A stretch of 64,000 nt of DNA from Cycloclasticus sp. (GTDB lineage Bacteria; Pseudomonadota; Gammaproteobacteria; Methylococcales; Cycloclasticaceae): assembly GCA_040743155.1 (NCBI GenBank), contig JBFLJU010000001.1:1857144-1921143 (forward strand). Direction: 5' to 3'. Shown here piece after piece: positions 1 through 64,000 of this stretch. Every line of letters starts with the position of its first letter. The stretch's first letter is position 1. The translations under genes were made by a program, and so were the position numbers. Below the pieces are notes generated by a model. The model had not been told where the DNA came from. It did no database searches and saw nothing but the letters and a program-made list of their open reading frames with translations.

Positions 1-1196
1 GCACCAAAAAAGACGATGTCGCCCGTTTGCGCTTCTGTTCGTTGCATGATGGATTCAACAACATCATCCGGCAAAAATTTCAGAATCGGTGACTGCAAGC
101 CGTCAATGCCAGCCGCGCGGTCATTCACTTTAATATACGCCAACCCTTTCGCGCCATAGATGCTGACGAATTTTGTATATTCATCAATGTTTTTACGGCT
201 TAGTGAACCAGCGCCCGGTACGCGCAATGCGGCTACACGGCCTGTTTCACTGTTTGCAGGGCCAGAGAATACCTTAAATTCAACACCTGCCATTAAGTCG
301 CCCACGTCTTTTAATACTAATGGGTTACGTAAATCTGGGCGATCTGTGCCATACAGATCCATCGCATCGGCATAAGTAATCGTTGGGAATTGTTCTGGTA
401 ACGTCACATCAATCACTTCACTAAATAGTCGGCGAATCATGCCTTCCATCATTGCCATAATTTGAGTCTCGTCCATAAACGAGGTTTCAATATCCAATTG
501 GGTAAATTCTGGCTGACGATCCGCACGTAAATCTTCATCACGGAAGCAACGCACTACCTGATAATAACGATCCATACCGGCAATCATTAACAATTGTTTA
601 AATAACTGCGGTGATTGCGGCAAGGCAAAAAAGCTATTTTCGTGGGTACGACTAGGGACTAAATAATCACGCGCGCCTTCTGGTGTTGCTTTGGTTAAGA
701 ATGGTGTTTCAATTTCGTAAAAACCTTCATCTTCTAGAAAACGGCGAAGGTTTAATGTTGCTTCGCGACGCATGCGAATTTTTTCCAGCATTTCTGGACG
801 ACGTAAATCGATATAACGGTAGCGCAGGCGCAGTTCTTCGTTTACTTCAATATCGCCATCTACTTGAATAGGCGGTGTTTTAGATTCGTTAAGCACTTCT
901 AAGTTCAAGCCTAACAGTTCGATTTGACCAGTCTTCATTTTAGGGTTTACCGTGCCTTCTGGACGACGGCGTACACGGCCACGAAGTTTCAACACGTATT
1001 CGCCACGCACACTTTCGGCAATCGCAAACGAATCTGCACGATCAGGGTCGTAAACCACTTGAACAATGCCCTCGCGATCACGCAAGTCAATAAAAATAAC
1101 GCCACCGTGATCGCGTCGTCTATGCACCCATCCGCAAATTTCTACTTCTTGATCTAGGTCTTTTTCGTTAATGTCGCCGCAATAATGACTACGCAT
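1..1196 (-). CDS. aspS: Aspartyl-tRNA synthetase, N-terminal part (runs off the left edge)
   Basis: Class II aminoacyl-tRNA synthetase that charges tRNA(Asp) in the cytoplasm. The reading frame is open from ATG at 1196 to the window edge, giving about 398 residues of a protein that is normally near 590. The N-terminal OB-fold that binds the anticodon is visible ([19 protein letters not shown] near residues 23-41), followed by the start of the catalytic core, including [18 protein letters not shown], the [10 protein letters not shown] segment and the motif 2 stretch with [18 protein letters not shown]. The 3' third, including motif 3, lies outside the window. An FmdB-type zinc ribbon gene sits just upstream on the same strand, a common arrangement in gammaproteobacteria, and the two are probably co-transcribed. 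Confidence 0.97.
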
Positions 1197-1255
1197 TTAT
1201 TTTATTCCTTACTGTCATGTTTTATTGAATCGTTAGCAATAAGAGCCGAAAGCTC

Positions 1256-1510
1256 TTATTTACTCTCACTCGATGTTTTCTTTTCACTCGTGCTCTTTGA
1301 CGAGCCTTCCGCTAAGTTTTTCTTATTACCGCTTTTAAAATCTGTTTCGTACCAGCCATTGCCTTTTAATCGAAAGCCTGCCGCGGAAATCATTTTAGTC
1401 AATGTTTCTTCGCCACACTCTGGGCACTTTGTTAAAGGTGCGTCACTGATTTTTCGCAACGCCTCACAACGATGCTCGCACGCACCGCATTTGTATTCAT
1501 AAATAGGCAT
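1256..1510 (-). CDS. FmdB-family small zinc ribbon protein
   Basis: An 84-residue protein starting MPIYEYKCGACEH, the typical opening of the FmdB/CxxC_CxxC_SSSS family. Two CxxC pairs are visible (CGAC near residue 8 and CPEC near residue 29), which should bind one zinc. The tail is low-complexity and Ser/Lys-rich, as usual in this family. It lies 59 bases upstream of aspS in the same direction, so the pair probably forms an operon. The family was named for a regulator of formamidase expression, but its general role is unknown and no specific target can be inferred here. Confidence 0.9.
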   Translation of the reverse strand: MPIYEYKCGACEHRCEALRKISDAPLTKCPECGEETLTKMISAAGFRLKGNGWYETDFKSGNKKNLAEGSSKSTSEKKTSSESK

Positions 1511-1671
1511 GTTTTAATTTCGCTCCGACAATACTAAAATGTTGACCCGCGCGCAAAAACACACAAGCACTTAACTGAACTCGCTATTTTCGGCGATTTA
1601 CAAGGTCTATAGCAAGCAATGTATGTAAAATAAGCTGAATTTATAGCGAATACGATCTAATTCAGGCAAAT

Positions 1672-2706
1672 ATGACAGCTCAACTAACCATTACTAAACC
1701 AGATGATTGGCACTTGCACCTACGTGATGGCGATGCACTAAGCACTACCGTTGCGTTTACGGCCAACCAATTTCAACGGGCTATCATCATGCCTAATTTA
1801 GCGCAGCCTATTGTCAACGCAGAATTAGCCACTGCTTATCGGCAGCGAATTTTAAATGCCATACCTAAGGGCAGCAGCTTTCAACCGTTGATGACGATTT
1901 ACCTAACAAACAACACCAGCGTCGATGATATTAGGCAAGCAAGCTTAAACGAACATATTTTTGCTGCGAAACTATACCCTGCCGGCGCCACAACCAACTC
2001 ATCCAATGGTGTTACTGACGTAGAAAAATTAGCCCCAGTTTTGCAGGAAATGCAAAAATGCGACCTTCCATTACTCGTTCATGCCGAAGTAACTGACTCT
2101 GACATCGATATTTTTGATCGCGAACAGGCGTTTATCGACAGACACTTAAGCGCTATTAGGCGTAACTTCCCAGAACTACGAATCGTACTGGAGCACGCAA
2201 CTACTGAACAAGCCATTCACTTTGTAGAAGAAAATAATCACACCGCGGCTACGCTAACGCCACAGCACCTTTTATTTAACCGAAATGACTTATTGGCTGG
2301 CGGTATTCGCCCGCACAATTACTGCCTACCTATTCTAAAACGCGAAACACACCGAAAAGCACTGGTAAAAGCTGCTGTCAGTGGCAACCCCAAGTTTTTC
2401 CTTGGAACAGATAGCGCGCCACATGCCACTAACGCAAAAGAAGCCAGCTGTGGTTGCGCCGGTTGCTTTACAGCTCACGCCGCAATTGAGCTTTATGCTG
2501 AAATATTTGATAAGGAAAACGCCTTAGATAAACTGGAGGGTTTCAGCAGTTTTCATGGGCCAGATTTCTATCAATTAGCGAGAAACGAGCAAACAATAAC
2601 CTTGCTTAAAAAACAGTGGCAAGCACCTACTCATTACTCATTTAACGAACAAACACTCACGCCCTTCAGACAAGAAACTCCTTTGAGCTGGACAATAAAA
2701 CGTTAA
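1672..2706 (+). CDS. pyrC: Dihydroorotase, class II (PyrC)
   Basis: Cyclises N-carbamoyl-L-aspartate to dihydroorotate, the third step of pyrimidine synthesis, in the cytoplasm. The 344-residue length matches the E. coli-type enzyme. Binuclear zinc ligands are recognisable in order: HLH at residues 14-16, the carboxylated lysine in FAAKLYPAGATTNS near residue 100, His in LLVHAEV and LEHATT, and the catalytic Asp in GTDSAPH. Transcription is divergent from the FmdB gene across 161 bases, and a strong hairpin terminator follows the stop codon. No frame damage or unusual composition is seen. Confidence 0.97.
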   Translation: MTAQLTITKPDDWHLHLRDGDALSTTVAFTANQFQRAIIMPNLAQPIVNAELATAYRQRILNAIPKGSSFQPLMTIYLTNNTSVDDIRQASLNEHIFAAKLYPAGATTNSSNGVTDVEKLAPVLQEMQKCDLPLLVHAEVTDSDIDIFDREQAFIDRHLSAIRRNFPELRIVLEHATTEQAIHFVEENNHTAATLTPQHLLFNRNDLLAGGIRPHNYCLPILKRETHRKALVKAAVSGNPKFFLGTDSAPHATNAKEASCGCAGCFTAHAAIELYAEIFDKENALDKLEGFSSFHGPDFYQLARNEQTITLLKKQWQAPTHYSFNEQTLTPFRQETPLSWTIKR

Positions 2707-2728
2707 AGCGCATCAGACAATAGACAAT

Positions 2729-2754
2729 AAAAAGCCCCGATTACGGGGCTTTTT
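2729..2754. terminator. Bidirectional intrinsic terminator between pyrC and mlaA
   Basis: A perfect 10-bp stem (AAAAAGCCCC / GGGGCTTTTT) with a six-base loop GATTAC. It is flanked by an A tract on one side and a T tract on the other, so it can stop transcription from both converging genes. Confidence 0.92.
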
Positions 2755-2768
2755 ATTTGCGTTCTTAT

Positions 2769-3503
2769 TTACTCATCATCGAATATATCTTCATCATCCA
2801 GCGGTGGGTTGCCATCGTAAATCAAGTAATTACGGCGTTGAAAATAAGCACTCCTTTCAAACTCATATGGATCTAACGATGCTTGATCAACGATCTTTTT
2901 TGTCATTATTAAGTCGGCTCGAAGGTCAACACCTTTCAGCGCGATAGTCGCCCACATTGCATCAGAGTCGTTAATTTGCTGAATAGGATCTACAAATGCA
3001 TCCGCATAAAGACCGACCGTATCACGTAAGGTACTTGATCCCAATATTGGCAACACGACGTATGGGCCTGTACCCAATCCATAGGCACCGAGTGTCTGAC
3101 CAAAGTCTTCTTTGTGCTTTGGCATGCCCATATCGGTCGCCACATCAACAAAGCCAAGTATACCCACTGTCGTATTCACTGCTACACGGCCAGCATCTGA
3201 TATCGCTTGGTTAAATTTAAGTTGCAATACGTCATTTACAAAAACAACCACGTCATCTAAGTTGCTAAAAAAGTTAGTAATGCTTGTATCGACAATCTCC
3301 GGCGTTACATACTGATAACCTTTAGCTGCAGGTTCAAGAATGTATTCATCCGCTTTTTCATTGAATTGATAAATGCCTCTATTGACGTACTCTAAAGGGT
3401 CATTCTCTTCTTGCGATGTCAGTGATGCACAACCAGACAACATAGCCGTCGTGGCAATAACTGTACACACCATTCCTTTTTTTAAATAAACCGCTAATCC
3501 CAT
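2769..3503 (-). CDS. mlaA: MlaA (VacJ) outer-membrane phospholipid-transport lipoprotein
   Basis: Lipoprotein of the Mla system, which removes mislocalised phospholipids from the outer leaflet of the outer membrane. The start is placed at ATG 3503 because a GGAGAGAG ribosome site lies just upstream; the longer reading from TTG 3518 would run through that site. The signal peptide ends in a lipobox, LSGC, and the mature protein carries the conserved VacJ core: DPLEYVNRGIYQFNEKAD, then DVLQLKF, a GILGFVDVA segment, DFGQTLGAYGLGTGPYVVLPILG and the DPIQQ region. The C-terminus is acidic (DDEDIFDDE). No other mla genes are nearby, which is usual for mlaA. Confidence 0.95.
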   Translation of the reverse strand: MGLAVYLKKGMVCTVIATTAMLSGCASLTSQEENDPLEYVNRGIYQFNEKADEYILEPAAKGYQYVTPEIVDTSITNFFSNLDDVVVFVNDVLQLKFNQAISDAGRVAVNTTVGILGFVDVATDMGMPKHKEDFGQTLGAYGLGTGPYVVLPILGSSTLRDTVGLYADAFVDPIQQINDSDAMWATIALKGVDLRADLIMTKKIVDQASLDPYEFERSAYFQRRNYLIYDGNPPLDDEDIFDDE

Positions 3504-3604
3504 TGAAACTCTCTCCAATTAATTTTGAGGCAACTTTATCACGCCACCCGATGGTCGTTGATTTATTATAGCGGGTATATTTTTAAATTGTTAGCAGACA
3601 ACAG

Positions 3605-4228
3605 ATGCCAAATCCCGATGTAAAAACCATGTCCAATCGTTTTCGTAGCTATCTGCCAGTGGTCGTAGATATTGAAACAGCAGGGTTTAACGCAAAGACC
3701 GATGCTTTATTGGAAATGGCAGTTGTTATTCCAGCTATGGATGAATCTGGCCAGCTGGTTATTCAATCATCTCACCGTGAACACGTGGTCCCTTTTGAGG
3801 GTGCCAACCTAGACCCTGCCGCTTTAAAGTTCAATGGCATCGATCCATACCACCCATTTCGCATGGCCATTGATGAAAAAGAGGCGCTTAGAAAATTATT
3901 TGCTCCAGTGAGAGAAGCGGTTAAAGCTCAGCAATGCACTCGCGCTATTTTAGTGGGGCACAACCCCGCTTTTGACATTGCTTTTATGAATGCAGCCGTA
4001 CAACGCACTAATTTTAAGCGAAACCCATTTCACCCTTTTAGTACCTTCGATACTGCCACGCTAGGTGGTTTGGCTTATGGGCAAACTGTATTGGCTAAGG
4101 CGGCGAAAGCCGCAGGCATTGAATGGGATAGCGAGCAAGCTCACTCGGCGTTGTATGACGCCGAGCAAACCGCCGTTTTATTTTGCAAGATTGTTAATCA
4201 GTGGGATGAGTTCGCTAAGCAGCTTTAA
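3605..4228 (+). CDS. rnt: Ribonuclease T
   Basis: DEDDh 3'-5' exonuclease that trims tRNA and other stable RNA 3' ends. Exo motifs are visible: VVVDIETAGFNAKTDALLEMA (Asp22 and Glu24 as metal ligands), GHNPAFDIAFMN, and HSALYDAEQTA with the catalytic His and the last Asp. The 207-residue length is in the usual range. ATG at 3605 is taken as start; an in-frame ATG at 3629 (MSNRFRSY) is an alternative and neither has a clear ribosome site. The gene converges on grxD with a 14-base overlap of 3' ends, and rnt beside grxD is a familiar gammaproteobacterial arrangement. Confidence 0.95.
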   Translation: MPNPDVKTMSNRFRSYLPVVVDIETAGFNAKTDALLEMAVVIPAMDESGQLVIQSSHREHVVPFEGANLDPAALKFNGIDPYHPFRMAIDEKEALRKLFAPVREAVKAQQCTRAILVGHNPAFDIAFMNAAVQRTNFKRNPFHPFSTFDTATLGGLAYGQTVLAKAAKAAGIEWDSEQAHSALYDAEQTAVLFCKIVNQWDEFAKQL

Positions 4229-4532
4229 TGTTATCTAATAACGCTTTCAATTCACCGCTTTCAAACATTTCGATCAAAATATCAGCGCCGCCGACTAACT
4301 CACCATTCACATATAATTGTGGGAAAGTTGGCCAGTTTGAATAAACTTTTAGCCCTTCTCTAATATCATTATCGTCAAAAATATTAACGTAGGCAAATTC
4401 GACTTCACACGCCTGTAGAATTTGAACCACTTTGCTTGAAAAGCCACATTGTGGGAAATAAGGCGTCCCTTTCATGTACAACAGAACAGTGTGACTATTG
4501 AGCTGCTCTTCTATTCGTTCATTAATACTCAT
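4215..4532 (-). CDS. grxD: Monothiol glutaredoxin GrxD (Grx4 type)
   Basis: A 105-residue CGFS-type glutaredoxin. The active site FPQCGFSSK places the single cysteine at residue 29, and WPTFPQLYVNGELVGGADI supplies the glutathione-binding cis-Pro and the C-terminal GG motif. Proteins of this class carry a [2Fe-2S] cluster with glutathione and act in iron-sulfur cluster transfer rather than as strong thiol reductants. The 3' end overlaps rnt tail to tail. Confidence 0.96.
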   Translation of the reverse strand: MSINERIEEQLNSHTVLLYMKGTPYFPQCGFSSKVVQILQACEVEFAYVNIFDDNDIREGLKVYSNWPTFPQLYVNGELVGGADILIEMFESGELKALLDNIKAA

Positions 4533-4582
4533 ATCTATACCTTCAAAAAAATTGTAAGTTAATTATACCCGAATACTTAAAT

Positions 4583-6118
4583 TTAAGATTTAATTCCGTA
4601 ACCGCCACCGCCCGGTGTTTTAACAGTCAAGCGATCGCCGGCGCTAACATCAACACTTACTTTTCCTGCCAACGGTTCATTATTCAACCAGTTTTCACCA
4701 CATTTCCCATTATCAGCACCCTTTAAACCCCAAGGCTGATGTCGCCTTCTTTCTGTTAACAACGTGACATTTGCCGGCTGTAAAAACAGTAATTCTCGAA
4801 TTAAGCCGTCTCCGCCTTGATGTTCACCTGCACCACCTGAGTTTTTGCGAATTTGATAACTACTCACCCGTAAAGGGTAGTGCATCTCTAATGACTCAAT
4901 CGGCGTATTAAGGGTATTCGTCATATGCGTTTGCACGCCTGACAAGCCAGCATACTGACGACCGGCCCCCATGCCGCCACCTATTGTTTCGTAATAATTC
5001 CAACTGCCTATTTCTGTTCGAGCGCCCATTGCTAAGTTATTCATACTGCCATGACTCGCTGCTGGGATTTTCTCTGGGATGGCTTTCGCTAACGCACCCA
5101 TCACAACATCAACAAGGCGCGTACTCGTTTCCACATTACCCGCTGCCACCGCTGCGGGTTTAATCGCGTTAATCAACGAACCGTGAGGCGCTTTTATTTT
5201 AATTCGCTTATATACACCAAAACACGCCGGTGTATTAGCCGGCATTAAACATCTAAAAACATAATAAACGGCGGCCGCCACCACTGATAACGGGCAGTTA
5301 ATATTGCCATTAACTTGTGGCGATGTGCCAGTAAAATTCGCTAATACCGCGCCTTTTTTCACCATCAGGCTGAGTTTAATTTCAATATCTTGAGCGCCTA
5401 GACCATCATCGTCCATCAGATCAACAAAATCATAATCGCCATCAGGAATGCTATCTAATAACTGACGCATCAAACGGTCGCCATAATTATTTAGATGTTC
5501 AAGTGCACGCCGATATTGCTCAACACCCGCCTCCGCTACAATCGACAATAAACGCTTTGCGCCGCGCTGATTTGAACTAATTTGCGCATTAAAGTCACCG
5601 GTCGATTCGACCGTATTTCTTAAGGCCTCCTTTATCTCATCAAACTCTGCAGACGCCACATTATTTCGCATAATTTTGATAGGCGAAATAATCAAACCCT
5701 CTTCGTCCAACCGCTTCGCTAATGGCATTGAACCGGGCGTATCTGAGCCAATATCTGCGTGATGCGCACGATTAGCAACAAACCCGACCAATACCGAGCT
5801 CACATGCACAGGGCATACTAAGGTGACATCGGGCAAGTGTGTACCGCCTAAGTATGGGTCATTAAAAGCCACCATATCACCTACTTGCCAGTCAAATTGA
5901 TCGACAATATCTTGCATCGCATAGGCCATGCTCCCTAAATGAACAGGGATGTGTGCCGCCTGCGCGCACAATTGCCCTTGTGCATCAAAAACTGCACAGG
6001 AAAAATCCAGCCGGTCTTTAATATTCGGAGAAAAGGCGGCCCGTTGTAAAACCGCACCCATTTCATCGCAAACAGACTCAATTCGACTGGAAAAAATACT
6101 TAACTCAATGGCGTCCAT
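4583..6118 (-). CDS. Hydantoinase B / 5-oxoprolinase B-type subunit
   Basis: A 511-residue HyuB-family protein (N-methylhydantoinase B, 5-oxoprolinase C-terminal half, acetone carboxylase alpha relatives). Recognisable family stretches include RLDFSCAVFDAQGQL, the segment VAFNDPYLGGTHLPDVT, NRAHHADIGSDTPGSMP, and the C-terminal GGAGEHQGGDG and KTPGGGGYG. These proteins work as a complex with an ATP-binding HyuA subunit to hydrolyse cyclic amides with ATP. Here HyuB stands alone: its neighbours are grxD and argD, and the only HyuA in the window lies 38 kb away on the same strand. The substrate cannot be told from sequence; 5-oxoproline is a reasonable guess given ggt in the same window. Confidence 0.9.
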   Translation of the reverse strand: MDAIELSIFSSRIESVCDEMGAVLQRAAFSPNIKDRLDFSCAVFDAQGQLCAQAAHIPVHLGSMAYAMQDIVDQFDWQVGDMVAFNDPYLGGTHLPDVTLVCPVHVSSVLVGFVANRAHHADIGSDTPGSMPLAKRLDEEGLIISPIKIMRNNVASAEFDEIKEALRNTVESTGDFNAQISSNQRGAKRLLSIVAEAGVEQYRRALEHLNNYGDRLMRQLLDSIPDGDYDFVDLMDDDGLGAQDIEIKLSLMVKKGAVLANFTGTSPQVNGNINCPLSVVAAAVYYVFRCLMPANTPACFGVYKRIKIKAPHGSLINAIKPAAVAAGNVETSTRLVDVVMGALAKAIPEKIPAASHGSMNNLAMGARTEIGSWNYYETIGGGMGAGRQYAGLSGVQTHMTNTLNTPIESLEMHYPLRVSSYQIRKNSGGAGEHQGGDGLIRELLFLQPANVTLLTERRRHQPWGLKGADNGKCGENWLNNEPLAGKVSVDVSAGDRLTVKTPGGGGYGIKS

Positions 6119-6128
6119 GGTTGATTAG

Positions 6129-6157
6129 TTGCTGATTCTCATATAGGGAATTATAAT
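6129..6157 (+). promoter_or_regulatory. Sigma70-type promoter for argD
   Basis: TTGCTG at 6129-6134 and a perfect TATAAT at 6152-6157 are separated by 17 bases, an ideal housekeeping promoter spacing. The expected transcript starts near 6164, about 70 bases before the argD ATG and just upstream of a terminator-like hairpin. Confidence 0.7.
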
Positions 6158-6173
6158 GATCTATTAACAAAAT

Positions 6174-6203
6174 AGGCAGCCGGATTAGGCTGCCTTTGTT
6201 TTT
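6174..6203 (+). terminator. Terminator-like hairpin in the argD leader
   Basis: A perfect 8-bp stem, AGGCAGCC / GGCTGCCT, with a six-base loop GGATTA, followed by TTGTTTTT. It has the form of an intrinsic terminator but sits between the predicted argD promoter and the argD start codon, so it may act as an attenuator or leader element rather than as a gene end. Confidence 0.65.
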
Positions 6204-6235
6204 ATACAAATTTAACTTAATTATTAAGGCCTGTT

Positions 6236-7402
6236 ATGCACCACCACATTATGCCAACCTACGCATCCTTACCTGTTCGCTTTGTTAAAGGCGAAGGTGC
6301 ATGGCTTTGGGACGACAAAGGCAACAAGTACCTTGACGCGTTATCCGGCATCGCCGTTTGTGGTTTAGGTCACGCGCACCCAGAAATAGCCGCTGCTATT
6401 AGCGAACAGGCTAATACCTTAATGCACACCTCAAACCTTTACTACATTGAGAAACAAGAGAAACTAGCCGACAAGCTTTGCGAACTAACCGGCATGAACG
6501 ATGTGTTTTTTAGCAATTCCGGCGCTGAGGCTAATGAGGCCGCGATCAAAGTCGCACGTCGCTTTGCCCACGCTAAAGGCATACAAAATCCTATCATCGT
6601 CACCATGAATGATAGCTTCCACGGTCGAACACTAGCCACCTTAACGGCCACAGGCAACCCAAAAGTTAAAGAAGGCTTTGCACCACTTCCTGACGGTTTT
6701 TGTCATATTCCATACGACGACGTTAGCGCGCTAGAGACACTGGCTAAACAGCATGCCAATATCGTTGCCGTACTGGTCGAGCCCATCCAAGGCGAAAGCG
6801 GTATTAATATTCCCGCAACTGATTACCTGAATAAACTGCGTGATATTTGCGATAAAAATGACTGGTTGCTCATGCTGGATGAAATCCAAACCGGTGTTGG
6901 CCGCACCGGCAGCTTTTTAGCCAGCCAACAAAACAACGTTACCGCAGACGTCGTTACAATGGCAAAAGCACTCGGCAATGGCGTACCGATTGGCGCTTGC
7001 CTAACCTCTAACAAGGCGACCGGCTTGCTAACCGCTGGGACGCATGGCTCTACTTTTGGCGGCAACCCATTAGCTTGCGCCGCTGCTCTGAAGGTTATAG
7101 AGATCGTAGAACGCGACCAACTCGCGCTACGCGCCGAACAACTCGGCAATAACATGGCTAATGCCTTCAAGGAAAAGTTACAATCTTGTGCGCACGTTGT
7201 TGAAATCAGGCAAAAAGGCCTAATGATCGGTATTGAATTATCAACGCCTTGCAGCGAGCTTGTGAGCAAGGCTTTAGAAAAAAACCTGCTAATCAACGTT
7301 GCCGGCGGTAACACGGTACGACTACTACCACCACTTACGATTAGCGACGATGAAGCCGCTAACATTACCGAGCTTGTTAGCGACTTAATTATTGCCCACT
7401 AA
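6236..7402 (+). CDS. argD: Acetylornithine aminotransferase
   Basis: Class III PLP-dependent aminotransferase that converts N-acetylglutamate semialdehyde to N-acetylornithine in arginine synthesis; homologues can also serve lysine synthesis. It opens [21 protein letters not shown], like other ArgD proteins, and has the [14 protein letters not shown] segment, [13 protein letters not shown], the [11 protein letters not shown] motif with the PLP-contacting Asp, the Schiff-base lysine in [13 protein letters not shown] near residue 245, and [13 protein letters not shown]. The 388-residue length is usual. argF follows within 25 bases, so the two form an arginine operon, probably governed by the promoter and hairpin just upstream. 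Confidence 0.96.
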
Positions 7403-7427
7403 CCCATTCTTTCTGTACAGTATGAGC

Positions 7428-8330
7428 ATGAAGCCACGCCACTTTATTACCCTAAACGACCTAAGCGCCGACGAGTTGCGCTCAATTATCCAGCGCGCTA
7501 TTGAGCTAAAGAAGATGCGAGCAGATGGCATTATTTATGAGCCGTTAAAAAATAAAGCTCTCGCGATGATTTTTGAAAAATCATCAACACGCACTCGAAT
7601 TTCTTTTGAGGCGGGGATGACTCATTTCGGCGGCAGTGCACTATTCTTATCACCTCGCGACACTCAACTGGGCAGAGGTGAGCCGATCGAAGATTCCGCA
7701 CGCGTTATTTCTCGAATGGTCGACGGCATCATGTTACGCACGAATGACCATGAGACCGTTAGCACTTTCGCAAAAAACTCCAGCGTACCCGTCATTAACG
7801 GCTTAACTGACCGTTTTCACCCTTGCCAGCTGCTGGCCGACCTACAAACTTGGTTTGAGCAACGTGGCGACATAAAAGGCAAACGCGTCTGCTGGATTGG
7901 TGACGGAAATAATATGTGCCAATCTTACATGAATGCTGCAAAGCTACTCGATTTCAACCTAGCCATCGCTTGCCCTGTTGGCTATGAGCCAGAACAAGAA
8001 TTGCTAGCGGCCACAGCCAGCCACGTTGAGTTATTCCACGACCCTAAACTAGCGGCCAACAATGCCGACCTCGTGGTCACCGATGTTTGGGCCAGTATGG
8101 GTCAAGAAGAAGAACAAAAAATTCGTGAGCAGGACTTCGAGAATTTTCAAGTCAACTCGTCGCTTATGTCTGTTGCAAACCCCGACGCACTGTTCATGCA
8201 CTGCTTACCAGCGCATCGCGGTGAAGAGGTTAGCGCGGAAGTGCTCGATGGAAAACAAAGCGTTATTTGGGATGAAGCGGAAAATCGCTTACACGCCCAA
8301 AAAGCCCTATTAGAATTCTTAATGAAGTAA
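7428..8330 (+). CDS. argF: Ornithine carbamoyltransferase
   Basis: Forms citrulline from ornithine and carbamoyl phosphate. The carbamoyl-phosphate site [15 protein letters not shown], the [11 protein letters not shown] (HPxQ) motif and the ornithine-binding [12 protein letters not shown] are all present. Three in-frame starts are possible (TTG 7392, ATG 7422, ATG 7428). I chose 7428 ([12 protein letters not shown]) because the anabolic Pseudomonas-type enzyme begins in the same way and has about 300 residues. No clear ribosome site helps the choice. Close spacing to argD suggests translation from one mRNA. Confidence 0.95.
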
Positions 8331-8370
8331 CACCTTAGATATATTCAGCCCAATACCTTAAGGACCATTA

Positions 8371-9036
8371 GTGAAAAAAATATTCTTAGTACTCGCCCTC
8401 TTAACCAGTTCTGCTGTCATCGCCGAACCCGCCTACGTCTCTGATGAACTAGACATTATGATTCGTTCTGGCAAAAGCTCGGGCCATCGCATCATCGCCA
8501 CACTAAAAAGTGGCAAAAAAGTCAACATCATTGAGCGCGATCAAGCATCCGGTTATTCAAAAATAAAACTGAGCCCTACGCGTGAAGGCTGGGTACTGTC
8601 ACGGTTACTAAATAAAACGCCATCTGCAAAATCTCGCTTAGCCAAAGCTGAAGCTGCCCTAGAGTTACTGAAAACAAAATTCAACGATTCCAGTCAAAAG
8701 TTAAGCCAACTGGGCGAAGAAAAAGGAAGCTTGGACAGCGAAACAAGTGAGCTTAAGAAACGCAACACCACTTTGTCACGTGATTTAGAACAGTTGAGAA
8801 AAACCTCTAACAATGCGGTTCAAATTCTTGCCGAGCGTAACCAGCTTCAGCAGCGTGTAGTGACTATTGAACGCGAACTGGAAAGCTTGAAAAGAGAAAA
8901 TGATACCCTCCTCAACAGCGAAGCCCTAGATTGGTTTTTAATCGGCTCGGGCGTTTTACTGCTCGGCATCATGCTTGGGTTCATCCTTCCTAAAATAAGC
9001 TGGCGTAAAAAGTCATCTTGGCAATCTTCATTTTAA
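8371..9036 (+). CDS. SH3-domain membrane protein with coiled coil (YgiM-like)
   Basis: A 221-residue envelope protein starting at GTG 8371. It has a cleavable-looking signal peptide (MKKIFLVLALLTSSAVIAEP), a bacterial SH3 domain over roughly residues 22-85 (DIMIRSGKSSGHRIIATL through EGWVLSRLL), a long heptad-rich coiled coil over about residues 90-180, and one C-terminal transmembrane helix (WFLIGSGVLLLGIMLGFILP) followed by a basic tail. This matches the TIGR04211/YgiM layout. The SH3 domain should be periplasmic, perhaps binding peptidoglycan, but the function is not established. It sits between argF and ilvD in the same direction without an obvious metabolic link. Confidence 0.85.
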   Translation: MKKIFLVLALLTSSAVIAEPAYVSDELDIMIRSGKSSGHRIIATLKSGKKVNIIERDQASGYSKIKLSPTREGWVLSRLLNKTPSAKSRLAKAEAALELLKTKFNDSSQKLSQLGEEKGSLDSETSELKKRNTTLSRDLEQLRKTSNNAVQILAERNQLQQRVVTIERELESLKRENDTLLNSEALDWFLIGSGVLLLGIMLGFILPKISWRKKSSWQSSF

Positions 9037-9057
9037 ACCTTTATATACGAGCACAAT

Positions 9058-10752
9058 ATGTCTGATAAAAAAAACGATAGTAGAAAATTTTCTTCTCAAG
9101 TAGTGGATGGTATGGAACGCGCGCCGAGCCGAGCGATGCTACATGCCGTTGGCTTTAATGATGCTGATTTCAAAAAACCTCAAGTGGGTGTAGCGTCCAC
9201 ATGGGCGATGGTAACACCGTGTAATATGCACATTAATGGCTTAGCCGATGACGCGGTTCAAGGCGTAAATGCTGCTGGCGGCAAAGGAGTTATTTTTAAT
9301 ACCATTACAATTTCTGATGGTATCTCAATGGGTACGGAAGGTATGAAGTACTCACTAACATCGCGCGAAGTCATTGCTGATTCGATTGAAACCGTTGTCG
9401 GCTGCCAAGGCTTTGACGGCGTTGTTGCCATCGGCGGCTGCGACAAAAATATGCCCGGCTGTATGATCGCCCTCGCACGCCTTAATCGCCCAGCTATTTT
9501 TGTATACGGCGGCACCATTCTGTCTGGCTGCCACAAACAGCGCAAGCTAGATGTTATCTCAGTATTTGAAGCGGTTGGCGCACGCGCAAACAACCTTATC
9601 GATGACGAAGAATTGCACGCCATTGAATCAAAGGCTATTCCAGGCGCCGGTTCTTGTGGCGGTATGTACACCGCTAACACCATGGCATCGGCGATTGAAG
9701 CGATGGGCATGAGTTTACCAAACAGCTCAGCTCAGGCGGCTATTTCTGCTGATAAGAAGAAAGATTGCGAGGACGCAGGTGAAGCCGTTCTAAAGCTATT
9801 GGAACTAGACATTAAACCGCGTGACATTATGACGCGCAAAGCCTTTGAAAACGCCATTACCGTTGTTATCGCTCTAGGCGGGTCGACTAACGCCGTTCTA
9901 CATTTATTGGCCATGGCACACAGTGCCGACGTTGAACTAGAACTGAACGATTTCACCGAGATCGGCCAGCGCGTACCGATGGTTGCCGACTTGAAACCCA
10001 GTGGCAAATACTCCATGGGCGAGCTCATTGAAATTGGTGGCATTCAACCGCTTATGAAAATCCTCTTGGATGCAGGCTTACTGCACGGTGATTGCCTAAC
10101 CGTTACCGGCAAAACACTGGCGGAAAACTTAGCTGATGTAGCACCTTACCCAGATAACCAAGATGTTATTCGTTCGCTTGATAACGCCATTAAAAAAGAC
10201 AGTCATTTAGTGATATTACACGGCAATTTAGCAAAAGAAGGCTCTGTCGCGAAAATCACTGGCAAAGAAGGCCTCGGCTTTACAGGAACCGCGCGTGTCT
10301 TTGATTCTGAAGAAGAGTCGATGACGAGCATCCTCAATGGCTCCATTAAAGAAGGCGACGTGCTCGTTATTCGCTACGAAGGCCCAAAAGGCGGTCCTGG
10401 CATGAGAGAAATGTTGGCACCAACATCCGCTATTATGGGTCGCGGGCTTGGTGATAAAGTTGCTTTTATTACCGACGGTCGATTCTCTGGGGGAACACAC
10501 GGTTTTGTGGTTGGCCACATTACACCTGAGGCTTACCAAGGTGGCGCTATCGCAATTGTTGAAGACGGTGACACCATCACCATTGATAGTGTTAAAAATG
10601 AGTTACGACTCCATTTAGACGACGATGTCATTCAACAACGCCTTGCTAACTGGACTCGACCCGAGCCTCGTTACACACGTGGCGTTTTAGCAAAATATGC
10701 AAGATTAGTGAGCTCCGCCTCTGAAGGCGCTGTTACCGATAAAGTTGATTGA
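9058..10752 (+). CDS. ilvD: Dihydroxy-acid dehydratase
   Basis: Iron-sulfur dehydratase that makes 2-oxoisovalerate and 2-oxo-3-methylvalerate in valine and isoleucine synthesis. Cluster ligands are visible in [30 protein letters not shown] and [15 protein letters not shown]. The C-terminal part contains the active-site region [28 protein letters not shown] (quoted here as its two halves PTSAIMGRG and [11 protein letters not shown] for identification). At 564 residues it belongs to the shorter IlvD type. ilvE, which uses the products, is in the window at 25.6 kb on the other strand. argE follows after 53 bases. Confidence 0.96.
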
Positions 10753-10805
10753 AAGTGACTCGTCTACCTTCAGTTAATTAACACCATGAGTAACGGTTAT
10801 ACACT

Positions 10806-11972
10806 TTGATCAAACCCCTTAACACTCTCGACATGATGCGTGCCTTAATCGGCACGCCATCAGTCAGCAGTACTAATGCGTCTTACGATCAAAGCAACCT
10901 AGCCGTTATTAACCTATTGGCTGATTGGTTAGAAAACATCGGATTTAAGGTCAGCATCGAGCCGCTTTCAGATCAAAGCGGGAAAGCCAACCTAATCGCC
11001 ACCATTGGCCCACAGTACAAGGGCGCTAACGGACTCGTTTTATCAGGCCACACCGATACAGTTCCCTATGATAATCGCCATTGGCAACAAGACCCCTTTA
11101 AACTAACCGAAAGAGATAATAATTTTTATGGCCTAGGCAGTACGGACATGAAATCATTCTTCGCGTTAGCTATTGAGGTAGCCACCCGGTTTAAAGCCAG
11201 CGACTTCAAACGGCCTTTAACCATACTGGCCACCGCCGATGAGGAAAGCGCCATGAGTGGCGCACAGGCGCTCGTTAAAGAACAATTTCAACACGCAAAG
11301 TACGCCATTATTGGCGAGCCCACAGGCTTAACGCCTATCCGTATGCACAAAGGCGTCATGATGGAGTCCTTGATCGTCACCGGGCATGCTGGGCATTCAA
11401 GCAACCCAAATTTAGGTGCCAGCGCCACCGAAGGAATGCATCAAATTATTAATGAGTTGCTGCGCTGGCGAGAAGAACTACAAAGAAAGCACCAAAACCC
11501 AGTCTTTGATGTTTCCTCACCGACGATGAATATTGGCTCCATTCACGGTGGCGACAACCCAAATAGAATTTGCTCTCATTGTGAAACACAAATAGATATA
11601 CGGCCACTCCCTGGCATGAGTATTGATTCATTACGTGCTGATTTGCAAAAACGCTTAAGTGCTGTGTTACCTGAAGAAAGCAAACTCAAGCTCGCCTACC
11701 GGCCCATTTTTTGTGGCGTTCCGCCGTTTGAAACAGCCGCCGATGCAAAACTCACGCAAATGATCGAACACATTACCGGCAAAGCCTCCGCAGCTGTCGC
11801 ATTTGGTACAGAAGCTCCCTACTTAAACAATCTCGGGCTCGACACCATCGTTATCGGCCCAGGCAATATTGATCAAGCACATCAGCCAAATGAATACATT
11901 CCCAGCAACCAAATTGAGCCATACTGCAACTTTCTGCAAAAATTAATACAAAAAATTTGCATTAATCAGTAA
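10806..11972 (+). CDS. argE: Acetylornithine deacetylase
   Basis: M20-family zinc hydrolase that releases ornithine from N-acetylornithine. The metal-site motifs are LSGHTDTVPYD, GLGSTDMKSFFAL, TADEESAMSGA (catalytic and ligand acidic residues), IGEPTGL and the C-terminal GPGNIDQAHQPNE. The dimerisation domain begins near GVMMESLIVTGHAGHSSNP. The only start that keeps the conserved N-terminus is TTG at 10806. It overlaps the stop of a seven-codon ORF (ATG 10786 to TGA 10807-10809) as TTGA, the same junction seen in the Gld-like operon, which suggests coupled translation. Length 388 is usual. Confidence 0.94.
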   Translation: MIKPLNTLDMMRALIGTPSVSSTNASYDQSNLAVINLLADWLENIGFKVSIEPLSDQSGKANLIATIGPQYKGANGLVLSGHTDTVPYDNRHWQQDPFKLTERDNNFYGLGSTDMKSFFALAIEVATRFKASDFKRPLTILATADEESAMSGAQALVKEQFQHAKYAIIGEPTGLTPIRMHKGVMMESLIVTGHAGHSSNPNLGASATEGMHQIINELLRWREELQRKHQNPVFDVSSPTMNIGSIHGGDNPNRICSHCETQIDIRPLPGMSIDSLRADLQKRLSAVLPEESKLKLAYRPIFCGVPPFETAADAKLTQMIEHITGKASAAVAFGTEAPYLNNLGLDTIVIGPGNIDQAHQPNEYIPSNQIEPYCNFLQKLIQKICINQ

Positions 11973-11995
11973 ATATTCATAGTATTGCAACAATT

Positions 11996-12032
11996 ATTAG
12001 TTTCTTTGCGTTTTACGCAAATAAAGACTAAT
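11996..12032. promoter_or_regulatory. Nested dyad operator overlapping the argA promoter
   Basis: Two nested inverted repeats share one centre: TTTGCGT (12005-12011) with ACGCAAA (12015-12021) around TTT, and ATTAGT (11996-12001) with ACTAAT (12027-12032) outside. A sigma70-like promoter lies on top: TTGCGT at 12006-12011, a 17-base spacer, and TAATAT at 12029-12034. A protein bound here would block transcription. The downstream gene encodes its own HTH domain, so autoregulation is the natural inference. Confidence 0.65.
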
Positions 12033-12040
12033 ATTTACGC

Positions 12041-13594
12041 ATGCTAAATGATGCAAATTTTATTATCCAACAATTTGGTGGCGTCAAACGACTCGCCAAT
12101 GCCATCAATAAAGACCCTGCTACCGTTTATCGCTGGACATACCCTAAAAGCAAAAATGGCACTGGCGGACTGGTACCATCCTCTGCTTTAAAAAGCATAT
12201 ACGAAGCCGCGAAGTTGCTGGGTATCGCTCTTGATGAAGCTAAGGAACTTACATCACTTCCTCTTCCAACAGAGGAATTAACACACCCCCATCAATTTAT
12301 TAACTGGTTTAGAAGTACTGCGCCTTATATACACGCCCATCGCGGCAAGACGTTCGTTATAAACTTTAGCGGTGAAGCGGTCGATGACGCACTATTTCGC
12401 TCTTTGATTGAAGATTTTGCCTTACTAAATAGCCTCGGCATCCGTCTCATTCTTGTACATGGTATTCGCCCTCAGTTGGAAAAAAAACTCATCGACAATA
12501 AGCACCCTAGTCAAGTTTTTCAACATTTACGGGTGACCGACAAACCAACGCTTGAAATGGCAAAAGAAGCCTCGGGCACTGTTCGCACCAATATTGAAGC
12601 AAGGCTCTCCACCAGCTTAACTAACACCCCAATGTCTGGCTCGGGTATTCGCGTTGCCTCCGGAAACTTTATTGTTGCTAAACCACTCGGCATTATTGAT
12701 GGTGTTGATTACCAATTTACCGGTGAAGTGCGCCGAGTTGATGGCGAGACGATAGCCAACACTCTTGATTCTGGCCATATTATTCTAGTATCACCACTCG
12801 GATACTCACCCACTGGCGATGTTTTCAATCTTCGTAGCGAAGAAATAGCCACTGCTATTGCCACCACCATAAAGGCCGACAAACTTATTTTAATGACCGA
12901 ACGGACAGAGCTTCTAACTGACAAGAACAAGCTCATCCGTCAATTAACAACCGAGCAAGCACAAACTATTTTAGACACTACGGATGATCAGCAAGATGAC
13001 ACCTACCTGCATTTGCAAGAAGCCATTCGCGCCAGCAAACTGGGCGTAAAGCGCATCCATTTAATTAATCGAAAAATAAACGGTGGCCTACCATTAGAAC
13101 TGTTTACACGACAAGGCTCAGGGACGCTGATTAGTATTCAGCCGTTTGAGGATGCTCGCCCTGCTAATTTTAATGACATTCATGGCATCATTGAACTTAT
13201 TCGCCCGTTAGAAGCTCGTGGTTTACTCGCCTACCGTTCCGCTGAAACCATTGAGATGGATATTGAGCAGTTTCACGTTATTGAACAAGACGGCTTGATC
13301 ACTACCTGCGCCGCACTGTATCAGTACCCACACGAGTCAATGGGCGAGCTCGCTTGCGTTGCTGTTCATCCCAATTATCGTACCGGCGAACGTGGAGAAT
13401 ACCTATTAAGTATGATCGAAAAAAAGGCGCGTTCCGCAGGGCTTACTCAATTATTTGTACTCACCACACAAAGCAGCCACTGGTTTGCAGAAAAAGGTTT
13501 TCAGGCCGCAACACTTAACGATTTACCGAAACTAAAACGCGACCATTACAACCAAACTCGTCGCTCTAATGTGATGATCAAAAAGCTGTCCTAG
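12041..13594 (+). CDS. argA: N-acetylglutamate synthase with N-terminal HTH DNA-binding domain
   Basis: Makes N-acetylglutamate, the first step of arginine synthesis, and is 517 residues long against about 440 for the classic enzyme. Residues about 80-330 are the amino-acid-kinase domain that senses arginine (PYIHAHRGKTFVINFSGEAV, LNSLGIRLILVHGIRPQ). Residues about 375-517 are the GNAT acetyltransferase domain (LACVAVHPNYRTGERGEYLL, FAEKGFQAATL). The extra N-terminus, residues 1 to about 70, reads as a Cro/YdaS-like helix-turn-helix: QQFGGVKRLANAINKDPATV, then YRWTYPKSKNGTGGLVPSSA. No methionine occurs in frame between residue 1 and well inside the kinase domain. TTG codons inside the linker cannot be fully excluded as secondary starts. 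There is no ribosome site before ATG 12041, and the predicted transcription start coincides with it. Confidence 0.9.
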   Translation: MLNDANFIIQQFGGVKRLANAINKDPATVYRWTYPKSKNGTGGLVPSSALKSIYEAAKLLGIALDEAKELTSLPLPTEELTHPHQFINWFRSTAPYIHAHRGKTFVINFSGEAVDDALFRSLIEDFALLNSLGIRLILVHGIRPQLEKKLIDNKHPSQVFQHLRVTDKPTLEMAKEASGTVRTNIEARLSTSLTNTPMSGSGIRVASGNFIVAKPLGIIDGVDYQFTGEVRRVDGETIANTLDSGHIILVSPLGYSPTGDVFNLRSEEIATAIATTIKADKLILMTERTELLTDKNKLIRQLTTEQAQTILDTTDDQQDDTYLHLQEAIRASKLGVKRIHLINRKINGGLPLELFTRQGSGTLISIQPFEDARPANFNDIHGIIELIRPLEARGLLAYRSAETIEMDIEQFHVIEQDGLITTCAALYQYPHESMGELACVAVHPNYRTGERGEYLLSMIEKKARSAGLTQLFVLTTQSSHWFAEKGFQAATLNDLPKLKRDHYNQTRRSNVMIKKLS

Positions 13595-13681
13595 TAAAGC
13601 CATTAATTTTCAAAGCATTTTTACCATCAACGTCTATACTTAATTGGAAATAGGGAATACCCGAAGGGTTTTTACAATAAC

Positions 13682-14503
13682 ATGAACGTTTTTTTACCTG
13701 ATAGCTGCAATGATTCAGATTTAAAGATATTACAAATCTCTGATATGCACCTATTTGCGTCCGTTGATAAAGAGTTAGTGGGCGTTAATACTGAAGATAG
13801 CTTTTTATCTGTTTTGCAGCTCGCGCAAGAAGCCAGCTGGCCACCCGACCTTATTTTCCTTACTGGCGATCTAAGCCAAGACAGCTCAACCGAGTCTTAC
13901 ACACGGCTGATTGAACACATGACAAAACTAAATATTCCTTGTTATGTGTTACCCGGCAATCATGATACGCCCGCCATGCTCACAGAGCTTTTTGAAACCC
14001 CACTGTTAACATATCAACCCTTGCTACATTACAAACAGTGGCTGTTCGCGTTTCTCGATTCGGAAACGCCCAATGAGGAAGGAGGCACACTCGATGAGGC
14101 AGCGGTTGAAAAGCTTCGACAAGAAATAAGCGCCCATCCGAACAAACAAGTGCTCATTTGCTTACATCACCAGCTAATACCCATTGGCAGTGAGTGGTTG
14201 GATAGCATGTGTGTAGCAAACCCTGATTCATTGATTAAAGTGATAACGGATTACCCTAATGTACGAGGTGTTATTCATGGGCATATTCATCAGTCCTTCA
14301 ATACTCTCGTAGCCAACAAACCTCTGTATGGGGCACCCTCAACCTGTTTCCAATTCAAACCATTGAGTAAAGAATTCGCCATCGATAGCGTTGCCCCCGG
14401 CTACCGCTGGTTACGTTTAACCGAAGATGGAGACATTCACACGGGAGTCATTAGGTTAGATACTACACCCGATAATCTGGACCAAAACTCAGCCGGTTAT
14501 TAA
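13682..14503 (+). CDS. cpdA: CpdA-type 3',5'-cyclic-AMP phosphodiesterase
   Basis: A 273-residue calcineurin-like metallophosphoesterase. Metal-binding motifs appear in order: ISDMHLF (D-x-H), FLTGDLSQD (GD), VLPGNHD (GNH), CLHHQ, and GVIHGHIHQ (GHxH). The overall length and the DMHLF...EDSF spacing match Icc/CpdA, which lowers cellular cAMP, and CpdA next to a Nudix hydrolase is common. The 3' end abuts rppH on the other strand with no gap. The specific nucleotide substrate is inferred from the family. Confidence 0.88.
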   Translation: MNVFLPDSCNDSDLKILQISDMHLFASVDKELVGVNTEDSFLSVLQLAQEASWPPDLIFLTGDLSQDSSTESYTRLIEHMTKLNIPCYVLPGNHDTPAMLTELFETPLLTYQPLLHYKQWLFAFLDSETPNEEGGTLDEAAVEKLRQEISAHPNKQVLICLHHQLIPIGSEWLDSMCVANPDSLIKVITDYPNVRGVIHGHIHQSFNTLVANKPLYGAPSTCFQFKPLSKEFAIDSVAPGYRWLRLTEDGDIHTGVIRLDTTPDNLDQNSAGY

Positions 14504-15004
14504 CTATTTTTTAAAAATATTAGGCGTAATACCAGGGAACAAGCAAGACCACATTTCTGTTAACGCACTTAAGTAAACATTGCGTTTAAAATGCACCACA
14601 TCAAAGGCAGGCTCCCAATAATCGGCCCACCGCCAACTATCAAATTCTGGCGTGTCCGTCGTATCAAATGAGATGTTTTTTTCATCGCCCACTAAACGCA
14701 ACATAAACCATATTTGCTTTTGCCCCTTGCATATTGGAAAGCTATCCATACGAATAAAGTGTCTAGGCAAATCGTAATAAACCCACTCTCTTGTTTTCCC
14801 AACAACTTCCACGTGTTCGGGCTTTAAGCCAATTTCCTCGTACAATTCACGATACATTGCTTCTTCGTGTGTCTCACCCTCATCCATACCACCTTGTGGA
14901 AACTGCCAACCGTTTTGGTTCGCCCGCCTAGCCCAAAATAATTTATTATGTTGGCTACATAAAATGATGCCAACATTAAGTCGGTAACCATCGTCATCAA
15001 TCAT
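14504..15004 (-). CDS. rppH: RNA pyrophosphohydrolase RppH
   Basis: Nudix hydrolase that removes pyrophosphate from 5'-triphosphate mRNA and so starts RNase E-dependent decay. The Nudix box is complete: GGMDEGETHEEAMYRELYEE followed by IGL. The N-terminal YRLNVGIILCSQHNKLFWAR and the FPQGG context are typical of RppH rather than other Nudix enzymes, as is the 166-residue length. It is divergent from the HAD phosphatase gene, with about 200 bases between start codons. Confidence 0.95.
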   Translation of the reverse strand: MIDDDGYRLNVGIILCSQHNKLFWARRANQNGWQFPQGGMDEGETHEEAMYRELYEEIGLKPEHVEVVGKTREWVYYDLPRHFIRMDSFPICKGQKQIWFMLRLVGDEKNISFDTTDTPEFDSWRWADYWEPAFDVVHFKRNVYLSALTEMWSCLFPGITPNIFKK

Positions 15005-15207
15005 GATTCATTCGTGTCACTTAAGTTTATTACTGATTATTATAGCCACGTTTTATCACAGCGCGACCTTCCTTCACAAAATGATTGGGAATCACTAACA
15101 TTTATGTCAGACTTGCGCTTTTAGCGCCATATACCATAAGCCTTAGCAAAGCAGCAGGCGACCTGAGATACCGTCCTTCCAATACAATACGACACCCTAA
15201 TACACAC

Positions 15208-15861
15208 ATGAGCTTAACGATTTTTGATTTAGACAACACCTTAATTAGCGATGACAGTGACCACCTTTGGGGGGAATTTCTTGTCGAACATCAGCTCGTC
15301 GATACGGATGATTACGCAAGAGCAAACACACAGTTTTACAATGATTATTGCCAAGGAAAACTGGATATCGATGAATACCTACGATTCGCCTTATCATTCC
15401 TAGCGGAGCACCCATTAGAAAAGTTACATCAATGGCGCGCACAGTTTATTGAAGAAAAAATACGCCCTCTCATCCTACCGGCCGCGCAAGCGTTGATAGA
15501 ACAACACCGGCAAAAAGGTGACACCTTAATGGTTATTACCGCAACAAACCGCTTTGTCACAGAACCTATCGTTAACTTATTTGGCATCCAAACCATGTTG
15601 GCAACCGAGCCCGAACTCATTGCGGGACAATACACAGGGCGATATGTCGGCGAGCCATGCTATCAGGAAGGAAAAGTAATCCGTTTAACGAGTTGGCTGG
15701 CTGATAGCAGCATTGACCTCAGCGATAGCACTTTTTATAGTGACTCCCATAACGACATTCCTTTATTGGAAAAGGTAACTCACCCCGTTGCGGTTGATCC
15801 CGATGAGCAATTGCAGCGTCACGCAGCTGAAAACGGCTGGTCAATCATCAGCTTACGTTAA
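15208..15861 (+). CDS. HAD-IB family phosphatase (SerB-like)
   Basis: A 217-residue haloacid-dehalogenase-type hydrolase. The nucleophile motif FDLDNTLISDD is at the N-terminus, motif II is the T in MVITATNRF, and motif III/IV reads FYSDSHNDIPLLEKV. This is the HAD-IB set related to phosphoserine phosphatase, often found beside rppH in gammaproteobacteria. ATG 15208 (MSLTIFDLDNT) is preferred to an upstream ATG at 15085 because the added N-terminus would not resemble the family. Substrate unknown: phosphoserine or histidinol phosphate are possibilities but nothing here decides. tag follows 3 bases after the stop. Confidence 0.85.
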   Translation: MSLTIFDLDNTLISDDSDHLWGEFLVEHQLVDTDDYARANTQFYNDYCQGKLDIDEYLRFALSFLAEHPLEKLHQWRAQFIEEKIRPLILPAAQALIEQHRQKGDTLMVITATNRFVTEPIVNLFGIQTMLATEPELIAGQYTGRYVGEPCYQEGKVIRLTSWLADSSIDLSDSTFYSDSHNDIPLLEKVTHPVAVDPDEQLQRHAAENGWSIISLR

Positions 15862-15864
15862 CCT

Positions 15865-16431
15865 ATGAGCGATAAGAAGCGCTGTGCTTGGGCTAAAAAA
15901 CCGCTTGATATTCTTTACCATGATCAAGAATGGGGCGTCCCTTTAACAGATGAAAACAGACTCTTTGAGTTTCTCATTTTAGAAGGTGTTCAAGCTGGGC
16001 TAAGCTGGTCTACAGTGTTGCAACGGCGTGAGGACTACCGCGAACTGTACGATGCTTTTGATCCAAACATTGTCGCTAAATACAACTCACAAAAAATTGA
16101 TCGCTTAATGCAGGACGCTAGGCTGATACGCAACAAGCTCAAAATAAATGCTAGTGTAAAAAATGCCATTTCATTTCTTCAAATACAAAACGACTTTGGC
16201 AGTTTTTCTAGCTATCTGTGGGCCTTTGTAGACAACGTTCCTATCATTAACCATTGGGAGCACCCCGAACAAGTACCTAATCAGACAGATACGTCCATTC
16301 GCCTCAGTCGTGACTTAAAAAAAAGAGGCTTTAGTTTTGTTGGCCCGACCATTTGTTATGCGCTCATGCAGGCGACCGGTCTAGTTAATGATCATCTCAC
16401 TACCTGTTTTAGGCATTCAGAGTTAAAATAA
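15865..16431 (+). CDS. tag: DNA-3-methyladenine glycosylase I
   Basis: Base-excision enzyme that removes 3-methyladenine from alkylated DNA. The N-terminus KKRCAWAKK...YHDQEWGVPL carries the zinc-ligand Cys and His, and the C-terminal NDHLTTCFRH supplies the second His and Cys. The central GVQAGLSWSTVLQRREDYR is the family signature, and IINHWEHPEQVP matches as well. The 188-residue length is normal. It is tightly packed between the HAD phosphatase gene and cysG (3-base gaps), so the three are probably one transcript. Confidence 0.96.
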   Translation: MSDKKRCAWAKKPLDILYHDQEWGVPLTDENRLFEFLILEGVQAGLSWSTVLQRREDYRELYDAFDPNIVAKYNSQKIDRLMQDARLIRNKLKINASVKNAISFLQIQNDFGSFSSYLWAFVDNVPIINHWEHPEQVPNQTDTSIRLSRDLKKRGFSFVGPTICYALMQATGLVNDHLTTCFRHSELK

Positions 16432-16434
16432 GCC

Positions 16435-17814
16435 ATGAACTATCTTCCTCTTTTTCATAAACTCGATAATAAAAACTGCCTGCTTATCGGCGGTGGCTCA
16501 GTCGCCACTCGTAAAGTACGCCTCTTATTAGAGGCCCGCGCTAACATCACAGTTATCGCGCCGCACTTATCTGAAGAACTTACGCAGCTTCTTAGTGATA
16601 AAAAAATAACGCATATTGAGCGCTCTTTTAAAGCCAATGATACCTCTAGCTTCAATTTTGTTATCTGCGCAACAAATGACCTTATAACCAACGCCGACGT
16701 CTCTGCCGAAGCCCAGTTGAACAATATCCCCGTTAATGTCGTCGACCAACCAGAGTTATGTAGCTTTATTTTCCCTGCGATAGTAGACCGCTCGCCGATG
16801 ACGATTGCTATTTCAAGTGGTGGCGTTGCACCGGTGCTGTCTAGACTCACCCGCGCTAAACTAGAGACCTTGCTTCCGCAACAGTTGGGCAAGCTTGCAA
16901 AGCTCGCCGCTGAGTTTCGCCAAACGGTTAAGGATCACTTCAGTAATACCAAACAGCGACGAATTTTTTGGGAGGGCATTTTTAACGGTCCAATCGCAGA
17001 CCTTAGCTATCAAGGCCGGCATGAAGAAGCTAAGAAAGAGCTCATTCAAACACTCAATCAAAGCCAAGACACAGCGACTATCGGTAAAGTTTACCTTGTA
17101 GGTGGCGGCCCCGGCGACCCTGAATTGCTAACGCTAAAGGCGCTGCGCCTGCTTCAACTCGCCGACATTATTGTCTACGATCGCTTAGTATCAAATGAGG
17201 TGCTAGAGCTTGCCCGTCGTGACGCCGAACGCATCTACGTTGGCAAACAACGTAGCGACCATAGCGTGCCACAAGAAGACATTAATGCCTTGCTGATAAA
17301 ACTGGCTAAACAAGGTAAGCGCGTTGTTCGACTAAAGGGTGGCGATCCGTTTATGTTTGGTCGCGGCGGTGAAGAAATTGAAACGTTAATCGATGAAAAC
17401 ATAAGCTTTGAGGTGGTACCCGGCATCACCGCCGCTTCAGGTTGCGCGAGTTACTCGGGCATTCCATTAACCCACCGGGATCACGCCCAATCCTGCATGT
17501 TTGTTACTGGGCACCTAAAAGATAATACCGTTAATCTTGATTGGGACCAGCTCGCCAAGCCTAACCAAACAATCGTTATTTACATGGGGCTACTTGGCCT
17601 TCGCCAAATCGCAGAAAAACTCATAGAACGAAACTTACCCAGTAGTACGCCCGTTGCGCTGATTCAAAAAGGCACAACGCCTGAACACCGTGTGATTATT
17701 TCAGATTTATTGGGTATTGCCGACAAAGTAGAAGAGCTGAAACCTAAACCGCCCACATTAATTATTATTGGGTCTGTCGTTTCACTACATAATAAATTGA
17801 ACTGGATAAATTAA
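16435..17814 (+). CDS. cysG: Siroheme synthase (multifunctional CysG)
   Basis: A fusion of two enzymes that make siroheme from uroporphyrinogen III. Residues 1 to about 205 form the CysG-B/Met8-like dehydrogenase and ferrochelatase (CLLIGGGSVATRKVRLLLEA, NIPVNVVDQPELCSFIFPAI). Residues about 215-459 form the SAM-dependent uroporphyrinogen III methyltransferase (VYLVGGGPGDPELLTLKALR, VVRLKGGDPFMFGRGGEE, VPGITAASGCASYSGIPLTH). All parts are intact and the total of 459 residues is standard. It probably serves sulfite reductase; no sulfur-assimilation gene is in the window. Confidence 0.97.
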   Translation: MNYLPLFHKLDNKNCLLIGGGSVATRKVRLLLEARANITVIAPHLSEELTQLLSDKKITHIERSFKANDTSSFNFVICATNDLITNADVSAEAQLNNIPVNVVDQPELCSFIFPAIVDRSPMTIAISSGGVAPVLSRLTRAKLETLLPQQLGKLAKLAAEFRQTVKDHFSNTKQRRIFWEGIFNGPIADLSYQGRHEEAKKELIQTLNQSQDTATIGKVYLVGGGPGDPELLTLKALRLLQLADIIVYDRLVSNEVLELARRDAERIYVGKQRSDHSVPQEDINALLIKLAKQGKRVVRLKGGDPFMFGRGGEEIETLIDENISFEVVPGITAASGCASYSGIPLTHRDHAQSCMFVTGHLKDNTVNLDWDQLAKPNQTIVIYMGLLGLRQIAEKLIERNLPSSTPVALIQKGTTPEHRVIISDLLGIADKVEELKPKPPTLIIIGSVVSLHNKLNWIN

Positions 17815-17819
17815 CACTC

Positions 17820-18719
17820 ATGCCCTTTATATCACTGGAAGACCTTGAACTACATTACGAATACCAGTCGAACGGTGACACGCCCATTATCTTTTTACAC
17901 GGCAACTTTGGCAGTTGGCATTATTGGCAACCCTTTCTGCAAGACCTGCCCAGCGGTTACTGCGGCTATGCGCCAGATTTTAGAGGCTGTGGCGACAGCG
18001 AAGTAACCGACAATGGATACGACATAAAAACGCTAAGCCAAGATGTAGCACAATTTGCTGACCGACTAAAAATCGACACATTCCATTTAGTTGGACACTC
18101 ATTAGGCGGCGCTGTCGCTCAAGAGTTGGCAGGCACTATCCCTGAACGCATACTCACGCTTACATTAGTTGCACCCGCGCCAGCGGAAGGAATGGCATCA
18201 CTAACTAATGTGTCGGTATCAGATTCATTCTTTTCCGCTAAAAACATCTTTCAGTTCTTAGCGACTATTGGTCTAAAAAGAAGGTTTCTATCTACCACCT
18301 TAAAAAAAACAATGCCTAGATTAAATAACAACAAGGGTTATTTAAATCTCGTTGTTAACGATGCCCTTAAAATGGACATTAAAGCTTTCGATGGCTTTTT
18401 AATGGCCCTAAAAAACTGGAACGGGGTCCATTTATTAAAACGCTTCGATTTTCCAGTCTTGATCATGCACGGTGAGCTTGACAGCGTCATACCCTTGCAG
18501 CCTTTGAAGAATATGCAGCAACAAATTAAAGACTGTCGCTTTCATACCTTTCGCAATGTTGGTCATTCACCTCAGCTAGAACACACTAAAGCCTTTAATA
18601 AATTACTGCGCGGCTTTTTACACGGTCATGAAATTGAAACTATTAGTGATAATGTATTCAAAAAGCCTCTCAATATATTCAGTCAATTAAAGCTCAAATT
18701 AAAAGGTTTATTCAAATAA
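17820..18719 (+). CDS. Alpha/beta-fold hydrolase
   Basis: A 299-residue hydrolase starting MPFISLEDLELHYEYQ. The oxyanion region FLHGNFGSWHYWQPF, the nucleophile elbow LVGHSLGGAVAQE, an acid in MHGELDSVIPLQ and the histidine in FRNVGHSPQLEH give a full catalytic triad. It starts 5 bases after cysG and may be co-transcribed with it. The substrate cannot be assigned. The lid region (about residues 130-215) is rich in Lys and Phe and the C-terminal about 30 residues extend past the usual fold end. It is unlike the meta-cleavage hydrolase at 41.5 kb. Confidence 0.8.
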   Translation: MPFISLEDLELHYEYQSNGDTPIIFLHGNFGSWHYWQPFLQDLPSGYCGYAPDFRGCGDSEVTDNGYDIKTLSQDVAQFADRLKIDTFHLVGHSLGGAVAQELAGTIPERILTLTLVAPAPAEGMASLTNVSVSDSFFSAKNIFQFLATIGLKRRFLSTTLKKTMPRLNNNKGYLNLVVNDALKMDIKAFDGFLMALKNWNGVHLLKRFDFPVLIMHGELDSVIPLQPLKNMQQQIKDCRFHTFRNVGHSPQLEHTKAFNKLLRGFLHGHEIETISDNVFKKPLNIFSQLKLKLKGLFK

Positions 18720-18738
18720 TTGGGCTGCGCTTATTAAG

Positions 18739-19710
18739 ATGTGTCATTTACTAAAAAGCATTTACCTACTCAGCATTGCCCTTCTTCTTTCTGCCTGCCA
18801 ATATGAAAGTGTGCCCGAACAAACTTGGGAACATGATAAAGCCGGCCTACTAGCCGCTAGCTTTTCTAAAGATGGCTCTCTTGCTCTTGTCTCGATAACC
18901 GGCGGTGTAGCGCAACTCATCAAAGTCGTCACCAACAAAGTACTTCACCAGTGGCAACACACCGATAGCAATGACGGTATCATTGCATCCGCCATATCGG
19001 CTAATAATCAGTTTGCCATCACCGCAGAAAGTAATTCACTCGCTTTATGGGAAATTAAAAGCGGTAAGATCATCGGCTATTGGGACTTCCCAACCATAAC
19101 CGATATTAGCCTCTCGGCGAATGGCAGACGCGCAGTCATCGGCATGGCGTCTAATAAGGCCTATTACTTCGACCTTTATCATGGAAGAATCATTCATACC
19201 TTCAAACACGACGGCATTATTAATACCGTTGCGCTCTCAAACAACGGTCAATACGCCCTCACTGGCGGCAATGATCAGTATGCAAAGCTGTGGAGCCTTG
19301 AAACTGGAGAGCTCACCCAACGCTGGCGTCAGAATTTTAAAATTTACAATGTCGCCTTATCCGATGATGGCCGTTATGCGATGAGCAACGCCTCTTTAGG
19401 CAAGACCCGCTTATGGGACACCAAAACGGGAGAGAGGCTTAGTCAACTCCCGATGAGGTACATGACTGTTTCAGCCAGTGTATTTTCGCCTGACTCTCAA
19501 ACGCTATTAACTGGCCGACCCAACCAACGCATCGATTTATGGGACGTTAAAACAGGTGATTTAATACGCACTTGGATACCGGCGAAAGACTTCGTCTGGG
19601 GCAACGATGCCGCCGCTATTGTTGCCCTAGCTTTCTCACGCAATGGGCGCAATATTTTCAGCGAAGCCTCTAGCGGTATCGCGCAAAAATGGACAATAGC
19701 AAAAAAATAA
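18739..19710 (+). CDS. WD40-repeat lipoprotein
   Basis: A 323-residue protein with a lipoprotein signal peptide (LLSIALLLSACQYES; lipobox LSAC) and a chain of WD40-like blades over the rest. Repeats such as ALTGGNDQYAKLWSLETGEL, MSNASLGKTRLWDTKTGERL and LLTGRPNQRIDLWDVKTGDL are visible, and six or seven blades would form one propeller. It should sit at an envelope membrane facing the periplasm and bind protein partners. No enzymatic motif is seen. It follows the alpha/beta hydrolase gene by 19 bases. Function unknown. Confidence 0.8.
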   Translation: MCHLLKSIYLLSIALLLSACQYESVPEQTWEHDKAGLLAASFSKDGSLALVSITGGVAQLIKVVTNKVLHQWQHTDSNDGIIASAISANNQFAITAESNSLALWEIKSGKIIGYWDFPTITDISLSANGRRAVIGMASNKAYYFDLYHGRIIHTFKHDGIINTVALSNNGQYALTGGNDQYAKLWSLETGELTQRWRQNFKIYNVALSDDGRYAMSNASLGKTRLWDTKTGERLSQLPMRYMTVSASVFSPDSQTLLTGRPNQRIDLWDVKTGDLIRTWIPAKDFVWGNDAAAIVALAFSRNGRNIFSEASSGIAQKWTIAKK

Positions 19711-19745
19711 AGCGCCGCATCGTCATAGAGTTATGACTCTCAGAT

Positions 19746-21179
19746 TTATTTAAATAAAGCCTCGGCTATATCACTTGTTCCTAGGTCTTTTTGCAGCCTC
19801 GACCAATCCTTATTCACAAGGCCTAGCTTCGCTTTGCTCACTTTTCTCATGCCATCAAGGTCAATCAAAACCGGGCTGTTGTTGGTAATCCAAATATTAT
19901 GAGCCTTAAGATCACCGTGCGCATACCCACATGCATGTAAGTGCTGAATCAAGCAATGGATTTTTTCTGCCATCGTCATTGCATCTGCTCTACACACGGC
20001 TGAATGAAAGTATTCATATGCGTGTATGCCTTCTAAATACTCTGTCACAAAATATGAACGACCTCTTAATTTGCCAAACCGATTCTCCAGCAGCAACAGT
20101 GGCTTAGCTGTCTCGATACCATTAAAATCAAGCAAATGTCCGTTTCTCCAACTTACCGCAGCTCTGCTTTCCATAACAGATCGCGCAAACTGATGTAATG
20201 TACTCTTTTTGTTATAGCGTTTAACGATATACAATTTCCCAGCTATATCGACCTTAGCTACCGTTGCGCTCCTGCCACTTTTCAAAACCTGCCCTTCATT
20301 AATAAATGAATCGGGGTTAGCTATAAATTGATCAACATCCTGTTTATCCAGTGCTCTTGAAAACACACAAAACTGTTTCCAATTCTTTATAATCTCAAAG
20401 GCAGTGCATCGACGAAATACCTTCTTATTAATATATTTATCCTCACGCCAGTCTCTATAAATACTGAGCTGTCGAAGCACTCCTTGACGAAAGTTAGGCG
20501 ATAATGTTGTGTCGCGAAGCTTAATATAACTATCAAGCAGCTTATTGATACTGGCCTTTTCCCATTGCGGCAATTGAGTTAAAAACATCGCTAAGTTTCT
20601 ACTGGCCCACTTTTCAGATAAGCAGCGGCCTTTTTGCTCACCATTGACCTGATCGCCATCAATGAGATATAGCTTATTGCCATCATCAAGGAAGTTATCC
20701 AAATGAACATCTTGTTGATAACAAGACTGATCGTGCATCTTACAAATAAATGTCAACGCTGTTCTAAAAACAGCTTCACGTTCTTCAACTGAATTCAAAC
20801 TGGCCAATTTTTGCCCTAGCGTTTCAGCCTGGTCAATAAATTGAAAAATAACGAGTGAAAAACTTGCCGACTCATTGATGACAAAATCAATAATTTCTGG
20901 CGTTGGAACGCCCGCCTTACTCATTAATTGAGCCCCATCAAACTCCCTTTTTGCTCGTTGCTTATATCCTTTCCCAAAGAAAACCTTTATAAACACGGCT
21001 TTGCCTTGATAAGTCGCCTTACAAGCAAGCCTTTTATGCGGCAGAAAACGGTTCAATTCCTCAGCGATGACAAACTCATCAGGTGCTTTATTCAACCTCA
21101 GGGTGAAGGGGAAAGGAATCTCCACAGCTTCTTTAAACTGAAGCAATCTCGCCACCGTCATCCCTTGGTTTGTCATCAT
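19746..21179 (-). CDS. Two-domain lipopolysaccharide core kinase-like protein
   Basis: A 477-residue cytoplasmic protein with two tandem kinase-like (Kdo/WaaP/InaA) domains. The N-terminal domain has the catalytic-loop-like HLDNFLDDGNKLYLIDGD, in which the usual HGDLHxxN is changed to DVHLDN. The C-terminal domain keeps a full loop HGDLKAHNIWITNNSPVLID LDG (positions about residues 418-442) and a clear Lys-containing strand, IVKRYNKKS. It is the last gene of a minus-strand run of core-LPS genes. In Pseudomonas the waa region also holds several such kinases, some with two domains. Phosphorylation of inner-core heptose is the likely role, but acceptor and activity of each half are inference. 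Confidence 0.78.
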   Translation of the reverse strand: MMTNQGMTVARLLQFKEAVEIPFPFTLRLNKAPDEFVIAEELNRFLPHKRLACKATYQGKAVFIKVFFGKGYKQRAKREFDGAQLMSKAGVPTPEIIDFVINESASFSLVIFQFIDQAETLGQKLASLNSVEEREAVFRTALTFICKMHDQSCYQQDVHLDNFLDDGNKLYLIDGDQVNGEQKGRCLSEKWASRNLAMFLTQLPQWEKASINKLLDSYIKLRDTTLSPNFRQGVLRQLSIYRDWREDKYINKKVFRRCTAFEIIKNWKQFCVFSRALDKQDVDQFIANPDSFINEGQVLKSGRSATVAKVDIAGKLYIVKRYNKKSTLHQFARSVMESRAAVSWRNGHLLDFNGIETAKPLLLLENRFGKLRGRSYFVTEYLEGIHAYEYFHSAVCRADAMTMAEKIHCLIQHLHACGYAHGDLKAHNIWITNNSPVLIDLDGMRKVSKAKLGLVNKDWSRLQKDLGTSDIAEALFK

Positions 21180-21195
21180 TTATACGATACCAATA

Positions 21196-22641
21196 TCATG
21201 CTTGAATAGCGTCCTCGTCAGCCTCTAAAAACTGCTGAGTACTGTAACTAAAGAATATCTCATTTGAACGGACCGCTTTTCTAAAGTATTCATCGTCACC
21301 GTAGGGTGACAGGGGTCTGCCAATCAACCAAGCCTGTAATTGGAACCGAAGTCTCTTCTTCCAACGCAAGGGCGTTTGTAAGTCATGCATCATGGCCAGG
21401 GCCATCGCTTTATTTCTTTGCTGATCTAAGGTTAACGATATAGAAACGAGCGAGCCAGCCGATAGATTCTTTCCCATATTAGGAGGTAAGGAAGCCAAGG
21501 TGTGACTGCTTCCAAATGGAAACATATCGCTATAAATTAAATGATTGGCATACAGGTAAATCTCCGCCGGTTTATGTGCGGCTTGTAACAGCGCTTCTTT
21601 AACAGCCAAGCTGCTGTAGTAGTGATCTTGATGCGGATCAAGCTTCATATGCGGCATCACAATACAATCCGGCTTAATGCGTTCGATACATTCAACCAGG
21701 TCTGCAATTAAAGTATTCCAACTGGGTGTGCCGTGTTTATCACTGTCCAGCGCTAGCGCATTAAATTCCCTAAATACTCGAGTATCCTTCACAGCAGCCG
21801 TTTTCGAGGCTACCGGCTCATCAGGGGCGTTTTGCATCGCTTTTAACTGCATACAAAAATAGCCGAGTTGGATTATATCTGTCGACTTCAAGCCCGCCCA
21901 TTGCGGTACCGCAACACTATCCCAAGACCTTAAACGCCCTTTTAATAATGAAGCCTCTTCAGCGTTGGTTAAATGCGATTCATATGCCTTCGCCTCCAGC
22001 TCACCCGCGGTCACCGTAACGATAGCGCTATCGTGCGTGCTGTATAAACCGAAGGCTGCAATTTCAGCATCGTCGGCATGAGGCGCGATCACCAACACCT
22101 TCTTTTTATCTAAGCTGGGGTTGGAAAAAAGTAAGACTTCAGCGGTCTTTGTTGATAAATTACAATACCTCGTTTCGATAGATATCGTTTCGCTAGAATG
22201 AATAAATTCGCTAATATTAAGGTAGCGCAAGCCGTTAACAGCCCGTTCAAAATATTGCCGCCTCTCGATAGAACCAGAGCGTATGATGACAAAGGGGTCT
22301 AAAAACTTGCCGCGCCAGCTGTGCCGAACATTAATCGCCAATATTGCCGAGTCATACGCTTCATCGCAGTTCAAACATTGAAAAGCAGTATCGCCAGCCA
22401 GCCAATTTGGCTTAAGTCTGTCCGCTGCATCAAATTGGTATAAATAATCAGCACAGGGGTCATAAAAATTATGGTCTGCTAGGAATAATTCGTTCACAAC
22501 AAATAACAACAGCAGTAGCCCTATTAGCATTAGAAACTGACCGTTAAACAGTAAATACACTGATAACAAAATCAACAATACTAAGCGTATCAGCGCTAAA
22601 CGTTTTTTTTGTTTAAAGCCCTTATTTAGTTTTTTGTTCAT
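21196..22641 (-). CDS. PIG-L family de-N-acetylase (DnpA-like), membrane-anchored
   Basis: A 481-residue protein with one or two hydrophobic helices near residues 15-45 (LALIRLVLLILLSVYLLFNG) and a PIG-L/LmbE zinc deacetylase domain from about residue 180. The zinc motif is LVIAPHADDAEIAAFGLYS and the distal His is in PHMKLDPHQDHYYSSLAV. The start is set at ATG 22641 because it overlaps the upstream stop as ATGA; a GTG at 22671 would extend it needlessly. It follows the Mig-14-like gene as in Pseudomonas, where the equivalent deacetylase (DnpA) is linked to LPS core and antibiotic tolerance. Its substrate is not known. Confidence 0.82.
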   Translation of the reverse strand: MNKKLNKGFKQKKRLALIRLVLLILLSVYLLFNGQFLMLIGLLLLLFVVNELFLADHNFYDPCADYLYQFDAADRLKPNWLAGDTAFQCLNCDEAYDSAILAINVRHSWRGKFLDPFVIIRSGSIERRQYFERAVNGLRYLNISEFIHSSETISIETRYCNLSTKTAEVLLFSNPSLDKKKVLVIAPHADDAEIAAFGLYSTHDSAIVTVTAGELEAKAYESHLTNAEEASLLKGRLRSWDSVAVPQWAGLKSTDIIQLGYFCMQLKAMQNAPDEPVASKTAAVKDTRVFREFNALALDSDKHGTPSWNTLIADLVECIERIKPDCIVMPHMKLDPHQDHYYSSLAVKEALLQAAHKPAEIYLYANHLIYSDMFPFGSSHTLASLPPNMGKNLSAGSLVSISLTLDQQRNKAMALAMMHDLQTPLRWKKRLRFQLQAWLIGRPLSPYGDDEYFRKAVRSNEIFFSYSTQQFLEADEDAIQA

Positions 22642-23534
22642 ACCGAATAAACTGCGCTGCGACAGCACCACCTGTCTTTATATTCATTATCGGCTTTACC
22701 AAACGAATAGCGCAATGTTTTACCTTGAGCCTTACTTAACTCCCACGCCTGCTGTGTATTTATATACGTTAGTACGCTACCCGAACTTAATGATTTATAC
22801 GCAGGATCAACCCCGCCATTGATATATTCCATCGAGATATGTGATGGGCACTCTACTTTATAAACCAGTTGAATAGCGATGGCTTTGCCTTCCATCTCTA
22901 TCACCGAACCAAATAACAAGGGCCGCAAATAACCCAATAGTTGCTCTAATTGCTGATAGCCCTTTGGCTTAAAACCCCAACGTAGCTCAAATAAGCGCGT
23001 ATAAACCCCAGCAAGCTCTGCATTAGACATAGAATCAACCGTTCGGATAATCCCACCTTGTTCATGCAACAAACGTAATTCTCTTTTACGGTTATATCTG
23101 AATTTTTTAGAAAACTCACTCGGTGCTTTAGCTAAACAGATATCCATCGTACTGGGCTTTAAGTTACTGATATTTGCCATATGAAGCGCTGACAAATTAT
23201 CCACCTGTACCGGCAACTTAATTGGCGATGTTGCTGCAATAGGCAATATCAGTTCCGCATTACCAAAATCAACAATGCCCTGACGTGACGTCTGCTTTAA
23301 GCCACGTTTACTACCAGCAAGCCACTTTTTCCAAACAGGAATGACCGCTTGTAAGTCGGCACCTTCGCCAAATGCAAAAAATTGCATAGGCAGTCCAACC
23401 ATTGCTGCGATAGCGTTCAATGAAACAGGATGAGTTAAAACACTGCCACCAAATTTTTCATAAGCCGCTGCATAGATCGCTTGATCCACTTCATACCAGC
23501 CCTTCATCCGCCTGTTTTGAAAAAATGACTGCAT
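22638..23534 (-). CDS. Mig-14 family protein
   Basis: A 298-residue protein with the Mig-14/GNAT-like fold signature: RRMKGWYEVDQAIYAAAYEK near the N-terminus, the basic stretch EFSKKFRYNRKRELRLL in the middle, and the C-terminal SMEYINGGVDPAYKSL and LRYSFGKADNEYKDRW. The start at ATG 23534 overlaps the waaC stop as TAATG and agrees with the family N-terminus; the earlier ATG at 23567 lies within waaC. Mig-14 proteins in Salmonella and Pseudomonas associate with the inner membrane and support resistance to antimicrobial peptides. Position inside an LPS-core operon fits an envelope role. Confidence 0.75.
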   Translation of the reverse strand: MQSFFQNRRMKGWYEVDQAIYAAAYEKFGGSVLTHPVSLNAIAAMVGLPMQFFAFGEGADLQAVIPVWKKWLAGSKRGLKQTSRQGIVDFGNAELILPIAATSPIKLPVQVDNLSALHMANISNLKPSTMDICLAKAPSEFSKKFRYNRKRELRLLHEQGGIIRTVDSMSNAELAGVYTRLFELRWGFKPKGYQQLEQLLGYLRPLLFGSVIEMEGKAIAIQLVYKVECPSHISMEYINGGVDPAYKSLSSGSVLTYINTQQAWELSKAQGKTLRYSFGKADNEYKDRWCCRSAVYSV

Positions 23535-24553
23535 TAAACGGCCATTAATCCGTTTAATGTTCGCCATACTTTCTCAGCGCTGAGTGTTCCATAACACGCC
23601 GGCTTTACGTCAGATAGTTGAGTGTAAGCACATTCTTTTTTTAAGCACGGCGAACAATCAAATTCTGTTTGCAGGCATTGATTATTCTCGCCCATAGTAC
23701 CCGTTAATTTGGCACTGGTTGAACCATAAATTGTTACCGCTGGCGTACCGCAAGCTGCGGTTAAATGCGCTAAGCCACTATCAACCCCCACTACGCCTTT
23801 GGCGTGCATCAATATGGCTGATAGCTCTTTAATGGATGAACGTGGCAATACGTGTGCTTTTTCTGAGGCATCGGATATCATTGTCGCTCGCCCATGCTCT
23901 TGTTCGTTACCCCAAGGTAAGTACACATTAAACCCTTGTTCGGTAGCCAACGAAGCCAAGTTTTTCCAATATTCATTTGGCCAATGTTTGCTTGCCCACG
24001 TTGTACCGTGTAAGAAGATGAGATAAGGCTGTTGCAACGATTCAGAGGCTTTGCAAGCTTCTTTGTTAAGACCATACGATATTTGCTCATTTACAAATTC
24101 GTAGCCAAGACTCTTCGCAAATAATTGGCGAACACGGTCAATGGCATGTTGGCCCTTGGGAATATCTATTTTATGCTGGTACGCCATCGACGCTAACGGC
24201 TCTCGGCAACTGGTTTTTGACAATCCAAACTTTTTGCCCCGTGCCTTGCGTGTTAAAAAGGCGCTTTTAATCAAGCCTTGCGCATCAATCACCGCATCAT
24301 ATTCATGCTGTTGAATATCATTAATAGCCGCCTTAATTTCCGCACGGCACTGCCATAAATTTTTACGCCAGCGACGAATCGCAACGGGAATAACACGGTT
24401 AACAAACGGGTGTAATTTAGGAATGTCTTGGAAAGGTTCCTCAACCACCCAGTCGAAAGAAATATCGGGAATCGCGTTGGCAGCATCCGTCAATGCTGGC
24501 AATGTATGAATAACATCGCCGAGTGAAGACGTTTTAATAACGAGAACTTTCAT
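23534..24553 (-). CDS. waaC: ADP-heptose:LPS heptosyltransferase I
   Basis: GT9 glycosyltransferase that adds the first heptose to Kdo2-lipid A. It opens MKVLVIKTSSLGDVIHTLPA, the WaaC signature, and contains IDAQGLIKSAFLTRKARG, LHGTTWASKHWPNEYWKNLA, the donor-site GVDSGLAHLTAACGTPAV, and a cysteine-rich tail (CSPCLKKECAY). The 339-residue length is usual. It follows waaF closely on the same strand (9 bases) and its stop codon overlaps the next gene, so translation is probably coupled along the operon. Confidence 0.95.
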   Translation of the reverse strand: MKVLVIKTSSLGDVIHTLPALTDAANAIPDISFDWVVEEPFQDIPKLHPFVNRVIPVAIRRWRKNLWQCRAEIKAAINDIQQHEYDAVIDAQGLIKSAFLTRKARGKKFGLSKTSCREPLASMAYQHKIDIPKGQHAIDRVRQLFAKSLGYEFVNEQISYGLNKEACKASESLQQPYLIFLHGTTWASKHWPNEYWKNLASLATEQGFNVYLPWGNEQEHGRATMISDASEKAHVLPRSSIKELSAILMHAKGVVGVDSGLAHLTAACGTPAVTIYGSTSAKLTGTMGENNQCLQTEFDCSPCLKKECAYTQLSDVKPACYGTLSAEKVWRTLNGLMAV

Positions 24554-24562
24554 TCGTAAAAG

Positions 24563-25576
24563 TTACGATGCATCCAGTAAGGCAAAAACACGATCGGGTG
24601 AAATTTTTGTCAGGCAATCTAAATGCCCCAACGGACATTCACGCTTAAAACACGGCGAGCACGATAAGTGCAAACTGATTACTTCCGCATCGGGGTGAAG
24701 GGGCGGTGTGAAGTTAGGATCGGATGAGCCATACAGCGCCACTGTTTTTATATTCAGCGCTGCGGCTACGTGCATAAGACCCGAATCATTGCTCACCACT
24801 GCATCGCATAAGGACATTAAATCTAACGCTTCGGTTAGGCTGGTTTGACCCGCAAAATCACGACAACTTCCACCCGCCAATTCGTTAATGGTTGCTGTTA
24901 CAGGTTCATCTTTTGCCGATCCAAACAAATAAACCTGCCAACCTTTTGCTAGCGCCTGCTTGGCAACATTTGCGTAATGCTCTTCAGGCCAGCGTTTAGC
25001 GGGCCCGTATTCTGCGCCGGGGCACAGGCCAAGCACTTTCCCCTTAGCCTCGACGATACCAAATGCACGTTTAACAGCATCAACGCTAGCCGGATCAATA
25101 AGTAAGCGTGGCTGTGGAATATCAGGAAGGACCGCACACGGTGCCGTTGCTAAGGCAACAAAACGTTGCACCGTTTTAGTTAAGAATTCTTTATTCAAGC
25201 GGCGAGAGTCATTTAACAAACCCCAACGCACCTCACCTAAATAACCGGTTCGTTTCGGTATATTTGAAAAATAAGGAATGAGCGCTGACTTCCACGAATT
25301 GGGTAACACGATCGCTTGATCGTATCGCTCACTTCTTAAGCTTTTCCCAAGTGCTTTACGTCCCTTAAAATCAAACTGCCCATGCCCTAATGGCATAACA
25401 ATCGCCTTACGAACTTCTGGCATTCGTTCTAGGATAGCTAGCGACCATTCCGGTGCCAATACGTCAATCAAACACTGTTCATGCTGCTGTTTTAGCGCCA
25501 TAAACAAACTTTGCGCCATCACCATATCGCCCACCCACGACGGGCCAACGACAAGTATGCGATACGGCTGGCTCAA
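24563..25576 (-). CDS. waaF: ADP-heptose:LPS heptosyltransferase II
   Basis: GT9 glycosyltransferase that adds the second core heptose. N-terminal RILVVGPSWVGDMVMAQSLF is the WaaF hallmark, with GYLGEVRWGLLNDSR, LCPGAEYGPAKRWPEEHYA and the donor-site VSNDSGLMHVAAALNIKTVA; the C-terminal cysteines lie in LSCSPCFKRECPLGH. The start is TTG at 25576; no ATG is available before the conserved N-terminus. It comes 7 bases after ilvE, and the order glnE-ilvE-waaF-waaC matches Pseudomonas. Confidence 0.95.
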   Translation of the reverse strand: MSQPYRILVVGPSWVGDMVMAQSLFMALKQQHEQCLIDVLAPEWSLAILERMPEVRKAIVMPLGHGQFDFKGRKALGKSLRSERYDQAIVLPNSWKSALIPYFSNIPKRTGYLGEVRWGLLNDSRRLNKEFLTKTVQRFVALATAPCAVLPDIPQPRLLIDPASVDAVKRAFGIVEAKGKVLGLCPGAEYGPAKRWPEEHYANVAKQALAKGWQVYLFGSAKDEPVTATINELAGGSCRDFAGQTSLTEALDLMSLCDAVVSNDSGLMHVAAALNIKTVALYGSSDPNFTPPLHPDAEVISLHLSCSPCFKRECPLGHLDCLTKISPDRVFALLDAS

Positions 25577-25583
25577 GAAATAC

Positions 25584-26504
25584 TTAGACCAGTGTTAACC
25601 AGTCGTTATGCTCTGGCGAACGACCTTGAACTGCATCAAAATACAGTGTTTGTAAACGCTCAGTAATAGGGCCTCTGCCACCATTACCAATCGTACGGTC
25701 ATCCACTTCGCGAATGGGCGTGACTTCTGCTGCTGTGCCGGTAAAAAAAGCTTCATCTGCAACGTATACTTCATCACGCGTGATTCTCTTTTCTACTACT
25801 TGCAAACCGCATTCTTCAGCCAGTTGGAAAATAGTTTCGCGGGTAATGCCTTCAAGTGCTGATGTTAAGTCAGGCGTAATCAGTTTACCGTTACGCACAA
25901 GAAAGATATTTTCGCCACTACCCTCTGCCACATAGCCCTCATGATCGAGCAACATCGCTTCGTCATAACCACAAGAGATGGCCTCTTGTAGCGCTAGGAT
26001 TGAGTTCATGTAGTTACCATTCGCCTTGGCTTTACACATCACACTATTAACGTGATTACGAGTATATGAAGACGTACGAATCCTGATGCCTTTTTCAATC
26101 CCGTCTTCGCCGAGGTATTTTCCCCACTCCCAAGCAGCCACCATGACGTGAACTTTTAAGCTATCAGCACGAATACCCATGCCTTCTGAACCGTAAAAAC
26201 ACATAGGGCGCAGATAAGCAGACTTTAACTTATTTTTAGAAACAGCCTCGCGTTGAACTTGGTTTAGCGTGTCCTTATCGAACGGGATTTTCATATTCAA
26301 AATATGAGCCGAACGGAACAAACGGTCTGTATGATCTTGCAATCTAAAAATAGCTGTACCTTCAGGCGTTTCATAAGCACGCGTGCCTTCAAACACACCC
26401 ATGCCATAATGCAAGGTATGCGTTAGCACGTGGACCTTGGCTTCACGCCAATCTACCCACTCACCATCCAACCAGATGACGCCATCTCTGTCATCCATTC
26501 CCAT
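25584..26504 (-). CDS. ilvE: Branched-chain amino acid aminotransferase
   Basis: Fold-type IV PLP enzyme that does the last step of valine, leucine and isoleucine synthesis. Key stretches: GVIWLDGEWVDWREAKVHVL, YGMGVFEGTRAYETPEGTAI, the Schiff-base lysine in MCKAKANGNYMNSILA, AMLLDHEGYVAEGSGENIFL, and the C-terminal FFTGTAAEVTPIREVDDR that binds the PLP phosphate. A good AGGAG ribosome site lies 7 bases before ATG 26504. Length 306 is normal. It sits between glnE and waaF without a metabolic link, a synteny shared with Pseudomonas. Confidence 0.97.
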   Translation of the reverse strand: MGMDDRDGVIWLDGEWVDWREAKVHVLTHTLHYGMGVFEGTRAYETPEGTAIFRLQDHTDRLFRSAHILNMKIPFDKDTLNQVQREAVSKNKLKSAYLRPMCFYGSEGMGIRADSLKVHVMVAAWEWGKYLGEDGIEKGIRIRTSSYTRNHVNSVMCKAKANGNYMNSILALQEAISCGYDEAMLLDHEGYVAEGSGENIFLVRNGKLITPDLTSALEGITRETIFQLAEECGLQVVEKRITRDEVYVADEAFFTGTAAEVTPIREVDDRTIGNGGRGPITERLQTLYFDAVQGRSPEHNDWLTLV

Positions 26505-26548
26505 AGTTAACTCCTAACTTGTTTGTGAAAACTAAACGTACAATACAT

Positions 26549-29404
26549 TTAGCTATTTAAAATTATTTCATTCCATACTGAACTAACTAGCCTGACGTGA
26601 TCCTCGACTAAATCAGCATTCTTCATCATTGAACTTTCGGCTAACGAAGCATGATGGGTGGCTTCACGGAAAGCCTTGTAAGCATCATTCAACCCTTGCT
26701 GTTGCAAGCTCGATAAAAAGCCAACCTTTCCCAACTCTTGCAGCAAACGAATATTATCTGTGTACTTCAATAGTGCGTCGTGTCGACTAGCATTAGCCAA
26801 TACACCGAATTGTACAATAAACTCAATATCGACAATACCTCCAACACCATGTTTTAAATCAAAACAGCCTTCCTTGGCTTTTAATAACGATGCACGCATT
26901 TTTTCTCGCATCTCAATCACATCATTTCGCAAGACATCCGTATCGCGGGGATTCGCTAATACTTGGTCACGAATTAACTTAAACCGCGCCGCGACCTCAG
27001 CACTCCCAGCAACAAACCGCGCACGGATTAAGGCTTGATGCTCCCACGTCCAGGCGTTATTTTTTTGATAACGCTCAAAGGCAGATTCGCCCGTAACAAG
27101 TAAACCAGATTGACCATTAGGCCGTAAGCGTAAATCGACTTCATAGAGCTCGCCAGAAAATGTACGAGTGGCCATAAACGTAATAATTTTTCGGCCTAAA
27201 CGCATATAAAACTCACTTAAAGACGTTGGCCTATCACCCACGGTTAGCTCATCGGTTGCTGCGTCTTTATGCAGAAATATGAGGTCTAGATCCGAGCCAA
27301 AACCCAACTCAATACCACCCATTTTTCCAAAACCAACCACCGCAAAACCACTCACCACATCTGCACTAGCATCAGCAGGCACCCCATACCGCGCACAAAC
27401 CGATTGCCAGCTCAACGCCAGCACTTTTTCAGTCATCACTTCCGCAATATCAGTCAATTTATCGCTCACCACCATCACCGGAAGAACGCCCGTTAAATCT
27501 GAGGCCGCTATACGTAACACATTGACCTGTTTAAAAAGCCGCAGTGCCTCCATTTGGCCTTCTATATCATCAACCTCTATCGAAGATAGAATGGCATTTA
27601 AATCTGCTTGTAGCTCTACTTTTGACGGCGGATAAAATAAACTTTGAGGGTCAATCAGTTCGTCCAATAAAATAGGCCAGCGCGTTACTTGAGTCACAAT
27701 CCAAGGGCTTAAGATGGCCAGTTGAGTCAACTGCTTAAAAACCGCAGGGTTCTCAACCAGCAAAACCAAATAAACCACCCGATTACAAATTTTCTCCAGC
27801 ATCTTTAAAAAAGCGGACAATGTTCTTTCGTGTGACTCATCAATTAACAAGGCGTCCACCAACTTGGGCAAAAGCTTGCTCATATACTGCCGGCCTTTTT
27901 CTTGTAATTGTCGAACTGGGTAACTTTGGCAAAAATGAAGAATATCTCGCGTCACCTCATCACTAACGATCACACCCTTCAATTTAAAGAAGGCATCTAG
28001 AGCGTCCGTATCAAGCTCTAACCAGTCAACACCGTCATCCAACTCATTTGGTGACACAAAATCCACTAGGCTTTCAAAATGTTGGTGCACGCGTTGCATC
28101 GTTTGATGCGTTTTTTCAAATAGTTTTTCCCAGCAGTCAAACTCCATCGACAAGGCCAAGCGCGCTCGATTTATCTCATCTTTTGGCAAGTCGTGCGTTT
28201 GTTTATCATCTATTTCTTGAATATGATTTTCTAAGCGGCGTAAGTAGCGATAATCGTCGGTCAACTGCTGTGCCGCTAACCTTGGTATTTGACCTTTTTC
28301 AGCCAATAGCTCCAATACTTTTAAAATACCCCGCTCTTGAAGTGACTTATCACGCCCTCCTCGAATAAGTTGGAAAGCTTGGCCTATAAACTCAATTTCT
28401 CGAATCCCTCCTGGGCCCAATTTAACGTTATGCTTGACACCTTTTTGCTGTAACTGCGATTCAATTTGTCGCTTCATAACACGAATCGAGTCAAACACCC
28501 CATAGTCCAAATAGCGACGAAAAACGAATGACTTAATCATCGACTGAAGCTCTGCTTTATCGTTTTCACACCCGGTAATTACGCGCGCCTTAACCATCGC
28601 GTAGCGTTCCCATTCACGCGCATGGCTTTGGTAATAAATTTCCATCGCATCGCTGTTTAACACCAAGGCACCACTATCGCCAAATGGTCGCAATCGTGTG
28701 TCCACACGAAACACAAAACCATCCACTGTTTGCTGGTCCAATAGCTTTACAATAAGACGGCACATTCGCGTAAAAAATTCTTCGTTACTAATCGCGCGTG
28801 AACCATCTGTTTCGCCTGCCGCTGGGTAGCAAAATATAAGATCAATATCCGACGAAAAATTAAGCTCATTCGCGCCTAATTTACCCATGCCGATAACCAT
28901 TAATTGTTGCTGTTTACCCAGCTCGTCACGAGGTATGCCAAAGCGCCCACTATAGAGTTGATACGACCAAGCAACAGCACATTGAATCAAGACATCGGCC
29001 AACGCTGAAAGTTGATGCAAGATGCTCTCAAGTTCTTCGCCTGATATATCTTGCCAAGCAATTTCTGCCATTGTTTGATTGCGATAGCGCCTTAATATTC
29101 GCATCACAGTAGCTTCTTCAGCCGTCGCCACCACCTCAGCCATCAACCCAACCAGTGCTGCTTGGTTAAACTCACTAATGTCACCCGTTAGACCCTTCAT
29201 AGCAACCTCAGGGAACCTTTTCATCTGAGATTGCACAAAACGACTACAAGCAAGAACGCGAGCCAATTGCTCTATCCGATAGTGACCCACATTGAGTGGG
29301 ATATCCTCAAGCTGTAAAGGCAATTCACACAAAACAGCCCCGACCTCTTCGTGAAACTCTGTTGGGATCGTCTGAAGTAATTTATTTTTATTTATCTCAT
29401 GCAT
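26549..29404 (-). CDS. glnE: Glutamine synthetase adenylyltransferase/deadenylase
   Basis: A 951-residue bifunctional enzyme that adds and removes AMP on glutamine synthetase in response to PII. Both nucleotidyltransferase domains are present: the N-terminal deadenylase domain with GANELNFSSDIDLIFCYPAA and the C-terminal adenylylase domain with GGIELGFGSDLDLIFLHKD. Each is followed by its helical GlnD_UR-type region, marked by KLGPGGIREIEFIGQAFQLI and KHGVGGIVDIEFIVQFGVLA. Length is within the normal range and no damage is seen. The promoter region is shared with the divergent GGDEF-EAL gene. Confidence 0.97.
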   Translation of the reverse strand: MHEINKNKLLQTIPTEFHEEVGAVLCELPLQLEDIPLNVGHYRIEQLARVLACSRFVQSQMKRFPEVAMKGLTGDISEFNQAALVGLMAEVVATAEEATVMRILRRYRNQTMAEIAWQDISGEELESILHQLSALADVLIQCAVAWSYQLYSGRFGIPRDELGKQQQLMVIGMGKLGANELNFSSDIDLIFCYPAAGETDGSRAISNEEFFTRMCRLIVKLLDQQTVDGFVFRVDTRLRPFGDSGALVLNSDAMEIYYQSHAREWERYAMVKARVITGCENDKAELQSMIKSFVFRRYLDYGVFDSIRVMKRQIESQLQQKGVKHNVKLGPGGIREIEFIGQAFQLIRGGRDKSLQERGILKVLELLAEKGQIPRLAAQQLTDDYRYLRRLENHIQEIDDKQTHDLPKDEINRARLALSMEFDCWEKLFEKTHQTMQRVHQHFESLVDFVSPNELDDGVDWLELDTDALDAFFKLKGVIVSDEVTRDILHFCQSYPVRQLQEKGRQYMSKLLPKLVDALLIDESHERTLSAFLKMLEKICNRVVYLVLLVENPAVFKQLTQLAILSPWIVTQVTRWPILLDELIDPQSLFYPPSKVELQADLNAILSSIEVDDIEGQMEALRLFKQVNVLRIAASDLTGVLPVMVVSDKLTDIAEVMTEKVLALSWQSVCARYGVPADASADVVSGFAVVGFGKMGGIELGFGSDLDLIFLHKDAATDELTVGDRPTSLSEFYMRLGRKIITFMATRTFSGELYEVDLRLRPNGQSGLLVTGESAFERYQKNNAWTWEHQALIRARFVAGSAEVAARFKLIRDQVLANPRDTDVLRNDVIEMREKMRASLLKAKEGCFDLKHGVGGIVDIEFIVQFGVLANASRHDALLKYTDNIRLLQELGKVGFLSSLQQQGLNDAYKAFREATHHASLAESSMMKNADLVEDHVRLVSSVWNEIILNS

Positions 29405-29519
29405 AACAACATCTTAAACATAATCTGCGGTAAATCTAACTAAATTCCTCAAATCAAAACGCAGCTATAAACCGTGATATACTCGAGTCACAACAATAAT
29501 TAGCACGAGGCAGTTTAGT

Positions 29520-29627
29520 ATGCATACTAAAACGAACTCGAGCACAATCAAGGACTCGATAGGTGCTGTTCGAGGATTGACCAACAAATTCAGCAAGAAA
29601 GTCTTGCCCTCCCCCTCGCGTGGCTGA
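29520..29627 (+). pseudogene. 35-codon ORF in front of the GGDEF-EAL gene, possible displaced N-terminus
   Basis: ATG at 29520 has a plausible GAGG ribosome site and opens a basic 35-residue peptide (MHTKTNSSTIKDSIGAVRG at its start) ending at TGA 29625-29627. It overlaps the GTG proposed as start of the next gene by 8 bases in another frame. Removing one C from the CCCCC run at 29611-29615 would join the two frames into a single protein. It may therefore be the true N-terminus split by a frame break, or a separate upstream ORF. Confidence 0.45.
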
Positions 29628-31494
29628 CGACTCAAACAAGCGTCTCCAAGAGGTCATTAACAAGCAAAATAAAACCATTGCTTCTCTATCTAAGCGCGTT
29701 GAAATACTTGCAAACGCCGATAGCGTTAATACACTTAAGGAGCAATTAGGCGCCAAATCTGTTGCGCTCGAAAAAGCCAACTTAGCGGCCGAGAAAACCA
29801 GTGTCGAACTGGAAAATGATAAAAGCTTCATGCGCTCCACCATGAATTCCTTGAGCACCGGCATCATTACCACCGACTTAAGCGGTTCAATTTTTTACGT
29901 TAACCCCGCTGGACGTAAAATACTAAATTTAAAAAAGGGGGCAAGCCGCCATAAAACCATCAATGAAATATTTAGAATAGAAACCAATGAGTCGATATTG
30001 ATTGACCTTATACCAACTCAAAAAAATTTAGCCCCCCTTAGAAACCAGCTCGCCTTTTTCTCCAACGACCGCGGCCTTAAATGTACGTTTGAATGGAGCC
30101 GCTCCTTCATCATTAATAAAGCAGAAGAGCCGATCGGGTTGGTTTTTTTCTTTGACGATATTACTCACGCACACAATTTAAAACAGCAACTCAAACACCA
30201 AGCTACTCACGACGGCCTTACCGGTCTATATAACCGTATAGAGTTTGATCGACGACTCACCAACCTCATCGGCTCATCACACAATCAAAACGCAACGCAT
30301 GCGCTTATCTACATCGACTTAGACCAATTCAAAATTGTCAACGATGCTTGCGGGCACCAAGCGGGAGATGAATTGTTGAGACAACTATCTTCCATTATGT
30401 CAAGGCAAGTGCGTGGCCGTGACACGCTGGCAAGAATCGGGGGTGATGAATTTGCGGTCCTGCTGGAACATTGCCCACAAAAAGTCAGCCTAAAGATCGC
30501 CCAAACCTTATTACGCACCATCCAAGATTTCCGCTTTACTTGGCAAGAAAAAGCCTTTGATGTTGGTGCAAGCTTGGGCGTTTTATACTTCTCATTATCC
30601 GGCATTACTTCCCATAACCCTCTTAGCCTCGCTGATGTCGCCTGCTATAAAGCAAAAGAGCTTGGGCGCAATCGCATACACGAAGTGAGCTTCTTCGCCA
30701 ACAAGACGGTCAATAATGAGCCACTTGATGAAAAGGAATGGGTGGTTGAAATTAATAATGCCATCACTGAAAAGCGTCTCGTTTTGTACCAACAAACCAT
30801 CGCACCCATCGACCTAACATCTTCAGAGAAGGCCAATTATGAAATTTTAATCCGTATCCTCGATACCAACGGCAACCTTATCCCGCCGGGTGCATTTTTA
30901 CCGGCTGCTGAGCGCTTCAACATTATCAACTCAATTGACCGTTACGTTATTAGGACAACATTCCACTGGCTTGCAGAGCACCCCGATATCCTTGCTGCTA
31001 CCAAACAATGCTCTATTAATTTGTCTGGGCCCTCGCTGTCCGACCCAGGTTTACCTAATTTTGTCAGCTATTGCTTTGAGCAATACAACATTCCTTTTGA
31101 AAAGATCTGTTTTGAAATCACTGAGACATCGGTCATTCAACACCTTAATATTGCTAAGAAGTTCATGATGGAATTACAAGATCAAGGCTGCATCTTCGCA
31201 CTAGATGATTTTGGAACAGGCATGTCATCTTTCTCGTACCTTAAACAACTGCCCGTTAATAAGCTCAAAATTGACGGAACATTTGTCCGCGACATAGCAA
31301 AAGACCCTATTGATTTAGCCATGACCCGTTCGATTAATGATATTGGCCACGTTATGGGCATGCAAACCATCGCTGAATTTGTTGAAGGGCCTGAAATACT
31401 TCAACTACTTAAAGAAATTGGCGTTGATTATGTTCAAGGCTATTACATTGCAAAACCAGAACCCATTGAGTCCCTTATTAAACACCTACAATAA
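29620..31494 (+). CDS. PAS-GGDEF-EAL cyclic-di-GMP signalling protein
   Basis: A 624-residue cytoplasmic protein. Residues about 1-65 are a coiled coil, about 70-185 a PAS domain (MNSLSTGIITTDLSGSIFYV), about 190-355 a GGDEF domain with the intact site ARIGGDEFAVLLEHC, and about 365-620 an EAL domain. The EAL motif itself reads YEILIRI, but the other metal and catalytic residues look present: ETSVIQ, FALDDFGTGMSSFSYLKQLP, KLKIDGTFV, AEFVEGPEI and DYVQGYYIAKPEP. Both synthase and phosphodiesterase activity are possible. The earliest start in this frame is GTG 29620, which has no ribosome site; see the preceding ORF for a likely frame break. Confidence 0.9.
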   Translation: MADDSNKRLQEVINKQNKTIASLSKRVEILANADSVNTLKEQLGAKSVALEKANLAAEKTSVELENDKSFMRSTMNSLSTGIITTDLSGSIFYVNPAGRKILNLKKGASRHKTINEIFRIETNESILIDLIPTQKNLAPLRNQLAFFSNDRGLKCTFEWSRSFIINKAEEPIGLVFFFDDITHAHNLKQQLKHQATHDGLTGLYNRIEFDRRLTNLIGSSHNQNATHALIYIDLDQFKIVNDACGHQAGDELLRQLSSIMSRQVRGRDTLARIGGDEFAVLLEHCPQKVSLKIAQTLLRTIQDFRFTWQEKAFDVGASLGVLYFSLSGITSHNPLSLADVACYKAKELGRNRIHEVSFFANKTVNNEPLDEKEWVVEINNAITEKRLVLYQQTIAPIDLTSSEKANYEILIRILDTNGNLIPPGAFLPAAERFNIINSIDRYVIRTTFHWLAEHPDILAATKQCSINLSGPSLSDPGLPNFVSYCFEQYNIPFEKICFEITETSVIQHLNIAKKFMMELQDQGCIFALDDFGTGMSSFSYLKQLPVNKLKIDGTFVRDIAKDPIDLAMTRSINDIGHVMGMQTIAEFVEGPEILQLLKEIGVDYVQGYYIAKPEPIESLIKHLQ

Positions 31495-31496
31495 AA

Positions 31497-33929
31497 CTAT
31501 AACTTCGCACGCCTTAAACGCAAGGCATTACCAATAACCGACACCGAGCTTAAGCTCATCGCCGCCGCCGCCAACATGGGTGATAGCAACACGCCCAGCA
31601 ATGGGTACAACACACCCGCCGCTACCGGCACACCCAAACTATTATAAAGAAAGGCAAATACTAAGTTTTGGCGAATATTTCGCATCGTTGCGGCACTGAG
31701 TTTTTGCGCTCTAACAATACCTTGTAAATCACCTTTTACCAGCACGACGCCGGTACTTTCAATCGCAATATCAGAACCATTACCCATAGCAATACCAACA
31801 TTTGCCTGCGCCAAAGCCGGTGCGTCGTTTACCCCATCACCCGCCATTGCAACAATATTTCCTGCTGCTTGCAGTTCTTTAACAAACTCTGCTTTTTCTG
31901 CTGGCAACACACCCGCCCTGTATTCATCAATACCCAGTTGGGTCGCGACTTGTTCCGCCGCACCTTGTTGATCGCCGGTCAACATCACCACTTTAATCCC
32001 ACTTTTATGTAGGCGATGAATCGCATCAGGTGTCGATGCCTTAATTTCATCTTTTAGCAAGAAAACACAGGATGCTTGACCGTCAACCGCCATATAAAGC
32101 GCTGTTTCACCGCCTGATTCAGGTGCCTTTTGGCGTGCTTTTAAGCGAGCAATATCAACCTTCTTTTCTTCTAAAAAGCGTAAGTTACCTAACAATATTG
32201 TTTGCTGCTTCACTACACCCACCACACCTTTACCTGGTGTAGCTGAAAAATCACTCACTTCGAATAATGTTTTTCCTTCTGCTGCACGAACCACCGCTTC
32301 TGCCAACGGGTGTTCGCTTACTTTTTCCAAACTGGCTGCTAACACTAATGCATCTTCTTTGCTGAAATTACCAAACGTTTCAACGTTCACCACGCTGGGC
32401 TTACCCTCTGTTAACGTGCCCGTTTTATCAACCACCAGAACATCAACTTTTTCCATTGTTTCCAACACGGCCGCATCTTTAATCAACACACCCATGCTTG
32501 CGCCACGCCCCATTCCAACCATAATCGACATCGGTGTCGCCAAACCTAACGCACACGGGCAGGCAATAATCAGCACCGCCACCGCATTAACAACCGCCAA
32601 GCCTAGCGCGTGTTCGGCCGCCAAGAAATACCAGGCAAAGAAAGTGACAATAGAAATAGCCACGACTATTGGCACAAACCAAGACGCCACCACATCCGCT
32701 ACGCGTTGAATCGGCGCACGACTGCGTTGCGCTTCACTAACCATTTGAATAATTTGCGACAGCAGTGTTTCGCCACCGACCTTTTGCGCTTTAAATATAA
32801 ACGTGCCGCTACCATTAACCGTACCGCCAACGACTGTATCACCTGTCAGTTTTTCAGCAGGAATCGGTTCACCGGTTACCATCGACTCATCGATTGAGCT
32901 ACTGCCTTCAATCAATATGCCATCCACCGGTACTTTTTCACCCGGTCGCACACGCAGCAAATCCCCAACAGCTACGTCCTCAAGCGGAACATCTTCCTCA
33001 TCACCCTGTGCATTAACCCGTCGCGCGGTATTAGGCGACAAACCCAACAATAAATGAATCGCCTTATTCGTTTGCCCTCGTGCTTTTAACTCCAACACTT
33101 GTCCAAGTAAAACTAAGGTAATGATCACCGCTGCCGCTTCAAAATACACCGCTACAACAGCGTGTTCATTTAACATCGTTTCGGGAAATAAGCTAGGTGC
33201 AAACACGGCAACTAAACTGTAGAACCACGCGACCGTGACGCCCAAACCAATCAGCGTAAACATGTTCAAATTCCAGCTTTTAACCGATTGCACCGCACGT
33301 TCAAAAAATGGCCAACCTGCCCACAATACAACCGGTGCTGCCAACAAGAGCTGGATCCACTGCAAGGTTTTGGCTGAAGCAAACTGTAACAAGCTATCAC
33401 CAACAACCATCTCCGACATGGCGACAATAAATAATGGCAGCGTAAAGACAAGGCTGATTTTAAAACGCCGACTCATGTCATCTAATTCTGGATTTTCATC
33501 TTCCAAAACAACCGTTCGTGCTTCTAAAGCCATACCGCAAATTGAGCACAGTCCGGGGGATTCTTCAACCACCTCAGCATGCATCGGACAGATGTAGTCC
33601 GTGTGTGTAGAAGGGGCTACAAAGGCTTCTGGCTCCAATGCCATGCCGCACTTGGAGCAAATGTCCGGCCCATCACTTTCGATACCCGGGCACATAGGAC
33701 AAATATATTTAGCACCGGGGATAAGGTCTGGTTCTGGGCGTGGTTTATCCGATAAATAGATTTCAGGATCTTTACTAAATTTCGTCAAACAGCCATCACA
33801 ACAAAAGCCATACCACTGATCGTTGTATTGCGCGTGGTGCTTAGCATCTTTGGTAACACTCATCCCACAGACTGGGTCTTTATAAGCGGCGTCGCTTGCC
33901 AGCTTAGCCCCATGACAACAATCGCTCAC
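31497..33929 (-). CDS. Copper-type P1B ATPase with YHS and metal-binding zinc-ribbon-like N-terminus
   Basis: An 810-residue heavy-metal-exporting P-type ATPase starting at GTG 33929. The N-terminus has Cys/His-rich DCCHG, a YHS domain ([20 protein letters not shown] then [10 protein letters not shown]), and two short repeats of the YICPMCP...[10 protein letters not shown] type (about residues 73-100 and 112-138). No classic GMTCxxC HMA domain is seen. The membrane ATPase core has the [12 protein letters not shown] ion site, [11 protein letters not shown] phosphorylation site, [11 protein letters not shown] and [20 protein letters not shown]. These features point to Cu(I) export (CopA/CopB-like, P1B-1). 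Its 3' end lies 2 bases past the GGDEF-EAL stop. Confidence 0.93.
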
Positions 33930-33967
33930 ACTCTTCGCCTCTTAAAAATCTATTATTGGTCGGTCAA

Positions 33968-34384
33968 TTATACCGTAGCTTCTAGTGCTAACGCTTTTTT
34001 CCAAACCCAAACGCCCGTCACAATGATGATGACATGAATAACAAGCGTAATCATCGCGATGACCAGTTCCTCATGACCCATCGCACTGTATATATCCCAA
34101 ATACCAAATATTGTTTCCGTTATCAGCACCACCGGGATTAGCGCTGGGTAATAGCGCATAGGGTTTTTAGCTCCTACGATCAGAACCACGCCTATAGCAA
34201 ACAAGCCAAGGCCAACAATCAGCCATGCATCTAACAATAATTGAAACACAGTATCATCTTGATAAAGATTAACGCCCGGATACATACCCTGCATCTGAGG
34301 AGCCCAAATAGATGGCCACAATAAAACTAAATTCAATATGTAAAAAACACCGACACAAACCATCCATCTCTTTAACCCTTGCAT
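33968..34384 (-). CDS. Small four-helix membrane protein, possibly BphX-like
   Basis: A 138-residue protein with four likely transmembrane helices (near residues 7-24, 50-70, 80-98 and 108-128). A loop with MYPGVNLYQDD follows the first helix. A strong AAGGAG ribosome site precedes ATG 34384. It lies 38 bases upstream of the copper ATPase gene on the same strand and could be co-transcribed. The layout recalls the BphX-like family found in biphenyl operons, and a BphK-like glutathione transferase gene is divergent on the other side. That assignment is tentative and its function is unknown. Confidence 0.6.
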   Translation of the reverse strand: MQGLKRWMVCVGVFYILNLVLLWPSIWAPQMQGMYPGVNLYQDDTVFQLLLDAWLIVGLGLFAIGVVLIVGAKNPMRYYPALIPVVLITETIFGIWDIYSAMGHEELVIAMITLVIHVIIIVTGVWVWKKALALEATV

Positions 34385-34429
34385 ACTAACTCCTTCTATA
34401 AATATTTGAATAAAACCCCGTAAAGGTAC

Positions 34430-34459
34430 TTACATAAAAAACAAACTTGATTATATAAT
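34430..34459 (+). promoter_or_regulatory. Possible promoter for the glutathione transferase gene
   Basis: TTACAT at 34430-34435 and a perfect TATAAT at 34454-34459 are 18 bases apart. The start would lie about 80 bases before the gene. Only the -10 element is strong, and the region is very AT-rich, so chance matches are likely. Confidence 0.35.
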
Positions 34460-34548
34460 AATTTGCTAATTGATTGCAGTTGCTACCGCTAATCAACTTT
34501 TTACTGTTCAACAAATATTTTTAATTTACAACCTAAGGAATTATCTTC

Positions 34549-35154
34549 ATGAAATTATATTATTCTCCAGCTTCGTGCTCTTTATCACCACATATTGTCG
34601 TTTGCGAAACATCTCTACCTGTCGAGTTAGTTAAAGTAGATTTACAATCACATACACTTGAAAATGGCGACGACTACCTAGACATTAACCCGTATGGTTA
34701 CGTACCAGCACTTGAGCTTGATAACGGTGAGTTTTTGTACGAAGGCCCTGCGATTATTCAGTATTTAGCTGAATTAGCGCCTGAAAAGAACCTACTACCT
34801 GCGGCGGCTACATTTGAGCGCGCCAAAGTGCAGCAGTGGTTAAACTTCCTATCAGCTGAACTACACAAGACTCTAGGCCCGCTTTTCAACCCAGCAATAC
34901 CGGATGAAGTAAAAGGCACCTTTATTGAAGGTTACAGCAACCGTTTAGACCAATTAACAAAGATACTCGGCGATAACGATTACCTACTGGGTGACGAATA
35001 CTCATTAGCCGATGTTTATTTATTTGTTATTTTAAGTTGGCACCCATTCTTTGACTTTGACGCATCACCTTGGCCAACATTGAAAGCTTTCCAAGATCGT
35101 ATTGGTGCTCGTCCAGCTGTCCAGCAAGCATTAAAAGAAGAAGGTTTAGCTTAA
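34549..35154 (+). CDS. Beta-class glutathione S-transferase (BphK-like)
   Basis: A 201-residue cytoplasmic transferase. MKLYYSPASCSLSPHIVV carries the beta-class cysteine at residue 10. YLDINPYGYVPALEL holds the cis-Pro, EGPAIIQYLAEL the glutathione-binding turn, and LGDEYSLADVYLFVIL the N-capping box of the C-terminal domain. Along its length it resembles BphK from biphenyl pathways, including LQQWLNFISSELHK-type wording (here VQQWLNFLSAELHKTLGPLF). BphK can dehalogenate or detoxify electrophilic ring-cleavage products. It is followed by a terminator and then converging aromatic genes, which fits this role. Confidence 0.9.
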   Translation: MKLYYSPASCSLSPHIVVCETSLPVELVKVDLQSHTLENGDDYLDINPYGYVPALELDNGEFLYEGPAIIQYLAELAPEKNLLPAAATFERAKVQQWLNFLSAELHKTLGPLFNPAIPDEVKGTFIEGYSNRLDQLTKILGDNDYLLGDEYSLADVYLFVILSWHPFFDFDASPWPTLKAFQDRIGARPAVQQALKEEGLA

Positions 35155-35164
35155 ACCTAATACA

Positions 35165-35202
35165 AAAAAACCGAGATAGCCGTTGAGCTGTCTCGGTTTT
35201 TT
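35165..35202. terminator. Bidirectional intrinsic terminator
   Basis: A 12-bp stem, AAAAAACCGAGA / TCTCGGTTTTTT, closes over a short inner AGC/GCT stem, with T tracts on both strands. It separates the glutathione transferase gene from the oppositely directed aldehyde dehydrogenase gene. Confidence 0.9.
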
Positions 35203-35223
35203 ATTGCCTGATGCTAAACTCTA

Positions 35224-36684
35224 TTAAAGCTTAACGCAGATATTCCGCGTTTCAGTATAAAACTCCAGTGAATGGACACCACCTTCACGGCCGATACCTG
35301 ATTGTTTAGAACCGCCAAACGCCGTTCTTAAATCACGTAGAAACCAACTATTAACCCAAGTAATTCCAACATCAATTTTTGCCGCTACACGGTGCGCACG
35401 TGACAAATCTTGAGTCCATATTGTTGTAGAAAGACCATACTCTGTATTATTCGCTAGGCCGATCACCTGTTGTTCTTCATCAAACGGTGCAATATGACAG
35501 CACGGACCAAAAATTTCTTCCTTCATAACCGTTGCGCCCTCATCCAAACCAGTCCAAATAGTCGGCTCTACCCAAGCGCCATCTTTTAATTCGTCGGACA
35601 TGTTAGGAACACCCCCGCCGATAACAACTGTAGCACCCTCTTCCACGGCTTTTGCATAATACGATAGCACCTTAGATTGGTGCTCTTGACTGATCATCGG
35701 GCCATAATTACAACTCTCATCATCAGGTTTGCCGTGACGCACTTTTTCTACTTTTTGTTTAAGCGCTTCCACAAATTTGTCAAAAATAGGCCGTTCCACG
35801 TAGACCCGTTCCGTGCCTAAGCAGACTTGGCCAGAATTCAAAAAGGATGAGCGATAAATACCGTCAACTGCTTTATCAAAATCGCAATCAGCAAATACAA
35901 TACCCGCATTTTTACCGCCCAATTCGAACGATACATCTCGCATACCATCAGCCGCTGCTTTCATAATGGCGGTTCCTGTACAAGTTTCGCCGGTAAAGGT
36001 AATCGCATCGACTTCAGGGTGGTGCGTTAAAAACTCACCCGTAGAATCTGGCCCAAAACCATGCACAACATTAAATACACCCTTTGGCACGCCGACTGTA
36101 TTCATCACCTCGCCCAACAACGCCGTTGTTAACGGTGTTTCCTCAGACGGCTTGACCACCACCGTGTTACCACAAGCAAGTGCCGGTCCTACTTTCCACG
36201 TCATTAATAAAAAGGGCGCATTCCAAGGTGACACAACACCAATAACACCTTTCGGCACACGCACAGCATAGTTAAGTGCGCCTAGCCCATCCGGCGTGGT
36301 CGTTTGAAATGATTCGTTAGGTACATTTTTTATCACATCGGCAAAGATTTTGAAGTTCGCCGCGCCTCTAGGAATAAAGGCGTGCGTCATGATGCTTTTC
36401 GGCTGTCCCGTATCCGCCATTTCGGCCTCAACAAAATCATCAAACCGTCGTGTAATCTCATCCGCAACCGCGTATAAAATATCCACGCGTTGCTCCATAC
36501 TTAACAGGCCCCACTCACCAGTTAATGCCGCTCTTGCCGCTTTAACCGCACGATCTACATCAATCTTTCCCGCTTCAGAAACATTGGCAATAATCCGCCG
36601 ATCAACAGGTGACCTTTTTTCAAACTGCTTGCCATCAATAGCCGATACGAACTCACCATTTATAAAATGCTTAATTTGTTGCAT
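35224..36684 (-). CDS. 2-hydroxymuconic semialdehyde dehydrogenase-type aldehyde dehydrogenase
   Basis: A 486-residue NAD-dependent aldehyde dehydrogenase with the length and wording of XylG/DmpC enzymes, which oxidise 2-hydroxymuconic semialdehyde in meta-cleavage pathways. The N-terminus MQQIKHFINGEFV, the cofactor region GVISPWN-type (here GVVSPWNAPFLLMTWKVGPA), the general base in SFELGGKNAG, the nucleophile cysteine in SSFLNSGQVCLGTERVYVE, and EEIFGPCCHI are intact. A GAGGT ribosome site precedes ATG 36684. It lies downstream of a permease gene on the same strand and next to dioxygenase genes. The related carboxymethyl-hydroxymuconate semialdehyde enzyme (HpaE) is the main alternative. 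Confidence 0.85.
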   Translation of the reverse strand: MQQIKHFINGEFVSAIDGKQFEKRSPVDRRIIANVSEAGKIDVDRAVKAARAALTGEWGLLSMEQRVDILYAVADEITRRFDDFVEAEMADTGQPKSIMTHAFIPRGAANFKIFADVIKNVPNESFQTTTPDGLGALNYAVRVPKGVIGVVSPWNAPFLLMTWKVGPALACGNTVVVKPSEETPLTTALLGEVMNTVGVPKGVFNVVHGFGPDSTGEFLTHHPEVDAITFTGETCTGTAIMKAAADGMRDVSFELGGKNAGIVFADCDFDKAVDGIYRSSFLNSGQVCLGTERVYVERPIFDKFVEALKQKVEKVRHGKPDDESCNYGPMISQEHQSKVLSYYAKAVEEGATVVIGGGVPNMSDELKDGAWVEPTIWTGLDEGATVMKEEIFGPCCHIAPFDEEQQVIGLANNTEYGLSTTIWTQDLSRAHRVAAKIDVGITWVNSWFLRDLRTAFGGSKQSGIGREGGVHSLEFYTETRNICVKL

Positions 36685-36820
36685 GTATTACCTCTAAAAT
36701 TTATGTATTGCTTCATTAAAAAATTGTTTGCAGCGTCGTTGAAAACTATTTTGGCCTTGGCTCGCAGCAAATCTTCGGCGGCCAGTAAAGTAGAAGAGCC
36801 TCGCTTCCATTCTTATTTTC

Positions 36821-37708
36821 TTATACCGCCAACACGGCTGCGGTTAGCGAGGCAAACATCAATAAGCCTCCAAAAAACCTGCTTTTTAGCTGCTGCCGGC
36901 TTAACTTTTCGATATGACTAAAACCAAAACGCGCCATCAAATAAACGACTACTATGGCGATCAAGCCCCTTGAAGACTGCACAATATTAATAATGGTCGC
37001 CTCTCCTGCTTGTTTAAAAGCCACCATCAAAATAATAATGCCGATTAACTGCACCACTGCATAGATACCCAATGTTTTTGTAAACGGCATCGACACCTGC
37101 CAATCCCCTCTGAATAGCACGCCTGAAAAAGGCATTAAAAAAACGGTGGGAACAAGGAAGGCGCAAATTGCCACCTCAAGACCACTCATGCCTTGGTTTA
37201 ACAGGTAAACAACCATCATATCTGCACACGCAAAGAAAACGCAGGTCAGCAAAATATAGGTCAGCGCCTTTGGTGAACCATGGAGCTTGCCATCATTCAA
37301 TAAAAACAAACTCACTAGCGCACCAACCGCTCCAGCATAAACAACCCAATCATACGTAATATCAAACAACAGCACCGATAGCACAGCTACTGCAAACATC
37401 TTACAACCCAACATGGGGACCACAAACGAAGCATCGCCGTATTGAAGTGCATTCATATAACAAGTCTGACCAAGCAGCACAAAAGAACACATAAAAATAA
37501 TAAACCAGATATATTCCCAGACATTATTTAGATCAATAAAGGGCAGAAAAAACACACAAATTAGCCCCACCGCAAACTGACTATAAAAAGCCAGTTTTAG
37601 GCGATTAGTAGAGTGCGCTAAAAACTGTTTCGTATAGGTGAAACTAAAGGCATGAAGCACAGAAGCAATCAGTGCTAGCCAAATATAAGACGGTATTAAT
37701 AAAGTCAA
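36821..37708 (-). CDS. EamA/DMT-superfamily permease
   Basis: A 295-residue inner-membrane protein with about ten hydrophobic helices in two halves, as in drug/metabolite transporters. The N-terminal half has TKQFLAHSTNRLKLAFYSQF and a QTCYMNALQYGDASFVVPML segment typical of EamA repeats. The second half has VAFKQAGEATIINIVQSSRG. The start is TTG 37708, supported by a GAGGT ribosome site; no ATG fits. It is divergent from the dioxygenase genes and upstream of the semialdehyde dehydrogenase gene, so it may move an aromatic intermediate or related solute. Direction and substrate are unknown. Confidence 0.82.
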   Translation of the reverse strand: MTLLIPSYIWLALIASVLHAFSFTYTKQFLAHSTNRLKLAFYSQFAVGLICVFFLPFIDLNNVWEYIWFIIFMCSFVLLGQTCYMNALQYGDASFVVPMLGCKMFAVAVLSVLLFDITYDWVVYAGAVGALVSLFLLNDGKLHGSPKALTYILLTCVFFACADMMVVYLLNQGMSGLEVAICAFLVPTVFLMPFSGVLFRGDWQVSMPFTKTLGIYAVVQLIGIIILMVAFKQAGEATIINIVQSSRGLIAIVVVYLMARFGFSHIEKLSRQQLKSRFFGGLLMFASLTAAVLAV

Positions 37709-37780
37709 CGATGAAACCTCTATTTACATAAGCAAAAGCTAATAATGATAGTCCAAGTAGAGCAATAATAAAACATGAAT

Positions 37781-37816
37781 GACGTAAGTTACTTGATGTA
37801 AGATGACTTGCATCAC
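37781..37816. promoter_or_regulatory. Repeated operator-like motif TGAYGYAAG between permease and dioxygenase genes
   Basis: Three copies of a nine-base motif occur within 36 bases: TGACGTAAG (37781-37789), TGATGTAAG (37795-37803) and the inverted CTTGCATCA (37808-37816). The last two form an inverted repeat with a 4-base spacer, and GTAAGTTAC at 37785-37793 is itself a palindrome. The site lies in the divergent control region of the aromatic genes and looks like a regulator-binding site. No regulator gene for it is in the window. Confidence 0.5.
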
Positions 37817-37851
37817 GGACAAGCTATATTTATTAAAAATAAATTAAATAA

Positions 37852-39252
<1,401 letters not shown>

Positions 39253-39299
39253 TTTAAGAGCTGCATTATTCACTAACAATCATTTTTTTGGAACAAATC

Positions 39300-39875
39300 A
39301 TGGCATCTAATATAAATATAACAGGCATTATTTCAAACCCAGCGGCTGATCTTGCGCTACAACATGAAGTTGAACAATTTTACTATCGCGAAGCACTTCT
39401 TCTAGACAACATTCGATACGAAGATTGGTTTGCACTATTGGATGATGATATCCATTACTACATGCCGATTAGACGAAACCGTATGCAACGTCGTGGCAAA
39501 GTAAGAGCTAGCGATTTATCTGAATACACAAACCAACATGAGTTTGCTCATTTCGATGAAGATAAAACAGCCATGCAAGGCCGTTTAACAAAACTACTTA
39601 GCGATTATAGTTGGTCGGAAAACCCAGCTTCACGTACTCGGCATACTGTTTCAAACGTTATTATTAGCAAAGGCGAAGAAGAGAACACTTTAAATATCTG
39701 TTCTGCCTTTATCGTTTATCGCAACAGGCTGGAAACACAGGTGGACATATTTGCCGGTGAGCGTCACGACGTATTACGCCGTGCTGATAATGAACTGGGG
39801 TTTAAAATAGCAAAGCGCACTATCCTTATCGATCAAAGCACTATTTTGTCAAACAACATCAGTATCTTCTTTTAG
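39300..39875 (+). CDS. Aromatic ring-hydroxylating dioxygenase, small (beta) subunit
   Basis: A 191-residue SnoaL-like-fold subunit. [40 protein letters not shown] and [20 protein letters not shown] are characteristic of toluene/biphenyl dioxygenase beta subunits. ATG 39300 is used; the open frame from TTG 39288 would include the GGA ribosome site just upstream. It follows the alpha subunit by 47 bases and forms the alpha3-beta3 hydroxylase with it. The C-terminus (SIFF) is followed by a terminator rather than a ferredoxin gene. Confidence 0.9.
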
Positions 39876-39902
39876 GCTAACAGCTAGCAATAAGCAGGTA
39901 TA

Positions 39903-39940
39903 AAAAAAGCTTATGGTCATTACGGCCATAAGCTTTTTTA
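39903..39940. terminator. Bidirectional intrinsic terminator
   Basis: Stem GCTTATGG / CCATAAGC (39909-39916 and 39926-39933) with a nine-base loop is extended by an A tract on the left and a T tract on the right. It ends both the dioxygenase operon and the opposing meta-pathway operon. Confidence 0.9.
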
Positions 39941-39958
39941 GTTTATAACCGGTAAAAA

Positions 39959-40723
39959 TTAATCTGCATTAAAGCGCCCCAATAAACTATTAGCGGCTCC
40001 CTTCAATAACAAAGTATCTGCCGCTATTAGAAAAAAGTTCGCGCCCATTTGTTGATAAGAAGCCAATTGCTTAGGGTCGGCACAATACACACCCACCGGT
40101 TTGCCAAGCGCATGAATTCTTTGTATCGCGTCTTCAACAACACGACGCACTTCTGGGTGTGCTGGCTGCCCAATATATCCCATCGCTGCTGCTAAATCAG
40201 CGGGGCCAACAAAAATCGCATCAACACCCTCAGTCTGGGTAATTGCATCTAGGTTAGCGACCCCTTCTAAACTTTCTATTTGCAAGATGAGGCAGACATT
40301 ATCATCTGCTTTTTCAAAATAGTCGGGGAACGAGCCCCATCGTGTTGCACGTGTTAAACCACCACCTAAGCCACGAATACCTTTTGGGGGAAATCTAACG
40401 GCCTGCGCTAACAGTTCAGCTTGTTCGGCTGAATCAACCATTGGAATAAGCAAGCTTTGCGCGCCTATATCCAATACACGCTTGATGGTTGCCTCATTAT
40501 GGTCGGGCAAACGAACTACTGAATTAACGGGATAAGCGGCTAATGACTGTAATTGCCCCATAATGGATTTAATGTCATTAGGTCCATGCTCACCGTCAAT
40601 TAACAACCAGTCAAAGCCCGTAGTTGCCATAAGCTCAGCAGCGGTATTATCGGCTAAAGCCATAAAGGCACCCAACTGTCGGGTGCCTTTATGAAGAGCC
40701 TGTTTAAATGTATTTTCAATCAT
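39959..40723 (-). CDS. HpcH/HpaI-family class II pyruvate aldolase
   Basis: A 254-residue metal-dependent aldolase. FDWLLIDGEHGPNDIKSIMG, GAQSLLIPMVDSAEQAELLA, RATRWGSFPDYF, CLILQIESLEGVANLDAI and VDAIFVGPADLAAAMGYIG are the HpaI family blocks, with the metal ligands Glu and Asp in the last two. HpaI splits 4-hydroxy-2-oxoheptanedioate into pyruvate and succinic semialdehyde but the family accepts shorter 4-hydroxy-2-oxo acids. It is the last gene of the minus-strand run with the hydratase and hydrolase and would perform the final carbon-carbon cleavage. The alternative is a general 2-keto-3-deoxy acid aldolase. Confidence 0.88.
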   Translation of the reverse strand: MIENTFKQALHKGTRQLGAFMALADNTAAELMATTGFDWLLIDGEHGPNDIKSIMGQLQSLAAYPVNSVVRLPDHNEATIKRVLDIGAQSLLIPMVDSAEQAELLAQAVRFPPKGIRGLGGGLTRATRWGSFPDYFEKADDNVCLILQIESLEGVANLDAITQTEGVDAIFVGPADLAAAMGYIGQPAHPEVRRVVEDAIQRIHALGKPVGVYCADPKQLASYQQMGANFFLIAADTLLLKGAANSLLGRFNAD

Positions 40724-40746
40724 AGTCAGTACAAACCATTAAAGCC

Positions 40747-41550
40747 TTAAACAAAACGGAAACCAATACTGCCTAATTTACCAAAGTCGGCGTGAAAAGT
40801 ATCACCTCGCTCAACCGATAATAAGCGCGTAAACGAACCGCCTAAAATGACTTGGCCCGGCTCTAATGCTATACCATGCGGCGCAAAACGCCTTGATAAC
40901 CAAACAATACCATTACCAGGGTGATTCAACACACCGGCTGAGACACCGGTTTCTTCAATCAACCCATTACGTGAAACAATGGCGCCAATCCACCTCAAAT
41001 CAACGTCCATTGGCCTAACCGGGCGACCGCCGGTAATAAGGCCTGCGCAAGCCGCATTGTCTGCGATCGTATCAAATACCTTACGACGTCGACCCGTTTC
41101 TGGATCAACACGTATCACACGTGAATCCACAATTTCAACAGCAGGGCATACATAGTCCGTGGCATCTAACACGTCCATCAAGGTAATGTTCTCCCCTTCT
41201 AAACGCTTACCCAGTACAAAGGCAATTTCCACCTCAACCAGTGGCGCAATAAAACGGTCGAATGGTATTTCAGAATTATCGGAAAATACCATATCGTCCA
41301 TCAAGGTACCGTAATCCGGTTCCGTTATTTGCGACGCCATTTGCATAGCACGAGATGTAAGGCCAATTTTCCGACCAACAATTTTTCTGCCTTGAGCCAG
41401 TCTTAACTTTGTCCACTCTGCTTGAATCGCATAACCATCTTCGATGGTCATCTCTGGGTACAAATGTGAGAACTGTGGAATAGTCTTACCACTGGCTAGC
41501 GCTTTATCAAGCGCTAGCGCAGAGGCTTCTAATATTTTCTGGTCTAACAC
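40747..41550 (-). CDS. 2-oxo-hept-4-ene-1,7-dioate hydratase-type enzyme (HpaH/HpcG-like)
   Basis: A 267-residue hydratase. Its sequence follows E. coli HpcG nearly end to end: LYPEMTIEDGYAIQAEWTKL, GRKIGLTSRAMQMASQITEP, EVEIAFVLGKRL, DPETGRRRKVFDTIADNAAC, GVSAGVLNHPGNGIVWLSR and QVILGGSFTR. HpcG hydrates the seven-carbon dicarboxylate of the homoprotocatechuate pathway; shorter relatives hydrate 2-oxopent-4-enoate. Start is GTG 41550, which overlaps the hydrolase stop by seven bases (GTGTTAG), so translation is coupled. The aldolase gene follows after 23 bases. Confidence 0.88.
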   Translation of the reverse strand: MLDQKILEASALALDKALASGKTIPQFSHLYPEMTIEDGYAIQAEWTKLRLAQGRKIVGRKIGLTSRAMQMASQITEPDYGTLMDDMVFSDNSEIPFDRFIAPLVEVEIAFVLGKRLEGENITLMDVLDATDYVCPAVEIVDSRVIRVDPETGRRRKVFDTIADNAACAGLITGGRPVRPMDVDLRWIGAIVSRNGLIEETGVSAGVLNHPGNGIVWLSRRFAPHGIALEPGQVILGGSFTRLLSVERGDTFHADFGKLGSIGFRFV

Positions 41551-42404
41551 CTGATTTCTTTACCCAAGAAGTGAGACATAATAATAGGGTACATGCCATC
41601 CCAGCGTTGTGTTTGCGCCCAATGGCCACAACGATCCAGCACGTGTAGCTCAGCACGTTTTAAATGCTCTAAGAAGTACATGCTCGTTTCTAGTGGCACA
41701 ACTTTATCTTGGCGTCCATGAACAATGGCCCACTCTTGATCCATCGCTGCAAGCACTGGTGGTGGAATAATTAATTTATCCATGTCTTCGTTCATCGCTC
41801 TAAACATAACTTCTTGAATAGGGCGCATTTTAGGGTCCATCGCTTTTTCAAAACGGTCTTGCATCACGGCTTCTAGATCTTCGAAAATGCTAGGATCATA
41901 AACAAAACTTTGAATTAACTCACGGTAGCGAGTAACGCGCGGGTCATCATAGAAGCTCATCATACGTGCGAGTGTCGCCGACTTGGTGAACGGCGCACCA
42001 ATTGCACCCATTAGCATACATTTATCAAATCTGTCTGGCATTTCAACCACACATTGTAAGGCAAGCGCACCACCCATTGAGTTACCAATAACGTGTGTTT
42101 TCTCAATCCCTAACTCATCTAATAAACCTTTAACCTGCTCCACGCGGTAACCCATCCAGCGAGCAATTTTTTGTGGAATTTCTTTAGGCATTTCTGAACC
42201 ACCAAAACCGATAGCGTCTGGTGCAATCACATAAAAGTGCTCCGCCAAAATCGGCGTACATTGCGTCCAGTTAGAAGCTGCACTTGCGCCAGGCCCTGCA
42301 CCATGTAGCAACAAAAGCGGTGGGTTTTTAGGGTTACCGGCTATAAGACAGTTACTTGCCAATTCCCCTGACGGGATCATTTTTTCTACCATTTCAAAAC
42401 TCAT
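41544..42404 (-). CDS. Meta-cleavage product hydrolase (2-hydroxymuconate semialdehyde hydrolase family)
   Basis: A 286-residue alpha/beta hydrolase of the BphD/TodF/DmpD/MhpC type that cleaves C-C bonds of meta-ring-fission products. LLLLHGAGPGASAASNWTQC contains the oxyanion-forming residues, THVIGNSMGGALALQ holds the serine, IVHGRQDKVVPLE the acid and LDRCGHWAQTQRWD the histidine. The GNSMGG elbow and GHWAQ ending separate it from ordinary esterases. It lies between the epoxide-hydrolase-like gene and the hydratase gene in one operon. The acyl group it releases depends on the hydrocarbon substrate, which is unknown. Confidence 0.9.
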   Translation of the reverse strand: MSFEMVEKMIPSGELASNCLIAGNPKNPPLLLLHGAGPGASAASNWTQCTPILAEHFYVIAPDAIGFGGSEMPKEIPQKIARWMGYRVEQVKGLLDELGIEKTHVIGNSMGGALALQCVVEMPDRFDKCMLMGAIGAPFTKSATLARMMSFYDDPRVTRYRELIQSFVYDPSIFEDLEAVMQDRFEKAMDPKMRPIQEVMFRAMNEDMDKLIIPPPVLAAMDQEWAIVHGRQDKVVPLETSMYFLEHLKRAELHVLDRCGHWAQTQRWDGMYPIIMSHFLGKEIRC

Positions 42405-42517
42405 CTTTCTCTTCCTCTTTTAGTTTTAAGAATATCTACAACACGTCTTTTCGTAGCCCTATAAGCCACTTACTTTATTCACCAATAAAAATCTTTACTC
42501 ATATTGCGCTGCGATCG

Positions 42518-42910
42518 CTACAGTGCTGGCCCGCCACGTTTGACCCAATCCTGCAAATCCCAATATTCGCGCCATGAGCTTATTTTTCCATCATCATCGA
42601 ATTCAAAAATTCCTAACACCGGCAATTCTTTCATGATTGATCCGTCTTTGAAGCCAAACGTATCAAGCCGTTCCGTTACCACACGTTCGTCATCAGCCAC
42701 TAAGGTTAATATCTCAAACCTTGCACTCTCTGTGGCCTGAAAGAAGCCTTCTATAAAGCCAGTTATCTGCTGTAGACCCATAATCGGCTCTACCGGTAAG
42801 TTGTGATAAACAGCGTCTTCGCTCATGAGGGATACAACACCGTCAATATCCATTGCATCCCATGCTGTACAAAAACTTCTAACCGTTTCTTCATTACTTT
42901 TTAAAGTCAT
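42518..42910 (-). CDS. Limonene-1,2-epoxide hydrolase-like (SnoaL-fold) protein
   Basis: A 130-residue cone-fold protein. The residues that form the limonene epoxide hydrolase active site appear conserved: Arg and Asp in VVTERLDTF and Asp in SSWREYWDLQDW, with the ELPVLGIFEFDDDGKI strand between. The N-terminus KSNEETVRSFCTAWDAMDID is typical of this fold. A GGGAAG ribosome site precedes ATG 42910. It is the first gene of the meta-pathway operon, 113 bases before the hydrolase. It could open an arene or alkene epoxide or act as an isomerase; activity is inferred from motif only. Confidence 0.78.
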   Translation of the reverse strand: MTLKSNEETVRSFCTAWDAMDIDGVVSLMSEDAVYHNLPVEPIMGLQQITGFIEGFFQATESARFEILTLVADDERVVTERLDTFGFKDGSIMKELPVLGIFEFDDDGKISSWREYWDLQDWVKRGGPAL

Positions 42911-43178
42911 TATCTTCCCTATTCAATTCTAATTTTTTGTATCGCGACACTGAATCCCAGCAATACTCGGTTTAAAACTACCTAACATTTGATTCTTGAA
43001 TATCTTCAAATATTATTAACTACTTATGTTCATGAAATCAATGCCTTTGATCACTGATAGTCGATAAAAAAATTATCATCCATTATGCATAAAAAATCGA
43101 ATTGAACTAAACAGTACCTCAATAGCCCAATCTTATGTTAAGTTGATATTTCCATTATGATATGGGAGGTAGTTTTTA

Positions 43179-43706
43179 ATGAAAAGACGTTTATATTTTT
43201 TGTTACCTGATCACGACACCTCTGAACAAGTTGTTAACGAGATGTTAATCGCTCGCATAACTGAATCAAATATCCACATCCTCGCCAAATCTGGCGCCGA
43301 CATGGCCGCTTTACCCGAAGCCAACTTACTTCAATCCAGTGATTTCATTCACAGTGTAGAAACTGGTGCAGCATTAGGCGGCGTAACGGGAATTTTGGCC
43401 GGACTTGCCGCAATGACTTTTCCGCCAGCTGGGTTAGTACTTGGTGGTGGCGCTGTTCTTGGTATTGCCCTTGCAGGGGCTGGTGTTGGGTCTTGGGCTT
43501 CTGCCATGATTGGCATTAGCGCACCTAATTCTAGACTTAAAGCATTCGAAGCAGCCATAGAAGAAGGCCAATATCTGATGATGGTAGACGTGCCGATTAA
43601 AAAAGTGGCCGAAATAACCAAAAGCGTGAAAGCACATCACCCAGATACCGAAATTCATGCTTGTGATCCGGAGATACCGGCTCACCCATTAGGCGGGATT
43701 TATTAG
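43179..43706 (+). CDS. DUF1269-like glycine-rich membrane-associated protein
   Basis: A 175-residue protein. Residues about 1-60 and 115-165 form two small alpha/beta halves, with a very Gly/Ala-rich hydrophobic hairpin between them (GAALGGVTGILAGLAAMTFP, then GLVLGGGAVLGIALAGAGVG). This is the plan of DUF1269 and general-stress-protein 17M-like proteins. A strong GGGAGGT ribosome site lies before ATG 43179. The next genes on both sides are on the other strand, so it is monocistronic. Function unknown. A stress role would be only by analogy. Confidence 0.7.
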   Translation: MKRRLYFLLPDHDTSEQVVNEMLIARITESNIHILAKSGADMAALPEANLLQSSDFIHSVETGAALGGVTGILAGLAAMTFPPAGLVLGGGAVLGIALAGAGVGSWASAMIGISAPNSRLKAFEAAIEEGQYLMMVDVPIKKVAEITKSVKAHHPDTEIHACDPEIPAHPLGGIY

Positions 43707-43802
43707 TATTTAGCTCGTCCGGCTTGCTATTTGTCTGCCTTTCGCCAAAGCGCGAGGTGCGATTGCGCGCAAGTTCAACACTTTAACAAGATGCTTTTTT
43801 AC

Positions 43803-45767
43803 TTAGCTTGAAGGCTCAACCGCATTCAACTTAGACAAAACCAAGTTGCCAAAAGCATCCACCTTACATTGCCAGTTCGGCGCGAGATAGGTGGTGGCAA
43901 CTTGCTCCACTATCAGCGCTTCACCTTTAACAACATCGTTTAGCATGAGTTTCTCTCGCTGATAAATGCGCACTCCCTTATCCGACTCAACAGGAACTTC
44001 GTCACCCACCAGGCGTTCCGATTGTTGCGTTAAATGAGGCGTTGGCATTTCACCCGACAAGGATGCACGTAAATTCACCAATTCAACGGCCAAATCTAAA
44101 TCATGGCCATAACGACTTTTATGCATGGCGTGAAAATCCTTTATCGCTAACGCCTCATTCTGCCAGGGGATTGGCAGTGTGTACGACTGGCCAACGTACC
44201 TTAAGTCGACTAAATAACTGATTGTTATATCGTCTGGCGATACCCCTTCAGCCACCAGTTCCGCCTGCCCCTGCCTAACCATCGTTGCAAAACCTTTTTC
44301 TATTTTCTCAATAGACACCTCTGATAATACCCCTAATAAACTTCGAGATAATTCACGTGAACGTGGTGCCGCCAACATACCAAAAGCAGACAGCACCCCC
44401 GAATTAACCGGCACAACCGCTGTTTTCATACCCAACGCGTCCGCCAGTGCACACACGTGTAAACCACCTGCACCACCAAACGTCATCAATGTATAAGGCC
44501 TTGGATCAATGCCCCGTTGAATTGAAATAACGCGCAATGCACGCGCCATATGTTCGTTGGCTAGCCTAATAACACCTTCAGCCGCTTGCCGAGGCTCACA
44601 ACCAAGCTCGTTGGCCAATTGTTCTATGGCCTTGGCAGATGCAACTTCATCCAGTGACATTTCACCACCTAAGAAGTAGCGCGCACTAATCCTACTTAAA
44701 TACACATTGGCATCGGTCACCGTGGCTTTTTGCCCACCTTTCCCGTAGCAAGCAGGGCCGGGGGATGCGCCGGCTGATTGCGGCCCCACACACAACAAGC
44801 CACCTATATCAATGTGAGCAATGGAACCACCACCGGCACCAATCGTATGCATATCAACCATCGGCACAGCGACCGGATAGCCTTCTATTTTCCCTTCATT
44901 TGTCAGTGAGATCGCACCATTCAGCAACGCCACATCGGTTGATGTACCCCCCATATCTAAGGTTAACAGCCGGTTAAATCCCGCTAATTGACCAATATGT
45001 AGCGCCGCCATCAACCCTCCAGCCGGGCCTGATAGCAACATACGTACAGCTTGTTCACCCGCTTGTTCGGCGGCAATAGTACCTCCCGAACTTTGCATCA
45101 CTGACACAGATGAGGCTTTAACCGACTTAGTTAGCCTATCTAAATAACCAATCACCAATGGGCCAACATAGGCATTGAGCCAAGTCGCCATACCACGTTC
45201 GTATTCTTTATACTCGGCCAGCACCTTTGATGAACGAGAAACGAACATATTGGCCGGCATCGCCGCTTCAAGCCGTTTTTCTGCGCTAGAGTCGAGGAAG
45301 GAAAATAATAAGTTGATTGCGACTGCTTCGGGTGCCAATTTTTTTATCGTTGAAACAAGCTCGCTCACCTGCTCTTCGGTTAATGGCTCAACCAGTTCAC
45401 CGGTTGCAGACACACGCCCACCCGTTTCCAAGCAAAGACTCGATGGCACAGGAGGCTGTTGCGGTGCAGGGTTCAAGTTATACAACTCTTTCCTTGCTTG
45501 ACGACCTATCGTTAACATATCCGCTAAACCATGATTCGTCACAAAACAGCAACGCACCCCTTTTTTCTCAAGTAGCGCATTAGTTGCCACTGTTGAACCA
45601 TGAACGATCAACAGACTTCCGTCGTCAACAGCTAACTCATCTATACCTTGCAAAATAGCTTTCTCAGGTGCGCTGGGTGTAGACAGCACCTTGTGAATAC
45701 GTACACCTTTATCGTCAATATAAACGAAATCGGTAAATGTACCGCCCGTATCTATGCCTAATAACAT
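43803..45767 (-). CDS. Hydantoinase A / 5-oxoprolinase A-type subunit
   Basis: A 654-residue HyuA-family protein with an actin-like ATPase fold. MLLGIDTGGTFTDFVYIDDK is the N-terminal phosphate-binding motif, TLDMGGTSTDVALLNG the second, with VDMHTIGAGGGSIAHID and FGGAGGLHVCALADALGMKT further on. It supplies ATP binding for the complex with HyuB. No HyuB lies beside it; the only one in the window is at 4.6-6.1 kb. Neighbours are a DUF1269-like gene and a Gld-like ABC operon. Substrate could be 5-oxoproline, hydantoin or another cyclic amide. Confidence 0.92.
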   Translation of the reverse strand: MLLGIDTGGTFTDFVYIDDKGVRIHKVLSTPSAPEKAILQGIDELAVDDGSLLIVHGSTVATNALLEKKGVRCCFVTNHGLADMLTIGRQARKELYNLNPAPQQPPVPSSLCLETGGRVSATGELVEPLTEEQVSELVSTIKKLAPEAVAINLLFSFLDSSAEKRLEAAMPANMFVSRSSKVLAEYKEYERGMATWLNAYVGPLVIGYLDRLTKSVKASSVSVMQSSGGTIAAEQAGEQAVRMLLSGPAGGLMAALHIGQLAGFNRLLTLDMGGTSTDVALLNGAISLTNEGKIEGYPVAVPMVDMHTIGAGGGSIAHIDIGGLLCVGPQSAGASPGPACYGKGGQKATVTDANVYLSRISARYFLGGEMSLDEVASAKAIEQLANELGCEPRQAAEGVIRLANEHMARALRVISIQRGIDPRPYTLMTFGGAGGLHVCALADALGMKTAVVPVNSGVLSAFGMLAAPRSRELSRSLLGVLSEVSIEKIEKGFATMVRQGQAELVAEGVSPDDITISYLVDLRYVGQSYTLPIPWQNEALAIKDFHAMHKSRYGHDLDLAVELVNLRASLSGEMPTPHLTQQSERLVGDEVPVESDKGVRIYQREKLMLNDVVKGEALIVEQVATTYLAPNWQCKVDAFGNLVLSKLNAVEPSS

Positions 45768-45918
45768 CGAAAAAACTCTGCTTTTAAAGGCCTTATTTTT
45801 ACACGCCTAAATAATAGATTCACGTTTATTTATACGCCGCTGGTTGCTTGAAAGAGATGCCGTCGCGTATTAGACTCTTTCGCTTATTCAGCCTCACAAC
45901 ATCACGTATACTTACTCG

Positions 45919-46851
45919 ATGAGCACATTAATCGAAGTCAATCATTTATCTCGTCAATTCGGCGATCATTGTGCTGTCGATGACGTGAGTTTTTCACTCG
46001 ACAAGGGTGAAGTTCTTGGCTTTTTGGGGCCAAATGGTGCCGGCAAATCAACCACCATGAAAATGATCTGCGGCAATCTAACGCCCACGATTGGTGAAAT
46101 TAAGATTAACGGCTATGACATTATCGAGCAGCCTAAACTGGCAAAAGCTGAATTAGGTTTTTTACCTGAAATCCCTCCCCTTTATCCCGATTTGACGGTA
46201 GATGAATTTCTAACCTATTGCGCCAAACTGCATGGCATCCGCAAAACGGCGATAAAAAAAACAGTGCTACGTGGGAAATTAAAATGTGGCCTTGCAGATA
46301 TGGGTACGCGATTAATCACAAACTTATCAAAGGGCTACCAGCAACGCGTTGGCATTGCACAGGCCATTTTGCATAATCCGTCGGTTATTATTTTAGATGA
46401 GCCGACCGTTGGTCTTGACCCCATTCAAATTTTAGAAATTCGTGAACTCATTCGTGAACTAGGCAATGAACACAGTGTGATTTTATCCACCCACATTTTG
46501 CCTGAAGTGCAGCAATCGTGTAGCCGAGTGCAAATTATTCATCACGGTAAACTGGTCTTAAACGAAAGCATCGAAGGTCTCTCACGCCGCATGACTTCAT
46601 CTAGCTTAAGGGTTCGCTTTTGTGAACAACCCGAATTAGGGTTATTTCAAGATATAGCGCAAGTAACGGCCATTGAGGAACTGGAGAAACAACAATACCG
46701 TATTCACCACGAACAAGGCTTCAGCATTGCCGAAACCGTCGCCAAACTTGCCGTTAATAATGATTGGGGCATACTCGAATTAATGCCTGAGAAACACGAC
46801 ATGGAACAAATATTCCTCTCAATTACCCAAGACCCAAATAACCATGAGTAG
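45919..46851 (+). CDS. Gld-like ABC transporter ATP-binding protein
   Basis: A 310-residue ATPase. Walker A is GFLGPNGAGKSTTMKMICGN, the signature is NLSKGYQQRVGIAQAILHNP, and Walker B VIILDEPTVGLDPIQI. The C-terminal about 80 residues form the extension found in GldA and NatA-type ATPases. It opens a four-gene cluster with permease, GldG-like and DUF4340 proteins, overlapping the permease gene by 8 bases. In Bacteroidetes Gld transporters serve gliding motility; in gammaproteobacteria the same cluster exists without gliding and its cargo is unknown. Confidence 0.93.
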   Translation: MSTLIEVNHLSRQFGDHCAVDDVSFSLDKGEVLGFLGPNGAGKSTTMKMICGNLTPTIGEIKINGYDIIEQPKLAKAELGFLPEIPPLYPDLTVDEFLTYCAKLHGIRKTAIKKTVLRGKLKCGLADMGTRLITNLSKGYQQRVGIAQAILHNPSVIILDEPTVGLDPIQILEIRELIRELGNEHSVILSTHILPEVQQSCSRVQIIHHGKLVLNESIEGLSRRMTSSSLRVRFCEQPELGLFQDIAQVTAIEELEKQQYRIHHEQGFSIAETVAKLAVNNDWGILELMPEKHDMEQIFLSITQDPNNHE

Positions 46852-47599
46852 TCTAATCATTGCTGGGCGCGAACTGCGTAGCTTATTTTTATCGCCGCTT
46901 GCTTGGACCATCCTCGGCGTTACCCAGCTCATTCTGGCGTATATGTTTTTAACGCAAATTGATTACTACCTGACGATACAAGCAAAATTGCTTGGCATAC
47001 CTGGCGCACCCGGCGTGACGGACCTTGTGGTTGCTCCCTTGTTTGGAAATGCTGCCGTTATTTTATTGCTGATTACGCCACTATTAACCATGCGTACCAT
47101 TAGCGATGAACGACGCAATAAAACCATCAGCCTGTTATTTTCTGCACCGATCAGCCTGACTGAGATCGTACTTGGAAAATTTCTCGCCATCTTGGCGTTT
47201 TCACTGATCATTCTGTGTTCAATCACACTGATGCCCTTATCTTTATTAACCATCGGCGAGCTAGATATGGGTAAATTCTTTGCCTGCCTACTCGGCATGA
47301 CATTGCTCATGGCATCCTTCAACGCACTGGGACTATATATGTCTGCTGTCGCGTCACAACCAACCGTTGCTGCAGTCGGTAGCTTTGGCGCGTTATTATT
47401 ATTGTGGATTATTGATTGGGCTGGCAGCAACAGCGGTAACAGTAGCAGCTTGCTTGAATACATTTCTATCATGCGCCATTTCGAAAATTTATTACGCGGT
47501 TTAGTGAATACAAGCGATATTTTTTACTTTGTATTATTCATCGCTGGCTTTCTAATTCTCAGCATTCGTCGACTTGATAACGACCGGTTACAAAATTGA
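46844..47599 (+). CDS. Gld-like ABC transporter permease
   Basis: A 251-residue membrane protein with six predicted helices, of the ABC-2 / GldF type. Notable segments are SSLIIAGRELRSLFLSPLAW at the N-terminus and LLTMRTISDERRNKTISLLF followed by SAPISLTEIVLGKF, the coupling region typical of the family. It overlaps the ATPase gene by 8 bases and its stop TGA overlaps the next start as TTGA. It should form the membrane pore with the GldG-like protein. Confidence 0.9.
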   Translation: MSSLIIAGRELRSLFLSPLAWTILGVTQLILAYMFLTQIDYYLTIQAKLLGIPGAPGVTDLVVAPLFGNAAVILLLITPLLTMRTISDERRNKTISLLFSAPISLTEIVLGKFLAILAFSLIILCSITLMPLSLLTIGELDMGKFFACLLGMTLLMASFNALGLYMSAVASQPTVAAVGSFGALLLLWIIDWAGSNSGNSSSLLEYISIMRHFENLLRGLVNTSDIFYFVLFIAGFLILSIRRLDNDRLQN

Positions 47600-48945
47600 A
47601 AATTACTCGCAAAGCCCATCAGTTTATTCGGCTACAAAATGTCGTTTTCACAGCCTTATTTCTCGGTACTTTAGCTCTTCTGGCATGGCTGAGTATGCAG
47701 TATACCTTTCAGTCCGACTGGACAGCTAACGCTAGGAACTCCCTATCTGCCCCGAGTATTCAGCTACTTAAGAAAATCAAACTGCCTATTGAAATAACCG
47801 CTTACGCATCTGAAAATCAGGTTTTACGTCGACAAATCTCCGAGCTCGTTGCTAAGTATAGCCGTCATAAAAGCGACATTTCGCTGACTATTATTAACCC
47901 TGATATGCGCCCCGATCAGGCACGTGAAGAAGGCATCACGACTGATGGCGAGCTCATTATTCGATATAACGAGAAGCGCGAAGCATTACAACAACTAAAC
48001 GAGCAAGCGCTCACAAATGCGTTGCAGCGCCTTGCTAATAGCGAACAACGCTGGGTTGTTTTCCTGACTGGGCACGGCGAACGAAACCCAGCCAACAACT
48101 CAAATTTTGACTTTAGCGTGTTTGCAGGCGAACTTAAAAACAAGGGCATTAATAGTCAAACAATCAACCTAGTTGAGACCCCTTCGATTCCAAATAACAC
48201 ATCGTTACTCGTTATCGCCGCTCCAGAGGCGCCGCTACTCAAGGGTGAAATTAACATTATCAAGCGCTACCTTGAAAACGGCCTGCCACTTTTACTACTT
48301 AGCGAACCAAATCAGGCCGCTATTATCCAACCATTAATTGAACTCCTCGGCATCAGCCAATTACCCGGTACGGTAGTCGATGCAACAACACAAATGTTCG
48401 GCATAGATGACCCAACGTTTGCACTGGTCACACAATACCCAAACCACCTCGCCACTCAACATCTACAGGCAATGAGCTTGTTTCCAGGCACGGCTGGCTT
48501 CACCATATCAGCGGACAATAAATACACCGCCGAAGCATTACTGTCGACGCTTGAGCGTTCATGGACAGAAATTGGGCAGATCGAAGGGCAAATTAAATTT
48601 GATGCCGATAGCGATGAGCAGCAAGGCCCCATTGCCATTGGCTATGCTCTCACTCAGGCTAACAAAACCCGTTCACAACAGCGAATTGCCGTCATTGGCG
48701 ACGCAGATTTTTTATCTAACTCATTTCTTGGCAACGGTGCCAATTTAGACCTTGGCTTAAGCCTTATACAATGGTTGAATCACGACGACTCTCTGATTGA
48801 TATTCCAGCAAAAACCGCAGCCGATACTTCATTAGAGATTAATCAAACTTGGTTAATCATCTTCGGCATCGGGTTTTTATTCATTCTGCCTGCCGCCTTT
48901 ATTATCAGCGGCATTGTTATTTGGTTGAAGCGTAAAAAGCGTTAA
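47596..48945 (+). CDS. GldG-like ABC auxiliary protein
   Basis: A 449-residue protein with one N-terminal helix (VVFTALFLGTLALLAWLSMQ), a large extracytoplasmic region, and a C-terminal helix (WLIIFGIGFLFILPAAFIIS) followed by RKKR. The middle contains the GldG/IFT52-like domain (WVVFLTGHGERNPANNSNFD; LLVIAAPEAPLLKGEINIIK; RIAVIGDADFLSNSFLGNGA). The start is TTG 47596, coupled to the permease stop. This subunit probably binds cargo or cell-wall components outside the membrane; that is inference from architecture. Confidence 0.88.
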   Translation: MKITRKAHQFIRLQNVVFTALFLGTLALLAWLSMQYTFQSDWTANARNSLSAPSIQLLKKIKLPIEITAYASENQVLRRQISELVAKYSRHKSDISLTIINPDMRPDQAREEGITTDGELIIRYNEKREALQQLNEQALTNALQRLANSEQRWVVFLTGHGERNPANNSNFDFSVFAGELKNKGINSQTINLVETPSIPNNTSLLVIAAPEAPLLKGEINIIKRYLENGLPLLLLSEPNQAAIIQPLIELLGISQLPGTVVDATTQMFGIDDPTFALVTQYPNHLATQHLQAMSLFPGTAGFTISADNKYTAEALLSTLERSWTEIGQIEGQIKFDADSDEQQGPIAIGYALTQANKTRSQQRIAVIGDADFLSNSFLGNGANLDLGLSLIQWLNHDDSLIDIPAKTAADTSLEINQTWLIIFGIGFLFILPAAFIISGIVIWLKRKKR

Positions 48946-48948
48946 ACA

Positions 48949-49806
48949 ATGAAAAGTCGATTACTCATTAACCTGTTGCTGGCATTACTTGTCGTCACAC
49001 TCGGCCTGGTCGCATGGCTAAAACCGGGGCAGGTCAGCGGCAAAGCAGCACGAATCACCTCACTTGATATGGCGGCGATCAACACGATTCGTATTGAACG
49101 CAAAGACGCTAGCTTTATTGAATTACAACGTGAAGAAAGCCATTGGCTACTGACACAGCCCATTAAGGCACCCGCACTCACAGGAAAAGTAGAGCGTCTA
49201 CTCAAAATTTCTCAAATAGAACCGCCTGTTAGCTACACCTTAGATAGCTCTTCTTTAAATCAATTCGGGCTTAAGCCACCCACCGTACAGCTTTCCTTTA
49301 ACCAGCAAACACTCAACATCGGTTCCACCGAAAGTGTTCATTCACGCCGTTACGTCAGTAAGAACGAACAGCTTTTTTTGCTCGACGACACCTTCTTACA
49401 CCATTTAACAGCGCCCATTAACGCCTATATCGACACACGATTACTACCCGATAATATTCAAATCACCCATTTACAAACCCCACAAACATCCCTGCAAATA
49501 AATGACGATAACACTTGGCAAAACCTTAATACGCCAACCGACGAGTTATCATCTGACTCCGTTCAAATGTTACTGGATGAATGGCGGTTTGCACGCGCTA
49601 TGAACGTTAGCACTCAAACTCACGAACCCGCTGATGGAATGATTATCATCTCATTCAAGCAACATCAAAAAATGCACTTTAATCTCATTAAACAAAAAGA
49701 CAACATCATTTTAATTTCTCAAGAGACAAAACTGGCGTACACCTTTAGTAGCGTGAAATATAAAAAGATGACCACCCTGCCTAAACTCGAAGACTCTAAT
49801 GCCTGA
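48949..49806 (+). CDS. DUF4340 protein of the Gld-like cluster
   Basis: A 285-residue protein with one N-terminal membrane anchor (INLLLALLVVTLGLVAWLKP) and an exported domain matching DUF4340: IELQREESHWLLTQPIKAPA, FGLKPPTVQLSFNQQTLNIG, RRYVSKNEQLFLLDDTF. Proteins of this family regularly follow GldG-like genes. It starts 3 bases after the GldG-like gene and overlaps mutM by 8 bases. The function is unknown. Confidence 0.85.
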   Translation: MKSRLLINLLLALLVVTLGLVAWLKPGQVSGKAARITSLDMAAINTIRIERKDASFIELQREESHWLLTQPIKAPALTGKVERLLKISQIEPPVSYTLDSSSLNQFGLKPPTVQLSFNQQTLNIGSTESVHSRRYVSKNEQLFLLDDTFLHHLTAPINAYIDTRLLPDNIQITHLQTPQTSLQINDDNTWQNLNTPTDELSSDSVQMLLDEWRFARAMNVSTQTHEPADGMIIISFKQHQKMHFNLIKQKDNIILISQETKLAYTFSSVKYKKMTTLPKLEDSNA

Positions 49807-50614
49807 ATTACCTGAAGTAGAAACAACTCGTCGCGGTATCGCCCCACATATCGAAGGCCAGCAGGTATCAAACGTTATTATTCGACAAGGAAAACTACGT
49901 TGGCCCGTTAGCGAGGAATTATCAACCTTACTGCCTGGCCTTCGCATTAACCACGTAAGGCGCCGAGCAAAATACCTGCTTCTTGACACCGACAAAGGCA
50001 CCTTGATTATTCACCTTGGCATGTCCGGCAGTCTACGCGTCATAAACGCTTCAATTGAGCCCGAAAAACACGAACACATCGATATTATTTTCACTAATAA
50101 CATGTGCTTACGTTATAAAGACCCCCGTCGTTTTGGCTCTATGTTATGGGCATCTGGCCCTGTAGAAGATCATAAATTAATCCAACAGTTAGGCCCAGAG
50201 CCGCTGTCCGAGCTATTCAATATTGATGATTTTTACCCAAAAACTCAGATGAGAAAAACGCCCATTAAAAGTCTCATCATGGATGGGCACGTCGTCGTCG
50301 GGGTGGGTAATATTTATGCCAGTGAAGCACTATTCCAATCAGGGATTCACCCCAAACGAGCCGCTAATAATATTTCTAAAAAGCGGCTTAAAGATCTGGT
50401 CGCTGCCATTAAGACCATTTTGGCGAAAGCCATTGAGCAAGGCGGTACGACACTGAAAGACTTCGTTAATAGCGAAGGCAAGCCCGGCTATTTTCAGCAA
50501 ACGCTCAATGTGTACGGGCGCGGCAAGCTGCCCTGCCCAACTTGTAAAACGCCCATCAAGCAAATCGTTATTGCGCAACGATCTACTTTTTATTGCCCAC
50601 ACTGCCAACGCTAA
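49799..50614 (+). CDS. mutM: Formamidopyrimidine-DNA glycosylase
   Basis: Removes 8-oxoguanine and ring-opened purines from DNA and nicks the abasic site. The N-terminal catalytic proline and glutamate are in MPELPEVETTRRGIAPHIEG, the helix-two-turn-helix follows GVGNIYASEALFQSGIHP, and the C-terminal zinc finger is CPTCKTPIKQIVIAQRSTFY followed by CPHC. The 271-residue length is standard. It overlaps the DUF4340 gene by 8 bases, so DNA repair and the ABC cluster share a transcript. Confidence 0.97.
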   Translation: MPELPEVETTRRGIAPHIEGQQVSNVIIRQGKLRWPVSEELSTLLPGLRINHVRRRAKYLLLDTDKGTLIIHLGMSGSLRVINASIEPEKHEHIDIIFTNNMCLRYKDPRRFGSMLWASGPVEDHKLIQQLGPEPLSELFNIDDFYPKTQMRKTPIKSLIMDGHVVVGVGNIYASEALFQSGIHPKRAANNISKKRLKDLVAAIKTILAKAIEQGGTTLKDFVNSEGKPGYFQQTLNVYGRGKLPCPTCKTPIKQIVIAQRSTFYCPHCQR

Positions 50615-50715
50615 GGCCGCGGATTTATAAATTTTATCCAAGGACGCATAAAATATAATTCTTTATTGGGAATACGTCGTCAATTCCTATAAAGTTAAGA
50701 CTCAAGGAGGGGTGT

Positions 50716-51450
50716 TTGTTTCAAGTAAAAAATAAGTTTTTAAGGCAATTGTTTGGCAGTTTTTTAGACTTACTGCCGATTTTTGCGGTGATCTTTGTTT
50801 TCCAGCTATTCATTCTTCGCCAACCTATTCCCAATATTGCGGACATTGCCGTTGGCACGGCATTTGTCGTTCTTGGCCTCACTCTATTTATCCAAGGACT
50901 TGAGAAAAGCTTATTCCCCATCGGCGAAACTATGGCATACGCCTTTGCAAAAAAGGGCAGCTTATTATGGCTACTGTTATTTGCCTTTGCCTTGGGTTTT
51001 GGCACAACAGCCGCTGAACCTGCGTTAATTGCCGTTGCCGATGAAGCCGCCCGCATCGCAGCCGAAGGTGGCATGATCGAACAAACGGATACCGCAAAAA
51101 ATGATTATGCCTTTGGCCTTCGTTTTACGGTGGCCTTCTCAGTCGGTTTCGCTATTTTATTAGGCGTACTTAGGATTATTCGCGGTTGGCCACTGCATTA
51201 TTTGATTATTCCAGGCTATATGGGCGTTGTCATAATGACCTTCTTTGCCCCAGATGCCATTATTGGCATCGCTTATGATTCAGGCGGCGTGACCACATCG
51301 ACCATTACAGTCCCCTTAGTGACCGCGCTAGGCGTTGGCCTAGCATCTGCGATTAGTGGTCGTAATCCCATGACTGATGGCTTTGGCCTTATCGCCTTTG
51401 CATCCCTTACGCCGATGATTTTTGTAATGGCCTACGGCATGATTTTATGA
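50716..51450 (+). CDS. DUF1538 membrane protein, first of a pair
   Basis: A 244-residue integral membrane protein with about six or seven helices. The start is TTG 50716: an AGGAGG ribosome site lies five bases upstream and leaves no other usable codon. Conserved segments are [20 protein letters not shown] in the first half and [20 protein letters not shown] followed by [17 protein letters not shown] in the second. The next gene encodes a homologous protein sharing the same motifs. ATGA coupling links the two, so they probably form a heterodimer. The repeated [12 protein letters not shown] segment looks like a substrate- or ion-binding re-entrant region. Function unknown. Confidence 0.85.
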
Positions 51451-52244
51451 TCGATTTAATGAACGAGGTCTTCAACACGTTCTTGAATACATTGCGCGAC
51501 GTGGCCCCCATCGTTTTTGTCATCGTTTTCTTTCAGTTAGTTGTCATTAGGCGACCCTTTAGTCATTTCAAAAATTTAGTCAGCGGCATGTTTTACGTCG
51601 TCTTAGGCATGACCTTCTTTCTCGTTGGCTTAGACAAAGCGCTGTTCCCACTAGGAACCTCAATGGCGGAGCAACTAACAAGCCACGATTTCATTAACCC
51701 ATCTACCGACCAAAGCATTCGGATTGCATGGCAAGACTATTATTGGGTCTATATATTCGGCGCATGCATTGGCTTTGCAACCACCTTAGCCGAACCCGCT
51801 TTAATCGCCGTTGCGATCAAAGCTCAACAAATTTCCGGCGGCAGCATTAAAGCATGGTACCTAAGACTAGCTGTGTCTATTGGGGTTGCCGTTGGGATTT
51901 CTCTCGGCACCTATCGAATAGTGTCCGGTATAGACCTTTACATGTTTATTATCGCCGGATATATCGTCGTGATTATTCAAACAGTTTTCTCGCCCAAACT
52001 CATCATCGGCCTCGCCTATGATTCAGGTGGCGTTACCACATCCACCGTAACGGTGCCCTTAGTAACCGCCTTAGGTATTGGGCTAGCGTCTAGTATCCCC
52101 GGTAGAAACCCATTACTTGATGGCTTTGGCCTTATTGCCTTTGCCAGCCTTTTCCCCATTATGGCGGTACTCGCCTACGCTCAAATTGCCGATTGGATAA
52201 ACCGACGTGCTCAACTCAAACAACTGGATAAAGAAGGAGAATAA
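51447..52244 (+). CDS. DUF1538 membrane protein, second of a pair
   Basis: A 265-residue membrane protein homologous to its upstream neighbour: [20 protein letters not shown] and [20 protein letters not shown], then [20 protein letters not shown]. It starts with ATGA overlap at 51447-51450 and is followed immediately by the PII-like gene with a strong AGGAG site. The C-terminal tail is hydrophilic and charged ([17 protein letters not shown]), probably cytoplasmic and available to bind the PII-like partner. The fixed pairing suggests a two-subunit transporter with inverted or parallel pseudo-symmetry. Confidence 0.85.
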
Positions 52245-52245
52245 A

Positions 52246-52596
52246 ATGCATTTTAAATTAATTATCGTCTTCGTCGATGACAACAAGACTGACAAAGTGC
52301 TTGAAGCCGCGCGAGCTGTTGGCGCGACCGGCGCGACCATTATCAATAATGCACGTGGCGAAGGTATAAAGAAACAAAAAACATTTTTAGGTCTAAACCT
52401 TGAAACACAACGCGACGTTTTACTGTTTTTAGTCGAAGAGCACTTATCTCGGGCCATCATCGAAGAGGTCGCTCGTGCTGGCTTATTTGACGAAGAACCT
52501 GGTAGCGGCATTGCTCTACAAATCGATGTTGAAGATGCAATCGGCGTGTTACATCAAGCAAAAGAAATAACACAAACAATTGAGGGGGACTTATGA
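52246..52596 (+). CDS. PII-like signalling protein
   Basis: A 116-residue protein with the PII superfamily pattern: MHFKLIIVFVDDNKTDKVLE as strand 1 and helix 1, AARAVGATGATIINNARGEG as strand 2 with the T-loop beginning, and IALQIDVEDAIGVLHQ as the last strand and helix. It starts at ATG 52246, six bases after AGGAG. It lacks the classic GlnB signature and uridylylation tyrosine, so it is a PII-like rather than a nitrogen PII protein. Such proteins form trimers that bind adenine nucleotides or ions and regulate a neighbouring transporter. Here the obvious partner is the DUF1538 pair. Confidence 0.85.
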   Translation: MHFKLIIVFVDDNKTDKVLEAARAVGATGATIINNARGEGIKKQKTFLGLNLETQRDVLLFLVEEHLSRAIIEEVARAGLFDEEPGSGIALQIDVEDAIGVLHQAKEITQTIEGDL

Positions 52597-53006
52597 GTGA
52601 CAAAAAATTAATTACGGTCCGTGATGTGATGAAAATCGACGTCCATATGATTGATGGAACGGCCACCATTACAGAGGCCATCAGAATGATGAAGAAGCAA
52701 CAAACATCGGTCCTGTTTGTTGATAAATTTCATGAACATGACGAATACGGCGTCATCAATGCTGGCACTATCGCAAAGCTTGTCCTCGCTAAAGACAGGG
52801 CTCCCGATCGAGTTCATGTGTATGAAATTAATGAAAAACCACTGATCAACGCACACCCTGACATGGACATTCGCTACTGCTCCCGCCTATTCGCACGCTA
52901 CGATTTAATGCGCGCACCCGTTATGGAACAAGGAAAGATCATCGGAGTGGTTAGCCCCATCCAGCTTGTTTTAGAAGGCTTATGTGAATTAACCGGTATC
53001 TGCTAG
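52593..53006 (+). CDS. Twin CBS-domain protein
   Basis: A 137-residue protein made of two CBS domains and little else. The first spans about residues 8-65 (VRDVMKIDVHMIDGTATITE; VLFVDKFHEHDEYGVINAGT), the second about 75-135 (INAHPDMDIRYCSRLFARYD; GKIIGVVSPIQLVLEGLCEL). CBS pairs bind adenosyl compounds such as AMP, ATP or SAM. It starts by ATGA overlap with the PII-like gene and closes the four-gene operon, giving it a second nucleotide sensor. It could gate the DUF1538 membrane pair. Confidence 0.87.
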   Translation: MSDKKLITVRDVMKIDVHMIDGTATITEAIRMMKKQQTSVLFVDKFHEHDEYGVINAGTIAKLVLAKDRAPDRVHVYEINEKPLINAHPDMDIRYCSRLFARYDLMRAPVMEQGKIIGVVSPIQLVLEGLCELTGIC

Positions 53007-53108
53007 TTCCATTTACATTCGTTAACGTTTTCGCTAACCTTGGCTTAGTCGAAACACGAGAGCTTTAGGGGTTAAACGTCTTACCTTGAAATATATTCTG
53101 GAGACCTT

Positions 53109-53492
53109 ATGAATACCATCAAACTATCGATCATTTTCTTTCTTGTCGTCTTTAGCACAAACTCATTGGCATATGGCAGCACAAGTAGCAGTAAAAAAGC
53201 CTGCAAAAAACCCACGTTAACGCAAATAACACCTACTCACTTATCCGCTGTTTCAGCCGAAGCAGGTTTTTCTTTTCAAACGTCTAAACTAACATTGCCT
53301 CACAGTATCCGAGTGACTGCCAACAAGATTCCCGTTGAGGTTAATATTCAAGAAACAAAAGCCGGCCTCATTGTTTCAGGCAAGCTTCCAGCTTCGATAA
53401 AAAAGAAATATGTACGAATTGATGTTGACGCAACAACAAGCAGTAGCTGTCAGGGGATTGACGGTTGGTTACTGAAAATTGAAAAACTCTAA
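53109..53492 (+). CDS. Secreted hypothetical protein
   Basis: A 127-residue protein with a clear signal peptide (LSIIFFLVVFSTNSLAYG), then a Ser/Lys-rich linker and a small domain with two cysteines far apart (KKACKKPTLTQ and TSSSCQGID) that could form a disulfide. The segment LTQITPTHLSAVSAEAGFSF followed by alternating strands suggests an all-beta, immunoglobulin-like fold. It follows the DUF1538 operon by about 100 bases. I do not recognise the family. It has a start at ATG 53109, nine bases after an AGA-like site. Confidence 0.65.
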   Translation: MNTIKLSIIFFLVVFSTNSLAYGSTSSSKKACKKPTLTQITPTHLSAVSAEAGFSFQTSKLTLPHSIRVTANKIPVEVNIQETKAGLIVSGKLPASIKKKYVRIDVDATTSSSCQGIDGWLLKIEKL

Positions 53493-53534
53493 ACTCTTAG
53501 CTAATTAAACATTGCAGAAACGACACGCTCATCG

Positions 53535-55205
53535 CTATTGAGTCACTTGTTCAACAATCGCTGAACCAGAGCCTCTGCGGTCACTGGCCGCCATTAATTT
53601 ATTGTTCTTTTTATCCCATAAAATAGCGTGCATATTGCCATAATGTCTGCCAACAGATTTCAATGTGTGGCCTTTTTGCTTTAAGCCCAACGCAACTTCA
53701 TCTTTAAACGTATCCGGCTCGTGTTGAATAGCGTCCGGTAAATATTGATGGTGATAACGTGGCAGGTTAACCCAAGATTCAGAAGACTGGCCTTTCTCAG
53801 CATCCAAAATAGCAAGCAGCACCATACTGATAATCCTGCTACCACCCGGTGTACCGAGCACCCCTACTTTGTTATCGGTTTCAATAAATGTTGGTGACAT
53901 ACTGGATAACATTCGCTTACCCGCTTTTATCGCGTTCGCCTCACCGCCCACTAAGCCATAAACATTCGGCGTACCCGGTTTAATTGAAAAGTCGTCCATT
54001 TCATCATTCAATAACACCCCTGTGCCGCTTGGTACAAACCCTGAACCAAACGGGTAGTTAATTGACAGCGTCGCAGCCACTCGGTTGCCATCTTTATCAA
54101 TCACCGAAAAATGCGTGGTGTCATGGCCTTCTATTTGATTTAAACCCGTTAATTGCTGACTGGGCGTTGCCTTGTCTAAACTTAAATTCGTTGATGCCTC
54201 ACGCGCATATGATTTTTTGCTTAGCTCTACCACTGGCACCTCCACAAAATCACTATCGCCCATGTACAAGACACGGTCACGATATGCCCTTCTCATCGCC
54301 TCAACCACAACGTGAACACGCGTTGTTTCGTCCATCGCCGACAAGTCGTATTGTTCTAAAATATTCAACGTAATGGCTAGCACTAGGCCACCCGATGAGG
54401 GTAACGCCGCGCTCGTCACCTTTATGTTTTTGTAATCAATCACAACCGGAGCGCGTTCTTTAACCGTATAGTTCGCCAAATCTTGCATACTCCAAATGCC
54501 ACCATTTAGTTGCACGCCACGAACCAACTTACTCGCTAAGTCTCCTTTATAGAACCCGTCAAAGCCGTGCTCTGCGAGCAATTGCAAGGTATCAGCTAAA
54601 TCCATTTGCTTGATGAGCGCGCCTAGTTCTGGCACTTTCCCATCAACAAGAAAAATAGTACTCGCCGATTTATTAGAGGCTAATACAGCATGACGGAACT
54701 TAGCTAAACGTCGGTAGTGCTCATTCACCAAAAAGCCTTGCTTGGCCAACCTAATCGCTGGTTTTAAACTATCCAGTAACGGCAATTGTCCATATTTTTT
54801 GGACAACTGAACCAAGGCTGCTGGCAGACCAGGAATACCGGCCGCCAAGGCACCATTAACTGAGGCGCTTTTAACCGGCTCACCCTGTTGATCCAAATAC
54901 ATATCGCGATGCGCAGCAAGCGGCGCTACTTCCCGGCCATCAAGCATCACCTGCATGCCGTCACTTTGTCGATGTAGCAACCAAAATCCACCACCGCCCA
55001 TACCCGAACCAAATGGCTCGACCACTGCCAACGCTGCACTAATGGCAACAGCGGCATCAAACGCATTACCACCTTGGTTCAAAACAGCAAGGCCCGCTTG
55101 CGTCGCCGCTGGGTGTGCACTGGCAATGGCTTGCTCATGATATTTTGTTGAGGCGTTCGCTGTTAGCGAAAGAAAAATAAGGCTTATGAGTAATAAGTGT
55201 TTCAC
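53535..55205 (-). CDS. ggt: Gamma-glutamyltransferase
   Basis: Periplasmic enzyme that cleaves or transfers the gamma-glutamyl group of glutathione and related compounds. The 556-residue precursor has a signal peptide (LLLISLIFLSLTANASTKYH) and cleaves itself before the threonine in GHDTTHFSVIDKDGN to yield large and small subunits. Other family blocks: GSGMGGGGFWLLHRQ, SVNGALAAGIPGLPAAL, GSGFVPSGTGVLLNDEMDDF, SMSPTFIE and VLGTPGGSRIISMVLLAILD. It is the last gene of the M16-rsmD-coaD-fdx operon, an order also known in Pseudomonas. It could supply 5-oxoproline precursors for the Hyu proteins. Confidence 0.95.
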   Translation of the reverse strand: MKHLLLISLIFLSLTANASTKYHEQAIASAHPAATQAGLAVLNQGGNAFDAAVAISAALAVVEPFGSGMGGGGFWLLHRQSDGMQVMLDGREVAPLAAHRDMYLDQQGEPVKSASVNGALAAGIPGLPAALVQLSKKYGQLPLLDSLKPAIRLAKQGFLVNEHYRRLAKFRHAVLASNKSASTIFLVDGKVPELGALIKQMDLADTLQLLAEHGFDGFYKGDLASKLVRGVQLNGGIWSMQDLANYTVKERAPVVIDYKNIKVTSAALPSSGGLVLAITLNILEQYDLSAMDETTRVHVVVEAMRRAYRDRVLYMGDSDFVEVPVVELSKKSYAREASTNLSLDKATPSQQLTGLNQIEGHDTTHFSVIDKDGNRVAATLSINYPFGSGFVPSGTGVLLNDEMDDFSIKPGTPNVYGLVGGEANAIKAGKRMLSSMSPTFIETDNKVGVLGTPGGSRIISMVLLAILDAEKGQSSESWVNLPRYHHQYLPDAIQHEPDTFKDEVALGLKQKGHTLKSVGRHYGNMHAILWDKKNNKLMAASDRRGSGSAIVEQVTQ

Positions 55206-55208
55206 TGT

Positions 55209-55940
<732 letters not shown>

Positions 55941-55948
<8 letters not shown>

Positions 55949-56522
55949 TGCCTTCTCGGTGGTATAGGTAATAGGCCACTTGGCCCGCTTTTTTACGTCG
56001 GTGCTGAACCCAGTTATTAGGTAAAAAACTCAAATCTAATTTACCTTCGCATTCTAAATAGATAACAGCATCATCCGATAAGCAGCCACTTTCTTCAAGG
56101 CGTTTCGCGCAGTCGCTCAACTCACCTTGCTTGAAAGGCGGATCAAGAAAAACAACATCAAACAAGGCAGCTATGCCTTTACTCTTATCTTTTAAAACAT
56201 CTAAGGCCATCCGATGCATCAATTGAACATTATCCGCCTGTAGCAATGCCTTATTAGTGCGCAACGCTTTGATTGCTTTAATATCCTTCTCAACCATCAG
56301 TACATTACGCGCACCTCTTGATGCCGCCTCAAAACCTAATGCACCACTGCCAGCATACAAATCTAAACAGTTTGCTTGCGGTAAATAGGGCTGCAACCAA
56401 TTAAACAAGGTTTCTCGAATGGGATCTGTGGTCGGCCGTAAGCCGTCAAGACTGGGGAATTCAATTTTACGCCCCCGCCATTGCCCACCAATAATACGTA
56501 CGCGATTGCCCTTGGCCGCCAT
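55941..56522 (-). CDS. rsmD: 16S rRNA (guanine-N2)-methyltransferase RsmD
   Basis: SAM-dependent methyltransferase that modifies G966 of 16S rRNA. VRIIGGQWRGRKIEFPSLDG is the family N-terminus, LDLYAGSGALGFEAASRGAR the SAM-binding motif I, and VVFLDPPFKQGEL the catalytic DPPF motif. The 193-residue length fits. Its start overlaps the stop of the upstream peptidase gene as TGATG, pointing to translational coupling. Confidence 0.96.
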
Positions 56523-57841
56523 CAGTCTTTTTGCTCCACCGACTGACCCACCGTTACCATCACCATTTTATCCATCAAAATACGTCGCTGAAACGCCTGC
56601 GTTATTTGCTCTTGCGTGACCGCCTTTACCCTTTTTATGTAGCTGTTGAGGTAATCCAACGGTGTACCGCTCACCACGATGCCGACTACGTTACTTAGAA
56701 GTTTATTGTTACTGTCCAGTTTTAGCGCAAACCCACCAATGATATTCTTTTTAGCTGCGGTGAGTTCTTCTTCAGTTGGGCCATGCTCTATAAAATCTTG
56801 CAGTGTTTTTTTCACCGCATCCGATGCTTCTTTCACTTTCTCATTACGCGTTTGCAAGCCGATAAGGAAAGGGCCTTTTTGCACCATCGGGTGAAAATAA
56901 CTATAGGCACTGTACGCCAAGCCTCGCTCCTCGCGAATTTCTTTAACAATACGTGAACTAAAACCACTGCCACCAAGAATGTGATTACCGACATACAAGG
57001 CAAAGTAGTCGGGATCGTTATGCTTCAATACTGGCAAGCTGTACATTAAGTGTGTTTGTTGTGACGGGTACTCTTGGTGAATCGCTTCAGCCTCGGCTTG
57101 CACAGCCACTGAAGGTATCGCCCTCGCTGTCTCACCTGTCGCCAAGTCAGCAAGCAAATCCTTTACCATATGCTCCGCCTGCTCGCGTGACACGCCACCG
57201 ACAAGCACAACGACGAGATTATTCGCAACGTAGTAGCGTTGGTAAAATGTCTTTAGGTCGTTCAGCTGGATCTCGTTCACAGAACCTTCAACACCCTGTA
57301 TCGCGTTGGCATACGGGTGACCTTTAAACATCTGTTGATAAAGCGCTAGCTGGGCTAAGGTTCCGGGTGATTCTTCCCGCCGCTTAATACCCAATAAAGT
57401 GCGTTCTTTTTCACGCTTAAAATCTATTGCTGGGAAATCAGGCTTATTCACCAACTCCTTTAGAACACCCCATGATGTTTGTAAGGCACGTTTATCCGTG
57501 AGGCTTCTAAACGAAATGCTCGTAAAATCGCGCGAGGTAGAAACAGCTAATTCTGCCCCAACACTTTCAAACCGCTCGGCAATTTCTTGCGCGCTATAGC
57601 CAGCTGCGCCCTGATTAAGTAAGGCAGCGGTTAATGCCGCGACGCCTTTTTTCTCACCGTCTCTTGCACTACCGGCATCAAACACTAATCGAGCATCCAG
57701 AATGGGTAGCCCTTGCGTTGGCACAAAGTAAACTTTCGCGCCGTTATCTGTTTGCCAATGTTGAATAGTTGGAACCGCCACAGCCAACGTGCTAACGAGT
57801 AGCAGAATAAAACCAGAAAATACCTGAGCGTTAGTTCGCAT
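56522..57841 (-). CDS. M16 peptidase-like protein, catalytically inactive partner
   Basis: A 439-residue exported protein (signal peptide FSGFILLLVSTLAVAVPTIQ) with M16 folds. The zinc motif HxxEH is replaced (KKGVAALTAALLNQGAAGYS in that place), while the R/Y substrate-binding pair remains in ERGLAYSAYSYFHPMVQKGP. Such subunits pair with an active M16 protein to make a heterodimer. The active partner is the upstream gene, with which it overlaps by 11 bases. Localisation is periplasmic or membrane-attached. Substrate unknown. Confidence 0.9.
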   Translation of the reverse strand: MRTNAQVFSGFILLLVSTLAVAVPTIQHWQTDNGAKVYFVPTQGLPILDARLVFDAGSARDGEKKGVAALTAALLNQGAAGYSAQEIAERFESVGAELAVSTSRDFTSISFRSLTDKRALQTSWGVLKELVNKPDFPAIDFKREKERTLLGIKRREESPGTLAQLALYQQMFKGHPYANAIQGVEGSVNEIQLNDLKTFYQRYYVANNLVVVLVGGVSREQAEHMVKDLLADLATGETARAIPSVAVQAEAEAIHQEYPSQQTHLMYSLPVLKHNDPDYFALYVGNHILGGSGFSSRIVKEIREERGLAYSAYSYFHPMVQKGPFLIGLQTRNEKVKEASDAVKKTLQDFIEHGPTEEELTAAKKNIIGGFALKLDSNNKLLSNVVGIVVSGTPLDYLNSYIKRVKAVTQEQITQAFQRRILMDKMVMVTVGQSVEQKD

Positions 57842-59183
57842 GGCGCAACTCCTGCGGCAACATGTGCACCACGGTCAAATGATCTTCAATAAGGTACGTC
57901 TTAGCCACTGCGCGCACTTGTTCTGCCGTAACCGCTTTCACCTTATCAACGTACTCATCAGCTTTTCGCCAACCAATACCGACTGTTTCCAACATACCTA
58001 ATTGCATCCCTTGATAAAAATTCGAATCTTTTTCGTACACCGACGAAGCGATCACTTGTGCCTTAATCCTATTCAATTCTTTTTGCTCCACCAAATCAGT
58101 TTGCAGCTTAGCCACTTGCCCGAGTATCGCAGTCTCAAGTTGTTCAGCACTCATGCCTTGCACCGGTGAGCCATCAAATAAGAACAAGGTGGGTAAACGC
58201 GCATTCATGTCATAACCGGCACTAACGTTAGAGGCTACTTGCGAACCACGTACTAAGTTTGACGCTAATCTGGCACTCCTACCACCGCTTAAAATACCTG
58301 ATAACACCTCCAGTGCATACACATCGGCGTCATCCTCAACTGAGTTGAGTACCGGCACTTTATAACCCATTAATAAATAGGGTACTTTTGCTTGCTGCTT
58401 AATAATGCTCCGCCGAACACCTACTTGAGGAACTTCAACTCGTTTTTTAACCGCTTTAAAAACCGCCTGCGGAATGGGGCCAAAGTATCTTTCTGCCAGC
58501 TCAAATACCCGCTCTGCTTGAACATCACCGACGATGACTAAGGTTGCATTATTCGGTGAATACCATTGCTTATACCAATCCGCTAAATCCGTTAGCGTCA
58601 TATCGGCTAAATCCTGCATCCAACCGATAATAGGATTTCTATAAGGACTACTCGTATAAGCTAACGCTTTAAAGTACTCATAGGTTTGCCCTTGCGGCTT
58701 ATCTTCGGTGCGCATACGTCGCTCTTCCATCACCACTTGTAGCTCTTTCACAAACTCTTTTTCTTGAAGCTTAAGTTTTTGCATCCGCTCCGCCTCGAGC
58801 TTTATGCTCACCTCAAGACGCGAGGCTTCCATTGTTTGAAAATAGGCGGTGTAGTCGGCACCGGTAAATGCATTTTCACGCCCACCATTTTCAGCAATTA
58901 TTTTAGAAAACTCACCCGGCTCAAGGTTATCGGTCCCTTGAAACATCATGTGCTCTAATACATGAGATAAACCGGTTATCCCATCGTGCTCATAGCTCGC
59001 CCCTACTTTATACCAAATTTGTGACACCATAACGGGGGCTCGATGGTCTTCCTTAACCAGTACTTTTAAGCCATTTTTTAGCACTTTTTCGTGTACCATA
59101 TTAGGCAGATTTTCTGGCGAGGCAAAACTGTTCGACGAATAAACAATATTCAGAATAAAAAGCGCTGCAGATAACTTTCTCAT
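57831..59183 (-). CDS. M16 zinc peptidase, active subunit
   Basis: A 450-residue exported insulinase-family peptidase (signal peptide AALFILNIVYSSNSFASPEN). The inverted zinc motif HxxEH is intact in GLSHVLEHMMFQGTDNLEPG, with the second glutamate in a MEERRMRTED region further on. The gene is divergent from ftsY across 75 bases. Together with the inactive partner it forms a peptidase pair next to rsmD and ftsY, as in Pseudomonas. A role in envelope protein or peptide turnover is likely but the substrate is unknown. Confidence 0.93.
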   Translation of the reverse strand: MRKLSAALFILNIVYSSNSFASPENLPNMVHEKVLKNGLKVLVKEDHRAPVMVSQIWYKVGASYEHDGITGLSHVLEHMMFQGTDNLEPGEFSKIIAENGGRENAFTGADYTAYFQTMEASRLEVSIKLEAERMQKLKLQEKEFVKELQVVMEERRMRTEDKPQGQTYEYFKALAYTSSPYRNPIIGWMQDLADMTLTDLADWYKQWYSPNNATLVIVGDVQAERVFELAERYFGPIPQAVFKAVKKRVEVPQVGVRRSIIKQQAKVPYLLMGYKVPVLNSVEDDADVYALEVLSGILSGGRSARLASNLVRGSQVASNVSAGYDMNARLPTLFLFDGSPVQGMSAEQLETAILGQVAKLQTDLVEQKELNRIKAQVIASSVYEKDSNFYQGMQLGMLETVGIGWRKADEYVDKVKAVTAEQVRAVAKTYLIEDHLTVVHMLPQELRHAN

Positions 59184-59258
59184 TTTGTTCTCACATAACC
59201 TTAAACGAATTTAAAACAGGGATTTTACGACAAAATTCCCTCGGAAAGACACAATATC

Positions 59259-60257
59259 ATGTTTGGATTTGGCAAGAAAAAAGACAACGATGCTCCAAAG
59301 CACGCTCCAGTCGAAAAATCTAAAGAAGGTTTTTTTGGGCGCTTAAAGAATCAACTTTCAAAAACACGTAGCGGCCTAACCGGCGGCTTAGGCAACTTAT
59401 TTTTAGGCAAAAAACAAATTGATGATGATTTGTTTGAAGAGTTAGAGATGCTACTGCTGATGGCTGATGTTGGCATCGAAGCGACGCAACAGATTATTAG
59501 CAACCTCACCGAGCGCGTTGCTCGCAAGCAGCTGTCAGATCCGCAAGCGTTAACACAAGCACTGCAAGAAGAAATGCTCTCGATTCTAGAGCCTAACCAG
59601 CAAGCTTTAAAGATTCCTGAGAGTGACGAGCCCTTCGTCATTTTAGTTGTTGGCGTCAACGGCATGGGCAAAACAACAACCATCGGCAAGCTTGCTAAGC
59701 GCCTTCAGGCTGAAGGTAAAAGCGTCATGCTGGCTGCTGGCGACACCTTCAGAGCCGCCGCTATTGAACAACTTCAAGAATGGGGAAAACGTAACGATAT
59801 TGACGTTGTCGCCCAGCATACAGGTGCCGATTCGGCCTCCGTTATTTACGATGCCTTTGAAAAAGCAAAAGCTCGCAAGATTGATGTTCTACTCGCAGAC
59901 ACTGCCGGTCGCTTGCATACTCAAACAAACTTGATGAACGAATTAAGTAAAATTAACCGCGTCATCAAGAAAATTGATGAAAGTGCGCCGCATGAAACCA
60001 TGCTCGTGGTGGATGCCGGTACCGGGCAAAACGCATTGGCTCAGGCAAAAAACTTCGACAAAGCCACGCCTCTTACGGGTATCACCTTAACCAAGCTTGA
60101 TGGCACAGCCAAAGGCGGCATTATTTTCGCCATGGCTAACCAATTTAAACTGCCCATTCGCTTTATAGGTATTGGTGAAGGCATCGATGATTTACGCCCA
60201 TTTAATGCCTCAGAATTCACCAGCGCTTTATTTGAAAAGTCAGACCACGACGCTTAA
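59259..60257 (+). CDS. ftsY: Signal recognition particle receptor FtsY
   Basis: GTPase that docks ribosome-SRP complexes at the inner membrane. The short charged A domain (KKKDNDAPKHAPVEKSKEGF) precedes the N domain and the G domain with VVGVNGMGKTTTIGKLAKRL, DTFRAAAIEQLQEWGKR, LLADTAGRLHTQTNLMNEL and TKLDGTAKGGIIFAMA. At 332 residues the A domain is much shorter than in E. coli, as in many related bacteria. It leads the ftsYEX operon; ftsE follows after 6 bases. Confidence 0.97.
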   Translation: MFGFGKKKDNDAPKHAPVEKSKEGFFGRLKNQLSKTRSGLTGGLGNLFLGKKQIDDDLFEELEMLLLMADVGIEATQQIISNLTERVARKQLSDPQALTQALQEEMLSILEPNQQALKIPESDEPFVILVVGVNGMGKTTTIGKLAKRLQAEGKSVMLAAGDTFRAAAIEQLQEWGKRNDIDVVAQHTGADSASVIYDAFEKAKARKIDVLLADTAGRLHTQTNLMNELSKINRVIKKIDESAPHETMLVVDAGTGQNALAQAKNFDKATPLTGITLTKLDGTAKGGIIFAMANQFKLPIRFIGIGEGIDDLRPFNASEFTSALFEKSDHDA

Positions 60258-60263
60258 TTCGCT

Positions 60264-60926
60264 ATGCTCCAATTTATTAACGTTAGCAAACGATACCCTG
60301 GCGGCGCTGATGCACTTAGAAACGTTAATTTTGAATTAAAAAAAGGTGAGATGGCTTTTCTTACCGGACACTCTGGTGCAGGTAAAAGTACGTTACTAAA
60401 ACTGATTGCCATTCTTGAACGCAGCACTCAGGGCCAAGTAATGTTGGATAACCAGAATATCGGCCGTATTTCAAAACACCATGTGCCGTACGCCCGCCGT
60501 AAAATCGGCATGATCTTTCAAGATCACCGCTTGCTACATGATCGCACCGTCTTTGATAATGTTGCCCTACCGCTTATTATTGCAGGCCTTGACCGCCATG
60601 ACATCCAACGACGTGTTCGCGCTGCTCTCGATAAGGTTGGGCTACTCGGCAAAGAGCAACGCTACCCGATCACCCTATCCGGCGGCGAACAACAACGTAT
60701 TGGCATAGCACGCGCCGTGGTGAACAGACCGCCAATGATCTTAGCCGACGAACCAACGGGCAACCTTGACCCTGCATTATCTGAAGAAATCATGCAATTA
60801 TTTGAACAGTTCAATCAAGTCGGTGTAACCGTGCTCATTGCTAGCCATGATGTTTCTCTTATTCAGCAAATGGGCTATCGAACACTGCAACTTTCACGCG
60901 GTGAAATGGTGAATCATCATGGCTAG
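60264..60926 (+). CDS. ftsE: Cell-division ATP-binding protein FtsE
   Basis: A 220-residue ABC ATPase that works with FtsX to activate septal murein hydrolases. [20 protein letters not shown] is Walker [21 protein letters not shown] the signature and [20 protein letters not shown] Walker [21 protein letters not shown] is the FtsE-type Q-loop region. It overlaps ftsX by 8 bases. Confidence 0.97.
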
Positions 60927-61878
60927 TCGCCGTAGCAATCTTCAACGCCCCACAAGCCGATTCAACCTACGCTCGTATCTGTTGATACACCTACACACTT
61001 TTTTTGCCAGTCTTGGGCGTTTTTCAAGAGCACCTTTCAATTTCATGATGACGGTCAGCGTTATCGCCATTACCCTGTCTCTGCCATCTGGCTTGTTGGT
61101 CTCCATTAGTAATTTCCAATCGCTGAGCGGTCAGATTGACCTAAACAATAATATCTCTCTTTTTCTTAACCAATCCGTCACCCTTGAACACGCCACGGAA
61201 TTATCAAGCGCTTTAAAGCATAACGAGAAAATACAACAAGCCGTTTTAATTGATAAACAATCCGCATTGGAAGAGTTCCGCCAATACAGCGGATTCGGCT
61301 CGGCGATCAGCGCGCTTGGAGACAACCCGTTACCGCACGTCATTCAAATAACACCCATTGCAGATATTGATAACCAAGCAGCGCTTCAATCATTAATTAA
61401 CGAACTCAAGCAACGAGCAGACATCCAATTAATACAAATGGATATGGGCTGGCTGGATCGCTTAAATGGCATTCTCAATATCGCCCAGCGCGGTGTGAGT
61501 ATTATTACTATTTTATTGGGTTTTGCTGTGCTGCTGATCGTCAGTAACACCATTCGACTTGAACTTCAAAACCGACGAGACGAAATTGATATTACCCGAC
61601 TTGTCGGTGCGACACGCGCCTTTATTATGCGCCCATTCATTTACAGCGGCTTTTGGTATGGCTTTCTTGGTGGTGTGTTTGCTTGCCTACTGGTCAACTT
61701 ATCCATTTGGCTTATCGATGGCCCAACAAGCTCATTAGCTACTTTATACAACAGCTCCTTCAACCTTTCCTTTATGTCATTCGGGCATGCGGTGTTATGG
61801 ATATTATTCTCTATTTCATTAGGAATAACCGGCTCTTGGGTCGTCGTTAGCCGTTATTTATCTGATTTAGAAAGCTGA
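60919..61878 (+). CDS. ftsX: Cell-division membrane protein FtsX
   Basis: A 319-residue partner of FtsE with four transmembrane helices: one near residues 45-68, and three in the C-terminal half (IITILLGFAVLLIVSNTIRL, FWYGFLGGVFACLLVNLSIW, ILFSISLGITGSWVVVSRYL). The extracytoplasmic region between helix 1 and 2 recruits hydrolase activators. The cytoplasmic coupling segment NRRDEIDITRLVGATRAFIM is conserved. In most relatives rpoH follows; here a 379-base non-coding gap and a chemoreceptor gene come next. Confidence 0.96.
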   Translation: MASRRSNLQRPTSRFNLRSYLLIHLHTFFASLGRFSRAPFNFMMTVSVIAITLSLPSGLLVSISNFQSLSGQIDLNNNISLFLNQSVTLEHATELSSALKHNEKIQQAVLIDKQSALEEFRQYSGFGSAISALGDNPLPHVIQITPIADIDNQAALQSLINELKQRADIQLIQMDMGWLDRLNGILNIAQRGVSIITILLGFAVLLIVSNTIRLELQNRRDEIDITRLVGATRAFIMRPFIYSGFWYGFLGGVFACLLVNLSIWLIDGPTSSLATLYNSSFNLSFMSFGHAVLWILFSISLGITGSWVVVSRYLSDLES

Positions 61879-62217
61879 CGTTTCTAGCCACAGGCAGACC
61901 GAAAGCACCGGCGGTAGTCTTTTTGAGCAATTAGGCGATATAGCCAGTTAGCTCAAGTAAAACCTCGGTTGAGATATAAAGATTGAATGAATCATAAGGA
62001 CTTTTTCAAAAAAGCCCCAGTGATCGGCCGAATAAGGTCCTGTTTACGCCTTTGAGTTAGCTACCTGAAATCTTGCAAAAAGCGCTGTTCAACTTCGTCT
62101 TTCTTTAGGCCATTGCCCAATCCAAAGCTGTCTATATTTATCACGTTAAGAGCAGGCTGGTGGCAGCGTATTTCACCAAAATACGTTATTTATTAATGAT
62201 GCATAAGAAAAATGAAA
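61879..62217. other. Non-coding stretch after ftsX
   Basis: No convincing gene is seen between the ftsX stop and the chemoreceptor terminator. The only features are an inverted repeat CGTATTT-CACCA-AAATACG at 62167-62185 followed by an AT-rich run, which may be a weak terminator for ftsYEX, and a 42-codon open stretch on the minus strand without a good start. The expected rpoH gene is absent. Confidence 0.6.
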
Positions 62218-62238
62218 CGCCCCTTTTTTAAAGGGGCG
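62218..62238 (-). terminator. Intrinsic terminator of the chemoreceptor gene
   Basis: Stem CGCCCCTTT / AAAGGGGCG with a three-base loop lies 20 bases past the stop codon. Read on the minus strand it is followed by a T-rich run (TTTCATTTTTC), as expected for a terminator. Confidence 0.8.
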
Positions 62239-62257
62239 GTAATCCATAGCTGGGCTT

Positions 62258-63880
62258 TTAACCTAACTTAAATTGCGAAGTAGTGTGTTGTAAGCTCTCT
62301 GAAAAAGAAGTGAGTTTTTCAACAATCCCTTCAACCTCTTGAATGTTAAGACGAGTAGCTTCAACAGAGTTGATCATCACACTCATATTCACCATCACTG
62401 TATTTGCTACGGTTGCTTGCTCTTTCGTACTGGAAGAAATATCACTGCTCAATGTGGAAATGCCAAATACTTGCTGCTGAATACTACTTAATGCATCACC
62501 CGCAATTCGTGTTTGTTCGGCATTATTTTTTGACTTTTCAGTCGCAGAGACCATCGACTCAACAGATTGCTGAGCTGCATTACTGAGCTTAACGACTAGC
62601 TCTTTAATATTATTAGTCGCCTCGGAAGTCCTTGACGCTAACGTTCGAACCTCATCGGCCACCACCGCAAATCCGCGCCCATGTTCCCCTGCTCTAGCCG
62701 CTTCAATGGCAGCATTTAACGCGAGCAGATTGGTTTGATCAGAAATATCATCAATAACGTTAAGGAATTGATCTACGTCCTTGGCATCGTTAGCGAGTGT
62801 ATTGATTAAGATCGTCGCTTGATCCATTTCATGGTTGAGCGCATTAGAGATTTCTATCGTGCTATTAATAATAGCCTGGCCTTTTTTGACTTCATTTTCA
62901 ACCTGCTTAGTTGAATCGACCGCTTTACTAGCATTATCAGCCATGCCATGAACATTTTCCTGCATTTCATGCATCGCCTGATTAACAGTAGAAACTTCAC
63001 TTTCTTGCTCATTCGTTAATAAATTAACCGCGCTCATCTTTCCTTTAAGGTCGTTAGAGGCGCTACTCAGTGGGTTCGCTACACTCACAACATCAGATAT
63101 AGAAGAGCGCAAAAGCTTCATAAATTTATTAAAGTGAGTTGATAATTGCCCAAGCTCATCTGTGCCGCTAACATTCAACTGCTGATTTAAGTCACCTTCA
63201 CCGTTAGATAAATCTAACAAAGATCCCGCAATATCACCGGCCGCTTTCACGATATTCCTACTAACGAATGTAGCGATAAAAATCATCATTGCTAAAAGAA
63301 CAATACCAATAATAATTGTTGTATAAATAGATTTCTCAGAAGAATCAATAGAGTTACTAATCACTTTGCGGAAAGAGAGATCTGTATCTTTTTGATAAGC
63401 TAAAACGCCTTCAGTTAATTGTTCATACAACTTTGCTTTGACCCCTGCCTTCGCCGTAATTTTCTCAAAATCTATCTCTTCACTGAGCATTGCAGTTGCA
63501 ATATCAACATTGAGGGCTTCATATTGGTTAAGGCGCTTTTTAATTTGCTTTAATGAGGCGGCAGATTTTGGGTCAAATTTAATTAACTCATCAATATTTT
63601 TTTTAATTAATCGATTGGTCGCCCCCGCCTGATCAAGCAATTCCGCCTCGGCCGTCGAAACGGCTTGGGTATAAAGCTCTTCTACACGTTGAATTTGCAG
63701 GCTATTTTCATTAGATAGTCTAATTAAAGGATAGATATTAGTCTGTAAATTATTCAGGTTTGATTTAACCTGGTTTGCCCCATAGATGCTAACAGCCAAA
63801 GTCACTAAAAAAGTGGTGACCGCCAGAGCAGTAATAAGAGCAATTTTATAAGATAGTTTTAAATTATTGAGAGAAAACAT
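62258..63880 (-). CDS. Methyl-accepting chemotaxis protein
   Basis: A 540-residue inner-membrane chemoreceptor. Helix 1 is near residues 13-33 ([20 protein letters not shown]), a periplasmic four-helix-bundle-like sensor covers about 35-188, helix 2 is near 189-209 ([20 protein letters not shown]), and a HAMP domain follows (about 210-265). The signalling tip is [20 protein letters not shown] followed by [20 protein letters not shown], the invariant hairpin that contacts CheA and CheW. The sensor ligand is unknown. No chemotaxis operon is adjacent. Its C-terminus (TSQFKLG) lacks a CheR-binding NWETF tail. Confidence 0.95.
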
Positions 63881-64000
63881 GATTTTCTTACCTTCGGTAA
63901 TAGCAAACTTTAATAGATCATACTTTCGTTACTCACCTCCCCTCAACAAAAAGAGAGGAGGCGATAACGATTTTTTTTAAACGTTTAGTTTAAAACGTAC

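Follow-up and report, generated by a model that had tools for sequence, protein, structure and literature searches.

The window analyzed here is a stretch of 64,000 nucleotides (64 kb) from a Cycloclasticus genome that forms one contig of 2.56 Mb. Within it, argA is the last of a gene run ordered argD-argF-SH3-ilvD-argE-argA, where the following genes are placed:

6236-7402, + strand: argD-type transaminase gene at the head of the run (TIGR00707, 475.1 bits against a cut-off of 410.05)
7428-8330, + strand: argF, ornithine carbamoyltransferase (the list of open reading frames gives an earlier TTG start at 7392)
9058-10752, + strand: ilvD, in the same run
10806-11972, + strand: argE, acetylornithine deacetylase, the upstream neighbor of argA (PRK05111, 524.3 bits against a cut-off of 460)
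12041-13594, + strand: argA with a predicted N-terminal Cro-like helix-turn-helix (HTH), 517 aa, ATG start (open reading frame list and profile matches)

The argE neighbor is shared widely, with an argE match upstream of argA in 16 of 17 loci; at L113 (G003:C31:1-5250), the interval from ilvD to the start of argA yielded no argE.

Inspection of the 517-aa reading frame reveals a protein that begins with MLNDANFIIQQFGGVKRLANAINKDPATVYRWTYPKSKNGTGG and that divides as follows:

12041-12235, + strand: predicted Cro-like HTH domain, residues 1-65 (NF046037 and P22_Cro matches below cut-off; AlphaFold2 pLDDT 92.4; top rows of Foldseek and VIA-align are Cro proteins)
12116-12133, + strand: third helix (PATVYR, residues 26-31), which presumably recognizes DNA (AlphaFold2 model)
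12236-12286, + strand: flexible, variable linker, residues 66-82, 17 residues (pN/pS 0.79; 17% mean identity; pLDDT below 50)
12287-13135, + strand: N-terminal helix and amino-acid-kinase domain, residues 83-365 (profile match and alignment; roles from PMC4490483)
13097-13126, + strand: arginine-site motif ELFTRQGSGT, residues 353-362 (motif definition from PMC4490483)
13136-13591, + strand: GNAT acetyltransferase domain, residues 366-517 (profile match and alignment)

Both ArgA equivalog models match residues 82-516 well above their cut-offs, PRK05279 at 608.6 bits (cut-off 344) and TIGR01890 at 544.5 bits (cut-off 202.85), and this frame is the sole full-length ArgA match in the genome. A second ArgA-like match, at 28% identity and confined to residues 83-364, is probably ArgB. 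The extension ahead of the enzyme therefore measures about 82 residues, made up of the folded part 1-65 and the variable linker 66-82. The initial annotation had read a Cro-type HTH in frame with ArgA at this position, and that reading is borne out.

Residues 79-516 align nearly end to end with the N-acetylglutamate synthase (NAGS) of N. gonorrhoeae (ngNAGS, PDB 2R8V; E 9e-89). The catalytic and substrate residues R399, E436, C439, R507 and S509, which correspond to ngNAGS R316, E353, C356, R425 and S427, are invariant in all 16 full-length ArgA proteins of the genus, and T475 stands in place of ngNAGS S392, the proposed general acid (PMC4490483). The arginine site is equally invariant (16/16), where K281, E353 and the ELFTRxGxGT segment correspond to K201, E270 and the ELFT loop of ngNAGS; the segment reads ELFTRQGSGT here, and the published motif is E-(L/I)-(F/M)-(T/S)-X-X-G-X-G-T (PMC4490483). 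Judged from these sequences, the fused protein is predicted to remain an N-acetylglutamate synthase. The proposal of the initial annotation that one protein joins an arginine-binding domain, an enzyme and an HTH likewise holds up, given the arginine-site and catalytic residues that are kept and the predicted fold of the N-terminus.

In classical ArgA, the amino-acid-kinase domain senses arginine and forms the hexamer, and PMC4490483 describes the N. gonorrhoeae hexamer as built with interlaced N-terminal helices about two-fold axes. Arginine moves this helix, such that the ring contracts by ~20 Å along its axis and widens by ~10 Å (PMC4490483). The HTH is joined through residues 66-82 directly before the helix equivalent to the one that arginine moves.

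To describe the fold of the N-terminal domain, an AlphaFold2 model was generated from 16 natural sequences, giving four helices (residues 5-12, 15-21, 26-31 and 47-60) at a pLDDT of 92.4. In a Foldseek search of the PDB, ranks 1-8 are filled entirely by Xfaso1 Cro, N15 Cro and a hybrid of Xfaso1 and Pfl6 (E 0.1-0.4, probability 0.97-1.00), with one N15 Cro entry among the top rows that includes operator DNA. VIA-align places P22 Cro (Z 6.9), N15 Cro (Z 6.6) and Xfaso1 Cro (Z 6.2) as its top three, where Z values under 8 lie below the clear level of the tool and are not decisive alone, just as the best Foldseek E is only 0.1. A sequence search of the PDB with the N-terminal profile returned two weak rows only (E 0.44 and 0.66), neither of them Cro. 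Profile matches point the same way as the structures: the NCBIfam carph-isopro model NF046037 matches residues 8-65 with E 5.5e-9 and 36.1 bits when the N-terminus is searched alone, against a cut-off of 38 bits that is passed in 7 of 17 matching genus genomes. Weaker matches were returned by Pfam P22_Cro PF14549 (E 4e-5, 23.7 bits, below the gathering cut-off of 30.2) and YdaS_toxin (E 0.016, below cut-off). Because the P22_Cro score falls under its cut-off, the domain is termed Cro-like and is not assigned to that family. The fold scores alone are moderate, but a Cro-like HTH becomes very likely once the profile matches and the phage relatives described below are taken into account, and the structural comparison suggested by the initial annotation thus ends in matches to Cro structures. 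A full-length AlphaFold2 model (pTM 0.66) was used for linker disorder only, and its pLDDT drops below 50 over residues 66-88.

We then asked how far the extension has spread. Among 301 genomes of the order (E <= 1e-4), the extension profile matches 17 of 18 Cycloclasticus genomes and none of 283 others. Class-wide, 2 of 369 genomes match, both Cycloclasticus (E <= 1e-6), and phylum-wide 3 of 398 (E <= 1e-5), namely the genome under study and two others in which the match is a short open frame (160 and 85 aa). Examination of the 18 genus genomes together with 23 other order genomes gave full-length ArgA in 16 of the 18, and all 16 proteins, the present one included, carry the extension with their ATG at one conserved position. 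The 17th genome (G003) holds the first 49-50 residues of the extension at a contig end, and no ArgA match was found in the 18th (G010, 83% complete). Of eight relatives in named genome contigs, seven carry the extension and all seven are Cycloclasticus; a search of viral contigs for full-length ArgA gave no match. The carph-isopro domain occurs once per genome, always on ArgA, in the 17 extension-bearing genomes (E <= 0.001), and its matches elsewhere in the order are all below cut-off.

The extension also evolves as a protein domain. Within the extension, the 16 genus proteins differ in length at the linker only, and pN/pS, a rough ratio here since pS is near saturation, is 0.21 for residues 2-36 and 0.30 for residues 2-65, versus 0.79 for the linker and 0.23 and 0.22 for the enzyme domains. 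By this measure, the extension is under purifying selection about as strong as that on the enzyme. The extension and the enzyme also show correlated pairwise identities (Spearman 0.73, 120 non-independent pairs), as expected if both descended together. Such conservation indicates that the extension is almost certainly a translated, conserved domain. Within it, P26, A27, T28, Y30, R31 and W32 are invariant in 16 of 16 genus proteins, where the third helix is presumed, from Cro proteins, to read DNA.

Upstream of the ATG, inspection of the sequence reveals a candidate operator embedded in a candidate promoter:

12005-12021, no strand: predicted operator TTTGCG-TTTTA-CGCAAA, TTTGCGTTTTACGCAAA (perfect 7+3+7 dyad; conserved position; phage relatives)
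12006-12011, + strand: predicted -35 box TTGCGT, the left operator arm (promoter geometry)
12029-12034, + strand: predicted -10 box TAATAT, after a 17-bp spacer and ending 6 nt before the ATG (promoter geometry)

The dyad, whose presence upstream of argA had been noted in the initial annotation and is confirmed here, thus supplies the predicted -35 box with its left arm, and its right arm falls within the spacer. A protein bound over the -35 box and spacer of a sigma-70 promoter is expected to exclude RNA polymerase. The arrangement TTGCR(N)-16 to 18-TANNNT, with 5-8 nt between its end and the ATG, recurs in 14 of 16 genus members, and TANNNT falls in the allowed window in 15 of 16, against a mean of 7.5 and a maximum of 14 in 500 shuffles. 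A Shine-Dalgarno-like word precedes the argA ATG in none of the 16. Given this geometry and the missing Shine-Dalgarno-like word, the argA mRNA is probably leaderless, starting at about the ATG.

The dyad is conserved together with the extension. Of 16 genus members, 15 have it 26-36 bp ahead of argA: TGCR-N5/6-YGCA is placed at -33 to -36 in 13 of them, and the other two have it at -26. The extension-bearing contig end of G003 carries it as well. The left-arm TTGC is invariant in all 16 and is the sole invariant block between argE and the ATG. Variation is seen elsewhere in the motif: the dyad of L009 is imperfect (TGCG-TTTTT-AGCA), the R/Y position is unsymmetrical in seven loci (L004, L006, L008, L013, L014, L016 and L017), and L015 has a 6-bp spacer. 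The two dyads at -26, those of L013 and L014 (G005 and G013), lack the usual promoter spacing, and the promoter may be arranged differently there; the same two loci show extra TTGCG repeats upstream and a frame that stays open for 28 codons before the ATG. Among order-level argA genes without the extension, none of 14 examined (of 22 found) has the dyad upstream.

Within the window, no second site lies within three mismatches of TTTGCGTTTTACGCAAA. Across the genome, TTGCRN5YGCAA occurs at 33 sites, of which 32 lie inside ORFs (two in window ORFs and 30 in ORFs of at least 80 aa, where membership is mechanical and no proof of coding) and the remaining one is that of argA. A further 20 sites besides argA have two or three mismatches, 15 inside ORFs of at least 90 aa and five outside; none of these five (L186, L191, L195, L199 and L204) adjoins a recognized arg gene, with gene identity judged by eye. 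The strict form TTGCRW5YGCAA stands at the argA promoter in 14 of 17 extension-bearing genomes and accounts for 14 of its 37 places genus-wide. Of the 23 others, 20 of 21 examined are inside an ORF, L106 being the exception, and the remaining two (G011 and G006) are within ilvD, as judged by distance from argA. Such non-argA copies number 0-4 per genome, compared with 0-3 for reversed-pattern controls. The upstream of argG, located by what we take to be the argG start motif, carries the dyad in none of 17 loci (L238, without an argG start, was left out); the promoters of argB, argC, argH and carAB were covered by the genome-wide motif scan only. A general arginine regulon was rejected on the strength of the 32 ORF-internal sites and of argG. 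The suggestion in the initial annotation that the protein could repress arginine genes is thus not supported for these genes at large, and the idea of a trigger enzyme is well supported in a narrower form, as a predicted autorepressor of argA.

The relaxed motif is not confined to the promoter, since its form with a 6-bp spacer also matches the coding end of argE (-106 to -120) in 13 of the 16 genus members. Related words are frequent nearby: window positions 11921-11989 and their counterparts in relatives hold TGCAA-rich words, TTTGCRTWA and the 6-spacer dyad at the coding 3' end of argE, and TTGCR/YGCAA half-sites occur near -55 of argA in many genus members. Possibly these are auxiliary sites or, for those within argE, the result of coding constraint.

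Free-standing relatives of the domain in phages provide a comparison for the operator. Six records of a phage collection match the domain (best 46% identity, E 7e-9), two at proteins annotated as Cro or Cro-like; one of the six, H5, was left out of the homologue set. The discovery set comprised 28 free-standing homologues less six duplicates (L126, L127, L134, L141, L142 and L144), leaving 22, and was scanned from -150 to +10 of the match start for all 256 four-base half-sites at 10 spacers. TGCG-N5-CGCA emerged as joint top with the overlapping GCGA-N3-TCGC, each in 6 of 22 loci (16 of 22 lack TGCG-N5-CGCA), and the form found at argA, TTGC-N7-GCAA, in 4 of 22. In contrast, no dyad, of whatever half-site and spacing, exceeded 4 of 22 in 300 shuffles, and the relaxed pattern occurred in 10 of 325 tiles elsewhere in the discovery loci.

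A follow-up was performed with the pattern fixed beforehand, using a profile built from eight sequences: six dyad-bearing free-standing proteins, L129 (no dyad) and the domain of the window. Of 36 loci found, 16 were excluded as known, as lying on contigs already represented or as duplicates of a phage in the set, leaving 20 new ones, where 12 cluster with the known L122 and eight form new upstream clusters. TGCG-N5-CGCA is present in every one of the 20 new sequences and in each of the eight new clusters, and TTGC-N7-GCAA in 7 of 8 new clusters, versus a mean of 0.11 and a maximum of 2 in shuffles and 3 of 88 tiles. The upstreams share up to ~77% identity and the profile was built mostly from dyad-bearing proteins, so this support is strong but not fully independent. 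The same dyad before the genes of free-standing relatives argues, to that degree, that the operator belongs with the Cro-like domain.

The presumed recognition helix varies along with the site in part of the set. L117-L119 have a different helix and other dyads, as expected if the third helix reads the site. Other homologues, L123, L124 and L130 among them, have YRWTYPK yet no TGCG-N5-CGCA dyad, and L129 has the SRVYRWTYPK form seen in dyad-bearing proteins, yet no dyad. Ahead of V-Y/R-R-W, ArgA has A-T, compared with S/T/A/I-R in the dyad-bearing phage proteins. Some phage dyads adjoin a CI-like gene and may be CI sites. In L147-L150, L152 and L153 (IMG/VR), two TGCG-N5-CGCA dyads stand ~60 bp apart, near -84 and -24, which suggests a two-operator control region of the cI/cro type. 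L119 (PQ492659.1), the 39-kb genome of Limnohabitans phage DC33, is filed under Inoviridae, a family for which it is presumably too large; the record is probably misclassified.

The best copy of the matching site lies on the promoter of argA, and repression of this gene by its own product is therefore probable. We consider it likely that ArgA is an autorepressor with argA as its single target, whether or not arginine takes part, where DNA binding and repression are what we infer from domain and site. In the proposed mechanism, ArgA would have acquired a phage Cro-like repressor domain when Cycloclasticus arose or earlier. The fusion would bind one operator, TTTGCG-N5-CGCAAA, which overlaps the -35 box and spacer of the leaderless argA promoter, and would thereby repress argA. 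By homology, ArgA would form a hexamer with N-terminal helices paired about two-fold axes, such that two adjoining HTHs across an axis could read the two halves of the dyad. Arginine would move the helix and reshape the ring, probably tuning repression together with enzyme activity.

This last step and its direction are more weakly supported, and arginine control is plausible because the arginine site is intact and the HTH is attached to the helix that arginine moves. At its fullest, the captured phage Cro would make the hexameric ArgA ring the arginine repressor, with arginine re-spacing paired HTHs and gating the operator, a tentative reading to which we give nearly even chances. One allosteric site would then set both enzyme activity and argA transcription, partly replacing ArgR. 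In a special case of autorepression, repression would instead track the amount of ArgA as an arginine-independent homeostat, with arginine acting on activity only. The same HTH and operator evidence serves this arrangement, and a disordered linker of 17 residues could uncouple the HTH from ring movements; set against it are the retained arginine site and the attachment of the HTH directly before a helix that moves with arginine in N. gonorrhoeae NAGS (PMC4490483), and we regard it as possible but somewhat unlikely.

Autorepression as such would fail if the dyad served another regulator of argA while the HTH of ArgA were structural, vestigial or bound elsewhere. The two helix positions at which ArgA differs from dyad-bearing phage proteins would fit this, as would L129 with its phage-type helix and no such dyad. 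However, the dyad accompanies the extension in 15 of 16 cases and is found in 0 of 14 without it, the same half-site and spacing precede genes for the free-standing domain, and hardly any residue of the third helix varies, which together render a separate regulator improbable. Activation of argA by the fusion, or tethering of the enzyme to the locus, is very unlikely: an operator alone does not reveal whether control is positive or negative, but this one overlies the predicted -35 box and spacer, where a bound protein should keep RNA polymerase out. Finally, a downstream start (e.g., TTG 12215), with the extension an untranslated leader or chance ORF, agrees with the lack of a ribosome-binding site before ATG 12041 and with ArgA models that begin at residues 82-86, but is rejected as hardly credible by the ATG conserved in 16 of 16 at the predicted leaderless start, codon-level purifying selection, length changes that within the extension are confined to the linker, promoter geometry that sets the transcript start near this ATG, and a domain recognized by both profile and fold.

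Autorepression by ArgA would place the protein among trigger enzymes, or enzyme-repressors, such as PutA, BirA and NadR, which likewise unite, in one polypeptide, catalysis with DNA-binding control of the pathway that the enzyme serves, as predicted here. To our knowledge, none of these three is a feedback-inhibited NAGS. A further difference is that the DNA-binding part here resembles a phage Cro that was captured, and argA itself is the one target predicted for it. In comparison with P22, N15 and Xfaso1 Cro and the carph-isopro proteins, the predicted fold and profile match are alike, and TGCG-N5-CGCA is common to the phage relatives; those proteins are small and free-standing, whereas the domain studied here forms the N-terminal part of a biosynthetic enzyme. 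Classical bacterial ArgA, as in N. gonorrhoeae (2R8V), is the same enzyme with the same residues kept but has no DNA-binding domain. The NAGS forms set out in the available portion of PMC4490483 (bacteria-like, vertebrate-like or NAGS/K, OAT, S-, O-, H- or argH-fused, and C-NAGS) include none with an HTH. Titles and opening lines of abstracts in the open-licence PMC literature yielded no report of an HTH-NAGS fusion or of Cycloclasticus ArgA. An enzyme that is also a repressor is a known kind, and the HTH-ArgA combination and its apparent phage origin appear to be new.

The closest parallel in construction is BzdR, described in PMC3602430 as an HTH, a linker and a shikimate-kinase-like effector-binding domain whose ancestral enzyme activity was lost. 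Both proteins link an HTH to an enzyme-derived domain, but here the catalytic residues are kept, so that the ArgA fusion resembles the enzyme-HTH intermediate built artificially by the BzdR authors (PMC3602430). If the proposal is true, the fusion would provide a natural example of a biosynthetic enzyme under feedback inhibition that gained a DNA-binding domain while keeping its catalytic residues, the step postulated for the origin of regulators like BzdR, and possibly a ready-made arginine-sensor/repressor module. With an operator, a promoter, phage relatives and no detectable ArgR, the hypothesis is directly testable with a 17-bp probe.

The fold of ArgR is unrelated to the Cro-like HTH. 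The ArgA fusion would serve the same purpose as ArgR/AhrC (PF01316), control of arginine genes, with one predicted target where ArgR regulates many arg genes (PMC5343134). The ArgR DNA-binding domain PF01316 was matched in none of 41 order genomes, including none of the 29 that are at least 90% complete, versus 9 of 14 reference genomes used as a control. Given that it was detected in none of the 41, arginine control may be unusual across the whole order, and the fusion is a candidate answer to how entry into arginine synthesis is controlled in a group without detectable ArgR. ArgJ is encoded in all 18 genus genomes, although ArgE is encoded beside argA, and the cyclic and linear arginine routes both seem to be kept. 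ArgA may therefore mainly top up a cycle, which would ease its recruitment as a regulator.
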